Source: Thalassovita gelatinovora (GTDB lineage Bacteria > Pseudomonadota > Alphaproteobacteria > Rhodobacterales > Rhodobacteraceae). Taken from it: a stretch of 64,000 bases of DNA. Positions 1 through 64,000 of this stretch are shown piece by piece (the stretch's first letter is position 1; every line of letters begins with the position of its first letter). The translations under genes were made by a program, and so were the position numbers. The notes below the pieces were generated by a model, which had not been told where the DNA came from, searched no databases, and saw only the letters and a list, made by a program, of their open reading frames with translations. The stretch covers positions 501,001 to 565,000 of the forward strand of contig NZ_CYSA01000015.1 in NCBI RefSeq assembly GCF_001458355.1. Direction: 5' to 3'.

Positions 1-194
1 CCACGCTAGGCTGGGCGGTCTGGCCGAAAGCGGTGCGCGCCTATGAACGTGGCGAATTGGAAGGAATTTCTGGCCATTTCACCATGCCGGTCTGGCCCTT
101 TTTGGGATTGATCGTTCTGGGGTCTGCGCTTTTGTCGGTCTCTTTCCTCATGTCCGCTGCGGCGGCGCTTCAACAGGCACGAAAGTCATCCTGA
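1..194 (+). CDS. TRAP transporter small permease subunit (DctQ-like), C-terminal part
   Basis: The reading frame is open from the left edge and ends in TGA at 192-194. About 63 residues are visible: a hydrophilic stretch rich in Glu and Gly, then one membrane segment (PVWPFLGLIVLGSALLSVSF) and a short polar tail, as expected for the last helix of a DctQ-type small membrane subunit. The TGA overlaps the ATG of the TRAP large permease by one base, so the two subunits are translationally coupled. In tripartite TRAP systems this subunit pairs with the large permease and a periplasmic binding protein; the latter must lie outside the window. The assignment rests on this coupling and the topology, since the N-terminus is missing. 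Confidence 0.75.
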   Translation, partial: TLGWAVWPKAVRAYERGELEGISGHFTMPVWPFLGLIVLGSALLSVSFLMSAAAALQQARKSS

Positions 195-1495
195 TGGAAC
201 CGATTACCGTGGGATACCTGTCGCTAATCGCCATTGCGATTGCGATCTATGCGGGGCTGCATGTGGCCATCGCGCTGGCGGGGGTTTCGCTGTTCAGCGT
301 TTGGGCGATTACTGGCAAGCTAAAGCTGGCGACAAGTTTTGTGGCACAAGCGGCAACCGACAGCATCGCCGATTACACCTTTGGCGTGGTGCCTTTGTTC
401 GTGCTGATGGGATTGGCGGTGTCAGAAAGTGGCCTTGGGCGGGATACCTTTGCCATCATCGCGCGCGGATTGCAGCGATGGCGGGCGGGACTGAGCGTGG
501 CAACGGTGTTGTCGAATGCGGTGTTCGCTGCCATCACAGGCGTTTCCATCGCGTCCGCCGCCGTTTTTTCCAAGGTCGCCGTCCCCGAAATGGTGCGGGC
601 TGGCACAGCACGCAGCATCGCGGTGGGTGTCGTCGCGGGGTCGTCTGTTCTAGGCATGTTGATCCCGCCATCTTTGCTTTTGATCCTGTTCGCCATTTTG
701 ACGGATTCATCGGTTGGGGATCTGTTTATCGGCGGCATCGGGCCCGGCCTGTTGCTGGCATTTGCTTATATCGCTTATCTCAGCATCCTTGGGTATTCAC
801 GCCCCGATCTGTTCAATATGCCAAGCGCATTCGAAAGCAGCGATCATGTTCCGACCCGCGCCATGCTGCCAATCCTTGGGTTGGCGGCGACGGTTCTGGC
901 AGGCATCTATCTTGGATTTTTCACCCCAACCGAGGCGGGTGCCGTAGGTGCCGCCGCCGCGCTGATCATCGGGGTCGCGATGCGCCGCATTGGTCGCCGA
1001 GAAGGTTGGCAAATCGCCGTCCAAACCGGTCATATCACAGCCGCCGTCAGTTTCCTGATCATCGGTGCTTCGATCTATAGCCGGATGTTGGCCTTTTCGG
1101 GACTGCCCACCGCGATCACGCAGGCAGCGGTTGACACTGGCATCGGACCGACCGCGTTTCTGTTAGTGTTCGCAGCGATCCTGATCGTGCTTGGGACCGT
1201 GCTGGATTCTTCATCTATCATGCTGGTGACAGTCCCCTTGGCGTTTCCGATCACGCAGGAAATGGGCATCGATATCGTTCATTTCGGCCTGATCACGGTT
1301 CTGGCTGTCGAAGTCGGTCTGTTGACGCCACCCTTAGGTCTTTCGGTCTTTGTCGTGCATGCAACCCTGCGCGACACCGGCATAACATTGGGCGAGGTTT
1401 TTCGCGGCGCGATACCCTTTGCCCTGATCATGGCAGCATCGCTTGTTGCCTTGATTTTTTTCCCGCAAATCGCAACCGGCCTTCTAGGCCGCTGA
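194..1495 (+). CDS. TRAP transporter large permease (DctM-like)
   Basis: A 433-residue protein of about twelve hydrophobic segments, the normal size for the DctM family. It has typical DctM glycine/serine-rich stretches such as GVSIASAAVFSKVAVPE around residues 115-131 and LGMLIPPSLLLILF around 153-166, which in the family line the substrate path. It is the sodium-driven translocating subunit in the inner membrane and works with the preceding small subunit. The next genes, 25 bp on, encode a cyclase-family hydrolase and a FAH-family enzyme, so the imported solute is likely an organic acid or a lactone/amide degraded by them. The substrate itself cannot be read from sequence. The ATG overlaps the upstream stop. 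Confidence 0.93.
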   Translation: MEPITVGYLSLIAIAIAIYAGLHVAIALAGVSLFSVWAITGKLKLATSFVAQAATDSIADYTFGVVPLFVLMGLAVSESGLGRDTFAIIARGLQRWRAGLSVATVLSNAVFAAITGVSIASAAVFSKVAVPEMVRAGTARSIAVGVVAGSSVLGMLIPPSLLLILFAILTDSSVGDLFIGGIGPGLLLAFAYIAYLSILGYSRPDLFNMPSAFESSDHVPTRAMLPILGLAATVLAGIYLGFFTPTEAGAVGAAAALIIGVAMRRIGRREGWQIAVQTGHITAAVSFLIIGASIYSRMLAFSGLPTAITQAAVDTGIGPTAFLLVFAAILIVLGTVLDSSSIMLVTVPLAFPITQEMGIDIVHFGLITVLAVEVGLLTPPLGLSVFVVHATLRDTGITLGEVFRGAIPFALIMAASLVALIFFPQIATGLLGR

Positions 1496-1520
1496 TCGCA
1501 GACACGAAAAGGATACGCCC

Positions 1521-2306
1521 GTGCAACTGATTGACCTTTCTCGCCCGTTGGAAAACACCGAATATGCTGATCCGCCCGGGCTGGGACCACAGATTACCTA
1601 TTTCAGCCATGACCAGACGGCGGATCAGATCCTGCAATTCTTCCCCGGTGTCACCCGTGATCAACTGCCCGGCGGCGAAGGCTGGGCGGTGGAAAAGGTC
1701 GCGCTGTCGACCCATAACGGCACCCATCTGGATGCGCCCTACCACTACCATTCGACGATGGACGGCGGCAAACGCGCCATTACCATAGACGAAGTACCGC
1801 TGGATTGGTGTATCGGGCGCGGGGTCAAGCTTGATTTCCGCCATTTCCCTGATGGCCATGTGGTCACGGCCGAAGAAATGGCGGCGGAATTCACGCGGAT
1901 CGGGCATGATCTGCGACCCGGCGACATCGTTCTGGTCAATACCGCGGCAGCGGCCAAATACGGCACCCCGGATTATGTGCCTGCCGGTTGCGGGATTGGG
2001 CGTGCGGCAACAAATTGGCTTACGCAGCGGGGTATGCGTGTTTGCGGCACCGATGCATGGAGCTGGGACGCGCCTTTTACCCATACCGCGCAAAAAGTGG
2101 CTGAAACCGGCGATGCGTCCTTGATCTGGGAAGGGCACCGCGCCGGAATGGACCGCGCCTATTGCCATATGGAAAAGCTGGCGAACCTTGATCAGCTGCC
2201 CGATAGCGGCTTCGAGGTTCAATGCTTTCCGGTCAAGATCAAGGGCGCGTCTGCCGGGTGGTGCCGTCCTGTGGCGATGTTGAGAAACGAAAGGGAACAG
2301 GAATGA
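1521..2306 (+). CDS. Cyclase family protein (KynB/arylformamidase-like metal hydrolase)
   Basis: A 261-residue protein with the family metal-binding motif HxGTHxDxPxH: His65, His69, Asp71 and His75 in HNGTHLDAPYH. This is the signature of the cyclase/arylformamidase family (Pfam cyclase, PF04199), which hydrolyses amide or lactone bonds with a divalent metal. The start is GTG with an AAAAGGA-like ribosome site 8 bases upstream. It lies 25 bp after the TRAP permease and its stop overlaps the start of the FAH-family gene (ATGA), so all belong to one operon. It probably opens a ring or cleaves an N-acyl bond of the imported compound. True kynurenine formamidase is possible but no other kynurenine genes are visible. 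Confidence 0.88.
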   Translation: MQLIDLSRPLENTEYADPPGLGPQITYFSHDQTADQILQFFPGVTRDQLPGGEGWAVEKVALSTHNGTHLDAPYHYHSTMDGGKRAITIDEVPLDWCIGRGVKLDFRHFPDGHVVTAEEMAAEFTRIGHDLRPGDIVLVNTAAAAKYGTPDYVPAGCGIGRAATNWLTQRGMRVCGTDAWSWDAPFTHTAQKVAETGDASLIWEGHRAGMDRAYCHMEKLANLDQLPDSGFEVQCFPVKIKGASAGWCRPVAMLRNEREQE

Positions 2307-3241
2307 AACTCGCAACCTTTGATGCGGGCGCGGGTCCGCGCCTTGGAGCGTTGACCGCGACGGGGGACGCGCTGATAGATCTTACCGCAACCGGTCGGGC
2401 CGATCTTGCGTCAATGCAGGCCCTGATCGACGCGGACGAAGCCGGACTTACCGCTGCACGCGCGGCCTTGGACGCAGGCCCCGCTATTCCATTGCAGGAC
2501 ATCAAACTGCTGGCCCCCCTGCCCTGCCCGCCACAGATCCGCGACGCCTCGACCGCGCCGCGCCACATCATGAATGCCCCGGTTGGGATGCGCCGCCTCG
2601 GTGCCCTGTTACAGGATCAGCCTGATCCGGGTCCGGAAGAAGGGTCCATTCCCGACATTTACCGCGCACAGCCAATCTTTTACATCACCAACCGTTTTTC
2701 CGTTGCTGGACATGGGGCGGTTATCCATTGGCCGCGCTATTCCCGCTATATGGATTACGAACTTGAGGTCGCGGTGGTGATCGGCAAGGGCGGTCGCGAC
2801 ATCCCGGCAACTTCGGCCATGGATCACGTCTTCGGCTTTACCATCTTCAATGACTTTTCAGCCCGTGACACCCAACTGCGCGAAATGCAGGGGATGCTTG
2901 GCCCGGCCAAGGGTAAAAGCTTTGACGCTGGCAATGTCTTTGGTCCGTGGATCGTCACCCGCGACGAAATTGCGGATTACCGCGATCTGCGTTGCACCGC
3001 CCATATCAACGGGCGGTTGGCGACCGACAGCCGGTTGGGCGAAATGCTGCACGGGTTCGAAGACATGATCGCCTTCATATCAGACAGCGAAACGCTGCAT
3101 CCCGGCGAAATCATTGGTGGCGGAACCGTCGATGACGGCTGCGGTTTGGAACGGTGCGAGTTTTTGAGCGACGGGGATGAAGTTGCCCTGACGGTCGAAG
3201 GGATTGGCACCTTAGTCAACAAGGTGGTGGCCACGAGCTAG
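2303..3241 (+). CDS. Fumarylacetoacetate hydrolase family protein
   Basis: A protein of 312 residues starting at the ATG that overlaps the upstream TGA (ATGA); an open frame extends further 5' but runs inside the cyclase gene. The C-terminal two thirds is the FAH fold: DYELEVAVVIGKGG, then FGFTIFNDFSARD and KSFDAGNVFGPWIV, ending with GDEVALTVEGIGTL. Metal-binding acidic residues are present in the first two motifs. The family hydrolyses C-C bonds of beta-keto acids or isomerises and decarboxylates ring-cleavage products. With the TRAP transporter and cyclase it forms a small catabolic cassette. The exact substrate is unknown. Confidence 0.9.
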   Translation: MKLATFDAGAGPRLGALTATGDALIDLTATGRADLASMQALIDADEAGLTAARAALDAGPAIPLQDIKLLAPLPCPPQIRDASTAPRHIMNAPVGMRRLGALLQDQPDPGPEEGSIPDIYRAQPIFYITNRFSVAGHGAVIHWPRYSRYMDYELEVAVVIGKGGRDIPATSAMDHVFGFTIFNDFSARDTQLREMQGMLGPAKGKSFDAGNVFGPWIVTRDEIADYRDLRCTAHINGRLATDSRLGEMLHGFEDMIAFISDSETLHPGEIIGGGTVDDGCGLERCEFLSDGDEVALTVEGIGTLVNKVVATS

Positions 3242-3287
3242 TTTGACAATCCAGTGTCGCAGGCATCACCTGAAGGCCCTTGTGGTT

Positions 3288-3887
3288 TCAGGACAGGTGC
3301 TGCCTGCGCGCAATCGGCAAATCCGCTGCGCGGTCCACGTCCGCCAATTCATCGATCAGTGCGATGCGCCGACCCGGCAAGGTGGCGATACTGTCCGACA
3401 AGGCTTGTTCAGTCGACCAGCGGACATTTTGCAACAGGGTTGCGGGCGGCGGTGCGACCCGTTTCAGCCCGACCAGCCAATAGCCGCCATCGGGTGCCGG
3501 ACCGAAAACCGCATCATGCGATCCCAGCGCAGCAAAAGCCCGGGCAACATGCGCTTTTTCGATACCGGGAATGTCGGCGCCAACAATGCAGGCCGGGCCG
3601 GGTGGCAGGCTTCGGAATATCCGTGCCATACGGTCGCCCAGATCGCCAGGCCCTTGCGGTATCCGGTCTAGATGGCCGGGCCAGATACGCGATGCCTGTC
3701 CTTCGTGATCCGGTGCGACCGCCAAGGTGATATGCCAGCGCGGATCTTGTAGCCGCCGCAGCAGTGCCGCAGTCTGATGCCGGAACCACCACGCGGCCGA
3801 GGTCATACCGATATCGCGCCCCAGCCGGGTTTTCACCCGTCCCGGGTTCGGTTCCTTGACCATCACGACCAGTTGGCGGCGGATCAC
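3288..3887 (-). CDS. DUF2064/TIGR04282-type glycosyltransferase-like protein
   Basis: A 199-residue protein beginning [22 protein letters not shown], the typical start of the DUF2064 family, related to nucleotide-diphospho-sugar transferases. Further family motifs are IVGADIPGI with the metal-type Asp, and GPAPDGGYWLVGL. Members are annotated as putative arsenosugar or cofactor-type glycosyltransferases, but experimental data are sparse. The GTG start overlaps the stop of the GNAT gene (GTGA), placing it as the last gene of a dapE-GNAT-DUF2064 operon. It ends about 46 bp from the convergent FAH gene. The fold is clear; the acceptor is unknown. Confidence 0.85.
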   Translation of the reverse strand: MIRRQLVVMVKEPNPGRVKTRLGRDIGMTSAAWWFRHQTAALLRRLQDPRWHITLAVAPDHEGQASRIWPGHLDRIPQGPGDLGDRMARIFRSLPPGPACIVGADIPGIEKAHVARAFAALGSHDAVFGPAPDGGYWLVGLKRVAPPPATLLQNVRWSTEQALSDSIATLPGRRIALIDELADVDRAADLPIARRQHLS

Positions 3888-4306
3888 AGCGGGCGTTCCA
3901 TGTCCCGATGCGGAATGCCTGCATCGTCATAAACCGGTCCGCAAACCGCAAAACCCAGTTTCTTATAAAATCCGATTGCATATTCCTGCGCGCCAAGCCG
4001 GGCGGTGGTCAGCGTCGCATTCCGGGATAAGTGATCGATGCCAGCCTGCACCAAAGCCGCGCCCAGCCCGGTGCCGCGCTGCGATTTTACCACGCAAACG
4101 CGCCCGATCTTGCCCACTGTCCCGTCGGTCAAAAGGCGCGCCGTGCCAACCGGAACACCTTCAATGCTGGCCAATAGATGAACCGCTTCCTGGTCCAGAT
4201 CGTCCCATTCATCCGCTTCAGCAATACCTTGTTCGTCGATGAAAACGGCGCGGCGCAGGGCGTGGCAGGCTGCAATGTCCTTGGTCTGGGCGATCGTCCA
4301 GTTCAT
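3884..4306 (-). CDS. GNAT family N-acetyltransferase
   Basis: A 140-residue single-domain GNAT protein. The acetyl-CoA pyrophosphate-binding loop is visible as [11 protein letters not shown] near residues 78-88, preceded by the beta strand IGRVCVV, and followed by [15 protein letters not shown], the usual C-terminal motif B. It resembles ElaA-type acetyltransferases. The ATG overlaps the dapE stop and its own stop overlaps the next GTG, so it is translated in a coupled operon. The target amine is not predictable. Confidence 0.88.
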
Positions 4307-5463
4307 TTGAAATAATCGGACAGAATTCGGGTGTAGATCGACTTCAATTGATAGATCTGGGTGACGGGTACCCGCTCATCTACCTGATGCATGGTCTTGC
4401 CCACCAACCCGAATTCAACCACCGGGCAGTGATCCTTGACAAAACGCGCATCCGACGTGCCGCCCGAGGTCGACAGCACAGGTTTGATCCCGGTTTCGGC
4501 TTCGACCGAGGCGGCGACCAGATCGGATAAAGGCCCCGGCGGCGTCAGGAAGCTTTCACCCGAAACCTTGATTTCCATATCGACTTCTATGCCGGTTTCC
4601 TGCGTGATCCTGTTCGCTTCTTGTTGCAGCCAATCGGTCAGGCTGTCGCCCGAATGGGTATCATTGAACCGGATATTGACCGTCGCGGCACAACGCGACG
4701 GGATCACGTTGGTGGCTGGGTTGCCGGTATCCATCGTCACCACTGCCAGCGTCGAAGGATCGAAATGATCGGTGCCTTCGTCCAGAACATGGCTGGACAG
4801 CCGGTCCATCAACCGCGCCATCGCGTGCAGTGGGTTGTTGGCCCGGTGCGGATAGGCGGAATGGCCTTGAATGCCGGTGAAGCTGTACCAGACGGTCATC
4901 GACCCACGCCGCCCGATTTTCATCATCTCGCCCATTTGGTCGGGACACGTAGGTTCACCGACCAGACAAACCGACATCCGTTCGCCCTGATCGTCCATCC
5001 AATCCAGCAACGCGGTGGTGCCATCCAGCGCATCGCCTTCCTCGTCACCGGTAATGGTCAGCACGACCGCACCATCGGGCGGCGTTTCGCTGATGAAATC
5101 TACCGCAGCGGCGGCAAAGGCAGCGACGCCCGATTTCATATCGGTCGCACCGCGCCCCCAGATCATGCCGTCCTTTTCTTCTGCGCTGAATGGGCCGACG
5201 GTCCAGGCGGCTTCGTCCCCCACCGGCACCACATCGGTATGACCGTTGAAGCCAAAGGTGCGTGCATGCGCTTTTGCGCCCCAGCGGGCATAGAGGTTGG
5301 CGATTCCGTTTCGGTCCACCCTGGTACAAGCGAAACCGGCACTTTCCAGCAACGCTTGCAGCAGCCGTAATGCGCCCCCTTCTTCGGGCGTCACGGAGGG
5401 GCACCGGATCAGGTCGGCAGTCAGTTTTGCGGGGTCGACAGGCGACGGATAATTCTGGCTCAT
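4303..5463 (-). CDS. dapE: Succinyl-diaminopimelate desuccinylase
   Basis: A 386-residue M20-family di-zinc amidohydrolase that removes succinate from N-succinyl-L,L-diaminopimelate in the lysine and peptidoglycan precursor pathway. Visible metal and catalytic residues are His75 and Asp77 in GHTDVVP, Asp108 in DMKSG, Glu141/Glu142 in GDEEGD and His359 near the C-terminus. The start has a strong AAGGGAG site 6 bases upstream. dapD of the same pathway lies at 9970-10797. The two downstream genes overlap each other. The 247-bp region upstream is shared with the divergent Hint-domain gene and should hold both promoters. Confidence 0.96.
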
Positions 5464-5710
5464 GGCGTACTCCCTTGCTTGGGCAAAGGGGGTAGCGTGA
5501 ATTCAGGAGAACCGCAATCATCCGCCACGCCGATGTTACCCGATTGCATCTTTTGACTTGGCAGTGAAAGGGCTCGGTAAACAAACACTTAACAACGTTT
5601 GGAAATTGCGCTTATATGGGCGCAATAATGACCCGAGGCAGGGCGCAAGACCGACGAGGCCGAAACGGCCCGATTGAGCAGATCAAGACCAAGACAGGGA
5701 TCGAACGGAT

Positions 5711-7384
5711 ATGTTCGGTCTGCTCATGATGTGCGCTGCCCGAAAAGAGATGGGGCAGAGCATGCCAATAGCGCAAGAATTACCAATCGATACCGGTGCA
5801 TCAGCCAATGAAATGGCTGCGGAAATCTTTGGCGAAGGCGTCACTGTCGTCAGCGCCAGCTATTCCGGCGACAATCGGTCTTCTGGCATCTATTCCAATG
5901 GCGATAGTGTTTCGGCGGCATCCACTCCGGGGGATACCGGAGTGATCCTGTCGACTGGTCACGCATCCGATTACACCAACAGCGGCAGCAGTGGTGGCTG
6001 GGGTGGTTGGGGCGGCTGGGGCGGGAGTTCCAGCAATACCAACCAATCCAGCAACACTTCGACAAATACATCCGGCATCAATAACAATTCCGATTTCAAC
6101 GCTGCTGCGGGCACCACCACCTATGACGCGTCGTTCCTGGAAATCGACTTCATCCCCGACGGCGACACGATGACGATCCAGTTCGTGTTTTCGTCCGAAG
6201 AATACCCCGAATATGTCGACAGCCTGTATCAGGATTTCATCGGTGTCTGGGTCAATGACGAATTTGTCGAACTGGGGCTCGGCGACGGCGATATCGATCC
6301 CAACAATATCAACAGCGGCAATAATGAAAGCCTGTTCATTTCCAACCTGAACGACGAATACAATACGGAAATGGACGGTTTCACCGCCACGATGACGCTG
6401 AACATGTCGGTAAATGCGGGCGCGGTCAATTCGATCCGGATCGGGATCGCGGATGTTACGGATTCGAATTATGATTCCAACCTGCTGATCGGGGGGGGCA
6501 GCCTTCAGACGACTTTGATTGCTCAGGATGACAAGATTGAGGTGGCACCCGGCGGGACTCGAACCGTCGATGTTATGGCGAATGATGGTGGTCCAGCGAG
6601 CAGCACACTGACCCTGACCCATATCAATGGCCAAGAAGTGTCTGCGGGTTCGGTGGTCACTCTTTCTACCGGGCAGGTGCTTGAGGTGAATGCCGATGGG
6701 ACCATTACTGTTACCGCCGACAGCGACGAAGAAAGCACGATTTTCTCCTACACCGTGGAGTCGGACACCGGAATTTCCGACACGGCGTTTGCGACCATCA
6801 ACCAGGCCCCCTGCTTTGTAGCGGGCACCAAAATCCGCACTCCCAATGGCGCGGTTCCTGTGGATCAGTTGATGCCGGGCGATCTTGTCCTGACCAAGGA
6901 TAACGGTGCCCAGCCGGTCGCCTGGATCGGATCGCGTGAAGTCGAAGCCACGGGCGATTACGCGCCGGTGCGGATCGCCCGCAATACATTCGGGAACCAC
7001 CGCGAAATCTGGGTGTCGCCACTTCACCGCATTTTGGTGCGCGACAGCCTGGCCGAGCTTCTGTTCGGAACGCGCGAAGTACTGATCGCCGCCAAGGAAT
7101 TGATCAATGACCGTTCGGTTCAGCAAATCGAGGGTGGCAGCGTAACTTATGTCCACCTGATGTTCGACCAACACCAAATCATTTGGTCCGAAGGGTTGGA
7201 AACCGAAAGCTTCCTGCCGGGGCCACAGATGAATAGCAGTTTCGAACGTGAAACCATGGCCGAAATTTGCCAGTTATTTCCCGAACTCGATCCGGAAACC
7301 GGCGATGGTTACGGCCCGGCAGCGCGGCGCACGCTGCGCGGTTACGAAGCCCGGCTGATTACCCCAGCATCCGAGGTCGCCTGA
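5711..7384 (+). CDS. Choice-of-anchor-L / Hint domain protein
   Basis: A protein of up to 557 residues without an obvious signal peptide. The N-terminal half has a Gly/Ser/Asn linker (about residues 95-130, GGWGGWGGWGG) and the choice-of-anchor-L hallmark FVFSSEEYPEYVDS. A beta-rich module follows (TVDVMANDGG), then a C-terminal Hint (hedgehog/intein) domain starting at Cys368 in APCFVAGTKI, with the DQLMPGDLVLT strand. In this family the Cys is the expected nucleophile for self-processing. Such proteins in Rhodobacterales are thought to be secreted, perhaps by type I export, but no exporter is visible here. An alternative start is ATG 5762 (MPIAQELPID), which looks more like the family N-terminus; a CAGGGA site supports 5711. 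The next gene begins at the base after this stop. Confidence 0.85.
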   Translation: MFGLLMMCAARKEMGQSMPIAQELPIDTGASANEMAAEIFGEGVTVVSASYSGDNRSSGIYSNGDSVSAASTPGDTGVILSTGHASDYTNSGSSGGWGGWGGWGGSSSNTNQSSNTSTNTSGINNNSDFNAAAGTTTYDASFLEIDFIPDGDTMTIQFVFSSEEYPEYVDSLYQDFIGVWVNDEFVELGLGDGDIDPNNINSGNNESLFISNLNDEYNTEMDGFTATMTLNMSVNAGAVNSIRIGIADVTDSNYDSNLLIGGGSLQTTLIAQDDKIEVAPGGTRTVDVMANDGGPASSTLTLTHINGQEVSAGSVVTLSTGQVLEVNADGTITVTADSDEESTIFSYTVESDTGISDTAFATINQAPCFVAGTKIRTPNGAVPVDQLMPGDLVLTKDNGAQPVAWIGSREVEATGDYAPVRIARNTFGNHREIWVSPLHRILVRDSLAELLFGTREVLIAAKELINDRSVQQIEGGSVTYVHLMFDQHQIIWSEGLETESFLPGPQMNSSFERETMAEICQLFPELDPETGDGYGPAARRTLRGYEARLITPASEVA

Positions 7385-8482
7385 ATGGCCTGGATCGCAG
7401 TGTCAGATCGGAACCGACAGACCTTTGACCTCTCGGGGATAGAACAGGGTCGGGCGCAAAGCCTGACGCAACAGGATCTGACCCCGAACAGCCTGCTGGC
7501 GCGCGGCAGCATCCTGTTTGAAACCAAGCTGCCCGGCGACGGACGGCCACGCCGATTGATCGGCTATCACCGCGATCACCCTTGGGTCAGCAGCCTGTCG
7601 GTTCAGGAAATGCCGTCGGGTGGGATCGTTCTGGTGGTGACACAAGGCAAGGACGTGTTTCATACCGTGCTTGAACATGGCGCTGTAGCGCAGGCAGAAG
7701 AATTGCGGGTGACCTATTCTTGGGATGCTCCGGCGCGCTGGGGCCGGTTGTCGGTAGAGAGGATCGCCTCGGGGCTGGTCTTTGTGAAGGAATTACGCAA
7801 TCCTAAGCCCTTGTTGCTGTCGGATCTGCGGATCATGACGCTGGACCCGCTGCAACGGCAGATGGATCGTGGTGTCAGCTTTTTTGCCGTGTCGACCGAT
7901 ATCGAACCGGTTGGGCCGATGCCGGGACTGACCAGCGCAGTGCCGGTATTAACGGCGCAAGGGTATCAGGCCGCCGGACATATCCGGCGCGGCGATCTGA
8001 TCCGGTCTCCCGGATATGGCAGCGTTCCGGTTCTGGCGGTGGTCAAACGAACTGTCCCGGCGCGTGGATCGTTCAGCCCGGTGCGGCTGCGCGCGCCCTA
8101 TTTTGGATTGCAGCAGGATATTATCGTCGGAGCCAAACAGCGGTTGAGGATCGGCGGGTCAGCCGTCGAATACCTGTTCGGCAAACAAAACGTGCTGGTG
8201 CCGGCCGGGCATCTGATCAACGGAATTTCGGCGATCCGGTACGATCAGTCGGAAGTCGTGACCTATTGTCAGGTTCTGATGCCGGGCAACGAACCGCTTC
8301 TGGCCGCTGGTGCGCCATTGGAGACGCTCTATCTCGGACGGATGCGGCGTAAACAGACTTTGTGCAGTGCTGGGCTTCTGGCCGAATATGACCGGTCGCG
8401 TTTGCCTGAGCACGCTGCCCCGGCCTTTCCGGTGCTGGATCATTTCGAAGCCAATACCTTGGCCGAATTGCGCGCGGCTTAG
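7385..8482 (+). CDS. Hint-like domain protein, probably degenerate
   Basis: A 365-residue protein whose ATG immediately follows the TGA of the Hint protein upstream, implying coupled translation. The C-terminal half follows the Hint pattern: PVLTAQGYQAAGHIRRGDLIRS, then VKRTVPARGSFSPVRL and AKQRLRIGG..VEYLFGKQNVLVPAGHLING, which parallels SPLHRILVRDSLAELLFGTREVLIAAKELIND of its neighbour. The nucleophilic Cys expected at the start of the domain is absent (SAVPVLTAQGY), so self-cleavage is unlikely. The N-terminal half (about 1-170) shows no known motif. It may be a partner or a regulator of the first protein; this is inference from linkage only. Confidence 0.75.
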   Translation: MAWIAVSDRNRQTFDLSGIEQGRAQSLTQQDLTPNSLLARGSILFETKLPGDGRPRRLIGYHRDHPWVSSLSVQEMPSGGIVLVVTQGKDVFHTVLEHGAVAQAEELRVTYSWDAPARWGRLSVERIASGLVFVKELRNPKPLLLSDLRIMTLDPLQRQMDRGVSFFAVSTDIEPVGPMPGLTSAVPVLTAQGYQAAGHIRRGDLIRSPGYGSVPVLAVVKRTVPARGSFSPVRLRAPYFGLQQDIIVGAKQRLRIGGSAVEYLFGKQNVLVPAGHLINGISAIRYDQSEVVTYCQVLMPGNEPLLAAGAPLETLYLGRMRRKQTLCSAGLLAEYDRSRLPEHAAPAFPVLDHFEANTLAELRAA

Positions 8483-8506
8483 CGACGATCTGCCTGTCTT
8501 TGGTCT

Positions 8507-8848
8507 TCAGTTGTCTTCGAAAAATGGCGTCATCTGCGCCACTATCACGGAATTTTCCACCAGCGCCCGGTTCATCAATTCGCGTTCTTCGCCATTGATG
8601 TCATGGCCTTGCTCCAGCCGTTCATCCAACGTGCCATAGCCAGTCACATCAAGCGGTGCCACATCGGCCTGTTTCAGAATGGCGACGGTTTCGCGCACCG
8701 CCTCGGCTTCGTCCACACCGCTGGAATACACCATCAGCGCCGCACCGGTTGCCCCATCGGGCAGCCCGTCACCATCTTTGCGCCCAACCTGCACCAGCAA
8801 GGTGTAAACTTGCTGTCTTGAGGGCTTCTTTTGCTTCTTTTCGCTCAT
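8507..8848 (-). CDS. Conserved hypothetical protein
   Basis: A 113-residue acidic protein beginning MSEKKQKKPSRQQVY. This ATG is preferred over an in-frame TTG 27 codons upstream, whose extra residues look non-coding. No catalytic motif or membrane segment is visible. The repeated charged helices and the alternating hydrophobic pattern (QVYTLLVQVGRKDGDGLPDGATGAALMVYSSG) suggest a small alpha/beta fold. It is transcribed toward the Hint pair and ends 24 bp from it. I do not recognise a function. Confidence 0.6.
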   Translation of the reverse strand: MSEKKQKKPSRQQVYTLLVQVGRKDGDGLPDGATGAALMVYSSGVDEAEAVRETVAILKQADVAPLDVTGYGTLDERLEQGHDINGEERELMNRALVENSVIVAQMTPFFEDN

Positions 8849-9076
8849 GCTCCGGCAATACGCTGCTGTTTGGGCGCGATCAAGTCCAGTTGGTAAAATC
8901 CGACATCGGCAATCCGAGCGAGATCGCAATTGATTTTATGAATATAATTGTGCTCATCGGTCAGAGATGTTGGCCCGTATGCTGAAGATGCGGTCATTCC
9001 CCTATCGGGATGCTGACGTATTAAAATCCAACGCTATGTGATACGCTGCAATGAAGGGCTGAACGGGAGGACCGTT

Positions 9077-9871
9077 ATGTTCAGGCAGGATAAACCGGAT
9101 TTCATTGAGACCGGTCAGGGTCCAAAGGTTATCCTTTTCCATTCAAGTGCCTCTGGTGCAAGACAATGGCGCAGTTTGATGGATACGCTTGCGGATAGGT
9201 ACCACTTGATAGCTATCAATCTGTTTGGTTACGGAAAAACAGCGCCTTGGAACAAAGATCGCCCGCAAACCTTGGAAGATCAAGCCGAATTGATCGCCCC
9301 GTTTCTAGCTAAAGGTGACGAAAGAGTTTCCATCGTCGGTCACTCCTTTGGCGGCAGCGTTGCGATGAAAGCTGCAGCATTGTTTAAAAAACAAGTTGGC
9401 AGCCTTGTATTGATTGAACCAATCCCTTTCTATTTGCTTAAGAAACACGCACGATCCGAAGCTTATCAAGAGGCTCTCGACCTAAGGGAAGCGGTCCGGG
9501 TAAATGGACGGGCCGGATCATGGGATGCCGCTGCCAAAGTGTTTGCAAATTATTGGACGGGAGCAGGTAGCTGGGAAGCGATGACTGACGACAGGAAATC
9601 CAGGTTTTCTGAGTCCTTGCAACCGAATTTCCACGAATGGGATGCAGTGATGAACGAAACGACATCCTTATCCGATTGGCGCGACAGCCTGCCGAATGAA
9701 ACGACTGTTATCTCTGCGGCGGACACGGTTCGATCTATCCGTGAAATTTGTGGGCTGATGAAAGAAAACGTTCCCAGTTGGACCTATGAAAAAATAGAGC
9801 GCGGTGGACACATGGCGGTGCTCACCAAGTCTGCTTTGATCAACCCTTTAGTAGAAAAAGCACTCGCATAG
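9077..9871 (+). CDS. Alpha/beta hydrolase
   Basis: A 264-residue alpha/beta-hydrolase-fold protein. The start at 9077 is fixed by a strong GGGAGG site 6 bases upstream. Visible residues are the oxyanion segment FHSSASG (21-27), the nucleophile elbow GHSFGGS with Ser90, and the catalytic His245 in ERGGHMAVL near the end. The acidic residue is likely in the segment ISAADTVRSIRE. Codon use is more AT-rich than in its neighbours (many AAA, TTT and GAA codons), hinting at recent acquisition. It is a lone gene closed by a strong hairpin. The substrate cannot be told. Confidence 0.85.
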   Translation: MFRQDKPDFIETGQGPKVILFHSSASGARQWRSLMDTLADRYHLIAINLFGYGKTAPWNKDRPQTLEDQAELIAPFLAKGDERVSIVGHSFGGSVAMKAAALFKKQVGSLVLIEPIPFYLLKKHARSEAYQEALDLREAVRVNGRAGSWDAAAKVFANYWTGAGSWEAMTDDRKSRFSESLQPNFHEWDAVMNETTSLSDWRDSLPNETTVISAADTVRSIREICGLMKENVPSWTYEKIERGGHMAVLTKSALINPLVEKALA

Positions 9872-9916
9872 CCTATAGCTATGGACGCAGAACGGACATT
9901 CCCTTTGCGGAGACCT

Positions 9917-9946
9917 AAAAAAGGACGGCCTTTGCCGTCCTTTTTC
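9917..9946. terminator. Bidirectional intrinsic terminator
   Basis: A 12-bp perfect stem (9918-9929 with 9934-9945) closed by a 4-base loop. The A-rich 5' arm and T-rich 3' arm let it act on both strands, for the alpha/beta hydrolase and for dapD arriving from the right. Confidence 0.9.
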
Positions 9947-9969
9947 TCAACACAAGTGTTTGTACGTGA

Positions 9970-10797
9970 TCAGTCGCGCAACAGATCATTGATCCCGGTT
10001 TTCGACCGGGTCTTCGCGTCCACCCGTTTCACGATCACGGCGCAATAAAGGCTGATGCCGTTTTTCGACGGCATCGATCCCGATACAACCACCGAATAGG
10101 GCGGTACTTCGCCATACATGACTTCGCCGGTTTCGCGGTCGACGATCTTGGTCGACTGGCCGATATACACGCCCATGCCCAAGACGGACCCTTCGCGGAT
10201 GATGCAGCCTTCGACGACTTCCGACCGGGCACCGATGAAACAATTGTCTTCGATGATGGTCGGGCCGGCCTGCATCGGTTCCAACACGCCGCCAATGCCA
10301 ACGCCACCGGACAAATGCACACCCTTGCCGATCTGAGCGCAGCTGCCGACGGTGGCCCAAGTATCAACCATGGTACCTTCATCTACGTAAGCGCCCAAGT
10401 TCACGAATGACGGCATCAGAACGACGCCCGGCGCGATGAAGGCCGATTTGCGCACGACGCAGTTCGGCACCGCGCGGAATCCCGCGGTTTTCCAATGGCT
10501 TTCGTCCCAGCCTTTGAACTTGCTGTCGACCTTGTCCCACCAGCCGGACCCTTGCGGGCCGCCGGATTGAATTTCCATATCCTTCAGGCGAAACCCCAGC
10601 AGCACGGCCTTCTTGGCCCACTGGTTAACGTGCCAATCGCCATTCTCCTGACGTTCAGCAACCCGCAAAGAACCGCTGTCCAACGCATTCAGGGTGGCTT
10701 CGATCGCATCGCGGCTTTCGCCGGAGGTGGCAGGGGTGATGGTGTCGCGGGCGTCCCAGGCGGCTTCGATGGCCTGTTCCAGTTGAGCGTTCGACAT
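9970..10797 (-). CDS. dapD: Tetrahydrodipicolinate N-succinyltransferase
   Basis: A 275-residue enzyme that succinylates tetrahydrodipicolinate in the succinylase branch of lysine and diaminopimelate synthesis, one step of which is later reversed by DapE (gene at 4303-5463). The N-terminal alpha domain (about 1-100) is followed by the left-handed beta-helix of hexapeptide repeats: [45 protein letters not shown] and [22 protein letters not shown]. The length is typical. The gene stands alone, ending at the bidirectional terminator. Confidence 0.97.
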
Positions 10798-10913
10798 GAC
10801 TCGCGGTCTCCTTCGGGAATTCGGTTTGGATGTCTTTGGCCGATTTATGGGCGCGGCTCAAGGTACAATACGCCGCGCCCGGACTGTGCGGGGGCGCGTA
10901 CAACCGTGTCAAA

Positions 10914-10939
10914 TAGAAGGAGGCACCGAAGCGCCCCCT
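10914..10939 (-). terminator. Probable terminator of bioY
   Basis: Read on the minus strand, a 9-bp stem (10931-10939 with 10918-10926, two G-T wobbles) has a TTCG loop and is followed by a weak T-containing tract. It sits 39 bp past the bioY stop. Confidence 0.55.
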
Positions 10940-10977
10940 CGTCTTTGTCGTTCTATCCGACCTTTTGCCGGACCCGA

Positions 10978-11559
10978 TCAGACATTCAGATCGGTCCCGC
11001 GAAGCTTGGCCATCAGCGCCTTGGGCGCACCAAGGAACAAAATGGCGGCCAGAATGGTTTTCACCAAATCCCCGGCGATGAACGGGGTAAAGCCATAGGC
11101 AAGAAGTTTGTCGCCCGGAACCAATTGTGCCAGCCATCCCAGACCCAAAGCGTAAAGCGCGACAAGGCCCAGACCCATTGCAGGCAGGATTGCCAGCTTC
11201 GGCAAACGGTCAGCAGCAAAGCCCACGATAATGGTCATAGCCAAGAACCCGGCCAAATAGCCACCAGTTCCCCCCAGCATATAGACCAGGCCGATCCCCT
11301 TTTCCGGGGTACCCGCAAAAACCGGCAAGCCAGCAGCACCGACGGCCAGATAGGTTAGCATGGTCAAGGTGCCCATCCGCAAACCATAGCTTGCCGCAAG
11401 CAACATGATCGCGGCCACTTGCAGCGTCATCGGAACCGGCCAGAAAGGCACCTGAATCTTCGCGCTGGCGGTCAGCAGTGCAACACCGGCCAGAACACGC
11501 AGTACCTGCCCAGTCAGTTTCAACCCGACGACGGATTGGCTTTCATGCGTGGGGTTCAT
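10978..11559 (-). CDS. bioY: Biotin transporter BioY (ECF S component)
   Basis: A 193-residue membrane protein of about six helices with the BioY pattern: IQVPFWPVPMTLQ near residues 36-47, then LPVFAGT and MLGGTGGYLAGF. BioY is the biotin-binding S component of an energy-coupling-factor transporter; many Rhodobacterales carry it without bioMN, and no ATPase or T component is seen here. Two BioR-type palindromes lie upstream (11572-11581 and 11613-11622), the nearer only 13 bp from the ATG, so biotin-dependent repression by the adjacent bioR product is expected. Confidence 0.95.
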   Translation of the reverse strand: MNPTHESQSVVGLKLTGQVLRVLAGVALLTASAKIQVPFWPVPMTLQVAAIMLLAASYGLRMGTLTMLTYLAVGAAGLPVFAGTPEKGIGLVYMLGGTGGYLAGFLAMTIIVGFAADRLPKLAILPAMGLGLVALYALGLGWLAQLVPGDKLLAYGFTPFIAGDLVKTILAAILFLGAPKALMAKLRGTDLNV

Positions 11560-11571
11560 GTCTTGTCCTTT

Positions 11572-11581
11572 TTATAGATAA
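11572..11581. promoter_or_regulatory. BioR operator upstream of bioY (proximal)
   Basis: TTATAGATAA is an exact match to the alphaproteobacterial BioR palindrome TTATMKATAA. It is centred about 17 bp before the bioY start codon, where binding would block transcription or initiation. Confidence 0.88.
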
Positions 11582-11612
11582 TTTAACTTCTCAACTCGAC
11601 ATATCATCATGT

Positions 11613-11622
11613 TCATAGATAA
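11613..11622. promoter_or_regulatory. BioR operator upstream of bioY (distal, imperfect)
   Basis: TCATAGATAA matches the BioR consensus at 9 of 10 positions. It lies 41 bp (centre to centre) from the proximal site, about four helical turns, so cooperative binding on one face is possible. Confidence 0.65.
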
Positions 11623-11673
11623 TTTTGCAAGACCTAATTTGATCGTCGAAATTTTAGCACTGAAATCAGATGA

Positions 11674-12297
11674 TTAACGCTTGGTGATCCGGTCAGCGCG
11701 ACGCAGATGGCGGCGGAGTAAATCGCAGGCAGCTTCGACTTCACGTCGCCGCATAAGCATCAGAATCGCCGCGTGATCCTTATCTTCATGCTGCTGCCAG
11801 CCACTTTTCCAGCTTGACAGAAGGTGTCGGGCGCTGGCGATATGCAGATCGTCGATTGACGCCATCAGTCGCGGCATGTCGCACGGGGCCAGAATGGCGC
11901 GGTGAAAGGCCCGGTTGCGGGCCTCCCAACTGGGCAGATCCTCGGCAACATCGCAGGCCCTACGCGCCGCATCTGCATTGGAAAAATCTTCGCTGGTCAT
12001 GTGAAAACAAGCGTGCCGCAGGGCCAGTTCTTCCAAAACTAAGCGCATTTCGGTGATTTCACGTATCTCAGCCGTGTCCAACGCTGAAACCCGCATACCG
12101 CGCCGGGGCAGACTGACCGCCAGACCATGCGCCTGTAGTTTCAGCAGTGCTTCGCGCACCGGCACATGGCTGGCATCGAAATCGCGCGCAATATGATCCT
12201 GACGCAGCTTTTCACCCGGGATCAGTTCCCCCCTGATGATGCGCTGCGACAGATTTTCATAAATGCGATCTGCTGTGGTGGTGGAAGTTTCAGCCAT
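11674..12297 (-). CDS. bioR: Biotin operon repressor BioR (GntR family, FadR subfamily)
   Basis: A 207-residue GntR regulator: a winged-helix domain (about 1-75, with the recognition segment FDASHVPVREALLKLQAHGL) followed by an FCD-type all-helical ligand domain (from about 90 to the end). The assignment as BioR is based on three things seen together: adjacency to bioY, two palindromes of BioR type before bioY, and one before this gene. It probably represses bioY and itself when biotin is sufficient. No Shine-Dalgarno sequence is visible because the operator occupies that position. Generic GntR function for another ligand is much less likely. Confidence 0.9.
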   Translation of the reverse strand: MAETSTTTADRIYENLSQRIIRGELIPGEKLRQDHIARDFDASHVPVREALLKLQAHGLAVSLPRRGMRVSALDTAEIREITEMRLVLEELALRHACFHMTSEDFSNADAARRACDVAEDLPSWEARNRAFHRAILAPCDMPRLMASIDDLHIASARHLLSSWKSGWQQHEDKDHAAILMLMRRREVEAACDLLRRHLRRADRITKR

Positions 12298-12300
12298 AAA

Positions 12301-12310
12301 TTATCTATAA
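12301..12310. promoter_or_regulatory. BioR operator upstream of bioR (autoregulation)
   Basis: TTATCTATAA (same palindrome class) ends 3 bp from the bioR ATG. It lies where the ribosome site would be, so either the mRNA is leaderless or nearly so, or the operator sits inside the transcribed leader. Confidence 0.85.
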
Positions 12311-12438
12311 TTTTTCCTACACAAGTTCACAACCTGAATCTAACCCAAGTATCCGGATAGACCGGGCATTGCCGTCGCTGGCGTCAGCCTCCTTTTCGGA
12401 TTAGGACTGATACAAAGACCAAGTGAGGATTTCGATTT

Positions 12439-13284
12439 ATGAACGATGACCGCCGCAGCCCGTTCCGTGATGCCCATGCGGATGTCACAACAGCCCACGA
12501 CGTGCCCGATACGAAGCAAACGCGGGCTCCGTCCTACAAACTGGCTTTCAACGATGATGCGTTCTTGTGCCGGGATGAATTGCGCCCGGTGCGGTTGCAA
12601 CTGGAATTGCTGAAACCACAAATGCTGATGGATGAATACGGTGTAAAAAGCACGGTCGTTCTGTTCGGCGGGGCACGCATTCCCAGCCCGGAAAACAAAC
12701 ACAAGGCACAGACCGAAACCTTGGCGGATCTCAGCAAGTATTATGACGAAGCTCGGAAATTTTCCCGTCTGATGACGCTGAAGGGTCTGGAAACCGATGG
12801 CCACGAATTCATCATCTGCACCGGCGGCGGACCCGGCGTGATGGAGGCGGGCAATCAAGGTGCGTCCGAAGCGGGCGGGATTTCAATCGGGTTGAATATC
12901 GTATTGCCGCACGAACAGGCGCCGAACGAATATGTGACACCGGACCTATGTTTCAACTTCCACTATTTCGCCATTCGAAAAATGCATTTCCTGATGCGCG
13001 CCAAAGCGGTCTGCATCTTTCCCGGCGGGTTTGGAACGCTGGACGAAATGTTCGAAAGCCTGACATTGATTCAGACCGGCCGCATGGAACGGGTGCCGTT
13101 TTTGTTGTTCGGCGAAAGCTTCTGGCGCCGCATCATCAACTGGGAAGCGCTGAAAGAGGCGGGCACGATTTCACCCGACGATCTGGACCTGTTCCGCTTT
13201 GTCGAAACCGCAGAACAGGCGGTCGAGGCGATTTCAACCTGGGAATATGCCGGAACCAAGCGCGAATTCATACCGGGGCGCTAG
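12439..13284 (+). CDS. LOG family protein (TIGR00730-type, putative nucleoside 5'-monophosphate phosphoribohydrolase)
   Basis: A 281-residue protein of the lysine-decarboxylase-like/LOG family. The Rossmann-type signature GGGPGVMEAGNQGA (about 134-147) and the family hallmark PGGFGTLDEMFE (about 195-206, matching PGGxGTxxE) are both present. LOG enzymes release free base from cytokinin-type or other nucleotides; larger bacterial members may act on AMP. The gene is divergent from bioR, with a 141-bp spacer. A GAGG site lies 10 bases before the ATG. Older annotations call such proteins lysine decarboxylases, which is not supported. Confidence 0.9.
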   Translation: MNDDRRSPFRDAHADVTTAHDVPDTKQTRAPSYKLAFNDDAFLCRDELRPVRLQLELLKPQMLMDEYGVKSTVVLFGGARIPSPENKHKAQTETLADLSKYYDEARKFSRLMTLKGLETDGHEFIICTGGGPGVMEAGNQGASEAGGISIGLNIVLPHEQAPNEYVTPDLCFNFHYFAIRKMHFLMRAKAVCIFPGGFGTLDEMFESLTLIQTGRMERVPFLLFGESFWRRIINWEALKEAGTISPDDLDLFRFVETAEQAVEAISTWEYAGTKREFIPGR

Positions 13285-13329
13285 GCGCACCGGGTTTCTG
13301 GCTTGGCTGCAGCGCACCCAAATCGCGCG

Positions 13330-13545
13330 TTAGTGCAGCAGTTCGACCGGGATTTCACAAATTTCTTCCTGCGACCCGAACTTGGCCAATACATCGCCGT
13401 GGTCGGTGTTTTTGACGGCATAGCCATAGCCGACCAAGCGGTGTTTCCATTCGCGCACAGAAACCGATTTTTCACGTTCCGAGCGCAGCAAAGCCAGCAC
13501 ATCGTCATTTCCGGCGGCGGGGGAAGTCATTTCGTTGATAAACAT
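13330..13545 (-). CDS. Small conserved-type hypothetical protein
   Basis: A 71-residue soluble protein starting MFINEMTSPAAGNDDVLALLRSE. A textbook AGGAGG ribosome site 7 bases before the ATG strongly supports expression. It has no membrane segment or Cys pair. The charged helix (ALLRSEREKSVSVREWKHRLV) followed by DVLAKFGSQEEICEIPVELL suggests a small helical or mixed fold. It is a lone gene, between the convergent LOG gene and rlmN. I do not recognise a function. Confidence 0.7.
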   Translation of the reverse strand: MFINEMTSPAAGNDDVLALLRSEREKSVSVREWKHRLVGYGYAVKNTDHGDVLAKFGSQEEICEIPVELLH

Positions 13546-13712
13546 GGCAGAACCTCCTGCTAAATTAATTCCTGCAGGATTGATGCCAGTCGACTAAGGC
13601 CGAAACAGAACGGGAAAAGGGTAATTGTATGAAAATTTTACACAATCACCTTTTAATCGGACAATTGTTGCGATGCCGAATATCCAGACCCTAGTCCGCA
13701 AGGGCCAGACGT

Positions 13713-14906
13713 TCAGGACTGATCGGCAAGGCCTGCTTCGGCTGCGATCTGGGCGCGGGATTTGCGTGCCCGTTCGGTGGCAGATTTCAGCTGGCCACAG
13801 GCGGCCATGATATCTTCGCCGCGCGGTGTACGGATCGGGCTGGCATACCCCGCCTTATAAATAACGTCGGCGAATTTTTCGATCCGCTGCCAATCGCTGC
13901 GCTGATAGGGAGATCCGGGCCATTCGTTGAACGGAATAAGGTTGATCTTGGCCGGAATGCCCTGAATCAAACGGACCAATCGACGGGCGTCTTCGTCGCT
14001 GTCATTCACGCCTTTCAGCATCACATATTCAAAGGTGATGCGTTCGCTGTTCGACAGCTTGGGATAGGCCCGCAATGTGTCCAGAAGGGTTTCGATATTC
14101 CAGCGTTTGTTGATCGGTACCAGTTTGTCGCGCACCTCGTCCGTGGTGGCGTGGAACGACACCGCCAAAAGACAACCGATTTCTTCGGCGCATTTGGCAA
14201 TCTCGGGAACCACGCCCGATGTCGACAGGGTAATGCGGCGGCGCGACAGGGAAATACCTTCACCATCCATTGCGATTTTCATCGCATCGCGGACATTATC
14301 GAAATTATAAAGCGGCTCGCCCATGCCCATCAGTACGACGTTTGACAACAGGCGCGGACCCGCATCACCGGTGCCAACCCCCGGCTGCGGCCATTCATCC
14401 AGATCGTCGCGCGCCATCATGATCTGACCGACGATTTCACCCGCCGTCAGGTTGCGTACCAATTTCTGTGTGCCGGTATGACAGAAAGAGCAGGTCAGGG
14501 TGCAACCAACCTGGGAGCTGACGCATAGCGTACCGCGATCGGTTTCAGGAATATAAACCACTTCGACCTCGTGCCCGCCTGCAATGCGGACAAGATATTT
14601 CCGGGTCCCGTCGGCGCTAACCTGTTTTGACACAAGTTCGGGAATTTCGATAACGAAGTGATCCGCCAGTTGGGCGCGGTAGGCCTTGGCCAGATTGGTC
14701 ATCTCGGAAAAATCCCGCACGCCCCATTGATAGATCCATTGCCAGATCTGGTTCACCCGCATCTTGGCCTGTTTTTCCGGTGTACCGATGGCGATCAGCG
14801 CCTCGCGCAGCTTGTCGCGGGTCAAGCCGACAATGTTGACCGGTCCCTCGGGCATTTTCCGGGGGATCGTCATTACATCCTGGGTGATCGGTGCGTCAGC
14901 CGCCAT
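13713..14906 (-). CDS. rlmN: Dual-specificity 23S rRNA/tRNA adenine-C2 methyltransferase RlmN
   Basis: A radical-SAM enzyme of 397 residues from the ATG at 14906 (an in-frame GTG six bases upstream is less likely because AGGA is ideally spaced for the ATG). It methylates C2 of A2503 in 23S rRNA and A37 of some tRNAs. The 4Fe-4S motif CTLTCSFC (CxxxCxxC) is followed by GMGEPLYN, and a resolving Cys is present in [11 protein letters not shown] near the C-terminus, which distinguishes RlmN from Cfr-like paralogues only by context. The N-terminal RNA-binding domain contains [14 protein letters not shown]. It is a single gene. Confidence 0.95.
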
Positions 14907-14981
14907 TTTCACAGTCCTATTGAGGGTGAATGCGTTTCATATAGGATTCGCTGCACAATGCCAAAAGATATGTTTGACACG

Positions 14982-15006
14982 AAAAAGCGGCCCCTCAAGG
15001 GCCGCC
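14982..15006 (-). terminator. Intrinsic terminator of the IalB-family gene
   Basis: Read on the minus strand, a 7-bp GC stem (14999-15005 with 14987-14993) is followed by TTTTT. It lies 24 bp after the stop of the ialB-like gene. Confidence 0.85.
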
Positions 15007-15029
15007 ATGTCCGGTTCTGCGATCACGCG

Positions 15030-15557
15030 TTACTTGCAGCGTTTATCCGCATCTTCCACTGCGGCGGTGAACCCCAGCAATGAAAACGTATCCTTGGTGA
15101 GGGTTCCGCGCGCGGACCGGGCGGACAGGACCGCCGACTGGCCACGTTTCATTGCGGTGATGATCTTGGAATCGTCGGCAGGGGTTGCCGGCCAAGCCCA
15201 TTCGCCTTCGGTGAACAGTTCGAAACTGCTGTCATCAATCGTCAGGTTGACGTTCGATCCCGGTGCGAAAGGATAACCACCGGTAAAGGTGATCTGACCG
15301 CTGACCCCCGCCCCAGGACGGAAGAACGCCATCAACAATATGTCGCTGCGCCGCACGGCCACCACGCGTCCATCCTTGGTGTTGACCGTTTCCTTGGGCG
15401 ACGACACCGCCCAGCACTCATGCGGATTGCTTTCTTCGAAGACGCTCCAGTCGGTTTTGGCAGCAACCTGATTGTCGCTCGTTTGCTGCGCCCATGCACC
15501 CGTGGCCGCCAGTACCAAGATGGTCCCGGCCATGCCGCGAAGAAAACGTGAAAACAT
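15030..15557 (-). CDS. Invasion-associated locus B (IalB) family protein
   Basis: A 175-residue exported protein with a signal peptide (1-23, cleavage after AWA before QQ). The mature part has the IalB pattern: a Trp-containing N-terminal strand (KTDWSVFEE), a conserved Cys in HECWAVSSP and a C-terminal Cys (DKRCK) that may pair with it, and FTGGYPFAPGSNVNLTIDD. IalB was named in Bartonella for erythrocyte invasion, but homologues are common in free-living alphaproteobacteria, where the role is unknown. It is a periplasmic protein in a single-gene unit with its own terminator. Confidence 0.88.
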   Translation of the reverse strand: MFSRFLRGMAGTILVLAATGAWAQQTSDNQVAAKTDWSVFEESNPHECWAVSSPKETVNTKDGRVVAVRRSDILLMAFFRPGAGVSGQITFTGGYPFAPGSNVNLTIDDSSFELFTEGEWAWPATPADDSKIITAMKRGQSAVLSARSARGTLTKDTFSLLGFTAAVEDADKRCK

Positions 15558-15733
15558 CCGATTCAGCCTCCAGCTGTCTTTGCCTCAATCTCTGCTTGCC
15601 TTTCGCCCGCCTTGCAACGACGTTTTGTGCGAAATGCGCAATTTGTGCTCAACAATGATACATTAGCCCAAAAGCCGCCAGCAACGAAAGGGCCATTGGC
15701 GGAAAATCGCACAGAGTTGAAGTGAGGCAAAGA

Positions 15734-16735
15734 ATGACAAACCCAATCCCGATGGCAGAAATCTGGCGCGGCGAGTTTCTCGAAAACGTCCACCTGGGTC
15801 ATGCGGTGATCTGCGACGACACCGGCCAGATCGTGGAAGCCTGGGGCGATCCGGAAGCGGTGGTCCTGCCGCGGTCGTCGTCGAAGATGATCCAGGCGCT
15901 GCCGCTGGTGGAAAGCGGGGCTGCGGATAAGGCCGGACTGACCGAAGAACATCTAGCGTTGGCTTGCGCGTCGCATAATGCGGCGGCGATCCATATCGAT
16001 CGGGTGCAGGCATGGCTGGATCATATCGGCTGCACTGACGATGATTTCCGTTGCGGTCCGCAGCAGCCGCGCGATACCGAGATTCGCAACCAATTGATCC
16101 GCGCGGGGGAAGCGCCGTGTCAGATTCACAATAATTGTTCAGGCAAACATACCGGGTTTCTGACCCTGGCCCGGCATCTGGGCGCAGGCCCGGAATATGT
16201 CGATATCGACCATCCGGTGCAGCAGGCCATCCTGGAGGCGTTCGAAGACGTCGCCGACGAAACCAGTGCCGGGTTTGCGATTGACGGCTGTTCGGCCCCG
16301 AACCACGCATCCAGCCTGCACGGCATGGCGCGCGCCATGGCATTTTTTGCCGCCGCCGATGCTGGACAAGGTCAGCGGGCGGCAGCCGCACAGCGATTGC
16401 GTCAGGCGATGGTGTCCTATCCCGAACTGGTGGCCGGAGAAGGTCGGGCCTGCACCGAATTGATGCGCGCGACGCAGGGCCGTGTAGCGCTGAAAACCGG
16501 GGCGGAGGCGTTTTTCATCGCCATTGTACCGGAACGCAAACTGGGAATCGCGTTGAAGATCGTCGATGGCACCACGCGCGGGGCGGAATGCGCCATCACG
16601 GCGATCCTGGTCAAGCTTGGGTTGCTTGATCCGAAACATCCGGCGACTTTGAAACGGATGAATGCGCCGATCCGGAACTGGCGCGGGATCGAAACCGGGT
16701 CTATTCGCCCCGCCGCCGGGTTCTGCGAATCCTGA
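15734..16735 (+). CDS. L-asparaginase, Rhizobium etli AnsA (ReAV) type
   Basis: A 333-residue enzyme of the PF06089 asparaginase family, structurally unrelated to the E. coli types. Residues at near-identical positions to the ReAV active site are visible: Ser48 and Lys51 in RSSSK, Ser80 in CASHN, the zinc-type ligands Cys135 and Lys138 in NNCSGKH, and Cys186 in DGCSAPN, plus Lys254 in ALKTGAE. It hydrolyses asparagine to aspartate and ammonia in the cytoplasm. ATG 15734 has a GAGG site 6 bases upstream; an in-frame GTG four codons earlier is less likely. The residue roles are recalled from the ReAV structure and not re-derived here. Confidence 0.92.
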   Translation: MTNPIPMAEIWRGEFLENVHLGHAVICDDTGQIVEAWGDPEAVVLPRSSSKMIQALPLVESGAADKAGLTEEHLALACASHNAAAIHIDRVQAWLDHIGCTDDDFRCGPQQPRDTEIRNQLIRAGEAPCQIHNNCSGKHTGFLTLARHLGAGPEYVDIDHPVQQAILEAFEDVADETSAGFAIDGCSAPNHASSLHGMARAMAFFAAADAGQGQRAAAAQRLRQAMVSYPELVAGEGRACTELMRATQGRVALKTGAEAFFIAIVPERKLGIALKIVDGTTRGAECAITAILVKLGLLDPKHPATLKRMNAPIRNWRGIETGSIRPAAGFCES

Positions 16736-16842
16736 AAGCGGCGGCGCGTATGCGTGGCACCCGTTGCAATGTCGGGTCCACGCCGCAGGCCGTGCGTTAC
16801 GTATCTGCGCCTTCGGAGAGAGTATTCAGGCCAAGATGAAAG

Positions 16843-17325
16843 TCAAATCCGCGCGCGGAAGGCCTTCAGGACCTCGGTATAGACTTCGCGTTTGAACGGT
16901 ACGATATTGTCGACCAGTTCGTCGGGAGACAGCCAGCGCCAGCGGGAAAATTCCGGGTGTTCGGTGGCAATATCTACATCCGCGTCGCGGCCCTGAAACC
17001 GGGTAAGGAACCATTTCTGCTGCTGCCCGCGATATCGGCCCTTCCAGATTTTCGGCACCAGATCATGCGGCAGATCATAAGTCAGCCAGTTTTCGGTTTC
17101 CGCTTCGACCTTAACCAAATCGGCAGTAACGCCGGTTTCTTCCCAAAGTTCGCGCAGCGCCGCGTCGCGTGGGGTTTCGCCCTTGTCGATGCCACCTTGG
17201 GGCATCTGCCAAGCTGCCGATGGTGTATCGATTCTCTGGCCAACGAAAACTTGGCCATCACGATTGGCCAGCATGACGCCGACACAGTGACGATAGGGCA
17301 ATTGAGCGATGTCTTCGGGGGTCAT
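16843..17325 (-). CDS. rppH: RNA pyrophosphohydrolase
   Basis: A 160-residue NUDIX hydrolase of the RppH/NudH/IalA type. It removes pyrophosphate from the 5' end of mRNA to start decay, or cleaves dinucleoside polyphosphates. The NUDIX box spans residues 44-66 ([20 protein letters not shown] then TGV). The N-terminal [21 protein letters not shown] and the substrate-loop AWQMPQGG are typical. It follows ctpA in the same direction, as is common in Rhodobacterales, but a strong terminator separates them. Confidence 0.93.
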
Positions 17326-17401
17326 TACAGAAGCCTTGATACTTGCATTTTCGGCGCGATATTACCCTGCTTCGTAGCACTGGGAAAGGCCGCCGCCGGG
17401 A

Positions 17402-17436
17402 AATAAAAACGCCCCCGCAAGGGATTTGCGGAGGCG
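17402..17436 (-). terminator. Intrinsic terminator after ctpA
   Basis: On the minus strand, an 11-bp stem (17426-17436 with 17410-17420, one G-T pair) has a 5-base loop, followed by TTTTTATTT. It ends the rsfS-rlmH-gpmI-envC-ctpA transcript. Confidence 0.88.
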
Positions 17437-17471
17437 GTTCGCAGTCGCAGTCGCAGTAAACGCACCGGCGA

Positions 17472-18809
17472 TCAGTTCTGATCAGCGATGGCAGACAGGC
17501 CCTTGAGCAAATCAATCGCATAGGCGAGTTGGTAATCTTCTTCCCGCAATTTGGCGGCTTCATCAGCCTTGGCGCGTTCGTCCTCGATTTGCTTGATCTC
17601 GTCTTCGCTCAGACTGTCATTGCTGAGGCTGCCACGAAGATCGGCTTCGGACCGGGTGCGGCGGGCCGCGCTTTGGTCTTCGGCTTCGGCATCGGGGGTC
17701 CGGCGCGGTTGTGCCACCACGATATCGGGGGACACACCCAGATTCTGGATCGACCGGCCTGACGGGGTGTAATAGCGCGCCGTGGTCAGCCGCATCGCAC
17801 CGTCACCGCGCAGCGGCATTACGGTCTGCACCGACCCCTTGCCGAAACTTTTGGTGCCGACAACGATAGCACGGTGATGATCCTTGAGCGCACCGGCCAC
17901 GATTTCCGAAGCCGAAGCGGAGCCACCATTGATCAGCACCACCATCGGTTTGCCCATCGCCAGATCGCCGGGGGCGGCGTTATAACGGTCGCCATCGGCC
18001 GGGTTGCGGCCACGGGTCGACACGATTTCACCGCTGTCGAGGAAAGCATCAGAAACCTGAATTGCCTGAGTCAGCAACCCGCCGGGATTGTTGCGCAGGT
18101 CCAGCACGATGCCGTTGACCTTATCCATGCCACCAAGATCTTCGACCGCCTTTTTCAGCTCTTCTTCGACGCCGGGATAGGTCTGGTCATTGAAGGTGGT
18201 AACGCGCAGCACAACGGTGTTGCCTTCGGTCCGGGTTCGTACCGGGCGCAGCTTGATCGTGTCACGGATGATAGAGATGTCGAACGGTTCCGCAGTGCCG
18301 TCGCGCACTACGGTGATGATGATTTCGCTGCCCACCGGACCACGCATCAGGTCGACTGCATCGTCAAGGCCCAGCCCCAACAGGCTTTCGCCATCGACAT
18401 GGGTGATGAAATCGCCAGATTCGACCCCGGCTTCGTCGGCCGGGGTACCGTCGATCGGCGAAACCACTTTGACGAAGCCGTCTTCCTGAGTGACCTCGAT
18501 GCCAAGGCCGCCGAACTGACCGCGGGTTTGCACCCGCATATCGGCGGCGTCATCGGGCGACAGGTAGCTGGAATGCGGATCAAGCGAGGTCAACATGCCG
18601 TTGATCGCCGCTTCGATCAGTTTTTCTTCGTCCACCTCTTCGACATATTGGACACGAATGCGTTCGAAAATATCGCCGAACAGGTCGAGCTGTTCATAGA
18701 CATTCGTCTGTTTCGCCGCTTCCTGCGCCAGGAGCGGACCGGCCACCTGCGTGGTGGCAATGATCCCGGCCAGCGTGCCGCCAAGGGCGGCCATGACGAA
18801 TTTCTTCAT
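17472..18809 (-). CDS. ctpA: Carboxy-terminal processing protease, S41 family
   Basis: A 445-residue periplasmic protease. It has an N-terminal signal (1-29, ending LLAQEA), a PDZ domain (about 95-175, GGLGIEV...GDFITHVDGESLLGL) and the S41 core. The catalytic dyad is Ser299 in SASASEI and Lys324 in SFGKGSV, 25 residues apart as in Prc/CtpA. The C-terminal 70 residues are a charged tail of coiled-coil type (EDEIKQIEDERAKADEAAKL). CtpA trims cell-wall hydrolases and lipoproteins. It follows envC by 3 bp, which suggests that the two act together in cell-wall remodelling. Confidence 0.95.
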   Translation of the reverse strand: MKKFVMAALGGTLAGIIATTQVAGPLLAQEAAKQTNVYEQLDLFGDIFERIRVQYVEEVDEEKLIEAAINGMLTSLDPHSSYLSPDDAADMRVQTRGQFGGLGIEVTQEDGFVKVVSPIDGTPADEAGVESGDFITHVDGESLLGLGLDDAVDLMRGPVGSEIIITVVRDGTAEPFDISIIRDTIKLRPVRTRTEGNTVVLRVTTFNDQTYPGVEEELKKAVEDLGGMDKVNGIVLDLRNNPGGLLTQAIQVSDAFLDSGEIVSTRGRNPADGDRYNAAPGDLAMGKPMVVLINGGSASASEIVAGALKDHHRAIVVGTKSFGKGSVQTVMPLRGDGAMRLTTARYYTPSGRSIQNLGVSPDIVVAQPRRTPDAEAEDQSAARRTRSEADLRGSLSNDSLSEDEIKQIEDERAKADEAAKLREEDYQLAYAIDLLKGLSAIADQN

Positions 18810-18812
18810 CGC

Positions 18813-19946
18813 TCAGTTATCCTTCCCGGTTACGAACCACGTCGCCGGATCAACCGGCGCGTTATCTTCTCTGATCTCTATATAGAGCGTTTCTGTCGCC
18901 TCGGCACCAGCCCCCTTTCCGGCCTGTGCCAGAATTGCGCCGATTTCGGCATCTTCGCCACCCATCAGGCCGATCGGGCTGCCTGCGGGCAAGACCTGAC
19001 CGGTTATTCCATAGACCACATCCAGCCCGGCGAAAATGAACAGAAGCCCGGCTTGGGGTTCAAGGATCATCACATTGCCGTAATCAAGCAGTGGGCCCTG
19101 ATAGCGGATGGTGGCGGCGCTCGGGGTGCTGACCAAGGCGCGCGGGCGGGTCGCCAGAATCAGGCCGGGGCGGGTGATGCCGGTGGCGTCTGCTTCGCCT
19201 GCGCGACGCAGAACCACGCTTTGGACGGGCAAGGGTAGCACACCTTTGCGGTGGGCAATGTCGGGCAGGCTGCCGGGGGATTCGTTGTCGGCGATATCTG
19301 TCAGGCCGCTGGCGAAACCGGTCAGCGTTTCGGTCGACGCGATCAGGATCGCGGTCTTGACCGGATCTTCGGTAAAGCGGCGCGGCAGATCGGTGCGGTC
19401 GGCCACCGCCTGACTAAGCCGGGTGCGGGCCTGTTGCACCCCATCGAGCCCCTTTTCAAGCGTGGCGACGGCGTTTTGCTGCAAGCTGCGAAGGGTCGAA
19501 ACCTCATCCAGCTGGGTCCGCAACCGTGCGGCCTGTTCGTTCAGTGCCGGGGTCACATCGGCCAGCAGCATACCGGATCGGGCCGTGCCGGTGGGGCCGT
19601 CAGGATGCAGCACCAGAACCGGCGCAGGCGTCGCCGATATCGATTGCAGAACCCCCAGCAATTGGGCGATTTCGGTTTCGCGGGCCTGCAACACTTGCGC
19701 TAACTCCGCTTCGCGCAACGTCACCCGGCGCAACCCTTCGCGCATTGCTTCCAGCCCGTCTTCGTAGGCGCGCAGCGTTTCCGACAGGGCCTTGACCCGA
19801 TTGCGGGCGCTGTCGGCGCGGTCCAGTTCCATCGCGGCTGTCTCGAGCCGTTTTGCCGCCGCTTCGGCCAGCGCAGCCGGATCGGGATCGGCGCAAGCAG
19901 GCAAAGCAATGCCAATACATAAAGCGATCAGCGCGGCACGGATCAT
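18813..19946 (-). CDS. Murein hydrolase activator EnvC-like protein
   Basis: A 377-residue exported protein. The start at 19946 overlaps the gpmI stop (ATGA); a longer upstream frame is inside gpmI. A signal peptide is visible (MIRAALIALCIGIALPACA, possibly a lipobox-like LPAC). A long coiled coil (about 20-220) follows, and then a LytM/M23 domain (about 265-370: LDYGNVMILEPQAG, FAGLDVVYGITGQVLPAGSPIG). The metal-binding His residues of active LytM enzymes are missing, as in EnvC, which activates periplasmic amidases at the septum. It is grouped with ctpA. Confidence 0.9.
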   Translation of the reverse strand: MIRAALIALCIGIALPACADPDPAALAEAAAKRLETAAMELDRADSARNRVKALSETLRAYEDGLEAMREGLRRVTLREAELAQVLQARETEIAQLLGVLQSISATPAPVLVLHPDGPTGTARSGMLLADVTPALNEQAARLRTQLDEVSTLRSLQQNAVATLEKGLDGVQQARTRLSQAVADRTDLPRRFTEDPVKTAILIASTETLTGFASGLTDIADNESPGSLPDIAHRKGVLPLPVQSVVLRRAGEADATGITRPGLILATRPRALVSTPSAATIRYQGPLLDYGNVMILEPQAGLLFIFAGLDVVYGITGQVLPAGSPIGLMGGEDAEIGAILAQAGKGAGAEATETLYIEIREDNAPVDPATWFVTGKDN

Positions 19947-21460
19947 TCCAGCAAGCTTTTCCCGGTCATTTCCGGCGGCTGCGGCAGGCCCATTAGCTGC
20001 AGCAAGGTCGGGGCCAGATCGGACAATCGACCCTGGCGCAGTTTCGCGCCTTCGGGTCCACCGACCAGAACCACCGGAACCGGATTGATCGTATGCGCGG
20101 TATGTGGCCCGCCGGTTTTGGGATCGATCATCATTTCGCAATTGCCGTGATCCGCAGTGACGATCATAGCGCCGCCAGCTTTTCCCAAGGCGTCGATCAC
20201 CTGACCCAATCCTTGATCCACCGCTTCGCAGGCCTTGATCCCGGCTTTCAGATCGCCGGTATGCCCGACCATGTCGGGATTGGCGTAATTGGTCACGATC
20301 AGGTCATAGCCGTCTTTAATCGCCCCGACGAAATGTTCGGTGACCTCGGCGGCGGACATTTCCGGCTGCAAATCGTAAGTGGCCACCTTGGGCGATTGCG
20401 CCATGTAGCGATCTTCGCCAATTTCCGGGTCTTCCTTGCCGCCATTGAGGAAGAAGGTCACATGGGGGTATTTTTCGGTTTCGGCCAGACGGAATTGCCG
20501 TTTGCCCTGCTTGGCAACCCAAGCCCCCAGCGTGTTGACGATGTCGCGCGACGGAAACACGGTTCCCATATAAGCATTATGGCGTTCAGAATATTCCACC
20601 ATGCCCAACAAGGCGGCCCAGCCGGGGCGCGGGCCGGTGTCGAAATCGCTGAAATCCGGTTCGCCAATCGCGCGCAGGATTTCGCGCGCCCGGTCGGCGC
20701 GGAAATTCAAGCAAAAGAAGCCGTCACCGTCCTTGGCGCCCTGATAGTCTCCGATCACCGTGGCGGTGATGAATTCATCGCTTTCCTCGCGCTGATAAGC
20801 GGTGTCGACAGCAGCATGGGCGCTGGTGGAATGGCCGCCTTTGCCATTGATCATTGCGGCATAGGCTTCGGATACCCGTTCCCAACGATTGTCGCGGTCC
20901 ATCGCGAAATAACGCCCGATCACGGTGCCGATCTTTGCCCGGTCTGGCAGTGCCGCTTCCAGATCCTCGAAATAGGTGAAGGCCGACTTCGGGGCCACGT
21001 CACGGCCATCGGTGATGGCATGCAGCACAACCGGCACACCACCATCGGTGATCGCCTTGATCGCGGCAATGATGTGGGTCAGATGACCATGCACGCCGCC
21101 ATCGGAGACCAACCCCATCAGATGCGCGGTGCCGCCCGAGGCTTTGAGCTTGGCAATGAAAGCCTGCAATGCCTCGCTGGAAAAGAAACTGCCATCTTCG
21201 ATCGCAAGGTCGATCTGGCCCAGATCCATTGCCACCACACGACCAGCGCCGATATTGGTATGGCCGACTTCGGAATTGCCCATCTGGCCGCTGGGCAGGC
21301 CGACATCGGGACCGTGGGTGATCAGCTGATTATGCGGGCAATCCGACATGATTCGGTCGAAAACCGGGGTATTGGCCAGCGCCGGGGCATTGCCCTTGGT
21401 TTCGGTGCGCAGCCCCCAACCATCGAGAATGCACAAAACAACGGGTTTGGGATGTGTCAT
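19943..21460 (-). CDS. gpmI: 2,3-bisphosphoglycerate-independent phosphoglycerate mutase
   Basis: A 505-residue cytoplasmic enzyme that interconverts 3- and 2-phosphoglycerate in glycolysis and gluconeogenesis. The alkaline-phosphatase-like core begins VVLCILDGWGLR with the metal Asp, the phosphoserine intermediate is Ser63 in GNSEVGHTNIG, and the C-terminal ADHGNCE and HTAHTINPVP hold the manganese-binding His residues. The length is typical. Its stop overlaps the envC start, part of the common alphaproteobacterial order rsfS-rlmH-gpmI-envC-ctpA. Confidence 0.97.
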   Translation of the reverse strand: MTHPKPVVLCILDGWGLRTETKGNAPALANTPVFDRIMSDCPHNQLITHGPDVGLPSGQMGNSEVGHTNIGAGRVVAMDLGQIDLAIEDGSFFSSEALQAFIAKLKASGGTAHLMGLVSDGGVHGHLTHIIAAIKAITDGGVPVVLHAITDGRDVAPKSAFTYFEDLEAALPDRAKIGTVIGRYFAMDRDNRWERVSEAYAAMINGKGGHSTSAHAAVDTAYQREESDEFITATVIGDYQGAKDGDGFFCLNFRADRAREILRAIGEPDFSDFDTGPRPGWAALLGMVEYSERHNAYMGTVFPSRDIVNTLGAWVAKQGKRQFRLAETEKYPHVTFFLNGGKEDPEIGEDRYMAQSPKVATYDLQPEMSAAEVTEHFVGAIKDGYDLIVTNYANPDMVGHTGDLKAGIKACEAVDQGLGQVIDALGKAGGAMIVTADHGNCEMMIDPKTGGPHTAHTINPVPVVLVGGPEGAKLRQGRLSDLAPTLLQLMGLPQPPEMTGKSLLE

Positions 21461-21519
21461 GGGCTGCCCTTCATCAAGTTACCCGCTATCTAAGGGTCCT
21501 GCCCGCAAGGGGCAAGCAT

Positions 21520-21990
21520 TCAGACCCGATGGTAAGGGCTTCCGGCGAGAATCGAGGCCGCGCGATACAGTTGTTCGCACAGCATCGCCCGCGCCAACAT
21601 ATGCGGCCAAACCATTTTGCCGAAAGACAGGGAAAAATCCGCGTTGGCGCGCAAGGCCGGGTCGATCCCGTCCGCGCCACCGATGACAAAGGCCAGATCG
21701 CCGCGCCCGGCGTCGCGCCAGCCCGCCAGTTTGTCGGCGAAATCGGGTGAACTGAGCAGCTTGCCCCGTTCGTCCATCGTGCAGATCACCGCGCCCTGCG
21801 GCAAAGCACGTTCCAGCAGCGCGGCTTCGGCAGCCATGCCGCCGCCTTTTTTGTCTTCGACTTCGTGAATGGTCAAAGGTCCCAAGCCCAAGCCGCGACC
21901 ACTACGATCGAATCGGGTGAGGTAATCGTCGATCAATGCGCGTTCGGGGCCGGAACGCATCCGTCCCACCGCGCAGATATGAACCCGCAT
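21520..21990 (-). CDS. rlmH: 23S rRNA pseudouridine(1915) N3-methyltransferase RlmH
   Basis: A 156-residue SPOUT-family methyltransferase starting MRVHICAVGRMRSGPE. A longer frame upstream runs through rsfS and is not used. The SAM-binding knot is visible as LAFVIGGADGID (about 100-111) and the C-terminal MVWPHMLARAMLCEQLYRA carries the family's conserved ending. The ATG overlaps the rsfS stop by one base (TGATG). It methylates a pseudouridine in helix 69 of assembled 70S ribosomes. Confidence 0.95.
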   Translation of the reverse strand: MRVHICAVGRMRSGPERALIDDYLTRFDRSGRGLGLGPLTIHEVEDKKGGGMAAEAALLERALPQGAVICTMDERGKLLSSPDFADKLAGWRDAGRGDLAFVIGGADGIDPALRANADFSLSFGKMVWPHMLARAMLCEQLYRAASILAGSPYHRV

Positions 21991-22355
21991 CAGGCCTGGG
22001 TGGGCGATGCCCCAGCGGGCTGCCACATTTTTTCGATCTGATAGAAGTCGCGCACTTCGGGCCGAAAGATATGCACGATCACATCGGCGGCGTCGATCAA
22101 TACCCAATCGCCGGTATCCTTGCCTTCGACCCGGCTGACGCGGTTGAAGTCGTGTTTCAACCGTTCCACAAGTTTTTCCGCCATCGCCGCGACTTGGCGG
22201 CTGGACCGGCCGGAACACACGACCATGTAATCGCCGATCGACGATTTACCGCGCAGATCAATCTGCACGATGTCTTCGGCTTTGTCATCGTCGAGAGAGC
22301 TTAGGATACGGGCAAGCAGGTCTTCGCTTGTCACATCTGCAGGGGCGCCGGTCAC
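21990..22355 (-). CDS. rsfS: Ribosomal silencing factor RsfS
   Basis: A 121-residue protein that binds uL14 (RplN) and blocks subunit joining under starvation. The core KAEDIVQIDLRGKSSIGDYM, GRSSRQVAAMAEKL and EGKDTGDWVLIDAADVIVHIF is clear. The annotated start is a GTG whose bases overlap the TGA of an 18-codon out-of-frame reading frame (22352-22408), while the good AAGGAGG sequence (22412-22418) is spaced for an in-frame CTG at 22403. The true N-terminus is therefore uncertain by up to 16 residues. Confidence 0.93.
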   Translation of the reverse strand: MTGAPADVTSEDLLARILSSLDDDKAEDIVQIDLRGKSSIGDYMVVCSGRSSRQVAAMAEKLVERLKHDFNRVSRVEGKDTGDWVLIDAADVIVHIFRPEVRDFYQIEKMWQPAGASPTQA

Positions 22356-22408
22356 GGCTGCCCCCAGTTCAGCGGCTTTTGCCGCATCATGGCTAAGAGA
22401 CAGGACAT
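22352..22408 (-). CDS. Possible leader peptide before rsfS
   Basis: An 18-codon frame (MSCLLAMMRQKPLNWGQP) with AAGGAGG 3 bases before its ATG. Its TGA overlaps the GTG of rsfS (GTGA). It could couple translation of rsfS, or it may be chance if rsfS uses a rare CTG start. There is no protein-level support. Confidence 0.3.
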   Translation of the reverse strand: MSCLLAMMRQKPLNWGQP

Positions 22409-22628
22409 CGTCCTCCTTATTTCATGCGCCGTAAAAGCCCCGGCGCCGGACATATTCAGGATACCATTGGATATGTGAAATCTCAATATCCTGTTCAAGG
22501 GGTTGCATTCGATCGCCGCTTCGGTCCCGAATCGTTGTCGGATAGTTCGGCTGTTGGCCTAAGATTGACGCTTTGACTGGAGGGATTTGAAATCGGATGC
22601 AACCGTATTCATCTTGCCCGAAATACTT

Positions 22629-22653
22629 CAGGGGTTTGGGGGCAGCGCCCCCA
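22629..22653. repeat. Intergenic hairpin with GGGGGC/GCCCCC arms
   Basis: A 7-bp perfect stem (22637-22643 with 22647-22653) with a 3-base loop, preceded by TTCAGGGGTT. It lies between rsfS and mscS and has no T tract on the plus strand. It looks like the dispersed intergenic hairpins found in Rhodobacterales genomes and could also stop transcription from mscS. The rest of 22430-22682 holds no supported gene. Confidence 0.5.
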
Positions 22654-22682
22654 TCGCGCCCAAAGCAGGCACCGCGCAAAAA

Positions 22683-24020
22683 TTATTCCGGCTTGGTCTG
22701 CACTTGCGATCCAGGCAGCAGCGTAACTTCGCGCTGCGGGAACGGGATAGAAATACCATTTTCCTGAAACGCATCCCAAAGCGCCAGAAACACGTTGCCG
22801 CGAATATTGGTCAGCCCGCCGGTCGGGTCTCTGATCCAGAACCGCAGCACGTAATCCACCGAACTGTCGCCGAAGCCGACAATATGGCAAACTGGTGGTT
22901 TGAAGCTCAGCACCCGGTCGACGCTCAGGGCGGCTTCGATCGCGATGGTGCGCACCTGATGCGGATCATCGCCATAAGCAGTACCAAATTCGATATCAAG
23001 CCGCACGTAATCGTTGGAATGCGACCAGTTCACCACCTGGCCGGTGATCAGGTCTTCGTTCGGGATCAGAAATTCCTTGCCGTCCCGGGTGACGACACTG
23101 ACATAGCGCGCGCCCAGCGCTTCGATCCAGCCAAAGGTCGATCCCAGCGAAATCACGTCACCGGGCTTGATCGATTTGTCCATCAAAATGATGATGCCGG
23201 AAACCAGGTTGGACACGACTTTCTGCAACCCGAAACCAAGCCCCACACCGATCGCACCGGACAGAAAGGCCAAGCCAGTCAGGTCGAAGCCGACCGCCTG
23301 CAAACCGATGAAAACCGCAGCACCATACAGCAGAACCTGAAGGAATTTCACCATCAGTACCTGCATCGAGGGGCTGATTTCCTTGTTGCTTCGGATTCTG
23401 TCGGTACTGGTGCGCGACAGGAACCGGGCCAGCGTGAACAATATCGTCAAGGACGCAACGGCCTGCAGCAATAGCCACAGCGATAAATGGGTGTCGCCCA
23501 GATTGATTCCGGCGCTGTCCAGCAGCAGGCGGGTGTCTTCGGTCAGGTTGAGGATCGACAGCGTGACCCAGATCCAGCCACAATAGCGCACCACCTGACG
23601 CAGAAAGGTGTTGCTGATCACCCGGGTCAGAATAGCGATAATCAACCAGGCGAGGGCAAGTTGCGCCAGAATGCCCAGCATATAAGACCGGCTGGGCCAG
23701 GTGACTTCGCGCATGATCCAAACCGTCGGCCAGATCAGCGCGACGAAAATGACCAACCGCAGCCGTCGCCGCAAAATCACCAGCAGCCGCAGCCGTGAAT
23801 TTGGCCAATGCGTCTTGCTGCGCATCCAATCGTGCATGCGTGGATTAAGGAAGCGATTGAGCAGATACGCGGCGATCACCAGCCCGATCGCGATCGCGAT
23901 CTGGTAGCCGCTCCAGGGGCGCAGCAGTCCGATGAAAAACCGTTCGACATCCGACCAGAGACCGAGCACCAGCTCTTCTGTGCTTTGCGACGGGGCGGTT
24001 CCGGCCAGTTTTTCATCCAT
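22683..24020 (-). CDS. Mechanosensitive ion channel family protein (MscS-type)
   Basis: An inner-membrane channel of 445 residues from the ATG at 24020 (MDEKLAGTAPSQ); in-frame ATGs at 24098 and 24116 are possible but add low-complexity residues. Five or six hydrophobic segments precede the MscS core, where the pore helix pattern GLAFLSGAIGVGLGFGLQKVVSNLVSG (given here only in outline, about 255-280) and the beta domain start (IKPGDVISLGSTFGWIE) are diagnostic. The C-terminal domain ends with YVLRFWIRDP. It probably acts as an emergency release valve or osmotic sensor. It is divergent from leuC. Confidence 0.9.
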   Translation of the reverse strand: MDEKLAGTAPSQSTEELVLGLWSDVERFFIGLLRPWSGYQIAIAIGLVIAAYLLNRFLNPRMHDWMRSKTHWPNSRLRLLVILRRRLRLVIFVALIWPTVWIMREVTWPSRSYMLGILAQLALAWLIIAILTRVISNTFLRQVVRYCGWIWVTLSILNLTEDTRLLLDSAGINLGDTHLSLWLLLQAVASLTILFTLARFLSRTSTDRIRSNKEISPSMQVLMVKFLQVLLYGAAVFIGLQAVGFDLTGLAFLSGAIGVGLGFGLQKVVSNLVSGIIILMDKSIKPGDVISLGSTFGWIEALGARYVSVVTRDGKEFLIPNEDLITGQVVNWSHSNDYVRLDIEFGTAYGDDPHQVRTIAIEAALSVDRVLSFKPPVCHIVGFGDSSVDYVLRFWIRDPTGGLTNIRGNVFLALWDAFQENGISIPFPQREVTLLPGSQVQTKPE

Positions 24021-24241
24021 GCCAAAACGATTACACGGGCTGTCTGATCCGGCAAGGCCCTTGTCAGACTCGGGGAGAGACTGTATCTGCCCTTGCATGA
24101 CACGGATTTTCGACATGGATGATCGCGCGCGCCTGCCCTGGAGGTTTTTTGGCGCCACGCTTACTGTTCTGGCCCGCCTATAAGGCGCGCCCATCCCTGT
24201 CACTGCCCATCATTTCCGAAGACAATCCACGGGAGAGGACC

Positions 24242-25648
24242 ATGACCGCCCCGAAGACACTCTATGATAAAATCTGGGACGCCCATGTCGCAGATGAAGC
24301 CGAAGACGGCACCTGCTTGCTGTATATCGATCGCCACCTGGTCCATGAAGTGACCAGCCCGCAGGCTTTCGAAGGTCTGCGCCTGACGCATCGCAATGTA
24401 CATGCGCCGGACAAGACCATTGCTGTGCCGGATCACAACGTGCCGACCACGCTGGACCGCGCGAAGGGTATCGAAAACGAAGAAAGCCGCATTCAGGTTG
24501 ATGCGCTGGACAAGAACGCCAAGGATTTTGGCATTCATTACTATCCGGTATCCGATGTCCGTCAGGGTATCGTGCATATCGTCGGTCCGGAACAGGGCTG
24601 GACCTTGCCGGGCATGACCGTAGTTTGCGGCGACAGCCATACTGCGACTCATGGCGCGTTCGGGTCGTTGGCGCATGGTATCGGCACCTCGGAAGTGGAA
24701 CATGTTCTGGCCACCCAGACACTGATCCAGAAGAAGTCGAAAAACATGAAGGTGGAAATCACCGGCAAGCTGAAGCCGGGCGTGACCGCCAAGGACATCA
24801 CCCTGGCCGTGATCGGCAAAACCGGCACAGCTGGCGGCACTGGTTATGTCATCGAATATTGTGGCGAAGCGATCCGCGATCTGTCGATGGAAGGCCGCAT
24901 GACCGTCTGCAACATGGCAATCGAAGGCGGCGCTCGCGCCGGTCTGATCGCACCGGATGAAACCACGTTCGAATATGTCAAAGGTCGCCCGCACGCGCCG
25001 AAAGGGGCAGCTTGGGAACAGGCGTTGGCCTATTGGAAAACGCTTTACACAGATGACGACGCGCATTTCGACAAAGTCGTGACGCTGAAGGCTGAAGAGA
25101 TCGAACCGGTCGTCACCTGGGGCACCAGCCCCGAAGACGTGCTGCCGATTTCTGGCGTGGTTCCAAGCCCGGAAGATTTCGAAGGCGGCAAGATAGAGGC
25201 GGCCAAGCGCGCGCTCGACTATATGGGTCTGACCCCGGGTCAGAAACTGACCGATATCTCAATCGACACGGTGTTTATCGGATCCTGCACCAATGGCCGG
25301 ATCGAAGATCTGCGCGCCGTGGCCGATGTGGTCAAGGGCAAGAAGATCAAGGACGGCATCCGTGCGATGATCGTTCCCGGGTCCGGTCTGGTCCGAGCGC
25401 AGGCAGAAGAAGAAGGTCTGGCCGATATCTTCGAAGAGGCCGGTTTCGAATGGCGTCTCGCGGGCTGTTCGATGTGTCTTGCGATGAACCCGGACCAGTT
25501 GTCAGAGGGCGAGCGTTGCGCTTCGACTTCGAACCGGAACTTCGAAGGCCGTCAGGGCTATAAGGGCCGCACCCATCTGGTCAGCCCAGCCATGGCCGCC
25601 GCTGCCGCGCTGACCGGTCATCTGACCGATGTGCGCGAGTTGATGTGA
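24242..25648 (+). CDS. leuC: 3-isopropylmalate dehydratase large subunit
   Basis: A 468-residue aconitase-superfamily protein. The start at 24242 has GGAGAGGA upstream; an upstream extension of the frame overlaps the mscS promoter and is ignored. 4Fe-4S ligands are visible: one Cys in [13 protein letters not shown] and two in [35 protein letters not shown] is the usual substrate motif. With LeuD it isomerises 2- to 3-isopropylmalate in leucine synthesis. leuD follows after an 82-bp spacer holding a REP-like pair, and leuB lies 5 kb further on. Confidence 0.97.
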
Positions 25649-25654
25649 AACGGT

Positions 25655-25709
25655 GTGCCGGGCTGAAGTCCGGCCTACCACGGATGTAGGGCGGGCTTCA
25701 GTCCGCCAC
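25655..25709. repeat. REP-like inverted pair between leuC and leuD
   Basis: Two 24-bp units, 25655-25678 and 25686-25709, are near reverse complements of each other. Each one contains its own hairpin (GCCGG..CCGGC and GGCGG..CCGCC around a GCTGAAGT or GCTTCAGT core). This is the BIME-like arrangement of bacterial REP elements. It could stabilise the leuC transcript or tune leuD expression. Confidence 0.8.
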
Positions 25710-25730
25710 CCGTTCCAAGGAGAACAACCG

Positions 25731-26336
25731 ATGGAAAAGTTTGAAAAACTCCAAGGTATCGCAGCGCCTATGCCGCTGGTGAATATCGACACTGACATGA
25801 TCATTCCCAAAGTGTTCCTGAAAACGATCAAGCGATCCGGTCTGGGCGTGAATCTGTTTGACGAAATGCGCTATGATCGCGACGGCAACGAAATCCCCGA
25901 TTTCGTGCTGAACAAACCGCAATATCGTGACACCCAGATTCTGGTCGCGGGTGACAATTTCGGCTGTGGGTCGTCGCGCGAACACGCGCCTTGGGCGATT
26001 GCCGATTTCGGCATCAAATGCGTGATTTCGACCAGCTTTGCCGACATCTTCTTCAGCAACTGTTTCAAGAACGGCATCCTGCCGATCGTGCTGCCGAAGG
26101 AACAAGTCGATATCTTGATGCAGGATGCCGAAAAAGGGTCCAATGCGCGGATGACTGTCGATCTGGAAGCACAGGAAATCACTACCTCGGATGGCGAAGT
26201 TTTTCCGTTCGAAGTGGATTCGTTCAAGAAGCATTGCCTGCTCAATGGTCTGGATGATATCGGCCTGACGATGGAAAAGGCGGATGCGATCAAGTCTTTT
26301 GAAGACAAGATGGCGATGGATCGCCCCTGGGTCTGA
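25731..26336 (+). CDS. leuD: 3-isopropylmalate dehydratase small subunit
   Basis: A 201-residue swivel-domain subunit starting [26 protein letters not shown] lies 8 bases upstream. [13 protein letters not shown] (about 71-83) is the LeuD hallmark of substrate binding, and [10 protein letters not shown] follows. It forms the heterodimer with LeuC. A strong terminator 24 bp later ends the leuCD unit. Confidence 0.97.
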
Positions 26337-26359
26337 TCCCGGTTCGAACCCAATGAATA

Positions 26360-26386
26360 GCCGCCCCGGCTTGGGGCGGCTTTTTC
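26360..26386 (+). terminator. Intrinsic terminator of leuCD
   Basis: An 8-bp GC stem (26360-26367 with 26373-26380), 5-base loop, followed by TTTTT. Confidence 0.93.
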
Positions 26387-26706
26387 GTTTTGGCTGCTGA
26401 GTTTCCGGCTAGCATTCGATGGAAATACGGCGAAAGAGCCAATTTCGCCCATTGCGATCCATTTCGGATCTGCCACCAAATATGGGGGCGGCAGCGAATT
26501 ATGGCGGTCCGGATGATGCAATCCGGCACCACTTTGCCCTGTAAGTGAGTGAGATTGCAGCGATTTCAACGCACTGTGCTTGAGGCACAGCGGCAAACAA
26601 GGCAAGATTGGGGCGAGAATGAGGCAGTCCGCCCAACGTGGCGGCATCAAGTTGGAAACAGGGTGCGGCAAAGAATTGCATCCGGCCAAGTTGAAGGGAT
26701 CGGGTT
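26387..26706. other. Intergenic region without a supported gene
   Basis: 320 bp between the leuD terminator and the next membrane protein. Only short frames without ribosome sites are present. It should carry the promoter of the 26707 gene, but I see no convincing -35/-10 pair and no repeat of note. Confidence 0.6.
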
Positions 26707-27534
26707 GTGATTGAACGTGTGACAGGCGCGGCTAGCCGTGCATTCTTCATGGCGTTACTTATCGCTATGCCGTCCATGTTTTTTCCAGACACGACGGGCG
26801 ATGCGACCGCTTTGGTGGTGTTGTTGGCCCTGCTTGCGGCCGTGATGACGTTTTTCGAATATTATACCGAATACCCTTCCGTGTTGGAATTTCGCGATGC
26901 CGCTCCGTTCAACCGGATACGGTTTGGAACGATCTTGACGGTGATCCTGGTGCTAAGCCTGATCCTGCATGCCCCGGGCCAATCTTCGGACATGGCCCAG
27001 ATCGTGACGGCGCTGGCGCGAATCGGGGGTGATCTGGCCGATTTTCCCTATTCACCGGTGCGTTTAGCGCTGTTGACGCTGCCAGTGGACATGCCGGCGT
27101 CTGTGGTCGAAAATGTGCGTATGGCCGCCGCAGTGGCGTATGTGATTTCCGGGTTGGCGGTGCTGATTTTCTTTGCGCTGGTACATCTCAGCAATTGGCC
27201 GATGGGCAATGGCGCATTCAATGTTTGGGTCAATCTGCCGATGTTCGACCCGACCAAGGGCGATGTTTTGACCCGGCTGAACCGGGATGCCCGGATTAAC
27301 GTAATGTTAGGCTTCATTCTGCCATTCTTGCTCCCGGCGGTGATCAAGGGCACGTCGGGATGGATTGATCCCAAGGCCCTGATGGGACCGCAGACAATGA
27401 TCTGGTCGATGACGATATGGGCCTGTTTGCCTGCAACCTTGATGATGCGCGGCATCGCGTTGGGACGGATCGCCGGGATGATCGGCGAAAAGCGCCGCCG
27501 CGCCTATGCCGAGGCCAAGGTGCATACCGTCTGA
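26707..27534 (+). CDS. Integral membrane protein of unknown function
   Basis: A 275-residue protein with about six to seven hydrophobic segments (for example ALVVLLALLAAVMTFF near 36-51, TILTVILVLSLIL and YVISGLAVLIFFALV). It starts at GTG with AAGGGA 9 bases upstream. The segments are separated by polar loops, such as HLSNWPMGNGAFNVWVNLPM. It resembles conserved Rhodobacterales membrane proteins that I cannot name. It is followed after 11 bp by a nuclease-fold gene, so the two may be one operon. Confidence 0.7.
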   Translation: MIERVTGAASRAFFMALLIAMPSMFFPDTTGDATALVVLLALLAAVMTFFEYYTEYPSVLEFRDAAPFNRIRFGTILTVILVLSLILHAPGQSSDMAQIVTALARIGGDLADFPYSPVRLALLTLPVDMPASVVENVRMAAAVAYVISGLAVLIFFALVHLSNWPMGNGAFNVWVNLPMFDPTKGDVLTRLNRDARINVMLGFILPFLLPAVIKGTSGWIDPKALMGPQTMIWSMTIWACLPATLMMRGIALGRIAGMIGEKRRRAYAEAKVHTV

Positions 27535-27545
27535 TCACGATCCTG

Positions 27546-28559
27546 ATGGGGTGGCTTGTCGCCGCGTCCGCGCAGGCCGACACCATACGCATTGCCAGTT
27601 TCAACACCGAACTTGCCCGCAAAGGCCCGGGCCTTTTACTGCGCGATATCGGCAAGAACGATCCTCAGGTGACCGCAGTGCAACGGGTGATTGTCCGAGC
27701 CGGGGGCGATATCGTGGTCTTGCAGGGGATTGATTACGATTTTAATGGGCTTGCGATTTCGGCGCTTAGGGACGGGATTGCCGATCTGGGGCAGGAATAC
27801 CCACATACCTTCGCGCTCAGACCCAATAGCGGCTGGCAAACCGGAATTGATCTGGATGGAGATGGCCGCATCGGCGGGCCGCGCGATGCGCAGGGCTATG
27901 GATTATTTTCCGGTCAGGGTGGCATGGCGGTACTGTCACGCTTTCCCATCCTGACCGACGAAGTTGTCGATCTGTCTGGATTGCTTTGGGCGCAGCAGGA
28001 ATGGGCCGAAGGACCACGCGCACCGGGTGTTTTGAGACCGCAAGCCGCAAGCGTGCAACGGCTCAGTTCGGTCGGGCATTGGGCGGTGCCGGTGTTGCTG
28101 CCCGGCGGCGGACGGATCACCCTTCTGGTATTTCACGCCTCACCACCGGTTTTTGACGGGCCAGAGGATCGCAACGGATACCGCAATGCCGATGAATTAC
28201 GGCTGTGGCTGGCCTATCTGGATGGCACCGTGCCAGGGGCACGAACTGGGCCGTTCGTTATCGCCGGCGATGCCAACGCCGATATGGCGCGCGGCGAAGG
28301 GCGCAAACCGGCGCTGCGGGCGTTGTTGAACGATCCGCGACTGCGCGATCCTGTGCCTGTCTCGGGGTCGGGGCATGCAGATACGGTCATCTGGAAACAG
28401 ACCGGCCCGATGCGTGTGGATTACATTCTGCCCGCTGCCGATCTGCCGGTTCTGGCGGCCGGAGTTGTGTCGCCCGGACCAGAAGATTCGTTCGCACCGG
28501 TGGTGGATCAGGCCAGCCGTCACCGGCTGGTCTGGGTCGATCTGGTCTTGGACCAATGA
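27546..28559 (+). CDS. Endonuclease/exonuclease/phosphatase family protein
   Basis: A 337-residue protein starting MGWLVAASAQADT with what looks like a short signal peptide (cleavage after AQA). If true, the upstream open frame may contribute residues, but it has no ATG. The EEP fold is shown by IRIASFNTEL (metal-binding Asn/Glu), GDANADMARG, VDYILP and a C-terminal RHRLV in place of the usual SDH. The family hydrolyses phosphodiester or phosphomonoester bonds of nucleic acids, sugars or lipids. It is likely periplasmic. No clear ribosome site is visible; coupling to the gene 11 bp upstream is likely. Confidence 0.8.
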   Translation: MGWLVAASAQADTIRIASFNTELARKGPGLLLRDIGKNDPQVTAVQRVIVRAGGDIVVLQGIDYDFNGLAISALRDGIADLGQEYPHTFALRPNSGWQTGIDLDGDGRIGGPRDAQGYGLFSGQGGMAVLSRFPILTDEVVDLSGLLWAQQEWAEGPRAPGVLRPQAASVQRLSSVGHWAVPVLLPGGGRITLLVFHASPPVFDGPEDRNGYRNADELRLWLAYLDGTVPGARTGPFVIAGDANADMARGEGRKPALRALLNDPRLRDPVPVSGSGHADTVIWKQTGPMRVDYILPAADLPVLAAGVVSPGPEDSFAPVVDQASRHRLVWVDLVLDQ

Positions 28560-28584
28560 AACGCACCGCGCGGTGGGGTGTTTT

Positions 28585-29484
28585 TCAGATGGTGGAATGT
28601 GTCAGCTTCATCACGCCGTCGGGCAAGAGCGGCGCGATTGCCTTTGACAGCGCCTGTTCGACCGGTGTGTGTTCAAAACCCGGCAGTTGTTGGTTGAAAA
28701 CGGACCCGTCCAGACGATGCGGCAGGTTCCACAGATACCGCATTTCAAACACCCCTTTCAGCATCGGTATGAAGGGGCGGACAAAGGCCATCGGCCACCA
28801 GGCCATTTTCTTCAGCCTGATTTGCCGGCCGGTGAGTTTTGAAATCTCTGCCACGATATCTTCGATGCTGAGCGTATAGCCAGGGAACGGGATGTCAGCG
28901 AAGCGGTCCAGTTCGTCGCGTTTTTCCGCCAAGGCCACAGCCGCCCGCACCAGATCGGGAAGATAGCCCCAGGCGTGAGGAATGTCGCTGCGGCCGGGCG
29001 AGGTGAAAGTACCTTTCGCTAAATTCTTGGCCATGATTCCGTCGAACCAGTTGCCCGACGCTTCGGTATCGAGAAAGTCGCCCGAACGCAGCAGAATGGT
29101 CCGCACCCCTTCGCGGCGATAGGCGTCTTCCATTTCGATCCGGATCCGGCCCAGAGTGTTTTGCGCCAGATGCGGCGTGTCGCGGCCCCAGAGAAACGGC
29201 GCGTCCGGCCCGAACACATAAACGTTGCCGGGAATGATCACCGTGGCGTCGTTCGCCAATGCCGCCTTGCGCACAGCGGCGTGCAGCGCGGGCACCTGTT
29301 TGCCCCAATCCTGATAGGGCGGGTTCCAGGCGGCGACGATAACATCGGCCCCCTTGGCTGCCTGTTCCAGCCGGTCTCGGCTGCGGTCAAATTTACGCAC
29401 ATTCCATCCGGCGGCGGCGAAGGCGCGCGCGGCATTGACACCGAAACGTCCATTGGCACCTAAAATCAATACTGTCTGTTCCAT
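28585..29484 (-). CDS. NAD(P)-binding SDR/NmrA-like oxidoreductase
   Basis: A 299-residue Rossmann-fold protein starting MEQTVLILGANGRFG, with the nucleotide-binding GANGRFG at residues 8-14. The start is fixed by AAGGA 7 bases upstream; an extra 23-codon extension is not needed. It has atypical SDR features: no YxxxK is obvious, as in NmrA-type or epimerase-like relatives. It is divergent, with a 94-bp gap, from a LysR regulator, which probably controls it. The substrate is unknown. Confidence 0.82.
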   Translation of the reverse strand: MEQTVLILGANGRFGVNAARAFAAAGWNVRKFDRSRDRLEQAAKGADVIVAAWNPPYQDWGKQVPALHAAVRKAALANDATVIIPGNVYVFGPDAPFLWGRDTPHLAQNTLGRIRIEMEDAYRREGVRTILLRSGDFLDTEASGNWFDGIMAKNLAKGTFTSPGRSDIPHAWGYLPDLVRAAVALAEKRDELDRFADIPFPGYTLSIEDIVAEISKLTGRQIRLKKMAWWPMAFVRPFIPMLKGVFEMRYLWNLPHRLDGSVFNQQLPGFEHTPVEQALSKAIAPLLPDGVMKLTHSTI

Positions 29485-29578
29485 TTTTCGATCCTTTTTA
29501 CTTCTCTGTAGAAAGGAATAATCCGTTCGCGTTTGAATGGATATTGCCAGCAAATGAAGATTATGTATTCATTCGTGC

Positions 29579-30472
29579 ATGGCAGATCTGGATCAAACTG
29601 ATTGGGCTTTGGTGCGCAGCTTTCTGGCGGTGGCGGAATTGGGATCGCTGTCGGCGGCGGCGCGGCAATTAGGTGTCAGCCAGCCAACATTGGGTCGTCA
29701 AATCCGGCAGATTGAAACCGATCTGGGCGCAGGACTGTTCACACGTCAACCGCGCGGTTTTGACCTAACCGAAGCGGGACAGTCAATTCTGCCTGCGGCC
29801 AAGCGGATGCAGGAGGCGATGAATGATATTGCCCTGACCGTCGCAGGGCACGACACCACCACAACCGGCACCGTCCGGATCACCGCCAGCGAGGTGGTGG
29901 CGTTGCACTATATGCCCGGGATCATGGCGAACATTCGCGCCGCTTTGCCGGGGGTGTGTATTGATCTGGTCGCCAGTGATCGTAGCGACAACCTGCTGTT
30001 TCGCGAAGCCGATATTGCCGTACGCATGTACCGGCCCGAACAGTTGGAAATCGTCACCCGCAAACTAGGCGAGATCAGGTTGGGGGTCTGCGCCGCGCGA
30101 TCCTATCTGGATCGGTGCGGTCGGCCGCAAACGGCGCAGGAAATGATGGATCACGCGCTGGTCGGCTATGACCAAAGCGAACTGATCCTGCGCGGTATGC
30201 GCGCGATGGGCTGGCCGGCGACGCGGGATTGGTTTGCCACCCGCAGCGACGATCAGAATGTGTATTGGGAACTGATCCGTGCGGGGTGCGGTGTGGGGTT
30301 TGGGCAGCAAAGAATGATCGCCGTCGACCCCGAAGTCGAGTTACTGGATATCGGAGTGGAAATCCCGCCGTTGCCGGTCTGGCTGGCAGCACCGCAGGCA
30401 GTGCGTCACACGCCGCGGATCGCTGCGGTCTGGGACCAGTTGTCCGAAGGTCTGGCACCCTTCATTTCTTGA
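29579..30472 (+). CDS. LysR-family transcriptional regulator
   Basis: A 297-residue LTTR. The N-terminal helix-turn-helix (about 8-67) contains LGSLSAAARQLGVSQPTLGRQ, followed by the effector-binding domain (about 90-295). It is divergent from the SDR gene at 28585-29484, the usual arrangement for an LTTR and its target. It is not a leu regulator by position alone, although leuB follows 57 bp later in the same direction. Confidence 0.92.
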   Translation: MADLDQTDWALVRSFLAVAELGSLSAAARQLGVSQPTLGRQIRQIETDLGAGLFTRQPRGFDLTEAGQSILPAAKRMQEAMNDIALTVAGHDTTTTGTVRITASEVVALHYMPGIMANIRAALPGVCIDLVASDRSDNLLFREADIAVRMYRPEQLEIVTRKLGEIRLGVCAARSYLDRCGRPQTAQEMMDHALVGYDQSELILRGMRAMGWPATRDWFATRSDDQNVYWELIRAGCGVGFGQQRMIAVDPEVELLDIGVEIPPLPVWLAAPQAVRHTPRIAAVWDQLSEGLAPFIS

Positions 30473-30529
30473 CCCTCGGAGCCTCAAGGGATAGGCGTTT
30501 TCCAGAATTGTAATCCGAGGACCTGAGAC

Positions 30530-31636
30530 ATGACCAACCCTTCGCTTCTTATTCTGCCCGGTGACGGGATCGGCCCCGAAGTTATGGCCGAAGTGCGCAA
30601 GATCATCGACTGGTATGGCACGAAACGTGACATGGTTTTCGATGTCAGCGAAGGCTTGGTTGGTGGCTGCAGCTATGACGCGCATGGCACCCCCCTGACC
30701 GACGAAACCATGGAAAAAGCGCAAGAAGTCGATGCGGTTCTGTTGGGCGCCGTGGGCGGCCCGAAATACGACGATCTGGATTTCAGCGTGAAGCCGGAAC
30801 GCGGGTTGTTGCGGCTGCGCAAGGAAATGGATCTCTATGCCAATCTGCGTCCGGCGCAGTGTTTCGACGCTTTGGCCGACTTTTCGTCGCTGAAAAAAGA
30901 CGTGGTGGCCGGTCTGGACATCATGATCGTGCGCGAACTGACCTCTGGCATCTATTTCGGCGAACCGCGCGGCATCTTCGAAGAAGGCAACGAACGGGTG
31001 GGGATCAACACCCAACGCTATACCGAAAGCGAAATCGAACGCGTTGCACGCTCGGCCTTCGAACTGGCGCGCAAGCGCGGCAACAAGGTCTGTTCGATGG
31101 AAAAGGCCAACGTGATGGAATCGGGTATCCTGTGGCGCGCCGTGGTGTCGGAAGTGCATGAAAAGGAATACCCGGATGTGGAACTCAGCCACATGTACGC
31201 TGATGCGGGCGCGATGCAGTTGTGCCGTTGGCCCAAACAGTTCGACGTGATCGTCACCGACAACCTGTTCGGTGACCTGTTGTCGGATGCGGCGGCGATG
31301 CTGACCGGCAGCCTTGGCATGCTGCCCTCGGCCAGCCTTGGCGCACCGATGGCCAATGGCCGCCCCAAGGCGCTGTATGAGCCGGTACATGGTTCGGCCC
31401 CCGATATTGCCGGTCAGGGCAAGGCCAACCCGATCGCCTGTGTCCTCAGCTTTGCAATGGCGCTGCGCTATTCCTTCGACAAAGGCGATGAGGCCGACCG
31501 TCTGGAAGCGGCGGTGGAAAAGGTGCTGGCCGATGGCGTGCGCACGGCAGACCTGTTGGGTGAAGAAGGCGTAACGCCAGTTTCGACCAGCGAAATGGGC
31601 GATGCCATCGTCGCGGCGCTGAACGCTAGCCTATAA
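30530..31636 (+). CDS. leuB: 3-isopropylmalate dehydrogenase
   Basis: A 368-residue NAD-dependent decarboxylating dehydrogenase of the isocitrate/isopropylmalate family. [12 protein letters not shown] is at the N-terminus, [13 protein letters not shown] marks the substrate loop and [16 protein letters not shown] the metal-binding region, with [14 protein letters not shown] at the cofactor site. A GAGGACCTGAG-type ribosome site precedes the ATG. It catalyses the third step of leucine synthesis after LeuCD. It ends at a strong terminator. Confidence 0.97.
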
Positions 31637-31656
31637 GTTCGGACTTGAAGAACAAC

Positions 31657-31688
31657 AAAACGGCCCGCTTCGTCAGTGGGCCGTTTTT
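31657..31688 (+). terminator. Intrinsic terminator of leuB
   Basis: A stem of 10 bp (31657-31666 with 31678-31687), extendable inward by two more pairs, ending in a T tract. The A-rich 5' arm may also let it stop transcription from the right. Confidence 0.92.
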
Positions 31689-31831
31689 ATTGGCATGTCA
31701 CTTTTACGGGTCAACAAAAACCGTCGTAAATCATAACCGCAGCCCTTCGGCCGTTGATCTGAACACGTGCCTTCGCCCATTTCGGCGATACCACCGATCA
31801 ATGACAACGAACGATCCAGCATCGAACCGTG

Positions 31832-33994
31832 TCAATTGGACCCGAGCATTTTTGGGTTTTTCATCTGTATCAGAATTTTGGATTTGAGCGCGTTAAGTTC
31901 GATCGGTTTGGCAAGATAGTCATCCATCCCTGCTGCAAGACATTTTTCGGCCTCACCTTCCAGCGCATTTGCGGTGATCGCGATAATCGGCACAGGCTGC
32001 GCGTTCCTATTCGTCTCCTCCGCACGAATTGCAGCGACCATTTCAAAACCGTCCATGCGCGGCATATGACAATCTGTCAGGATCAGGCCAAAACCCCCGT
32101 TTTTCCATTTCGCCAACCCTTCCATCCCGTCGGAGGAAAGTTCATGCGGATAGCCCAGAATTTCGAGCTGTTTGCTGAGAACCGCCTTATTGATTTCATT
32201 GTCTTCGACCACCAGTACGCTGCAGTCTTCGGGCCGCAGATCGGACTGGACATTTTTTACGTCTGACTCAGCGATATTGAACCTTCGCGGTTCTTTGCCG
32301 CTCAGAATTGCCAGCGCGGAATAGAATTCGCTTGTCATCATCGGATAGACTTGAATCCGATAAGTGTTTTGTGAAATCAGTCCCAACCTGTCGGACCTCA
32401 CCGGACTGCAATGGATAAAACGGAGTTCGGGAGAAAGCTCTTCGAACCTTTTTTGATACCGGGTGCGCCTTTCAGCGTCCATCGGAGGGAAAATAAGGAC
32501 CGACCGATCTGCGAGTGCGGGAATTTGCTTTTCAGCCTGATCCATATCGTCAATGAATCGGTTAACAATTCTGCCGGAGCCCAATGTTTGCGCCAGACCT
32601 TCGCGAAAAATTTCGTCCTCGACACCGTAGCAAACAACCTGCAACCCGGTCAGGTCAGGAAGGCGACTGGGACCATCAGCAGGTTCCAGCGGCAGGCTGA
32701 CAATAACCTTGGTGCCTTCACCTTCCTGGCTTTCGACCCTGATACTACCCCCCATCAATTGGGTCAGGTTCTTGGAAATGACCAAGCCCAATCCGGTCCC
32801 GTCAACGCGACGATGGCTGGATTGTTCGCCCTGCATGAAAGGTTCAAACAATTTTGCCCGTACCTCGTCGTTCATCCCGACCCCGTTATCCTTGATCTTG
32901 ATGACAAGCTGTTTGTCCCGGTCATTGTGTGAATACAGAATGACCATGCCCTTTTGGCCGCTCAAGTCTTTGGCCGAGTATTTTATGGCATTGCTCAACA
33001 GATTCAGCAGAATCTGGCGCAATCGTCCTGAATCCGCCCAAATCCATTCCGGAAGTGTATGATCGATCAGTAAGCGAAGTTCGCCTCCCTTCGCCGCTGC
33101 CATAGGTTGCAGCGTTTGAGAGACACCTTCGAGGAGAGGGCGCAATTCAACTTTGGATCGTTCAACATTCAGCTTCCCGGCCTCGATCTGGCTGGCATCG
33201 AGGATGTCGTCGAGAATCCGCAACAGCGCGAAGGCGGAATTTCGGATTGTCATAACCGATCGATCTTGCTGCGGAGTCAGGTCCATCGTTTCCAGCACTT
33301 CGATCATACCAATGATACCATTCATCGGAGTGCGGATTTCATGGCTCATATTGGCCAAGAATTCGCCTTTGGACTGTGCAGCGCTTTTGGCTTGCCGCAG
33401 CGCCGAGTTTGCCTGTTTTTGGGTACGGTTGTTGAGGAAGGAAAAATAAAACATCTGGATCAGCAGCAAGTAGGCAACGGTAATGTTGATACCCCATTGA
33501 ACCGCGCCCACCTGTTCCGCGCTCAGGGCGTCATTGGGCATGCCCTTTTCAATACCCAGCACATCAAGGCTCAACGCGAGAAAGGCGACCGACGTTTGCA
33601 ACAGCACGATGGTAAAAAGCGTTCGCGGTTCCTCGGACCAGGAAAACATAAGGAACGGGAAGCTGATAAGCAGGAAAAACAAGGGCTCGATCTCGATGCC
33701 ATTGCCGAATCCTAATGCGATCGCCGGATAGGTCACAGTAAAGGCGAGGTTCCAATAAACCCGGGCCAGATAGTCCCATCGTATCCAATGCAAAATGCCG
33801 ATCGGCAGACAGGCTGCACCGGCCAACAGCACCGCATTGACGTATGCCCCTTTGCCAATCCAAGTGAAATATCCAAGCCACAGGGTCAGCAAAACCAGCG
33901 CCTGAAGCAAGGCGAATTTGCTGAGCCTGACTCTTTGATCCAGATCCGACACGATCAAAGACTTTTTTGTCTGCTGCAACGTTCCACTACCCAA
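31832..33994 (-). CDS. Hybrid sensor histidine kinase with pseudo-receiver and receiver (paralogue 1)
   Basis: Up to 720 residues. Six or so membrane helices (about 25-190) form the sensor. A linker coiled coil leads to the DHp domain with His218 in [11 protein letters not shown], then a HATPase domain ([18 protein letters not shown]). A non-canonical receiver (about 450-565) lacks the phosphoacceptor Asp. A true receiver (about 590-712) has the acidic pair EDN and Asp641 in LTDCHMPRMDG, with Lys in LAKPIE. The start is uncertain: TTG 33994 gives 720 residues, while a GTG 15 codons inside (SDLDQRVRLSKF) aligns with the start of the second kinase. No Hpt or output regulator is adjacent. Confidence 0.92.
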   Translation of the reverse strand: MGSGTLQQTKKSLIVSDLDQRVRLSKFALLQALVLLTLWLGYFTWIGKGAYVNAVLLAGAACLPIGILHWIRWDYLARVYWNLAFTVTYPAIALGFGNGIEIEPLFFLLISFPFLMFSWSEEPRTLFTIVLLQTSVAFLALSLDVLGIEKGMPNDALSAEQVGAVQWGINITVAYLLLIQMFYFSFLNNRTQKQANSALRQAKSAAQSKGEFLANMSHEIRTPMNGIIGMIEVLETMDLTPQQDRSVMTIRNSAFALLRILDDILDASQIEAGKLNVERSKVELRPLLEGVSQTLQPMAAAKGGELRLLIDHTLPEWIWADSGRLRQILLNLLSNAIKYSAKDLSGQKGMVILYSHNDRDKQLVIKIKDNGVGMNDEVRAKLFEPFMQGEQSSHRRVDGTGLGLVISKNLTQLMGGSIRVESQEGEGTKVIVSLPLEPADGPSRLPDLTGLQVVCYGVEDEIFREGLAQTLGSGRIVNRFIDDMDQAEKQIPALADRSVLIFPPMDAERRTRYQKRFEELSPELRFIHCSPVRSDRLGLISQNTYRIQVYPMMTSEFYSALAILSGKEPRRFNIAESDVKNVQSDLRPEDCSVLVVEDNEINKAVLSKQLEILGYPHELSSDGMEGLAKWKNGGFGLILTDCHMPRMDGFEMVAAIRAEETNRNAQPVPIIAITANALEGEAEKCLAAGMDDYLAKPIELNALKSKILIQMKNPKMLGSN

Positions 33995-34093
33995 AATCCA
34001 ATGACTGCTTGGTCGAATGTATATAAAACGACGGAGTTACGAACTAATTTAGCGGGCCGCCCGGTCAAGGCCTGCATGAGCAGATATGCCCAG

Positions 34094-36244
34094 CTAACGG
34101 GTTTTCTGAGAAACTCGGGACAGTTTTTCAGACAATGATTTCAATTCTATTGGTTTCGACAGATAAGCATCCATCCCGGCGTTGAGGCATTTTTCTGCTT
34201 CGCCTTCCAAGGCGTTCGCAGTAATCGCGATGATCGGAATATGGCCGGAATTACGAGCCTGTTCGGCTTTGCGGATTTCTTGGGTCAACTGGAAGCCATC
34301 CATCAACGGCATCTGGCAATCCGTCAAAATGGCATCAAACCGTTTGTTTTGCCACATTTCCAAACCTTCACGGCCATTTGAAGCGATTTCATGAGGATAG
34401 CCCAGAAGGTCCAACTGATGCGACAAGACGATCTGATTAACGGAATTGTCTTCGACCACGAGAATTTTGAAGTCCTTGCCAAGCTCCGGCACCGATCTGG
34501 CCTGTTTACCCACCCCCCGCGCCACAGACGTGTTGCCAAAGGATGTGGCCGCTACGCTATCTGCATCACCCCCCCCAAGCACGGAGATGGCCCGCAGCAG
34601 TTCGCTTGTCATCATCGGGTAGATCTGGATCAGATAGGTGCTTGGGTCCACCAGTCCGAACCGCGACGAGCGCGAAGACGAAAACTGTACGAATTTCGCC
34701 TGCGGAAGGGCCGCAGTTACAGCGGATTTCAGCCGGTGAAACAGCGCGTTGTTGGTGGCAGGCAGCAGAACGATGGGATGGTCTGAAAAGCTGTTGCCTA
34801 TTTGGTCGAGTTCGTCCGTCGTCTTGCAGCTTGCAAAACGGGCCCCGGAGGTCGAAATCAGTCGTTTCATACCAGAGGAAGCGACGTCATCCAGAATATC
34901 GAAATACAGGACATCCAGACCGCTGAGATCCGGTTTCCGGCTAGGCCCGTCTGCCGGTTCCATCGGTAGATTTACCGTCACCACTGTGCCATCGCCCGGG
35001 GTACTTTTTACGATGATGTTGCCCCCCATCAGATCGATCAGACTGCGGGTAATCACCAAACCCAGCCCGGTACCGCCGACCAGCCGGCTGGAGGATGCAT
35101 CCCCCTGAACAAAGGGGGAAAACAGTTTTTCCTGCACCTCTTTGGTTATCCCGATGCCGTTGTCTGTAAAGACGAAACGGAGGGTGTTCTTTCCCTGTTT
35201 TTCGGCCAGAAGTTTCACTTCGCCCTGATGTTTGGTCAGCGCCTTGGCGGAATATTTCACCCCATTGCTAAGCAGGTTGAGCAGAACCTGCCGCAGCCGC
35301 CCCGAATCCGACAAAATCCATTCCGGCAGATTGGGATCGATCAGCAGACGAATTCGCACGTCCATTTCATCGGCAGAGGTTTGCAGCGTTTGGGCCACGG
35401 ATTCGATCAGCGGGTGCAGTTCGACCCGGTTTTTTTCAAGATCAAGCTGGCCTGCATCGACCTTGCTTGCATCAAGAATGTCATTGATGATCCTGAGCAG
35501 GGAAAAGGCCGAATTCCGGATCGTTCCGACCACCCGGTTTTGCTGATCATCTAGATCGGTGGTTTCAAGCACCTCGATCATCCCCACCAGCCCGTTCATC
35601 GGGGTGCGGATTTCGTGACTCATATTGGCCAGAAAGTCACCCTTCGCCTGAGATGCCGCATCCGATTTCGCCAATGCGGCATCAGCCGCATCGGTGGCCT
35701 TGGCCGCCGCCCATTCGGAATAGCCGAGTTCAAGCATCACCAGAATCGAGACGGTGATTTTCAGGCCCAGCGATATGAGCTCAGGCGAAGAGGACGGACG
35801 GCTTGGAGAGGTGAACAATACCGCGCGTATACCAACCAGACTGAACATGTGCGCGGCAATAGCCATGCACATTATGGTCGCGATGAAAACCACCAGCGTT
35901 TTGCGTTCTTCTTTCCAGGAAAAAAACAGAAAAGGCAGACTCAGCAATCCAATATACAGAAGATCAACGTTGCTTGAGCCACTGAAATACAACGTTGCAA
36001 CGGCAACGATGACGATGTGAGACGCAAGATGGAAGACGCGCGCCGGATAATGCCATTTCGCCCGAAACAAGATCAATGCGATCATCTGATTGATCATCAT
36101 GATCAGGATCACTGACAATCTTCCGAAATCCTGAACATACAGGAAATACATCGACCAAGGGATCGTCATGACGAGCCAGATGATAACCGTAAACCGGCTG
36201 ATGCTGACCCGGCGATCAAGATTTTGTTTGGATCCTCGAGACAT
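34094..36244 (-). CDS. Hybrid sensor histidine kinase with pseudo-receiver and receiver (paralogue 2)
   Basis: 716 residues from the ATG at 36244 (a TTG five codons upstream is less likely). The domain order is the same as in the gene 99 bp downstream: about six membrane helices, a Ala-rich coiled coil, His210 in [11 protein letters not shown], HATPase ([18 protein letters not shown]), a degenerate receiver (about 445-560) and a receiver with Asp642 in [11 protein letters not shown] and Lys in LSKPIE. Strong similarity throughout the cytoplasmic part, and less in the membrane part, indicates a tandem duplication with diverged sensing. It probably phosphorylates an unlinked Hpt protein. Confidence 0.93.
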
Positions 36245-36562
36245 CAAAAATTGGGCCAATCAGGTTATTTTCAGGTTTGATAGTTGCAACCTTACAATCG
36301 ATAATCGCGTGGAAAGCAGGCAGAACCAAGCGGTTTCTTTACCCGTCATCAGGGCCGCTGCAAGGGCAATCTACCATTTTCGGGGCGGTCGGAGACGGTT
36401 TTAGATGGTAGGAATTGCGAATCCATCGGCCCAACTTCCGCGTAGGCTTTTCCATTATGGGGCGCTTGACAAGACCCGTTGAATTGACGATAGAGCGACC
36501 ACTTCAAGATTGCCGACAACAAGCTTTCCCGAGTTTGTAAATCGAATGCCGACAATCTCGAT
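36245..36562. other. Intergenic region, kinase promoter and tRNA upstream side
   Basis: 318 bp without a supported gene. It contains one 7-bp inverted repeat, CTACCAT (36371-36377) and ATGGTAG (36405-36411), with a 27-base GC-rich spacer. The promoters of the kinase gene (leftward) and the tRNA (rightward) should be here. Confidence 0.5.
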
Positions 36563-36639
36563 CGGAGTGTAGCTCAGCCTGGTAGAGCACTGTCTTCGGG
36601 AGGCAGGGGCCGGAGGTTCGAATCCTCTCACTCCGACCA
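36563..36639 (+). tRNA. tRNA-Pro (anticodon CGG)
   Basis: A 77-base cloverleaf. The acceptor stem CGGAGTG pairs with CACTCCG, the D arm is AGCTCAGCCTGGTAGAGC, the anticodon arm CTGTC-TTCGGGA-GGCAG gives CGG, and the T arm contains GGTTCGAATCC. The 3' CCA is encoded. A hairpin terminator follows immediately. Confidence 0.97.
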
Positions 36640-36645
36640 ATGAAA

Positions 36646-36670
36646 CAAGGCGCCTTCGGGCGCCTTTGTT
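36646..36670 (+). terminator. Terminator of the tRNA-Pro transcript
   Basis: An 8-bp stem (36647-36654 with 36659-36666) with a TTCG loop and a following TGTTGTTT stretch. Confidence 0.85.
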
Positions 36671-36870
36671 GTTTGTAAGACAGTGATCCTAGGTTCATTG
36701 AACCTGAGTGCTAGTCGAACTCCAGTGCGTTGGCAGCTTTGCGAAGGTGCTCCGGACTATTGCGCGCATAAATGGACGCCGTGATCTGCGTAGGCAAGGG
36801 AATTGGGGCGTAATCCGCGTTAACACGGGAACTGAAGCAGCGCATATTGCCTGCAAAAATTGCAACTGAA

Positions 36871-36886
36871 TTGTAAATATTTGCAA
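36871..36886. promoter_or_regulatory. Near-palindrome upstream of the peptide-type ABC operon
   Basis: TTGTAAATATTTGCAA is a 16-bp palindrome with one mismatched pair. It lies about 56 bp before the binding-protein ATG, with further TTGCAA and CGCAAG copies nearby, and is a candidate operator or a promoter-overlapping site. Confidence 0.4.
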
Positions 36887-36941
36887 TATACGCAAGTAAA
36901 TTTCGCAGTTACCCTTCTCTATAGAAATAAGGGAGGAAACT

Positions 36942-38471
36942 ATGAAATCTTGCAGGTGGCGCATTTTATGCGCTGCAAGTGCTGTTGCACTTGCCACTTC
37001 GTTTAGTCCAGCCATTGCGGGCCCTGATGACGATACTCTACGGGCAGCGATGTCTGAGGAAATTCTTAATCTTGATTACAATTACACGACCAAGCGCGAG
37101 TATATTATTCTAGCGCAACTTACGGATGCAACGCTGTTTGAGCTTGATCCCGAAACACAACAAATGAACCCATCTATTGCCACAGGGTATGACTGGGTTG
37201 ATGAAACAACGCTGGACATCACTTTGCGTGATGATGTGAAATTCCACGACGGGTCCATGCTTACAGCCGAAGATGTTGCTTATACCTATAACTGGATCGG
37301 CAGCACGCTAAGCGAAAGCAACGCGACTGGCGTTGTGGATCGCTGGCTTGAGACCGCCGAAGTGACATCGCCAACCACTGTACGATTTCATCTGAAATCC
37401 GTTTATCCTTTGGTTTTGCGCGATATGTCCAATCGGATCATGCTGCGTAAATCGGGCACTTATGACGGCAGCGGCGAAATCGATCGCGATGCAATGGCCA
37501 GCAATTTGATCAGCACTGGCCCATACAAAGTTGCAAGTTTTGAACCTGGGACCAAGTTGGTTCTGGAACGGTTTGAGGACTTCTTTGGCGATAAACCTGC
37601 AATTGGCAAAATTGTCGTGCGCAACATTCCCGATATCGGCACACAGCAGGCGGAATTGATGTCTGGTGGTCTCGATTGGATGTTCAAGGTGCCTCTTGAT
37701 CTTGCGGAAAGCCTTGGCGCAACACCAATGGCGCAACATAGTTCTGGCGCTGATTTGCGTGTCGGTTTTCTTGTATTGGATGCCGCCGGCTACACAAATC
37801 CCGATGGGCCGTTGACCAACGTTTTGGTGCGCCGCGCGATCAATCACGCATTGAATACCAAAGAGATGGCAGAATATCTGATCGGGGGGTCGGCGGAAGC
37901 TATCCATACCGCGTGTCATCCTGCACAATTCGGCTGTGATCAAAGTGCTGCGGCCTATGAGTATGACCCTGCAAAGGCGAAAGAACTGCTTGCTGAAGCT
38001 GGATACCCTGATGGGTTTCCATTGGAAATCTGGGCGTACCGTGACAAAGCCGCATCTGAAGCGATTGCAGCCGATCTGACGGCCGTCGGGATTGAGGTTG
38101 ATCTGCGTTATGTGAAACTCGGCAGTCTCAATCAGGCGCGTGCTGCGCGTGAGATACCAGCATACTTTGGCACTTGGGGCTCTGGCGGCACGTCGGATAC
38201 TGCAGCCATCGCTCGCATTCACTTTTCAGATGAGTCAGACCGAAACATGTCTGGCGACGATGCATTGGCCGAGTTGGTTTTGTCTGCTGAACAGACGGCT
38301 GATCAAGAAAAGCGCAAGGAAATTTATTCCGAAGCTATTGGTAAAATCGCCAACGAAGCCTATTGGGCACCGCTCTTTTCGTATTCTGCCAACTATCTGT
38401 TGTCACCTGAATTGGAATTCCCGCTCGACCCTGATGGGTTGCCGCGCCTGCAAAATTCCAGCTGGAAATAA
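36942..38471 (+). CDS. ABC transporter periplasmic substrate-binding protein (peptide/SBP_bac_5 type)
   Basis: A 509-residue exported solute-binding protein. The signal peptide is 1-26 (cleavage after AIA), and GGGAGG lies before the ATG. Family motifs are DDTLRAAMSEEILNLDYN, LRDDVKFHDGSMLTAEDVAYTYN (given in outline, about 95-117) and STGPYKV near 190. It delivers an oligopeptide-like or other amphiphilic solute to the following permeases. Codon use is visibly AT-richer than in the leu genes. First gene of a five-gene overlapping operon that ends in a lyase. Confidence 0.93.
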   Translation: MKSCRWRILCAASAVALATSFSPAIAGPDDDTLRAAMSEEILNLDYNYTTKREYIILAQLTDATLFELDPETQQMNPSIATGYDWVDETTLDITLRDDVKFHDGSMLTAEDVAYTYNWIGSTLSESNATGVVDRWLETAEVTSPTTVRFHLKSVYPLVLRDMSNRIMLRKSGTYDGSGEIDRDAMASNLISTGPYKVASFEPGTKLVLERFEDFFGDKPAIGKIVVRNIPDIGTQQAELMSGGLDWMFKVPLDLAESLGATPMAQHSSGADLRVGFLVLDAAGYTNPDGPLTNVLVRRAINHALNTKEMAEYLIGGSAEAIHTACHPAQFGCDQSAAAYEYDPAKAKELLAEAGYPDGFPLEIWAYRDKAASEAIAADLTAVGIEVDLRYVKLGSLNQARAAREIPAYFGTWGSGGTSDTAAIARIHFSDESDRNMSGDDALAELVLSAEQTADQEKRKEIYSEAIGKIANEAYWAPLFSYSANYLLSPELEFPLDPDGLPRLQNSSWK

Positions 38472-38524
38472 TGTGACTTCTGCGAGGGCCGCAATTGGCC
38501 CTCGCACCGATAAGGATACTTTAC

Positions 38525-39442
38525 ATGTTGCGATATATCGCGCTGCGTGCCCTGCTTGCATTGCTGGTCGCCTTCACAGTCTCTTTGGCTGCATTCCTAT
38601 TGCTCAACGTCGCGGCCGACCCGGCACAAGCCATCGCGGGTGAGGACGCAACTCAAGATGTTATCGACGCCATCCGCGCCCGCTACGGATTGGATCGCCC
38701 CCTTGCTGTGCGGTACTTCGACTGGCTTGGCGGTGTGTTGCACGGTGATTTCGGCGAAAGCTATTACTGGCATCAACCCGTGGCCTCGCTTGTTTGGGAC
38801 CGTGCCGACGAGACAATTACATTGGCACTTTCTGCGCTGACCGTCACAATTCTAATCGCCCTTCCACTTGGTGCCCTGGCTGCGTTGAACCCGAATAGCT
38901 GGATCGATCGTTTTGCTCTTGGTGTTGCTGTGTCTGCACAAGCTGTGCCTAACTTCTGGCTTGGTCTTATTATGATCATCGTTTTCGGTGTTACCTTTCC
39001 GATTTTCCCTGTGTCTGGTGATGACACGTGGCGGCATTTCGTATTGCCAGCCTTCGTGCTCGGCGCGTCCTCTGTACCGGCTGTCATGCGACTGACCCGT
39101 ACAGGATTGATCGAAGTTATGAGTGCAGACTATGTGCGCACCGCACGATCAAAAGGCTTTCGCGGGGGTGCATTGCTACGCCGACACGCCATGCGCAACG
39201 CATTGTTGCCCGTTATTTCGGTGCTGGCTGTGCAGTTGGGCCAAAAGTTCGGCGGCTCAGTTATTACGGAATCAATCTTTGCCATCAACGGTCTTGGACG
39301 CTTGGCGCTCGAGTCGATCCTTGGCGCTGATATCCCAACTGTGCAAATGCTGATCTTTGTCTTCGCCATCGTTTTTGTCACCATGAACCTGATCGCTGAC
39401 ATTCTGAATGCGGCGCTAGACCCAAGGATCCGCATCGGATGA
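38525..39442 (+). CDS. ABC transporter permease (DppB/OppB type)
   Basis: A 305-residue membrane protein of about six helices. The start is the ATG at 38525 with AAGGA 8 bases upstream. The N-terminal LDRPLAVRYFDWLGGVLHGDFG is typical of DppB. The EAA-type loop that contacts the ATPase is visible as MSADYVRTARSKGFRGG (about 200-216). It forms the heteromeric channel with the next gene, which its stop overlaps (ATGA). Confidence 0.94.
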   Translation: MLRYIALRALLALLVAFTVSLAAFLLLNVAADPAQAIAGEDATQDVIDAIRARYGLDRPLAVRYFDWLGGVLHGDFGESYYWHQPVASLVWDRADETITLALSALTVTILIALPLGALAALNPNSWIDRFALGVAVSAQAVPNFWLGLIMIIVFGVTFPIFPVSGDDTWRHFVLPAFVLGASSVPAVMRLTRTGLIEVMSADYVRTARSKGFRGGALLRRHAMRNALLPVISVLAVQLGQKFGGSVITESIFAINGLGRLALESILGADIPTVQMLIFVFAIVFVTMNLIADILNAALDPRIRIG

Positions 39443-40374
39443 CCAATACAAACATTTCAAATGCTGTACTGAACGATGCTGATCCGCAGTGCGATGATGC
39501 CGAGCTAGGCATGCAAACCCCAGGTCAGATTTTTCGAAATCGTGTGTTGAACCACCGCGGGTTCCTAATCGGCTCTGGTATTATTGCGGCGTTGGTTCTG
39601 ATCGCAATTTTTGCTCCGCTCATCGCGCCTCATGATCCGTATGTGCAATCCCTCTCTTCACGCATGTTGCCACCTGTATGGTCGGAGGGTGGAAGCTGGG
39701 ACCATATCTTAGGGTCTGATCAAAACGGTCGCGATTACTTAAGTCGGTTGATCTATGGCACACGTGTATCGATCACAATCGGCCTCGGGGCAGCGACAGT
39801 GGGGCTGTTTATCGGCGTGACCCTTGGCGTAATTGCTGGTTATTTCGGAGGCTGGGTGGATCATGCGATTTCATTCTTGCTAACGGCGCAACTTGCATTG
39901 CCAGGCCTCCTTTTGGCCATGGCGCTGGTGTTCATTATCGGGCCATCAATCTGGGTGGTGATTGGCATCGTTGGTGTATTGCACTGGACCTACTATTTGG
40001 TGGTGACACGTGCAGCAACACAGCGCATTCGATCGCAAGATTTCATCGCGGCAGCGCAAGCCTCAGGCGCGACATCACGTCAAATCATTTGGCATGAAAT
40101 TCTGCCAAACTTGCTGAGCTCAATTATCGTGATTTTCACATTCGAACTGGGCATTGCGATCCTTGCAGAAAGCTCACTTTCCTTCTTGGGTGTCGGTATT
40201 CAGCCGCCCACACCGTCGTGGGGCCTGATGATTGCCGAAGGAAAACAAGCCATGTTCTACCGTCCTTGGTTGGTTGTGCTTCCCGGTATCTGTCTCTTTT
40301 TCCTCGTGATCGGCGCCAACCTTATGGGCGATGGATTGCGCGATATTACATCACCGGAGGGCCGTAACGGATGA
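39439..40374 (+). CDS. ABC transporter permease (DppC/OppC type)
   Basis: A 311-residue membrane protein with the OppC N-terminal domain (about 25-80, ending FAPLIAPHDPYVQ), the family segment HILGSDQNGRDYLSRLIYGTR near 95, and the EAA loop RIRSQDFIAAAQASGAT (about 197-213). It pairs with the upstream DppB-type permease. Both ends overlap neighbours by four bases. Confidence 0.94.
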   Translation: MTNTNISNAVLNDADPQCDDAELGMQTPGQIFRNRVLNHRGFLIGSGIIAALVLIAIFAPLIAPHDPYVQSLSSRMLPPVWSEGGSWDHILGSDQNGRDYLSRLIYGTRVSITIGLGAATVGLFIGVTLGVIAGYFGGWVDHAISFLLTAQLALPGLLLAMALVFIIGPSIWVVIGIVGVLHWTYYLVVTRAATQRIRSQDFIAAAQASGATSRQIIWHEILPNLLSSIIVIFTFELGIAILAESSLSFLGVGIQPPTPSWGLMIAEGKQAMFYRPWLVVLPGICLFFLVIGANLMGDGLRDITSPEGRNG

Positions 40375-42188
40375 GTATTATTCTAGATATTCAAAGCCTT
40401 AATATCTCTCTGAGCCTTCCTACGGGCACACTTCATGCGGTGCGCGATGTGTCATTTACCATCGCGCGCGGCGAAAGTCTGGGCATTGTCGGTGAAAGCG
40501 GATCGGGTAAATCGCTAACTGCCCTTGCTATTATGCGTCTACTGCCACGCGGGGCAAATGTAACGGCAACGCAGTTGATGTTTGATGATCACGACTTGCC
40601 GATCTTGTCTGATGAAGCCTTTGCCAAGACCATTCCCGGCGTACGGATCGGCATGATTTTCCAAGAACCGATGACGTCGCTCAATCCAGTCTACACCATA
40701 GGGCGACAGATGACCGAAGCGGCTGTGGCAAAAGGCATGCTATCTGCTGCCGCCGCACGTAAAAAGGCCATCGACTTGCTGGATCGTGTTGGAATTCCCG
40801 ATCCCGAAGCGCGGCTTGATCAATTTCCGCATCAAATGTCGGGGGGACAGCGTCAGCGTGTTATGATCGCCATGACACTCATGCTGGACCCTGATCTGTT
40901 GATCGCGGACGAACCCACCACAGCACTTGATGTTACGGTCCAAGCGCAAATTTTGGATTTGCTGGACGACTTGCGCCGTGAACGCCAGATGGGGATGATT
41001 TTAATCTCGCATGATCTGGCGGTGGTGGCTGAGCGCAGTGATAAGGTTGCTGTGATGTATGGCGGCGAAGTGATTGAACAAGGCTCCTCGAACGAAGTAC
41101 TGCGCGCGCCTGCACATCCCTACACACAGTCTTTATTGCAGGCGATTCCGCATCTCGGCGGTTCGCCCGGACGGTTGGGATCGATCCCTGGCACAGTGCC
41201 ATCGCTTATGCGCCCGCCCACCGGGTGCATCTTTGCGCCGCGTTGCAGTCATAGCCGCCCCGAGTGTTTCACAGCACGCCCACCAAAGCGTGCCCACGGT
41301 GGCGATCACTTGGCGACCTGTGTGCTGGAACAACCGCCAACCTTGCACAACCATGTCGAAGCTTTGCTTGGGTCTGGTGCGAAAGACGGCGCTGAAGATG
41401 TGCTGGTGGCGCAGAATGTCACACAGGTTTTTTACTCCCGCAAAGGGCTTTTTGGCCCCAAACGCGAGATACGTGCCTTGGACAACGTGTCCTTGTCGTT
41501 GAAACGCGGGGAAACATTGGCGGTGATCGGCGAAAGCGGATCGGGTAAATCCACGCTTGCACGCATTCTATTGGGGCTTTCTGTTCCAACGAAAGGCACT
41601 GTCAGCATGTTAGGCAAGGAAATTTCGACCCTCTCAGGGACAGAGCGCGCGTCTTTTGTGCAACCTGTGTTTCAAGACCCTTATTCATCGTTGAACCCGC
41701 GTAGGCGCTTGTCCGAAATTATTGCGCGTCCATTAGAATTGCGTGGTGAAGGTGATCATGCCTCGCGAACTAAAGCGATTGAAGCATCAATGGAACTGGT
41801 GCGTTTACCCAAACGTTTGCTGCATACCTATCCGTCGCAACTCTCAGGTGGGCAGCGGCAGCGTGTTGCCATTGCCCGCGCTCTTGTGACCCGTCCAGAG
41901 GCACTCATTTGTGATGAGCCGACTTCGGCGCTCGATGTTTCGGTTCAAGCACAAATCTTGAACCTGTTGGATGATCTACGCGCAGAAATGGGCCTGACCT
42001 GTTTGCTGATCACCCATGACATGGCCGTCGTTCATCAAGTCGCGGATCGCGTGGTGGTTATGTACCAAGGTCGCATCGTCGAAGAGGGGCCTGCCCGCGA
42101 AGTGCTGGCGAATCCCCAAGACGACTACACCAAACGCTTGCTTGCTGCGGCTCCTCGCTTCGAACCTGAACTGGAAGATGCCGAATGA
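40371..42188 (+). CDS. ABC transporter ATP-binding protein, fused DppD-DppF type
   Basis: A 605-residue protein of two ABC domains. The first has Walker A GESGSGKS (about 41-49), signature MSGGQRQRV and Walker B LLIADEPTTALD, followed by an oligopeptide-transporter C-terminal region with Cys residues (IFAPRCSHSRPECF). The second has Walker A near 387, LSGGQRQRV and ICDEPTSALD. The single polypeptide supplies both ATPases of the peptide/nickel-type transporter. It overlaps the lyase gene. Confidence 0.95.
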   Translation: MSIILDIQSLNISLSLPTGTLHAVRDVSFTIARGESLGIVGESGSGKSLTALAIMRLLPRGANVTATQLMFDDHDLPILSDEAFAKTIPGVRIGMIFQEPMTSLNPVYTIGRQMTEAAVAKGMLSAAAARKKAIDLLDRVGIPDPEARLDQFPHQMSGGQRQRVMIAMTLMLDPDLLIADEPTTALDVTVQAQILDLLDDLRRERQMGMILISHDLAVVAERSDKVAVMYGGEVIEQGSSNEVLRAPAHPYTQSLLQAIPHLGGSPGRLGSIPGTVPSLMRPPTGCIFAPRCSHSRPECFTARPPKRAHGGDHLATCVLEQPPTLHNHVEALLGSGAKDGAEDVLVAQNVTQVFYSRKGLFGPKREIRALDNVSLSLKRGETLAVIGESGSGKSTLARILLGLSVPTKGTVSMLGKEISTLSGTERASFVQPVFQDPYSSLNPRRRLSEIIARPLELRGEGDHASRTKAIEASMELVRLPKRLLHTYPSQLSGGQRQRVAIARALVTRPEALICDEPTSALDVSVQAQILNLLDDLRAEMGLTCLLITHDMAVVHQVADRVVVMYQGRIVEEGPAREVLANPQDDYTKRLLAAAPRFEPELEDAE

Positions 42189-43501
42189 CACTGACACCCA
42201 GCACTCTTTTTGCCCGCGAGACCATTTGGCAATCGTGGCTTGATATCGAGGCCACCTTGGCCGAAGTACAAGCGGACATGGGGATGATCCCCGATTGGGC
42301 TGCTCAGGATATTCGTAACGCGGCATCTTTGGATGTTTTGGGTGCGGATGCTCTGCGGGCTGATATTGCGATCACGCATGCACCAGTTTTGTCGATGTCG
42401 CGATTGTTGGCGCAAGAGGCAGGGGACGCTGGGGCGTATGTGCATTGGGGGGCAACCACCCAAAACGTCATGCAAACGGCGCGCATCTTGTTGGTCCGTG
42501 AAGCAGATGCTGCAATTCGTGCGGCTTTGGATTTGGCGTTGTCTCGCCTTGCGGATATGGCCGAAACCTATGCGCACACCTTGATGACGGGGCGGACCAA
42601 TCGTCAGCATGCATTGCCCATCACCTTTGGTTTTAAAGTGGCGGGCTGGATCGAAGAGTTGTCTCGTTCGCTTGATCGGCTAGAAGGTGGCGCGCGCCGT
42701 TTGTTTGTGCTGCCCTTTGGCGGCGCTGTCGGCGCGATGCATGCTTATGGCGGCCAAGGCAAAGACTTAAACGACCGTTTGGCTACCCGTTTGGGCCTGT
42801 CTCCGATGATCGTTGCTGGGCGTGCGGTGAACGATATCTTTGCCGATTATGCGGTGCAACTTTCGCTTTTAGCGATGAGCATTGAACGGATCGCAGGCGA
42901 GATCTATTTGCTGATGACCGAAGAAATCGGTGAAGTGTCTGAACGGCTCGACACGGGCACGATGGGGTCGTCGACCATGCCACATAAAATCAACCCGAAA
43001 TACGTTGTCGGCGTTCTGTCCTCTGCCATGGAGCTACGTTGTCTTGCTGGGACCGCATTGGAAACTGGGCGCTCTAGTCACGAAGGCGACGCAGTACCCA
43101 ATCAACTTGTCAGCAATTTGTTGGATCGCGCCGTACCTCTTGCTTGGACGCTCTCCGAAAGCTTTGCAGCACTGCTTGGGCGGACACAGGTGGATGCCTC
43201 GCGCATGGCGGCAAATGCACACTTGTCCGGCGGTGCAATTACGACCGAGAAACTGATGATGATGCTTGCGCCCAATACAGGGCGGGCGGAGGCCCATGAT
43301 CTGATCCACCATGCGTTAGAGCATCACGCGGGTCCTGAGGTTACTGTCGCTGACGCCATGCTTGCCGATAAAGCTATCACAGCCCATCTGAGTGAAGGCC
43401 AAATTCTAACCGCGCTAGACCCTGCAGGTTATATTGGGGACAGCGCTCGCATTGCATGTGAAGCCGCAGCTTTGGCGAGAGGCCTCATCAAGGCGGATTA
43501 G
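42185..43501 (+). CDS. Fumarase/aspartase superfamily lyase (adenylosuccinate-lyase or carboxymuconate-cycloisomerase-like)
   Basis: A 438-residue member of the class II fumarase/aspartase/ASL superfamily. The flexible-loop signature GSSTMPHKINPKYV is present, as are HWGATTQNVMQTA, where the usual Asp after Gln is Asn, and GRTNRQHALPITFG. It shares PcaB-like features, but it is the fifth gene of an ABC transporter operon (4-base overlap), not of a protocatechuate cluster. Members eliminate fumarate from N-substituted aspartates or cycloisomerise muconates. I infer that it acts on the imported compound, perhaps an N-succinyl or EDDS-like substrate. It does not substitute for purB by context. 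Confidence 0.82.
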   Translation: MTLTPSTLFARETIWQSWLDIEATLAEVQADMGMIPDWAAQDIRNAASLDVLGADALRADIAITHAPVLSMSRLLAQEAGDAGAYVHWGATTQNVMQTARILLVREADAAIRAALDLALSRLADMAETYAHTLMTGRTNRQHALPITFGFKVAGWIEELSRSLDRLEGGARRLFVLPFGGAVGAMHAYGGQGKDLNDRLATRLGLSPMIVAGRAVNDIFADYAVQLSLLAMSIERIAGEIYLLMTEEIGEVSERLDTGTMGSSTMPHKINPKYVVGVLSSAMELRCLAGTALETGRSSHEGDAVPNQLVSNLLDRAVPLAWTLSESFAALLGRTQVDASRMAANAHLSGGAITTEKLMMMLAPNTGRAEAHDLIHHALEHHAGPEVTVADAMLADKAITAHLSEGQILTALDPAGYIGDSARIACEAAALARGLIKAD

Positions 43502-44427
43502 ATCAAATATATCAGATCGCGTACGGTGTGTTCCGCGTCGCGGCGTGCTTCGATATGCGCACACATGCCATCCAAAATGACCTCGGACAATTCTGCCCGT
43601 GGCCCTTTGGCGTGAACGCTTGCGTAAGTCAGCCATTCATCCGTGCCAATTGGGCGCATCGCGAGGCCATTCATCGCGGCTGGAGACATCATCACGGGAT
43701 CAATCAAGGTCAGGCCAAGGCCTTGGCGCACCATCTCTACCGTCACCAATGTTGACCCTGTTTCAAAGGCGATCTCAGGTCTTAGGCCAGCTTTCCCCAT
43801 CACTTCGTCAAGTCGCGAGCGCCAGCGTTGTCCTGTCGCAAGTGTCACCATTGGCACGCCGTCCAACATACGGGGATTGATTTCAGCCTCGTTTGCCAAT
43901 GGGTGATCGATTGGCATAAGCAAGCATAGCCGTGACCGTAAAAGCGGCATGACATCAAGCGGAATGATTTCGTTTTCAAGCGGCAGGGAAATCAGTCCGA
44001 TATTGTAACCACGCACCGCCACCTTGCTTTCGATCTCAAATCGGCTCTCAACGTGAACCGTACAATGAAGATCGACACCTTGGTTGCGCAATTTCGCGAT
44101 GGTGGGCACGAGCAGCCCATTGGCCAGCGGTGCTGCAGTTACAACAGACACCCATGTGCGGGTCCGGGTGCGAATATCGCGGGCAATTTCTGGAATTTCA
44201 TCGATGCCATCGAGAGTATTTGAGATTTGCTGATAAAACTGAACGCCCTCGTCGGACAACTCCAGATTTCGTTTGTCACGAGAAAACAGAGTAAGTGAAA
44301 TCTGCGCTTCCAACTGGGTTATCAACCGGCTGGCGGCTGAGGGTGATAAATTTAACCGATTAGCCGCCTGAGAGAGGGAACCTGTCGCAACAATGGAACG
44401 AAACAGACGTAGACTTTTGATGTTCAA
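43498..44427 (-). CDS. LysR-family transcriptional regulator
   Basis: A 309-residue LTTR with the HTH about 1-60 (TGSLSQAANRLNLSPSAASRL). The start is TTG preceded by AAGGGG. The last four bases overlap those of the convergent lyase gene. It is the likely regulator of the transporter-lyase operon. An 8-bp inverted repeat lies just upstream (44455-44478), a candidate self-regulatory site. Confidence 0.9.
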   Translation of the reverse strand: MNIKSLRLFRSIVATGSLSQAANRLNLSPSAASRLITQLEAQISLTLFSRDKRNLELSDEGVQFYQQISNTLDGIDEIPEIARDIRTRTRTWVSVVTAAPLANGLLVPTIAKLRNQGVDLHCTVHVESRFEIESKVAVRGYNIGLISLPLENEIIPLDVMPLLRSRLCLLMPIDHPLANEAEINPRMLDGVPMVTLATGQRWRSRLDEVMGKAGLRPEIAFETGSTLVTVEMVRQGLGLTLIDPVMMSPAAMNGLAMRPIGTDEWLTYASVHAKGPRAELSEVILDGMCAHIEARRDAEHTVRDLIYLI

Positions 44428-44454
44428 AGTGGCCCCCTTTCTTGTGTTTTGTGC

Positions 44455-44478
44455 AACTAACTAAGCAATCAGTTAGTT
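44455..44478. promoter_or_regulatory. Perfect 8-bp inverted repeat upstream of the LysR gene
   Basis: AACTAACT, an 8-base spacer, then AGTTAGTT, ending about 28 bp before the LysR start codon. The size and position suit an operator for that regulator, but no T-N11-A core is obvious. Confidence 0.5.
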
Positions 44479-44866
44479 TTGATCAAGTCAGGTGTTGTCT
44501 CGGCTAATATCCATCGCCTGCTTTTGTTGCTGATCGCGCATGTCTATTATCGCTTAATCCATACTTCGCTCAGTCCTGTGACTGAGTATCCAGTTCGAGA
44601 TTCCACAACCAACTTTAGCGAACAAGCCGCGCCCGAAAAGACAGCGGCGTTTTTTGGGGTGGATTTGTCAACTTTGGGTAAACCCTGAAGACCATAATCG
44701 GTGCTATTTTACCCCATTTCAGCGTAGGGAGTTTTCCGACTATCTTAGTCATGTAAACCAGCGGCAACCTTTTGCAAATTCAACCGCTCCACTTTGACCG
44801 GGATTCGGCGAGGCGCGGCGGTCGCGCCATTCCTCGCCGCCGGCCTGATTCACGATCCTCTTATGC
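44479..44866. other. Intergenic region without a supported gene
   Basis: About 390 bp with only weak frames. A 69-residue frame (44479-44688) has no ribosome site and no recognisable motif. The right part is GC-rich (CGGCGAGGCGCGGCGG) and unlike the left, suggesting patchwork origin. Confidence 0.5.
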
Positions 44867-44962
44867 CTACCGTGGCTCACAGATACGCCGCAGCAACTGC
44901 ACCCTGCGCAACCCGGCGGCCTGGCGAACCGCCATGCCAAACAGGCGGAAAGCTTCACCTAT
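44867..44962 (-). pseudogene. Possible IS5-type transposase relic
   Basis: A short frame immediately downstream of the alkB-like stop translates to RLFGMAVRQAAGLRRVQLL, recalling the FGMALRQTTGFVESLL segment near the N-terminus of IS5-group transposases. Only about 20 residues are similar and the frame soon ends, so this is a tentative call. Confidence 0.3.
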
Positions 44963-46103
44963 CGCCTACACCTTGAGTAAATCTTGATGGGTTGCGAGGT
45001 ATGGCATTGACCCTACTCATGTCATGTTCAACCGCCTGCAACAGAAGGGGGTTCATGACGCGAAACCAGACGGGTGGAACCAACATCATGCAGAACAAGC
45101 CGGGAATGCCCGCTGGCAATTCGGGTGTGTTCTCAAGATGCGCAAGGTTCTGAAACGGACGTTGCGCATTGGCATGGTGATCGGCGTGACGTTGCAGATT
45201 GAAGAACAACAGATTTGAAAAAAGAAAACTTGAGCTCCAGGAATGCTCTGGCTTACAGGGCTCTCGCTTGCCATCAACCACGCGTCGCAACAGCCCATAA
45301 TGCGCGGTGTAGTTTGCCATCGATATGGAAAACCACGCAACAAAGCAGTGCAGCGCGTAAAACCCAAGAACGCTGACACCAAATAGCGAAACCAAGATCA
45401 AGACAATGATCAGCGTAGCCCCCCAGCTTTTAAGCAACCTGTTCTGAACGCACAACCAGTTGTGACCACGGCGCTTTAGGCGCGAATTCTCGGTTTTGAT
45501 CGCTCCGATCAGGACGCCCGGAATTTCGCGCAGTGCAAAGCGATAGATGCTTTCATTGTAACGAGAACTGGCCGGGTCTTGGGGGGTCGCGACGTTCTTG
45601 TGGTGCCCGATATTGTGTTCAATTCTGAAATGGCCGTAGGCAATCAGCGCAAGCGCAAATTCGGCCATAAGCTGATCGCGCTTGGCCAATGCGTGCCCTA
45701 ACTCATGCGCGACAAGCACGATCAGCGAATGAACAAACCCAATGCCAATCGTAAAGGTCACCCATTGAACCGGTGTGAATTGGCCACTTGTCGCGATTGC
45801 ACAGGCCGCCAACAGCCCCAGCGCGTAAGATGGCACGATCAGATGCAACAAACGCCGATAGAAAGGGTCATTTTCCAGATCCAGCAAGACCTCGATCGAT
45901 ATGTTTCTTGTGTCCCTTCCGATGAAATGGTCAACCACCGGCGAGACCCCGAACAATAACACCAACGGCGTCACGGCCACCGCCCAGACCGGCGCCCCCA
46001 TCCATTGCAGCCCATACAGGAACGGGGCCAGTCCCGGTGCCATGAACCCCAACACCCAAAGAGCGCGACGCGGGTCAAAAGGGAAGGTTGAGAAGGTATT
46101 CAA
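44955..46103 (-). CDS. AlkB-type alkane 1-monooxygenase / integral-membrane fatty-acid-hydroxylase-like
   Basis: A 382-residue integral membrane non-haem diiron enzyme. The three histidine boxes are present: HELGH at 133-137, HNIGHH at 163-168 with the AlkB-type context EHNIGHHKNVATPQDPAS, and RHADHH at 305-310. The AlkB HYG motif appears at 264-270 as NYTAHYG, with Ala where Glu is usual. Six or so helices flank them. It hydroxylates terminal carbons of alkanes or related chains and needs rubredoxin or ferredoxin for electrons, neither of which is intact here. The start is TTG with GGAG 7 bases upstream. Third gene of a minus-strand operon. Confidence 0.88.
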   Translation of the reverse strand: MNTFSTFPFDPRRALWVLGFMAPGLAPFLYGLQWMGAPVWAVAVTPLVLLFGVSPVVDHFIGRDTRNISIEVLLDLENDPFYRRLLHLIVPSYALGLLAACAIATSGQFTPVQWVTFTIGIGFVHSLIVLVAHELGHALAKRDQLMAEFALALIAYGHFRIEHNIGHHKNVATPQDPASSRYNESIYRFALREIPGVLIGAIKTENSRLKRRGHNWLCVQNRLLKSWGATLIIVLILVSLFGVSVLGFYALHCFVAWFSISMANYTAHYGLLRRVVDGKREPCKPEHSWSSSFLFSNLLFFNLQRHADHHANAQRPFQNLAHLENTPELPAGIPGLFCMMLVPPVWFRVMNPLLLQAVEHDMSRVNAIPRNPSRFTQGVGDR

Positions 46104-46152
46104 TGCACAACTCCGGGCATGGTGAATGAAGTGAGATCGGACGACGACTGAG

Positions 46153-47223
46153 TTATCGGCTTGGATTGAGAACAGGCGCAGGTCTAAGGATGATCAGGAT
46201 TGCCAGACCTACGATACCCACCGACAGGAACGGTGCGTAGACACCTCCGATCAGAAACCCGAGCGTGTAGCACGGAGCCAGAAACCCACAGGCAACCAAA
46301 GCGCGGCGATTGATGCCCCCGAAGACAAGGAACACCGGAAACACGGCACCGATTAAAAACAGGAATGACCGGTAAATCAGATCCCCAAATGCAACGGTAA
46401 ACTCTGGGGCAACGAAGGCGACGGCGACATGCAACGCGTAGATCAGGAATATGAACCCGCCCAAAGGCAACCTGAGCCTGGCTTCAGCCCAAAGGCTGCC
46501 TTTTAGTTCGCGCAGATGCGCAGCCGTCGTAAAAGCCGTTTGAAGGACAAGCAGGCCCACCAAAATGGCCAACGCCGCCCCCCCCTGCCCTACAAGAAGG
46601 CCCGAAAGGATGGGCGTCGCAAAGAACATACCAGCCATCAAGACCGCAAATAGTCCACCGATTCCTATCACAAAACTCAACCGCGGATAGGGGCTGTTTG
46701 CATAGGCGCGATGAAACGTCAGGTCAAAATAGGGTGCCAGCAAAAACCCAAACGCAAGCGGCAGAACGGAATGGATAAACCCGTCGGAAACCAGAGGCGG
46801 CGGCAAAATTTGGGCGGGATATTCAATTGCAATCGCAAAAAGAACCAACGTGGCCGCAAACACAACGATCGACATACCGATAAGATGCCGCCGTACCGCA
46901 TAAAATGCGCAGGTCAAGACAACAAATCCGATGAGCGGTAAGGACGAGCCGATCAAGGTCGAGATCCAAGTGATAAAAGCAAAATGATACACGACAACAA
47001 CGCCGGAGAACGCCTGCGCCAAAGATGCGAACCGACCTAAAAACCGCGCTCGTTTCTGATGATCCATCACAAACCCAAACAGAGTTGCACCGGTGACATT
47101 GAGGACAACGAAAACCGCAAACGCGATCTGTCCGAACTCAGCTTCGAGCAAAACGGGGAAAAACCCGCCAATGCACCAAAACCAAGAACAGGCGAGGAAA
47201 AACGCAGATGACAGAACGCGCAT
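46153..47223 (-). CDS. Polytopic membrane protein of unknown function
   Basis: A 356-residue protein with ten or more hydrophobic segments and few charged loops (for example IGGLFAVLMAGMFFATPI and LLVLQTAFTTAAHL). The N-terminus is MRVLSSAFFLACSWFWCIGGFFPVLL. The layout recalls MFS or YbfB-type proteins with a lost repeat, but no signature is seen. The ATG overlaps the stop of the hotdog gene (TGATG) and alkB follows after 49 bp. It may move the substrate or product of the monooxygenase. Confidence 0.7.
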   Translation of the reverse strand: MRVLSSAFFLACSWFWCIGGFFPVLLEAEFGQIAFAVFVVLNVTGATLFGFVMDHQKRARFLGRFASLAQAFSGVVVVYHFAFITWISTLIGSSLPLIGFVVLTCAFYAVRRHLIGMSIVVFAATLVLFAIAIEYPAQILPPPLVSDGFIHSVLPLAFGFLLAPYFDLTFHRAYANSPYPRLSFVIGIGGLFAVLMAGMFFATPILSGLLVGQGGAALAILVGLLVLQTAFTTAAHLRELKGSLWAEARLRLPLGGFIFLIYALHVAVAFVAPEFTVAFGDLIYRSFLFLIGAVFPVFLVFGGINRRALVACGFLAPCYTLGFLIGGVYAPFLSVGIVGLAILIILRPAPVLNPSR

Positions 47224-47783
47224 CAATCATCCCTCTGCACGGGCCAGACATGAAACCGCACTTCGCCACGGCCGATACGTCGACCCGTCTCTCCCGGGTG
47301 TTTGCCGCACGCATAAACATTGACCTTCAGGTCTGTATTAAAGGGCTTAAGTGCGTCAATTGCATGATCCAGGTTCTCGCTGATCGGCTCTACCTTGAAA
47401 TGCAGGCCGTTGGTCGACGGCAGCATGAAACGATAGGTCGCGTTCCGGCACACCATACGGTGTCGACCATTTGTCCGCATAAACAGATAAGACCCCGCTG
47501 CCAGTTCCAAATTCGCCAAAAGTGCCGCGCCGCCAACGGTGCCATAGGCATTTCGGTTGATCCTTCGGTGCGGCACTTCAACAAAAAAATCTTCTGTCGA
47601 GTAGTTGATCTTCATACCCATCCGCCAAACCAGTGGCAGGAACAAATACGATAGGACCGATCTGAGAAATGGCGAGCGGATCGTCGCCCGGTTGAGGGCA
47701 CACTCCAATTCCGGGCTGGCCCACTTAAATCCTCTGGCAGGCGCGCGATATCTTCTTTTCTGATGAATTTCCGACACGTCCAA
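47223..47783 (-). CDS. Hotdog-fold protein (DUF4442/PaaI-type)
   Basis: A protein of up to 186 residues. NAYGTVGGAALLANLELAAGS carries the hotdog-fold central helix (about 80-98), and the remaining beta-rich sequence (FHVWPV) fits. DUF4442/PaaI proteins are putative acyl-CoA thioesterases. It is first in the operon with a membrane protein and AlkB, so a role on fatty acyl products is plausible. The start (TTG 47783 or GTG 47777) is unsettled. Confidence 0.65.
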   Translation of the reverse strand: MDVSEIHQKRRYRAPARGFKWASPELECALNRATIRSPFLRSVLSYLFLPLVWRMGMKINYSTEDFFVEVPHRRINRNAYGTVGGAALLANLELAAGSYLFMRTNGRHRMVCRNATYRFMLPSTNGLHFKVEPISENLDHAIDALKPFNTDLKVNVYACGKHPGETGRRIGRGEVRFHVWPVQRDD

Positions 47784-47834
47784 TACAATGCACCCCTGTT
47801 CTGTGAATACCCAGAGTAGATACGATGGTAGATT

Positions 47835-48017
47835 TCACAGCGTTTTTGATAATGCGAGAAGCCAGAATTGTGATTTGTTGCTTGCAGCCTGAACCGTTTC
47901 GCAGGCGAAAACCATTTTGGCTAGGTCCCGAGACTGCACTGGCTGATCGCAAATTATTACAAAATCCTCGTTTTCCGTTTCCGCAATGCCCTGTTTGATA
48001 TAAGTGATTTTAGGCAT
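47835..48017 (-). pseudogene. Possible remnant of a 2Fe-2S ferredoxin gene
   Basis: A 60-residue frame starts MPKITYIKQG, the way many alphaproteobacterial adrenodoxin-type ferredoxins begin. The cluster-binding Cys motif (CxxxxCxxC) is absent; only two Cys residues remain. It sits between the alkB operon and its divergent LysR, where an electron donor would be useful. The similarity is short and the call weak. Confidence 0.25.
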
Positions 48018-48060
48018 CTAGAAGCCTGCAAACACCAATATCCTGATATTGAAAGTTGAA

Positions 48061-49017
48061 ATGACGAACCGGGATTTGATCAAATCAACGCTGAGCACAG
48101 CCATCAGAAAGCTGGAACTGAAACATCTGCTTGCATTCGAGGCGATCTATTCCACGCGCAACATTTCGCGCGCGGGGCAGGCGTTGGGCTTTGCTCAACC
48201 GACGATGTCGAACCTTCTGGCGCGCCTTAGGGCGGTGTTTGATGACCCTCTGTTTTTGCGCCAACCACGCGGTGTTCTGCCAAGCGCGCGCGCTGATGAA
48301 TTGATTGAACCGATCCGCCGGGCGTTGCATGAGATCGAAAGCATTACCGCCCTGCCCACCGTGTTCGATCCGTCAAATGACACGCGGGAATTCCGGCTGC
48401 ATATGCTTGATATTTTTGAAACGACCCTAATGCCGCATCTTGTTCGCAAAGTGCAGCCCTACACAGGGATCAGCTTTCGATTGCTGTTGGCGCCCAAAGT
48501 ACCGATCGCGGATGCGTTAGAAAGCGGCGATGCGGATCTTGCCATCGGGCTTCCTCCAGCGAATGTGCCCGATCTGAGATGGGAAGAATTGATGGCGATG
48601 GATCTGGTTGTGATTGCCCGCAAAGATCATCCGGAAATCAAGGGAGCCATCACCAAAGAGCAGCTTCAGAAGCTTGGCCATGTTTCAATTGACATGGCAC
48701 CAGGCGCATTGGCGAATACGCATTTGTTTCGGTTGGCAACGCGAACAGAACGACGCGATGTTGTGCGTGTTTCCCGCCCCTCTGCCATCATCGAAATTGT
48801 CGCGAAAACGGATCTGATCGGCTATGCTAATCGCTTGCATGTCGAGGCGTCGCCGCTCCGGGATCAGATACAGGTTCTGCCCAGCCCTACACCAGCCAGC
48901 AACCAGCAATTCCAAATGACCTGGCATCATCGCAACGAAGCTGACCCGGGGCTGAACTGGCTAAAGGATCAGGTGCGCGCAACTTTGTCGGAGGTTCAGG
49001 CAGATTTGGGTCTTTGA
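48061..49017 (+). CDS. LysR-family transcriptional regulator (NodD/SyrM-like group)
   Basis: A 318-residue LTTR from the ATG at 48061 (an in-frame TTG lies four codons upstream). The HTH is NISRAGQALGFAQPTMSNLLAR (about 38-59), followed by DDPLFLRQPRGVLPSARA, which is typical of the NodD-like group. It is divergent from the hotdog-membrane-AlkB operon, which it probably regulates. The MFS gene follows 117 bp later. Confidence 0.9.
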   Translation: MTNRDLIKSTLSTAIRKLELKHLLAFEAIYSTRNISRAGQALGFAQPTMSNLLARLRAVFDDPLFLRQPRGVLPSARADELIEPIRRALHEIESITALPTVFDPSNDTREFRLHMLDIFETTLMPHLVRKVQPYTGISFRLLLAPKVPIADALESGDADLAIGLPPANVPDLRWEELMAMDLVVIARKDHPEIKGAITKEQLQKLGHVSIDMAPGALANTHLFRLATRTERRDVVRVSRPSAIIEIVAKTDLIGYANRLHVEASPLRDQIQVLPSPTPASNQQFQMTWHHRNEADPGLNWLKDQVRATLSEVQADLGL

Positions 49018-49134
49018 TCAAACAGCCCAGCAAAGCCAGCCCCCTGTCAATGATGGGTTGTTCGATCTGGCTTGGAAACCCGCCTTGATGGGCCGTCCGT
49101 GCAGTGGCGACCTGATAAGTTCGGAAAAGCGTAG

Positions 49135-50445
49135 ATGTCCAAGAGTCTGAACTCATCCAGCTTCAGCCGACAGCTGTTGGTTCTTTTGACAGGGGGCTTT
49201 GTTCTGGATCATCTGGATCGGCACATTTTGTCGATCACGCTCAACCAGATTGGCCTGGAGTTTCAGCTGAATGATTTACAACTCGGAACCCTTTCGGGTG
49301 TTGCTTTTGCGGTTGTCTATGTGGTTCTGGGATTCCCGCTCGCCCGTATGACCGTGCCGGGACGGCGCAAAACCATCATTGTCGGGACCCTGACAATCTG
49401 GAGCATGATGACCGCGCTGATGGCCGTGGCCGGTAGCTATGCACAACTGCTGATGGCGCGCATTGGCGTCGGTGTGGGCGAGGCAGGTTATACGCCAGCG
49501 GCGCACTCAATGATCATCGACAGTTTTCCCGAAAAGAAGCGGGCCTCCGCCTTGGCGGCGTTTTCAGCAGGCAGTAATATCGGCGTTTTCTTTGCCTTCA
49601 TTCTGGGTGGCATCGTTGCTGCGAAATTTGGCTGGCGCGCGGCATTCCTGGTCGCCGGTGTGCCGGGCATATTGCTGGCGCTGGTGATGGTCTTTCGGCT
49701 TTACGAACCAAAAACAGCAGCAGAACCGCAGGAGACCACATCAGCGCCACCGCCAACTTACCGCGGTATCGCACGGCGATTGTTGCGCGACCGCGTGACT
49801 CGCCATGTTTTGATAGGCAGCCTTTTGGCGGCAATGGTCAGTTATGGGGCCCTTGCCTGGGTGCCGATGTTCCTTGCGCGTTCACACAATTTGGGCATCA
49901 CGCAAATCGGTATTTTTCTAGCGCTTGTCATTGGGATCGGCGGCGGGTTGACGACTTGGTTTGCCGGTGTTCTATCCGATAGGCTCGCGGCAAAGGGGGC
50001 ATCCCGCCGGATGACCTTTGTAGCGGCTACAATCCTTGTCGCCAAACCCCTTGCAATCACTGCTTACCTGACCGATTCAGCGGCGTTGACCCTGACTATG
50101 TTCGTCTTGCCCGCGATGGCAGGCGGGATCTATCTTGGCCCTGCTTTTGCACATATTTATCACCAAGTTCCCCCTGACGAAAAACCCATGACCACCGCAA
50201 TCATGATGTTCACATTGAATCTTATCGGCCTTGGTCTTGGACCCTTTTTAGTTGGCTTGATGAGCGAAACATTAAGCACGCAGGCGTTTGAGAGCATAGC
50301 GCCCCGGGATACCCTGAAATACGCGCTTGCTGCGTTGCAATTTTTCGGTCTTTGGGGCGCGTATCATTTTTGGCGCGCAGCGGCTTTGATGCGACAGACC
50401 CAGAAAATCGCTCAGTCAAGGCAAAGCGTCGAGACTCAAACGTGA
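49135..50445 (+). CDS. MFS transporter (Spinster-like / aromatic or organic acid type)
   Basis: A 436-residue protein of twelve predicted helices. LDHLDRHILSITLNQIGLEF with the membrane Asp/Arg in helix 1, GVGVGEAGYTPAAHSMI (about 109-125) with the MFS motif in helix 4, and FPEKKRASALAAFSAGSNIG fit the Spns-like group. It exports or imports an unknown small molecule. It follows the LysR gene, and its C-terminal end is the last intact gene before the transposase relics. Confidence 0.88.
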   Translation: MSKSLNSSSFSRQLLVLLTGGFVLDHLDRHILSITLNQIGLEFQLNDLQLGTLSGVAFAVVYVVLGFPLARMTVPGRRKTIIVGTLTIWSMMTALMAVAGSYAQLLMARIGVGVGEAGYTPAAHSMIIDSFPEKKRASALAAFSAGSNIGVFFAFILGGIVAAKFGWRAAFLVAGVPGILLALVMVFRLYEPKTAAEPQETTSAPPPTYRGIARRLLRDRVTRHVLIGSLLAAMVSYGALAWVPMFLARSHNLGITQIGIFLALVIGIGGGLTTWFAGVLSDRLAAKGASRRMTFVAATILVAKPLAITAYLTDSAALTLTMFVLPAMAGGIYLGPAFAHIYHQVPPDEKPMTTAIMMFTLNLIGLGLGPFLVGLMSETLSTQAFESIAPRDTLKYALAALQFFGLWGAYHFWRAAALMRQTQKIAQSRQSVETQT

Positions 50446-50544
50446 CCAGCGCAATATGCCGGTGTTTTCGGAAACTTTACAAATGGCCAAAGCTGACATT
50501 GTCACTTTAACGTCTGCAGCCCAGCGAGAGCCCACATCCGTTAA

Positions 50545-50640
50545 CGCAGGCAAAACCAGCTTCCCGTCCCGCACCACCGCGTTTACCGTCGCACCCTCCA
50601 CCAACGTCTCGGCCACGATCCGGGCTTTCTGTACCGATCA
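50545..50640 (-). pseudogene. Remnant of an IS66-type TnpA (OrfA)
   Basis: The minus strand reads KARIVAETLVEGATVNAVVRD followed directly by GKLVLPA. This matches the IS66 OrfA pattern (RIVAETL.PGATVNAVARRH ... QGKLVLPA) with about 20 residues deleted in the middle. Upstream and downstream codons are interrupted by stops, so it is a fossil. Confidence 0.65.
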
Positions 50641-50792
50641 GGTTGATGTGGTGGCGCTGGCATCAAGAAAGGCTCGCCGCGCTGCGCAAGGCAGCTTCGA
50701 GCCCAGACCTACCAAGCACATCGCATTGCGGCACTCAACCGTTCGCACTATGTTCTCCGGTGTGCAGCTCCAACAGGAAGGTCCAACTCAAT

Positions 50793-51011
50793 ATGAGATC
50801 CACTCTAAGAGCCAAGGCAATTGCGGTCTGCAATGAAAAAGTTGCCAAGAAGGGTGAGACTGTAGGCCTTTCATTCTATGCATTTTTCGCCAACAAGAAT
50901 GATGATCCAGAGTTGCTTATGGAAGCGGCTGAATGGTGGATCAAAATACATGAGCTTGATCACTTTGAGAAGGCCGTGAAAATCCGCGATATGATTAGCT
51001 CGGGCGTTTGA
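50793..51011 (+). CDS. Small hypothetical protein
   Basis: A 72-residue soluble protein starting MRSTLRAKAIAVCNEKVAKK. AGGAAGG lies about 11 bases before the ATG. The segment GLSFYAFFANKNDDPELLME and EWWIKIHELDHFEKAVKIRDMI is helical and acidic and looks like a conserved small protein rather than noise. It lies between two transposase remnants. Function unknown. Confidence 0.5.
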   Translation: MRSTLRAKAIAVCNEKVAKKGETVGLSFYAFFANKNDDPELLMEAAEWWIKIHELDHFEKAVKIRDMISSGV

Positions 51012-51163
51012 GAAACGGTGGTTTCGTCAGCACCGCTGGAACCCGCCAAACGCTGCAAGAGTGGCAGGAGGATTACAACTGGCGCAGGCCACATTCAGCT
51101 TTGGGGAACCTGACGCCGATCGAATTTTTACAGAGAAGGGTCATGAACAAGATGGCCGCTTAA
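51011..51163 (+). pseudogene. C-terminal fragment of an IS3-type transposase
   Basis: The frame reads TLQEWQEDYNWRRPHSALGN followed by LTPIEFLQRR and ends in TAA at 51161-51163. WxxDYNxxRPHSxLGxxTPxEF is the hallmark C-terminus of IS3-family OrfB integrases. No DDE-bearing upstream part remains. Confidence 0.8.
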
Positions 51164-51228
51164 GGTCAAAGATTTAACCCCAAGGACGCTGCACAAGCTT
51201 GAGGGGACTTGGAGCTCAGGTCAGGGGC

Positions 51229-51495
51229 TTATTTGACCTGCGGTGCAGCTTTGTTTTCGACCGCTGTATCCTCGGTCCAGGATATCCGCAGATCGACCCG
51301 GCAAGCGCCATCCAGTCGGTCCGCCTTGATCCGCAGGGTCATCAGCCCTTCGATGGGCAAGCTCAGTTCATTGTCGTCGTCGCTCAGGGTGATCTCACCA
51401 GCCGCGATACCCTTGGTCAGGGCGTTCAACAGCGCCTTGACAGTCTTGCGGTCCTGTAGCGATTCGTGGCGGAATTTGCCGTCAGGGAGGTTCAT
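51229..51495 (-). CDS. Amphi-Trp domain protein
   Basis: An 88-residue protein starting MNLPDGKFRHESLQDRK. It shows the alternating hydrophobic pattern and a single Trp in VDLRISWTED near residue 73 that characterise the small amphi-Trp domain (TIGR04354-like). It has no catalytic motif; a carrier, adaptor or substrate role is possible. It is the last gene of the seven-gene minus-strand operon, and its ATG overlaps the metallophosphoesterase stop (ATGA). In other genomes amphi-Trp proteins accompany HprK-related kinases and ATP-grasp proteins, which also occur here. Confidence 0.8.
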   Translation of the reverse strand: MNLPDGKFRHESLQDRKTVKALLNALTKGIAAGEITLSDDDNELSLPIEGLMTLRIKADRLDGACRVDLRISWTEDTAVENKAAPQVK

Positions 51496-52850
51496 TTGGG
51501 ACGCCTTCCGACGGCGCTGTGTTCGGGGTGGAAATGCTTCGCCTGCGGGAAATCGGCACTTAATCCGATGATATCGCCGCTGGGATAGATCAGCGTTGCC
51601 CCCATGCCAATGCCCGACAAACCTTCCAACCGGCGCGAGGCACGGTCGAGCGTCACGTCGGCTTCCAGATGCAGCAATCCGCGCTTGGCCAGCAGCCGCT
51701 GACCCTGATGGTTGTTCACATGTCCCTGCACGACCATCTTGATCCCTTTCCCATGAAGACAGCGTACCCCACCTTCGGTCAGGTGCTTGTCGGTTTCACG
51801 ATACTTGGTGCGGACAAGATTGGCCACTGGGCCGAAGTAGAAGGCAAAAGGGTCCAGCCGGGCCTCGTGGCGAAACCGGGCATTGACCGCGTCGGGGCCG
51901 CCTGCGGCCAGCAGGGTACACATCGCATCGTCCAGACCGGCATGCACAAACAGCAACGACCCGCTGCGCTGGATCACCTCCATCCGGTCATAGAACCATG
52001 CATAAGCCCCGTCCCCTGCGAGGAACAGTTTCCGGCACATCAGCGCAGAGGCATAGACCATGCGCATCGTCATCCCGGCCTTGGCGACTTCGGCATCGAA
52101 TTGGCCGCGCTTGGCCTGCAGGCGGCGCAATTCCTTGTCGATCGCGCCGGCGGACATATGTGCGGAGGCAAGATTCGGGAAGGACCGCGCCCATTTTTTC
52201 GTCGGGAATATCCTAGCCCGGCAGGCCGCTTCGTCAGGCAGATCGCGCATCAACGCGGCGGTCGGGAATCGATCCCAGACTTCGCGCAACAAGGGCACGG
52301 TTTTACGCCCCATCCGCACGAAAAGATGTTCGGTCAGCGGGCTGCGCGGCCCGGTCAGCGCCTGCACCGCCAACATGAATCGCAGATCGTGATTGCCCGC
52401 CAGCAAATGCACATCCGCGCTGCTGACAAACAGCGCGGCCAGCGCGTCGAGCATGTCGAGATTGCTTGGCCCCTTGTCGAGGCAATCACCCCCGACCACG
52501 ATCCGCGCCTGTCGCCCGAACCGGGTTAGTTCGAAATCCGCCGGGTGCGGGCCGGTGCGCTGAATGGTTCCAGCCGCAGCCAAAGAGCGCAGGAACCCTT
52601 CGGCATCGGCATGGGGATCAGACAGGAATACGATCGGGCGCCCCGGCCATTGCCAGCCGCCGTGCGCAGCGGCAGTTTTCAGGCTTTGCTGCACATCGCG
52701 CAGACTGTCATGGGTGCCGCCGCCGGAATGCCGTTCGGCCAGCGGCCAGGCCGCACAGTGCCTTGGCAGTGCCGAAAAATCACAAAACGCATCGTGAACG
52801 GGCGGCAACAGCGCGGCAGTATACTGCCGCATCATATCTTGGTCAGCCAA
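51492..52850 (-). CDS. Metallophosphoesterase
   Basis: A calcineurin-like phosphoesterase of about 452 residues from a TTG at 52850; GAGG overlapping the upstream gene's end supports it. An ATG at 52835 is the alternative. Di-metal ligands are visible: Asp78 and His80 in SDPHAD, Asp122 and Asp125 in GGDCLDKG, Asn153/His154 in GNHDLR, with His residues in FVHAGLDD and VQGHVNNHQG. Its length, with an insertion rich in Arg/Lys in the middle, exceeds the minimal phosphatase core. It hydrolyses an unknown phosphoester. Located between the histidine phosphatase and the amphi-Trp gene of the GAK-like operon. Confidence 0.88.
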   Translation of the reverse strand: MADQDMMRQYTAALLPPVHDAFCDFSALPRHCAAWPLAERHSGGGTHDSLRDVQQSLKTAAAHGGWQWPGRPIVFLSDPHADAEGFLRSLAAAGTIQRTGPHPADFELTRFGRQARIVVGGDCLDKGPSNLDMLDALAALFVSSADVHLLAGNHDLRFMLAVQALTGPRSPLTEHLFVRMGRKTVPLLREVWDRFPTAALMRDLPDEAACRARIFPTKKWARSFPNLASAHMSAGAIDKELRRLQAKRGQFDAEVAKAGMTMRMVYASALMCRKLFLAGDGAYAWFYDRMEVIQRSGSLLFVHAGLDDAMCTLLAAGGPDAVNARFRHEARLDPFAFYFGPVANLVRTKYRETDKHLTEGGVRCLHGKGIKMVVQGHVNNHQGQRLLAKRGLLHLEADVTLDRASRRLEGLSGIGMGATLIYPSGDIIGLSADFPQAKHFHPEHSAVGRRPK

Positions 52851-52861
52851 GGGTGAGGTCC

Positions 52862-53560
52862 TCAGTCCAGCGCAGTTTCCTGTCTGCGGCGGGGCTTCCA
52901 TGCGCCACCGCATTGGACCCATGTATCATTGCCTCTGTAACACAAAAGTAACGGCCGGGCGTGATACATGCTGAATCCGGCGATTTCTGCAAGGGTCAGC
53001 ACGCCCAGATCATGCGCCGCGTGCCGGAAAGCGGCGCCGTGACCGAAAACCAACGTCAACAGGGGCAGTTCCGCACTGGCCGGTTGCGCCACCAAATCGC
53101 GCAGCCATGCCGCAACCCGCGCACCGGCCATTCCAAGCGATTCCGCCCCGTGCAGCGGCAACCGGTAGTCCCTGTCTGCCTTCCAACCTGGTGGCGGGGT
53201 GTCGAACCGGGGATCGGCACGCAGCACCTCCTCGATTTCACCGATCGTCAGGTTGGCCGCGCTGCCAAGGGCACGTTCCGACAGATCCGGCGTTTGCCCG
53301 ATCGTCAGGTCATGGCCTGCGGCTGTCAAGGTTTCAGCGACGGTCTGCGCGGTCTGCCACGCGCGCAATTGCAGCGATGAATGGGCCACCGGATCAAGCC
53401 GCCAGCCGTTTTCATCCAGCAATCGGGCGATCCCGTCGCCGCAGGTGCGAGCCTGCGCAATCCCTGTTTCGGTCAATGGGTAAGGTTGCAGGGCGCTTGG
53501 CGTATCATGGCGCTGATCATAGGCGCCGTGCCGTATCAGGGCAACGATACGCCCGCTCAT
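52862..53560 (-). CDS. Histidine phosphatase family protein
   Basis: A 232-residue protein with the RHG catalytic motif at residues 10-12 (IRHGAYDQ), HSSLQLRAWQTAQ, which is the second conserved Arg region, and FGHGAAFRHAAHD with the second catalytic His. It is a cofactor-independent phosphatase or mutase fold with a phosphohistidine intermediate. The ATG overlaps the HprK-like stop. Within this operon it probably removes a phosphate that one of the kinases adds; the substrate is not known. Confidence 0.88.
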   Translation of the reverse strand: MSGRIVALIRHGAYDQRHDTPSALQPYPLTETGIAQARTCGDGIARLLDENGWRLDPVAHSSLQLRAWQTAQTVAETLTAAGHDLTIGQTPDLSERALGSAANLTIGEIEEVLRADPRFDTPPPGWKADRDYRLPLHGAESLGMAGARVAAWLRDLVAQPASAELPLLTLVFGHGAAFRHAAHDLGVLTLAEIAGFSMYHARPLLLCYRGNDTWVQCGGAWKPRRRQETALD

Positions 53561-54651
53561 CCGTCCGGTCCCAGCAACCGCTTGCCCACAGTGAAAAGCG
53601 CGTCGAAATCAATCCGACCGGATACTTCACTGACCCGGACCCCCTGCAAAGCGGCTAGATATGGTGCCGGATCGAGCGGTGCGCGGTCGGTCAGGAAATG
53701 TCCCGAAGCATCTTCATAGAACGGTCCTGGGCTTTTCATGATCGCGGCAAGCAGGTCGGGCCTGTCGTCCAAGCTCACTTCTGTCACGGTGGTCGGGGTG
53801 GTTTCGTCGCGCTGCCAGTTCAGAACCCAGAAATCGGTCAGGGGCACATCCAGCCGCACCCGACCGGGGCCATATATGTCCGGTATAATGAGGTCGTATT
53901 TTTCTTCCAGATTCCACAGCTCCCCGGCTGGCATGGCGGTCAGTTCGGCCAGACGATCGGCCGACAGTATCGGGCGCAGTCGCGGATTGTGCAGAATGGT
54001 GCCCGGATTGATCCGGGGATGCTTGGGGATACCGAGCGCTAGCGGAACCGGGTTGCCCGACCGCACCATTAGGCGGTCATTGGACACGAAGGCGGTGCCG
54101 GGAATATCCATCATTCGCAGAATCGAGGTCGACTTCCCCCCCCCCGACAACCCGGCAATGGCCAACGTCACGTCTGGCGTCGTAACGGCTGCCGCGTGAC
54201 AGATCTGCCAGCCATCGCGCAGGCAGGTGTTCAGGATCTGCGTATTGATGAAATTGATCATCTGGCTGGGATTGTCGCGCACCGGGCCGAAAGCCACCAA
54301 CGCCGCGCGCGATTGCAGGAAGGTCACGCCGGTCCGCCGCTTGTAGATCAACCGCCCATCCGCAAGGTCGTGAACGGCGTCCTTGCGCCCGATTTTGCCC
54401 GGATCACGCGCCCAGTCGATCCAATCGGGGGCCGGATCGAGCGACTGCCCGTCCAGAATATCGATTTCGATATCCGCTGGCCCGTCCCCGGTTAGGATTT
54501 CGGCGAAATACTGTGCCAATTCGGTCCGCAACGGGGTGCTGCACTTGACCCGCAGGCGCAATGCGCCGACGGCGATCAGTAGCGGCGGCGTGCCCCGCAG
54601 AGCCGACCGGTCGAGCCGGTTCAAGACATCAGAAACGGTGTGCAATGTCAT
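53557..54651 (-). CDS. HprK-related kinase (type B)
   Basis: A 364-residue protein whose ATG overlaps the ATP-grasp stop (ATGA). Its C-terminal half has the HPr-kinase-like P-loop GLSGGGKST at 167-175, preceded by CHAAAV with His152, and SNDRLMV at 190-196 with an Asp of HprK type. The HPr-binding N-domain of true HprK and its C-terminal K-motif are not seen. This is the TIGR04355-like HprK-related kinase B as I remember it. True HPr kinase activity is unlikely; a small-molecule or protein Ser/Thr-type phosphorylation is inferred. Confidence 0.85.
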   Translation of the reverse strand: MTLHTVSDVLNRLDRSALRGTPPLLIAVGALRLRVKCSTPLRTELAQYFAEILTGDGPADIEIDILDGQSLDPAPDWIDWARDPGKIGRKDAVHDLADGRLIYKRRTGVTFLQSRAALVAFGPVRDNPSQMINFINTQILNTCLRDGWQICHAAAVTTPDVTLAIAGLSGGGKSTSILRMMDIPGTAFVSNDRLMVRSGNPVPLALGIPKHPRINPGTILHNPRLRPILSADRLAELTAMPAGELWNLEEKYDLIIPDIYGPGRVRLDVPLTDFWVLNWQRDETTPTTVTEVSLDDRPDLLAAIMKSPGPFYEDASGHFLTDRAPLDPAPYLAALQGVRVSEVSGRIDFDALFTVGKRLLGPDG

Positions 54652-55529
54652 GCCGCGACCTCTTTGAGGACATGTTGAGCCAACAACGCCGCCGCATCCA
54701 GACCGCACCCGTCGCGCGCGCCGCGAAAGCCGCCGAAGGCAGAGACTTCGAAAACGATCGGGCCATCTGCGGTCATCGCCACGTCCACGGTGGTGAAGCT
54801 TAGCCCGAAAGGAGCCTGCGCCCGGCGCGCCAGATCGATCAGATCAGGGGCCGGAGCATAGGCCGCGTATTTGCCACCGCTGTGAATGGTGGTGTTCCAA
54901 GTCTCGGAGGCCGAGACCCGCGCATAGGTGCACAGATAGTCACCGTTGAGAAACACCATTCCCAGATCCTGTCCCGACAGATCCAGTTTTTCCTGAATAT
55001 ACATCACTGGGTTTTCGGCAGCGAATTCGCGGATTTGCTCGGCCGCACCTGCCCCCCGGTCGATCACGCACATGCCGCGTGCCTTGGTCGAATAGAGCGG
55101 CTTGAATACCGCGCTGCCAAAGGTTTCGACCGCCGCTTCGGCTTGGGACAGGTCTTCGGTCACGCGGGTGCGCGGCATCGGAATATCGGCCAGCCGCAGC
55201 GACACGGTGCAGGCCAACCGGTCGATCAGCCGCAGGATCGCTTCGGGGTTTGAAAAGACCCGCACACCGCGGGCTTCGGCGATGCGCAACAGTTCCAGCC
55301 GGTCCAGCACATGCGGGCTATATATTTCACTGATCTTCTTGACGATGAGCGCATCATAGCTGCACAGGTCTTCGCCGTCATGCATCAGCGACCCGGTATC
55401 GAGATCCAATACCACCCGGCCCATGTCGATCACCCGGCGAATCCCGGTATGCGCTTCGACCGCGTCGGCCAAGGTCTCGGTCGACCATTTCCCCGGAATC
55501 CCGATAACCCCGATCTTTGGTTCAGCCAC
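54648..55529 (-). CDS. ATP-grasp protein of the GAK type (RimK-like fold)
   Basis: A 293-residue protein. The start is GTG with AAGGAG 7 bases before. The central domain has LRLIDRLACTVSLRLADIPMP, FKPLYSTKARGM (ATP-binding lysines), YIQEKLDLSGQDLGMVFLNGD and the C-terminal metal-binding VFEVSAFGGFRGA. Overall it resembles RimK-type ATP-grasp carboxylate-amine ligases, which form amide bonds through acyl phosphates. It overlaps the PhoU/APH gene by 8 bases and the HprK-like gene by 4. The carboxylate substrate is unknown. Confidence 0.88.
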   Translation of the reverse strand: MAEPKIGVIGIPGKWSTETLADAVEAHTGIRRVIDMGRVVLDLDTGSLMHDGEDLCSYDALIVKKISEIYSPHVLDRLELLRIAEARGVRVFSNPEAILRLIDRLACTVSLRLADIPMPRTRVTEDLSQAEAAVETFGSAVFKPLYSTKARGMCVIDRGAGAAEQIREFAAENPVMYIQEKLDLSGQDLGMVFLNGDYLCTYARVSASETWNTTIHSGGKYAAYAPAPDLIDLARRAQAPFGLSFTTVDVAMTADGPIVFEVSAFGGFRGARDGCGLDAAALLAQHVLKEVAA

Positions 55530-57159
55530 GAAAAAGCTCCTTAATCGGCAGTTTCAGCCGGTTTTCCTTGCCCGGCGGACAGGCGATGGCGGTTTCCAGC
55601 AGGAACCGAGCGCGCACGAACATCCGCCGGGCGTGTGATTTGTCAAAAACGAACCGGGTCGAGGTGGCAAAACTGCGCGCCAACCCCAAGGCCAGACGAT
55701 ATTCGAACGTCTTGTCGCCTTGTGACCGGGCGAATTTGGTGGCCATATCATGCACGTTGGCCGCCACCTGCGCCACCCGGCGTCGGGTTTGCGCATCATG
55801 CGCCTGAAGCCGGTAGTTAGACACCATGAACACCGCCACGTCCTGCACGTAATCCATGAAACGCGACCGATGAAGGTCGATGAAATGAATTTTCATTTCG
55901 GGCGCATCGAAGATCACGTTATCGAGGTTGAAATCACCGTGAATATGAACCGAAAAAGGCGCGGACAAATCGGTTTCGCGTTCAGCGGCACGGCCCACCA
56001 GCGTTTCGAACCCGTCCAGATCAAGATCGCCAATCCGCGACGCGCCCGTTTCGAAACCGGGATGAACCCGGAAGACATCGGGCAGCCGTTTGCGCAGCTG
56101 TTTCATCGATGCCATCTCGGCCGGTTCGTCAGTCCGGGTGCGTTTCCAGATGTCGCGCAGCGTCTTGGCCAACACGGTCTGTGCCTGTTCCAAAAGGGCA
56201 TCGCTTTCGCCCAGCAGCAGCTGCTCAAAGGTCTGTCCGTGCAGATATTCGATCAACAGCGCGGCTGATTGACCGCTTTTTTCATAGGACAGGATCTTGG
56301 GGGCCAGCCCCGGATAGATCGAATCCCAGCGTTTTACACCGGCGCGTTCTTCGCGCATCTTGCCCAGTTCCCCGTCCTTGAACACCGCATCAAATGCCAT
56401 CCCCGTGGCATCCTTGGACCGAACGCCCGAAATCGTGCTGCCTGACCGGGTTTCTGCCAGCGGTTCCAATTCCAGATCACCGGTGGTGCCATCTGTATCA
56501 GACAGGATATTGCGGAGTGAAAAATAGCGCTCGAAATGAACCGATTGCCCGATGCTTGCGGATAAGATCGCTTCACTTGTCGATTGCAGCGCTTCGCCCA
56601 TCCGGTGGATTTCATTGGCCGCAAGCAGGCTGTTCGCCAGATCCTCCGTGTGTTTGGATTTGCGCATGTCATGAGTATATGTATCGAACAACTGGTCATA
56701 AAGCGCGTCCAGATCGCTTTTGGTCTGACCGATCTTGATCGCCATATCACTGTCGCGCGTATTGATCGCGGGCAAGATCGCCTTGATCCGCTTGCGCACC
56801 CGCCGGATAACCCGTGGATAGGTTTCGGGGCGCAGCAGGGCCTTTTGATTGACCTTTTCTGCATGTTCCAGACTGCGCCGCGCCATGCGCGCGATCAAGT
56901 CGAGGTTGCGTGCCACCAGCGCCGCGTTATGCAACTGAACCCGCATTTCCCGCGTGGTATTCTTTGCCGAAAGACCGCGCAGCGCCGCGCTTTGCACCCG
57001 CGACCACAGGTTATAGGAATACCCCGCCCGAAGGACGACCTTCTGCGCCTTGTCCGGATCAGGATCATCAAAATAGGCTTCAAGATTGGACAGTTGCCCG
57101 TCCAGTTCGGCACAAAGGAAGTGCAGGTTCTCGGCGACGCCGCGCGACAGGTTAGCCAT
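55522..57159 (-). CDS. PhoU-like plus aminoglycoside-phosphotransferase-like fusion protein
   Basis: A 545-residue protein. The N-terminal 210 residues are helical with repeated coiled-coil segments of PhoU-like type (ENLHFLCAELDGQLSNLEAYF, EDLANSLLAANEIHRMGEALQ). The C-terminal part is an APH-type kinase: Asp409 in HIHGDFNLDNVIF (HxD-type catalytic loop) and Asp428 in FIDLHRSRFMDYVQD (metal-binding Asp). A clear Lys/Gly loop of the N-lobe (about 262-275, GMAFDAVFKDG) is shorter than in antibiotic kinases. PhoU domains sense phosphate-related partners. The role is inferred to be phosphorylation of a small molecule or protein in the GAK-like pathway. Confidence 0.85.
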   Translation of the reverse strand: MANLSRGVAENLHFLCAELDGQLSNLEAYFDDPDPDKAQKVVLRAGYSYNLWSRVQSAALRGLSAKNTTREMRVQLHNAALVARNLDLIARMARRSLEHAEKVNQKALLRPETYPRVIRRVRKRIKAILPAINTRDSDMAIKIGQTKSDLDALYDQLFDTYTHDMRKSKHTEDLANSLLAANEIHRMGEALQSTSEAILSASIGQSVHFERYFSLRNILSDTDGTTGDLELEPLAETRSGSTISGVRSKDATGMAFDAVFKDGELGKMREERAGVKRWDSIYPGLAPKILSYEKSGQSAALLIEYLHGQTFEQLLLGESDALLEQAQTVLAKTLRDIWKRTRTDEPAEMASMKQLRKRLPDVFRVHPGFETGASRIGDLDLDGFETLVGRAAERETDLSAPFSVHIHGDFNLDNVIFDAPEMKIHFIDLHRSRFMDYVQDVAVFMVSNYRLQAHDAQTRRRVAQVAANVHDMATKFARSQGDKTFEYRLALGLARSFATSTRFVFDKSHARRMFVRARFLLETAIACPPGKENRLKLPIKELFRG

Positions 57160-57613
57160 CGTACACCCCTAGGTAAACAGGGGCGGCAGCGTTTTCCAGC
57201 ACCGGCCCATAAGCGGGGTGCAGCCGCTTTGCGGCTTCACGCAGGGGGACCCATGCGGTTGCGATCTGCGCCGGATCTGGGTGCGAACCAAGCCGAGGGA
57301 CATAATCCTCGGGCACGGTGCAGGCGAAGAAAATATCGATCTGGTGACGGCGGCCTTCGGTTTTTCTGCGGAAAACTTCGGCCACGTGCAGCAGGCGACC
57401 GACCTTGACGATCGCCCCGATCTCCTCGGCGCATTCGCGGATCACGCATTGGACCAATGTTTCACCCGGTTCCTGCTTGCCTCCTGGCAAAGTCAGGTAA
57501 TCATCGCGCCCCGGTTTGGATTTCACCTGCACAAGCAACTCCTCGTTCCGAACGATCACTGCCCGCCCGCAGGGACGTAGTTGTGCAAGAAATCCATTCG
57601 ATGTCTTGTCCAT
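57152..57613 (-). CDS. NUDIX hydrolase
   Basis: A 153-residue NUDIX protein. The box is at 44-66 (GGKQEPGETLVQCVIRECAE then EIG), matching GX5EX7REUXEEXGU. It cleaves X-linked nucleoside diphosphates. It is the first gene of the minus-strand GAK-like operon, overlapping the next by 8 bases, and is divergent from the CofD-like gene (63-bp shared promoter region). A role in nucleotide-sugar or dinucleotide turnover is possible. Confidence 0.9.
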   Translation of the reverse strand: MDKTSNGFLAQLRPCGRAVIVRNEELLVQVKSKPGRDDYLTLPGGKQEPGETLVQCVIRECAEEIGAIVKVGRLLHVAEVFRRKTEGRRHQIDIFFACTVPEDYVPRLGSHPDPAQIATAWVPLREAAKRLHPAYGPVLENAAAPVYLGVYDG

Positions 57614-57676
57614 GGGTGGTAAGGAGCCTTTGAGACAGAATTGTATCAGGCGGGCGATTTTTCAGGAGGCCCAAGG

Positions 57677-58864
57677 ATGTCAGACCTTCAGATCACCCGC
57701 AACGTGGTATTTCCTGATACATTGCGCGTAGCGCGGGCCCGAAGCCTGCCCAATCTCGGGCCCCGGATACTGTTTTTTTCGGGTGGCAGCGCGTTGAACG
57801 AAATCGCGCGGGCGCTCAAGCTCTACACCCATAATTCGATCCATCTCATCACCACATTTGACAGCGGCGGCAGTTCGCAGGTTTTGCGAGAAGCCTTACA
57901 AATGCCCGCAGTGGGCGATCTTCGCAGCCGCCTGATGGCGCTGGCGGACGAATCCATTCTGGGTCAGCCCGATATCTTCCGCCTGTTTTCCTATCGGTTT
58001 CCTAAAACCGCGACATCGGCAGACCTGTCAGCGGAATATGACGACCTGATGGAGGGTCGTCACAGACTGATGAAAGCAATTTCACAACCGATGCGCAGCC
58101 TGATCCTGACGCAGATCAAGGTCTTCGAAGCCGAGCGCCCGGCGGATTTCGATTTCGCCGGGGCCAGCGTTGGCAACCTGATCCTGGCCGGCGGGTACCT
58201 GGCCAATGACCGTGCCTTGGAACCTGTCTTGTTCCTGATGTCCAAGATGGTGGCTGTACAGGGGACCGTGCGGGCGATTGTAGACCGGAATCTCGATATC
58301 GGGGCCAAGTTGAGCGACGGTACCAATGTTGCGACCCAACGGCTGATGACCGGAAAGGAAGTCGCACGGATCAAAGCTCCGATCCGCGACCTGTACCTGT
58401 CAGAGGAAGGTGCACGATTGTCGCGCGACGAAGTTTCCCTGCCCAAGCGCAACCGCAAACTAATCGGGCATGCCGACTTGATCTGCTACTCTCCCGGCAG
58501 TCTGTATACCAGCGTGATCGCGAACCTGCTGCCGAAATACACCGGCCGGTCGGTCGCCCGGCGTCAGGTGCCCAAGGTCTATCTGCCCAGCCTTGGCACC
58601 GATCCAGAATGCCCCGGCATGACCTTGACCGATCAAGTGGCGGCCATTCTTGCCACCTTGCGGGCGGATGCAGGGGCGGAATGTCCGGTGGCGGACCTGA
58701 TGTCTGTCGTGCTGTGCGATACTGACAGTTTCGACAACGACGAAGCCGCCAGACTCGAAACACGCTTCGGTATACCCCTGATCCCCTTGCCGTTGAAGCA
58801 GGACGCCGACCCACTGCGCTACGATCCGGACAGGGTTTGCGAAGCCCTGTTGTCGCTGTCATGA
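57677..58864 (+). CDS. CofD-like protein of the GAK system
   Basis: A 395-residue CofD/YvcK-superfamily protein from the ATG at 57677, with AGGAGG 7 bases upstream. Nucleotide or sugar-nucleotide binding motifs are LFFSGGSALNE (about 32-42), TTFDSGGSSQVLRE and ICYSPGSLYTSV near residue 275. CofD proper moves phospholactate in F420 synthesis, and YvcK binds UDP-sugars; no other F420 genes are visible. It is longer than YvcK. Divergent from, and likely co-regulated with, the seven-gene operon. Confidence 0.85.
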   Translation: MSDLQITRNVVFPDTLRVARARSLPNLGPRILFFSGGSALNEIARALKLYTHNSIHLITTFDSGGSSQVLREALQMPAVGDLRSRLMALADESILGQPDIFRLFSYRFPKTATSADLSAEYDDLMEGRHRLMKAISQPMRSLILTQIKVFEAERPADFDFAGASVGNLILAGGYLANDRALEPVLFLMSKMVAVQGTVRAIVDRNLDIGAKLSDGTNVATQRLMTGKEVARIKAPIRDLYLSEEGARLSRDEVSLPKRNRKLIGHADLICYSPGSLYTSVIANLLPKYTGRSVARRQVPKVYLPSLGTDPECPGMTLTDQVAAILATLRADAGAECPVADLMSVVLCDTDSFDNDEAARLETRFGIPLIPLPLKQDADPLRYDPDRVCEALLSLS

Positions 58865-59121
58865 TCCTTCGACCCGGCACGATGACGGCACAAACGGTTT
58901 GCTGCTCTGCGACGGCATGATGACACGATCAGGCGATAACAAGGCGCGTGGAGGTGCAGAGTTGTAGGACAAAGTTTTCCGGCCCGGAACTCGATTGGGT
59001 TGCTTACCCAGTGCCGCGATTGAATCCTGTAGGATTGCGACGCTGTGATGGCGAATTTGTTTCATGGTGCGTTTTTACAACCCAAAGAAGGGTCACACCA
59101 TCAAATCGTGGAAACAAACCC

Positions 59122-60090
59122 CTAGTAGCCATATTCATTGCCGGTGGCGTCTTCGGCTTTGTTCAGCACAACACCCAAAAGCGGGCAATCATCCCCCAAG
59201 CGCCGCATCACTTCTTGTACTTGTGCGCCGGTGGTGACAGTGCCGTCAATCACCACGAGAACACCATCGAAATTGTCGCGAAACGCGATTACGTCGTCAT
59301 GCGCCAAGGCGGGGGGCAAATCGAACAGGATCACATTCGGTTGCAAAGCCTGTTCCATTTCTTCCAGGCAAGCACGGGTTTCAGGTTCCTGAAGCAATTC
59401 CGAAGAATAAGGTTCCACCCGATCATTCATCGCGATCGCCAGATTATCGCCGATGTTCAGCTCGTTTTCGCCGAAGCGGTGGAAATGATCGGTTAGAGGG
59501 ACCTTGCCGCGCAGATAGTCACTCATGCTGCCAACATCCTGTTCCCCCAGCGTCTTGGCGATACTGGGGTTGCGCATATCCAGATCCAACAAAACCGTGC
59601 GGCAGTTTTCATACCGCGACAGCGCAATCGCAAGATTGATCGACACAAAGGTTTTACCGCAATCCCGGGTCGGCGACGTAATCGCAACACGTTTCCATCC
59701 ATGTTCGCTCAGGGCTTGGAACAACCGCGCACGCAACACGTCGAAAGCGGCATGCGACGGGTTCTGACGACGGGCAGTAATGATCAGATTGCGATCCATT
59801 TGCACCGGGTTGACCGAAATGCGCGACAGCAATGGCCAAAAAGTCGGCGCCATTTCCGGTTCAGGTTCCGGTTCGGGCTGTTCGGCAGTGGCCGCTTCTG
59901 ACAACGGTTCCGATGTATCGTAATCCTGCTGCGTTACTTCATCCGGATCAAACCAAAGGAAGGCTTCGCGCAGCGCCTTTTCTTCTGCTTCAATATCGGC
60001 CTCAGACAGGTTCTTTGGTCCCAGAAATCCAGGCGATTTCGGGGGCTGCTGCCGTGTCTTCCGGCGATATCTTTTGTTCTGCTCTACCAT
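59122..60090 (-). CDS. CpsD/CapB-type tyrosine-protein kinase (polysaccharide biosynthesis)
   Basis: A 322-residue cytoplasmic P-loop ATPase of the BY-kinase family. A basic N-terminus and an acidic repeat (EPEPEPEPE about 72-80) precede the ATPase. Walker A is SPTRDCGKT at 139-147, where the family usually has GEGKS/T; Walker A' is LLDLDMRNPS and Walker B VILFDLPPA. The C-terminus ends EYGY, with two Tyr for autophosphorylation rather than a long cluster. It would need a membrane activator (Wzz/CapA type) encoded elsewhere. It heads the polysaccharide locus that continues to the right edge. Confidence 0.85.
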   Translation of the reverse strand: MVEQNKRYRRKTRQQPPKSPGFLGPKNLSEADIEAEEKALREAFLWFDPDEVTQQDYDTSEPLSEAATAEQPEPEPEPEMAPTFWPLLSRISVNPVQMDRNLIITARRQNPSHAAFDVLRARLFQALSEHGWKRVAITSPTRDCGKTFVSINLAIALSRYENCRTVLLDLDMRNPSIAKTLGEQDVGSMSDYLRGKVPLTDHFHRFGENELNIGDNLAIAMNDRVEPYSSELLQEPETRACLEEMEQALQPNVILFDLPPALAHDDVIAFRDNFDGVLVVIDGTVTTGAQVQEVMRRLGDDCPLLGVVLNKAEDATGNEYGY

Positions 60091-60201
60091 CTCGACTTTC
60101 CCCGGACTTTCGGGACGCTCTTTTTGGCAATTCGGTGAATCGCGCTCATGCTTGGCCTTAAAAAAGCCGACAAACTGGGCAAAATTAAGCCTATCGCATG
60201 G

Positions 60202-62295
60202 CTAAAGCCCGAATAGGTTGGCTTGAACGATACCGCGCTCTGCAAACCGATCCGGGTTCGTTTCCGGCTGCCATCCCAGCAAATCCTTGGGATAGCGGTT
60301 GTCGAACGGTGAAAAATGCGCCCGTGATTTCCAATCGTTCAACGAAGGTCGAACCACGTCTTTCCGGCGCAACACCTTGGTTTTCAGAACGTATTTCACC
60401 GCATCCGCCATCCAGAACACGGCCAGGTTGCCAGACCGCACCTTGATCCTTGCGCCAAGCGTTGCCTGTATCGCGTTGAAATAGCCGCGCGCCGAATAAA
60501 TCGGATCCCCGATCAGGTTGAAGGATTTCCCGATCGCTTCGTCCTTTTCCATCATCCGGATCAGCCCGTCAGACACATCATCGGCCAGAACGAAAGGCAG
60601 GATATGTTTACCATCACCCCAGATCCGCACCGCGCCAGCCCCGTGCCAGCGACCGATGCCCCAATGCTGCAACGGGCCACCTTCGCCGATCACGATCCCC
60701 GGACGGGCAATGACCAAGGGCAAACCGCGGTCTTCATGCATCTGCGTCAACCGCGTTTCGCATTCAGCTTTGGACCGCGCATATAGATTGCGGTCCGACA
60801 TATCGCCGAAATCGGTATCATCAGTGATTGTCTCCGACGGGTCCGACATGTCGAAAGACGCAATCGTACCGGTATAGATCAGCCGTTTCACACCAGCCTC
60901 CAACGCTGCTTCGGCTACCCGCACAGCAACCCCGACATCGTTTTCCAACGCGGCATCCCATGTCTTGTCCATCGACTTGGCCAGATTGAAAACCGCGTCG
61001 ATGCCCTGCATCGCTTGACGAAGCCCGGCAGCGTCCTTCAACGACACTGCAACGGTTTCAACGTGATCGGCGATATCATCGAATGGCCCTTGTCTGCCCC
61101 GGCTCAACACCCGCACGTCATAGCCCCGCGCAACCAACATCCGGGTCAAGTTGCGACCGATGAATCCGGTGCCGCCAATCACCATGACGGTGGGTTTCGG
61201 GGTGCCCGAGACGGGGATGGCTTCGACCGGGTCGGGCATCATGGCCAGCGTATCGTCGATGGCTTGCATCACCTGTAACGCAGCGCGGCCAGTATAACGG
61301 GGGGCTTCGGGTTGTTCGGCGCGTAATGCGCCGTAAACGGCATCTATTGCGCCCCGGAAACTTAGCCCGTAAGGCGACTTCTGGTTCAGGGAAACCACCT
61401 GCCGCACAGCGTTCACAACCCCTTCGCGTAGATGTTGCCCGGCCATGTTCAATTGTTTCAGCAACGGGTTCAGGACCAAATCGGCAGCGTTGTCTTGCGC
61501 GATCACCAACGTGTCGGCGGCGTAATCCATCCGCGCCACGCCCGACGACCCGCGCAGGGTCAGTGACCGTTCGTCATGGGTTTCCACCAGCGACAGGTTG
61601 ATCGACACATCGACATCCCCCGCCTTGGCGATCACCCGCCAGGATTGATGCCGCACCGCACCACCGGGCAAAGTGATCGGTTGGCCCAATTCCAGATGCG
61701 ACACCTGCAACGGCCCGAACAAATCGACCGCAAAAGCGAACGGATGCGGGCCAAGTTCCAAAAGCAGGTTCTTGGCTTGGCGCAGCAGCCAAATGCCATA
61801 GGGTCCCGACCGAAGCGGAGCGAGCGGAAAACACCAATTGATCTCGACCGCCGAAACGCGCCCGATTTTTCCCGCTTCTTTCGCCGCTTTCAGCCGGTGA
61901 TAGGCGGGAATACTCAGAAAGTTATGCCCAGCGGCAAACCGCACACCGTTTTGATCTGCGGCTTCGACCATTTCCTGCGTGTCCACGGCCGAAAGAGCGA
62001 CCGGTTTTTCCACCAGACAATGCAACCCGGCTTTGAAACAGGTCAGCGCGATACCTTTATGAAAATCTGGTGGCGTCAGGATATGCACTGCATCACAAAC
62101 CTTAGCCGCGATCATATCGTCAACTGATCCGAAAGCCTGCACACCATAGCCGTTGGCCATATCCTGCGCCGTTGTCAGCGAAACATCGCAGATACAAGCC
62201 AGTTCTGCATCTTTCGCCGCGCGGATCGCATCGGCGTGCCAACTGGCAATGTAACCGGCACCGATAATGCCTACTCGGATCGGGGGATTGGTCAC
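60202..62295 (-). CDS. Gfo/Idh/MocA oxidoreductase fused to an NAD-dependent epimerase/dehydratase
   Basis: A 697-residue two-domain protein. The N-terminal half (about 5-350) is a Gfo/Idh/MocA sugar dehydrogenase (GIIGAGYIASWH, VEKPVALS with the catalytic Lys region). The C-terminal half (from about 365) is an extended-SDR epimerase-like domain (GGTGFIGRNL, YARSKAECE with the Tyr/Lys pair). Two sequential steps on one NDP-sugar or an oxidised sugar are implied. The GTG at 62295 has GAGGA upstream and is preferred over the GTG at 62307, which overlaps the glycosyltransferase stop. Confidence 0.85.
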   Translation of the reverse strand: MTNPPIRVGIIGAGYIASWHADAIRAAKDAELACICDVSLTTAQDMANGYGVQAFGSVDDMIAAKVCDAVHILTPPDFHKGIALTCFKAGLHCLVEKPVALSAVDTQEMVEAADQNGVRFAAGHNFLSIPAYHRLKAAKEAGKIGRVSAVEINWCFPLAPLRSGPYGIWLLRQAKNLLLELGPHPFAFAVDLFGPLQVSHLELGQPITLPGGAVRHQSWRVIAKAGDVDVSINLSLVETHDERSLTLRGSSGVARMDYAADTLVIAQDNAADLVLNPLLKQLNMAGQHLREGVVNAVRQVVSLNQKSPYGLSFRGAIDAVYGALRAEQPEAPRYTGRAALQVMQAIDDTLAMMPDPVEAIPVSGTPKPTVMVIGGTGFIGRNLTRMLVARGYDVRVLSRGRQGPFDDIADHVETVAVSLKDAAGLRQAMQGIDAVFNLAKSMDKTWDAALENDVGVAVRVAEAALEAGVKRLIYTGTIASFDMSDPSETITDDTDFGDMSDRNLYARSKAECETRLTQMHEDRGLPLVIARPGIVIGEGGPLQHWGIGRWHGAGAVRIWGDGKHILPFVLADDVSDGLIRMMEKDEAIGKSFNLIGDPIYSARGYFNAIQATLGARIKVRSGNLAVFWMADAVKYVLKTKVLRRKDVVRPSLNDWKSRAHFSPFDNRYPKDLLGWQPETNPDRFAERGIVQANLFGL

Positions 62296-62303
62296 GAATG
62301 TCC

Positions 62304-63278
62304 TCACTTATACTCAATGATGCGCATGGCGCTGCCGCGAATTTTCCGCAGGTGATAGCGGGCCATGCCGATCAGATTAGGAAACTTGGATATACTCAGG
62401 TAAACCGACTGGTGCAGCGCCATGGAACTGTTCAGCCCTTCGCGTTGCAATCCGCGCACGGTTCGAAGATAGGACAAGGCATAGATCGCCAGCACCGCGA
62501 TCAAAACAAGCGGTATGGTGAAGGCCAGAGACAACAGCGCAACTAGTGGCAAAACGCCACCATAAAGAACGACCCGCCGCCGTTCCTTGACGAAATAGTC
62601 GGGATGCAGATCACCGACTTGGGCAAATCCATGACCGCTGCGCACTGCGCGCTGCCACCATTGCGAAAACCGGGTCATCGCCGCATCGTGCCGGGTCATC
62701 GACAATGGCAGCCGGGTCAGCCGGAAACCGGCCTTGCGTACGCGGGTACAAAATTCATCGTCTTCGGCGGCGATAACCGTTGGATTGAACCCATCCAGCG
62801 CGTCGAACATGTTGCTGCGGACCATCATATCGCCACCACAAGCCCGGATTTCTCCGGCTGGGCGATGCCATTCAAAATCTGCCAAAGCATTGTAAATGCT
62901 AGAACTGGGATAGATTTCTGACCGCCAACCGGTGACGACACCCAAATCCGGTCGATCCTTGAATTCGGTCAGGGCCGACTCGATCCAACCCGGTTCGACA
63001 CCGCAATCCCCATCGACGAATTGAACAAAATCGGGCAATCCACCCGGTTTTAACACCTCGAACCCGGCGTTGCGCGCCCGCGCGGCGGTGAAGGGCACCG
63101 TAGTATCCAGTTCGACAACCTCAATCCCCAGATCGCGCGCCGCTTGCACCGACCCGTCCGACGACCCGCTGTCGACATACACGATGCGGTCCAACTGATC
63201 CTTCAATGTGGTCAGGCAACGGATCAGCCGATCCCCTTCGTTGCGGCCAATCGCAACCGCAGCAACCGTCACGGTCAT
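62304..63278 (-). CDS. Family 2 glycosyltransferase
   Basis: A 324-residue GT-A protein with a C-terminal membrane region (VVLYGGVLPLVALLSLAFTI, about 235-265). The start overlaps the stop of the GT4-type gene (ATGA). VDSGSSDGS near 40-48 and VDGDCGVEPG (DXD-type) near 88-97 are the donor-binding elements, and AEDDEFCTRV about 168-177 carries the catalytic acidic region. It transfers a sugar from an NDP-donor during polysaccharide or glycolipid assembly. The acceptor cannot be predicted. Confidence 0.9.
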   Translation of the reverse strand: MTVTVAAVAIGRNEGDRLIRCLTTLKDQLDRIVYVDSGSSDGSVQAARDLGIEVVELDTTVPFTAARARNAGFEVLKPGGLPDFVQFVDGDCGVEPGWIESALTEFKDRPDLGVVTGWRSEIYPSSSIYNALADFEWHRPAGEIRACGGDMMVRSNMFDALDGFNPTVIAAEDDEFCTRVRKAGFRLTRLPLSMTRHDAAMTRFSQWWQRAVRSGHGFAQVGDLHPDYFVKERRRVVLYGGVLPLVALLSLAFTIPLVLIAVLAIYALSYLRTVRGLQREGLNSSMALHQSVYLSISKFPNLIGMARYHLRKIRGSAMRIIEYK

Positions 63279-64000
63279 TCCTGCCCCTCCGGTCGTTTTC
63301 GTTGCGGCGGAGTGCCATTCAGATAGCCACGGATCAATTTCCCCAACCATGCCGCTTCGTTGGTGATGTTGAAATCCGTTTTCACCTTCGCCCGGCCAGT
63401 TTGACCCATTGCATTCGCCTTGCCCGAATCGGACAGTATTTGCGAAATGGCCCGTTGCAACGCCGGTGCATCGCCCGGCGGCACCAGAATGCCGCTTTTC
63501 CCCTGTTCGACCAGTTCGGGAATACCGGCGATTTGGGTAGTCACCACCGGCAATCCCGCCGCCATCGCCTCCATCAGAACGACGGGCACACCTTCGGCAA
63601 AGCTGGGCAGGATCAGCGCATCGATTTGTTGCAGCATCCCGGCCACTTCGGATTGTGATTTATAGCCAAGAAATTCGACCCTATCGGCAAGCCCGGCCTT
63701 GACCGCCTCTGCCTCCAGTGCTGCCCGTTCGGGCCCGTCGCCAATCAAAGTCAGACGCAGATCGGGATGGTGTTCTAACGCACCGGTCATGGCTTCGAAC
63801 AAAACCGGTAACCCCTTCACCGCAGCCAGTCGCCCGACGAAAAGAAGGTGATTGCCTGCGCGGTCGCCCTGCCCCGCATAGCGTTCGGGATCGACTCCGC
63901 AATGCACGATATGCATCCGGTCCCAATGTCCCCGATCGGCAAAGCTCATCCCCTGCGACCGGCAAAAATCGCTGATGCAGGCGGTGAAGCTGGCCCGCGC
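63275..64000 (-). CDS. Glycosyltransferase of GT4 type, 5' end beyond the window
   Basis: About 242 C-terminal residues are visible; the open frame runs off the right edge. LLFVGRLAAVKG and the GT-B donor-binding segment FAEGVPVVLMEAMAAGLPVV are diagnostic of GT4, followed by GIPELVEQGKSGILVPPGD. The preceding HCGVDPERYAG is the usual inter-domain motif. It is followed by a GT2 gene with a 4-base overlap. The N-terminal acceptor domain is outside. Confidence 0.9.
   Translation of the reverse strand, partial: ARASFTACISDFCRSQGMSFADRGHWDRMHIVHCGVDPERYAGQGDRAGNHLLFVGRLAAVKGLPVLFEAMTGALEHHPDLRLTLIGDGPERAALEAEAVKAGLADRVEFLGYKSQSEVAGMLQQIDALILPSFAEGVPVVLMEAMAAGLPVVTTQIAGIPELVEQGKSGILVPPGDAPALQRAISQILSDSGKANAMGQTGRAKVKTDFNITNEAAWLGKLIRGYLNGTPPQRKRPEGQE

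Follow-up and report, generated by a model that had tools for sequence, protein, structure and literature searches.

Identification of the GAK locus

The window analysed here, a stretch of 64,000 nucleotides, contains at positions 51229-58864 seven tightly packed minus-strand genes and one divergent gene encoding a CofD-like protein, which raises the question of what system these genes constitute and what it may do for its host. The open frames of this eight-gene cluster are present where the original prediction had placed them, and neighbouring minus-strand genes share 4 to 61 bases of overlap. The features are as follows:

51229..51495, minus strand: amphi-Trp protein, 88 aa (TIGR04354)
51492..52922, minus strand: metallophosphoesterase, weakly ApaH-like, start codon uncertain (PF00149)
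52862..53560, minus strand: histidine phosphatase, branch 1 (PF00300)
53557..54708, minus strand: HprK-related kinase B (HprK-B), HprK/PEPCK fold (TIGR04355)
54648..55529, minus strand: GAK ATP-grasp enzyme, RimK-related, with altered motifs (TIGR04356)
55522..57159, minus strand: PhoU-APH fusion, a nearly full-length PhoU domain plus an APH-like kinase (PF01895 + PF01636)
57152..57613, minus strand: NUDIX hydrolase, accessory (PF00293)
57614..57676, no strand: divergent intergenic region of 63 bases, no clear Pho box
57677..58864, plus strand: GAK CofD-like protein (CofD-GAK), YvcK-like, accessory (TIGR04357)

In the list of open reading frames the CofD-like frame begins at a TTG codon (57641). 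Judging from the sequence, the likelier start is ATG 57677, which is preceded by AGGAGG (57664-57669).

The cluster constitutes a full GAK operon. As had been predicted from the gene set, all four NCBIfam models of the GAK system exceed their curated cut-offs within this one locus: TIGR04354 with 60.9 bits (cut-off 31), TIGR04355 with 320.6 (200), TIGR04356 with 454 (300) and TIGR04357 with 469.5 (340). As relatives repeat the same gene order, the gene set is not a product of chance. Copies carrying the same GAK names are found on three annotated plasmids, i.e. one with all eight genes in an identical arrangement, a second without the NUDIX gene, and a third without the NUDIX and CofD-like genes within the stretch shown.

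No published paper on GAK or its function was found in a full-text library of papers, searched by the GAK names and by gene context, in agreement with the earlier statement that no function had been demonstrated. The designation of the locus as an undescribed system holds only in part: the system is unstudied, but it already bears a name in NCBIfam.

Core and accessory genes

The GAK genes occur together beyond close relatives, across several families and in more than one class, as anticipated. Laboratory roseobacters such as Tritonibacter mobilis and Roseovarius tolerans are among the carriers of GAK. Among 398 Pseudomonadota genomes, the ATP-grasp enzyme was detected in 14, belonging to eight families, HprK-B in 16 (including all 14 with the ATP-grasp enzyme), PhoU-APH in 13 (every one among the same 14) and CofD-GAK in 6, five of which overlap with the ATP-grasp genomes.

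A census of 61 loci of at least 18 kb, the window included, was made on loci chosen by their ATP-grasp gene, with profiles that were run on six frames and had been built from the very loci they counted. PhoU-APH, HprK-B and the amphi-Trp protein were each present in 61/61 loci, the metallophosphoesterase in 57, the histidine phosphatase in 56, CofD-GAK in 43 and NUDIX in 39. The GAK core thus comprises four genes, encoding the PhoU-kinase, the ATP-grasp enzyme, the HprK-like kinase and the amphi-Trp protein; the histidine phosphatase and the metallophosphoesterase are its usual companions and have conserved catalytic positions. The genome counts therefore define GAK as an accessory system whose core is wider than its name implies, as PhoU-APH, the histidine phosphatase and the metallophosphoesterase are core or near-core and yet matched by no GAK model. 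The gene set proposed earlier is modified accordingly: the PhoU-kinase belongs to the core, and the CofD-like gene is accessory. The 80 loci used in the comparison were the best 80 of 496 relatives, a choice that favours near relatives; some of the contigs are short.

Domain fusions within the loci were considered as additional evidence and discarded, the sole frame matching more than one family being that of L038, which joins amphi-Trp to a piece matching the metallophosphoesterase.

Kinases and the ATP-grasp enzyme

The predicted structure of HprK-B (pLDDT 91.0) finds its best fold matches in PEPCK and HprK/P, and H171, the P-loop and D211 are kept in 89/89 aligned sequences; model and alignment together assign the protein to the HprK/PEPCK fold with a P-loop. 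The histidine before the P-loop and the aspartate presumably correspond to the catalytic residues of HprK. Over the whole protein the match to PEPCK is better than that to HprK/P, and among the 50 matches listed the TM-scores over the query range from 0.26 to 0.49. Searched by sequence against the PDB at E<=0.1, HprK-B gave five chance-like matches only, namely one superoxide dismutase and, in the P-loop region, four ABC transporters.

In the PhoU-APH profile, positions 7-225 align with nearly full-length PhoU structures and positions 289-446 with APH; unlike PhoU itself, the fusion additionally carries this APH-like kinase domain, and its catalytic positions are present in 92/92 aligned sequences. 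A role of the APH domain in drug resistance was rejected, the APH(3') equivalog model scoring 31.7 bits against a cut-off of 205.

The ATP-grasp enzyme is homologous to the RimK/LysX/MptN ligases, which are its best PDB profile matches, and in NCBIfam it reaches 128.8 bits with MptN and 91.7 with the RimK family, both below the cut-offs. However, where RimK has SNLHRGG and EVN, it has TTIHSGG and EVS, so that neither the N..RGG nor the E-x-N motif of RimK is retained (T..SGG and EVS instead). The altered positions are themselves conserved, with T214 and S263 in 94/94 aligned sequences and S217 in 87/94. As the RimK/LysX motif residues are absent, the amide-bond ligase role assigned earlier to this enzyme is not supported as stated.

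Phosphatases, NUDIX hydrolase and CofD-like protein

The metallophosphoesterase matches PF00149 (Metallophos) with 25.2 bits against a cut-off of 21.5; each of its metal-site positions is kept by 75-79 of the 79 sequences aligned, and its best PDB match is ApaH (E 0.0012). The histidine phosphatase scores 70.7 bits with PF00300 (His_Phos_1) and has R10, H11, R66, E95 and H174 in 80/80 aligned sequences, and the NUDIX hydrolase scores 69.1 bits with PF00293. These enzymes could belong to a clean-up of phosphoanhydride nucleotides, e.g. diadenosine polyphosphates, in which the kinases merely regulate. The weak likeness to ApaH, the NUDIX and SixA-NUDIX proteins, and putative ApaH genes recognised by eye near four relatives fit such a role. 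However, the constant core consists of kinases and the ATP-grasp enzyme and holds no hydrolases, and the two commonest hydrolases are missing from 4 and 5 of the 61 loci. This reading is the least probable of the rivals considered.

The CofD-like protein scores 136.8 bits with the Pfam CofD domain, which spans the superfamily. It has five PDB matches at E<=0.01 (E 2e-33 to 4e-19), of which two are named UPF0052, three are unnamed chains that we take to belong to the UPF0052/YvcK family, and none is named CofD. In NCBIfam it matches only the GAK model and, in second place, the YvcK model TIGR01826, where it reaches 113 bits against a cut-off of 196. CofD-GAK is therefore a member of the CofD superfamily that resembles YvcK/UPF0052 in its PDB matches, and it is not closer to the CofD 2-phospholactate transferase proper than to YvcK. 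A CofD-type transferase role, as suggested earlier, is not supported in that form, as the PDB matches are UPF0052/YvcK-type proteins.

The family names and these distant homologies (CofD, MptN and RimK) would suit a pathway resembling the synthesis of the F420 tail, in which a hydroxy acid, once phosphorylated by a kinase, is transferred by the CofD-like protein and then extended with amino acids by the ATP-grasp enzyme. Such a pathway is improbable: CofD-GAK was not found in 18 of the 61 loci, its PDB matches include no CofD-named chain, the ATP-grasp enzyme is without the RimK/LysX motif residues, and the scheme would not predict the phosphate-storage neighbours described below. F420-like cofactor assembly was accordingly rejected on the grounds that CofD-GAK is accessory and YvcK-like.

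Amphi-Trp protein

The structure model of the amphi-Trp protein (pLDDT 87.2) comprises one helix and four strands. It matched no PDB fold at E<=0.001, and HPr was absent among the best 50 of 132 fold matches listed, a missing match being weak evidence. Ser12 is nearly invariant, yet it is replaced by Ala in L017. In the relatives' loci the gene is usually the last of the operon.

One alternative holds that this protein is an HPr-like phosphocarrier or switch, phosphorylated by HprK-B, reset by the phosphatases and further modified by the ATP-grasp enzyme, so that a link to phosphate would be one output among others; it is partly compatible with the phosphate-homeostasis module proposed below. 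The constant presence of amphi-Trp, mostly at the operon end, and the retention in HprK-B of the histidine and aspartate, presumably catalytic as in HprK, speak for it. Against it stand the fold comparison, weak as this test is, the incomplete invariance of Ser12 and the greater resemblance of HprK-B to PEPCK than to HprK/P. An HPr fold is unsupported by the comparison of the model with the PDB, and we regard this alternative as rather unlikely.

Seven neighbourhoods of lone amphi-Trp genes were also inspected. In two of them (L143 and L146) a gpsA-like gene, recognised by eye, lies just upstream, and no common theme was seen in the other five.

Phosphate and polyphosphate genes near the operon

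Up to about 10 kb on each side of the operon were searched in 93 relatives. CHAD was found near the operon in 12/93 (0.31 expected from copy number), a Na/Pi cotransporter in 9/93 (0.33) and PPK1 in 5/93 (0.34). The expectations rest on 26 hand-picked genomes (109 Mb, from rounded sizes; 22 Na/Pi proteins counted by hand), and in 8 of these CHAD lies close to GAK, so that the background is set too high. After collapse at 80% identity into 43 clusters, CHAD remained in 6 (0.14 expected), Na/Pi in 4 (0.15) and PPK1 in 3 (0.16). At 70% identity the contrast weakened, with the Na/Pi cotransporter in 1/10 clusters.

In 72/93 relatives the stretch searched is free of CHAD, Na/Pi cotransporter, PPK1, PhoU and CYTH genes. 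The window itself has no CHAD, PPK1 or Na/Pi cotransporter neighbour, and in its genome the corresponding genes are placed on different contigs or at a distance of about 410 kb. Near lone CofD-GAK genes, a Na/Pi cotransporter is located 0.6 kb away in L140, and ugp genes are located within about 7 kb in L139 and L141.

Pho-box-like repeats upstream of the operon

The PhoB box consensus consists of direct TGTCA repeats with a period of 11. The region at the operon start was scanned in 90 of 94 loci, the window included; loci with no PhoU-APH match or with fewer than 250 bases were dropped. Period-11 repeats with at most one mismatch occur in 16/90, five of them exact, as against 1-6 of 90 (at most one exact) for the remaining periods between 7 and 16. 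Within the PhoU-APH gene the count is 2/90 (none exact). Upstream of other genes of the same loci the figures are 9/479 and 2 exact, in a background of greedy gene calls that includes false genes and some genes that are not first in an operon. By lineage, the repeat is present in 14/42 clusters, compared with 3.5 clusters on average and 8 at most when 24 other periods are scanned; with the collapse at 70% identity it is found in 5/11 clusters versus at most 4 at other periods.

No repeat with at most one mismatch was seen in 74/90 upstream regions, nor in two sets of controls, the 3 plasmid copies and the regions upstream of 3 lone CofD-GAK genes. The intergenic region of the window (57614..57676) has no clear Pho box, its best period-11 TGTCA repeat having 3 mismatches in 10. 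The positive controls were weak: ugpB had the repeat upstream in 1/8 cases, which does not exceed the count for some other periods, and the pstS model TIGR00975 matched 1/24 genomes, too few for a control.

The phosphate neighbours and repeats might be incidental and the role of GAK unrelated to them. The window and most relatives are without either signal, the neighbour families and the motif were picked after inspection, the P values are post hoc, and the controls are weak. On the other hand, the signals are of independent kinds (a PhoU domain in the core, several neighbour families, spacing-specific repeats) and persist after the collapse of lineages at 80% identity. We consider the incidental reading unlikely, if a little less so than an HPr-like amphi-Trp protein.

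Proposed function

Based on these observations, we suggest that GAK is probably linked to phosphate. We also lean, by a narrow margin over even, towards GAK as a whole being a phosphate-homeostasis module, responsive to phosphate and acting by phosphoryl transfer, whose role is to tune the storage of phosphate or polyphosphate. The storage pathway envisaged earlier fits the phosphate and polyphosphate neighbours and the Pho-box-like repeats, each found in some relatives.

The chemistry that we propose for the phosphate-homeostasis module is tentative and may well be wrong in its details. During phosphate stress, the fusion kinase would sense through its PhoU domain how much phosphate there is. 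Together with the HprK-like and ATP-grasp enzymes, its APH domain would spend ATP on a phosphate-rich product, with either a small metabolite or the amphi-Trp protein as the scaffold. The histidine phosphatase, the metallophosphoesterase and NUDIX would dismantle this product again. The level of this product would set phosphate or polyphosphate storage, with the CofD/YvcK-like protein as an optional regulator.

In eukaryotes, inositol pyrophosphates control polyphosphate through a circuit of kinases, PPIP5K and NUDIX enzymes. By analogy, GAK might be a convergent bacterial counterpart, although this is unlikely. Three ATP-using enzymes would produce either a messenger that is soluble and highly phosphorylated or a polyphosphorylated form of amphi-Trp as carrier, the histidine phosphatase, NUDIX and metallophosphoesterase would act as erasers, and polyphosphate storage would be set through the CHAD, PPK1 and Na/Pi transport partners. 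The eukaryotic circuit has a like cast of kinases, ATP-grasp, histidine phosphatase, NUDIX and phosphate or polyphosphate genes. However, PPIP5K is not among the PDB profile matches (E<=0.01) of the GAK ATP-grasp enzyme.

GAK has so far been a name in protein-family models, to which the present analysis adds the PhoU-fused kinase as part of the core and the hypothesis of phosphate or polyphosphate control. If this hypothesis is true, marine bacteria would have in GAK an accessory module for the control of phosphate, carried in some cases on plasmids.

The GAK locus of the window

The eight open reading frames of the locus are present where the original prediction placed them, and their assignment to the GAK system was borne out, as all four family models exceeded their curated cut-offs in the window: amphi-Trp (60.9 bits vs 31), HprK-related B (HprK-B; 320.6 vs 200), GAK ATP-grasp (454 vs 300) and GAK CofD-like (CofD-GAK; 469.5 vs 340). 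GAK membership is thus established. The four other genes encode a calcineurin-like metallophosphoesterase, a branch-1 histidine phosphatase, a fusion of a PhoU domain with an APH-like kinase (PhoU-APH) and a NUDIX protein. The minus-strand frames overlap in the pattern of a single transcription unit, and the CofD-like gene, which probably starts at 57677, is divergent from them. The locus and further features of the window are:

51229-58864, minus strand with one divergent gene: GAK locus
51008-51163, immediately downstream of the operon: short frame that by eye resembles the terminal part of an IS3-type transposase
31832-36259: pair of neighbouring hybrid histidine kinases (720 and 721 aa), which carry receiver domains
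5711-7384: 557-aa protein with a Big_9 and a Hint_2 domain

Gene order and distribution

A set of 94 loci, selected by ATP-grasp, was compiled from the window, 13 loci of the genome set and 80 from a scan of one genome per species (84,980 species), which yielded 496 stretches encoding an ATP-grasp relative, the best 80 being kept. Judged by their titles, these best 80 of 496 (L030-L109) belong mostly to marine Alpha- and Gammaproteobacteria, and mostly to marine, saline or symbiont bacteria. The proteobacterial-type GAK loci of two records, titled Halobacteria archaeon (L075) and Enemella evansiae (L060), probably reflect mis-binning or contamination.

The usual order in the 94 loci is PhoU-APH, ATP-grasp, HprK-B, often a fusion of a SixA-like histidine phosphatase with a C-terminal NUDIX domain (SixA-NUDIX; 42/94 by profile, e.g. 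L021:7466-8440), histidine phosphatase, metallophosphoesterase and amphi-Trp, in many cases with NUDIX upstream and CofD-like divergent. The core is established: PhoU-APH, ATP-grasp, HprK-B and amphi-Trp each occur in 61/61 loci of at least 18 kb (all selected by ATP-grasp), followed by metallophosphoesterase (57), histidine phosphatase (56), CofD-like (43), NUDIX (39) and SixA-NUDIX (22).

Co-occurrence across genomes, which the original prediction had implied, was also found. ATP-grasp was detected in 14 of 398 Pseudomonadota genomes (E<=1e-60; 13 over the cut-off), all of which have HprK-B and 13 of which have PhoU-APH; the latter (E<=1e-30) was found in no other of the 398. In the exception, G033, the ATP-grasp match is partial and HprK-B is matched at a contig edge. 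HprK-B occurs in 16 genomes (E<=1e-30; 14 over the cut-off), the two additional ones being G140 (87% complete) and G184 (84%), with the match close to a contig start. CofD-GAK was found in six genomes (E<=1e-60), five of them within the ATP-grasp set. G135, the one listed genome of the same genus, was negative for ATP-grasp, HprK-B, PhoU-APH and CofD-GAK. Amphi-Trp was present in 19 of 289 sampled genomes, eight of them outside the ATP-grasp set (including G184, with its HprK-B), so this protein occurs also apart from GAK.

Among 72,556 plasmid records, five encode ATP-grasp (E<=1e-40): three of Tritonibacter and one each of Qingshengfaniella and Pseudooceanicola. Three plasmid regions were compared with the window: the first contains the eight genes in the same arrangement, the second lacks NUDIX, and in the third neither NUDIX nor CofD-like is present within the stretch displayed. 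The plasmid operons L158, L159 and L160 lie on Rhodobacterales plasmids of 111 to 449 kb; that of Qingshengfaniella alkalisoli is near iolG and other Gfo/Idh/MocA genes.

Conserved positions and structural resemblances

Conservation of catalytic positions among aligned sequences above 100 bits is established for HprK-B (89/89), PhoU-APH (92/92), histidine phosphatase (80/80) and metallophosphoesterase (75-79/79). In the PhoU-APH profile, positions 7-225 align with PhoU structures and positions 289-446 with APH structures. The predicted HprK-B model (pLDDT 91.0) matches PEPCK first and HprK/P next, and the metallophosphoesterase is weakly ApaH-like. CofD-GAK matches five PDB structures, all of UPF0052/YvcK type and none bearing the name CofD. 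Amphi-Trp is predicted to fold into one helix and four strands, and no fold in the PDB matched its model at E<=0.001.

RimK and LysX structures were hit by the ATP-grasp profile. However, in place of SNLHRGG and EVN of the aligned RimK, the window protein has TTIHSGG and EVS; T214 and S263 are kept in 94/94 aligned sequences and S217 in 87/94, and the basic residues K64, K65, R77, R104, K143, K149, R151 and R204 are kept in 93 or 94 of 94. We infer from these motif changes and the conserved basic set that the reaction would be changed, with a substrate that is perhaps anionic.

Possible links to phosphate

Statistical links to phosphate are seen in some of the relatives. The flanks of 93 relatives encode CHAD (12 loci), a ParA-like ATPase (12), Na/Pi cotransporter (9), PPK1 (5), PhoU (4) and CYTH (3), each family checked against Pfam by one representative; at least one of these, ParA-like ATPase aside, is found in 21 relatives, and all five are absent from the stretches of the other 72. 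For the three families covered by the copy-number test, which were picked after inspection of the loci, copies in 26 GAK genomes (CHAD 21, PPK1 23 and, by hand count, Na/Pi 22) predict 0.31, 0.34 and 0.33 occurrences in 1.63 Mb of loci. After collapse at 80% identity (43 clusters), CHAD remained in 6 vs 0.14 expected, Na/Pi in 4 vs 0.15 and PPK1 in 3 vs 0.16; the respective counts were 5, 2 and 2 at 75% (23 clusters) and 3, 1 and 2 at 70% (10 clusters). The window has none of these neighbours beside its GAK locus; in its genome, the CHAD and Na/Pi genes sit on contigs different from that of the locus, and PPK1 shares this contig at a distance of about 410 kb. UgpB-like genes close to GAK, in L056 and as fragments in L051 and L032, are all below the model cut-off.

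The ParA-like gene is adjacent to and co-directional with CHAD in 11 of 12 CHAD loci (L022, L024, L032, L058, L060, L064, L067, L075, L087, L100, L107), a pair that could be suited to positioning of polyphosphate granules. CHAD domains bind polyphosphate and locate at its granules (PMC6537752); the three text matches to 'para' listed for a paper on granule spacing by AlgP (PMC9239181) were the word parameter.

The second link is a promoter repeat. The spacing of Pho boxes, PhoB-type promoter repeats, is 11 bases. Among operon-start segments of 90 loci, each at most 360 bases long, TGTCA direct repeats of period 11, a motif likewise picked after inspection, occur in 16 with at most one mismatch and in 5 exactly, vs 1-6 and at most 1 for other periods from 7 to 16, 2 and 0 in the intragenic control, and means of 1.58 and 0.12 for permuted half sites (highest 9, reached by GTCAT, a shifted form of the word). 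In the upstream regions of 479 further called genes from these loci the counts were 9 and 2. The contrast weakens on harder collapse, from 14/42 clusters at 80% identity (mean 3.5, maximum 8 over 24 other periods) through 7/22 at 75% (2.6, 5) to 5/11 at 70% (1.8, 4). At one mismatch, the repeat is absent from 74/90 operon starts, from the three plasmid copies and from all three regions upstream of lone CofD-GAK genes; the window operon start has no clear Pho box. The intended positive control, ugpB upstream regions, had it in 1/8, no better than some other periods.

Lone CofD-GAK genes point in the same direction as the phosphate neighbours. In G006, a genome with no match to ATP-grasp, HprK-B or PhoU-APH, 0.6 kb separates this gene from that of a Na/Pi cotransporter (region L140:9925-13695; 244.5 bits vs cut-off 210.1), and in G142 (region L141:6416-14400) and G158 (region L139:1811-10441), of one genus, it has ugp genes at a distance of up to about 7 kb. 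UgpB, UgpA and UgpC of G142 and UgpB of G158 are over their cut-offs, the G142 phosphodiesterase under (218.7 vs 264). In two genomes a lone amphi-Trp directly follows a gene that by eye is gpsA-like (glycerol-3-phosphate dehydrogenase; L143:9929-11330, L146:6425-7946).

Proposed role of the GAK system

In the open-access full-text library searched, no paper was recognisable, by GAK names or context, as treating this system; matches to the name, by title and start of abstract, mostly concern the human kinase GAK, and the CofD-like protein led to one Enterococcus proteome paper. On our reading, GAK is a phosphate-responsive phosphoryl-transfer module. Its likeness to the inositol pyrophosphate circuit would lie in the kinds of enzymes and not in homology. 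The PhoU domain would sense phosphate, the three ATP-using enzymes would synthesise a phosphate-rich product and the phosphatases would remove it, and this product may in turn affect storage.
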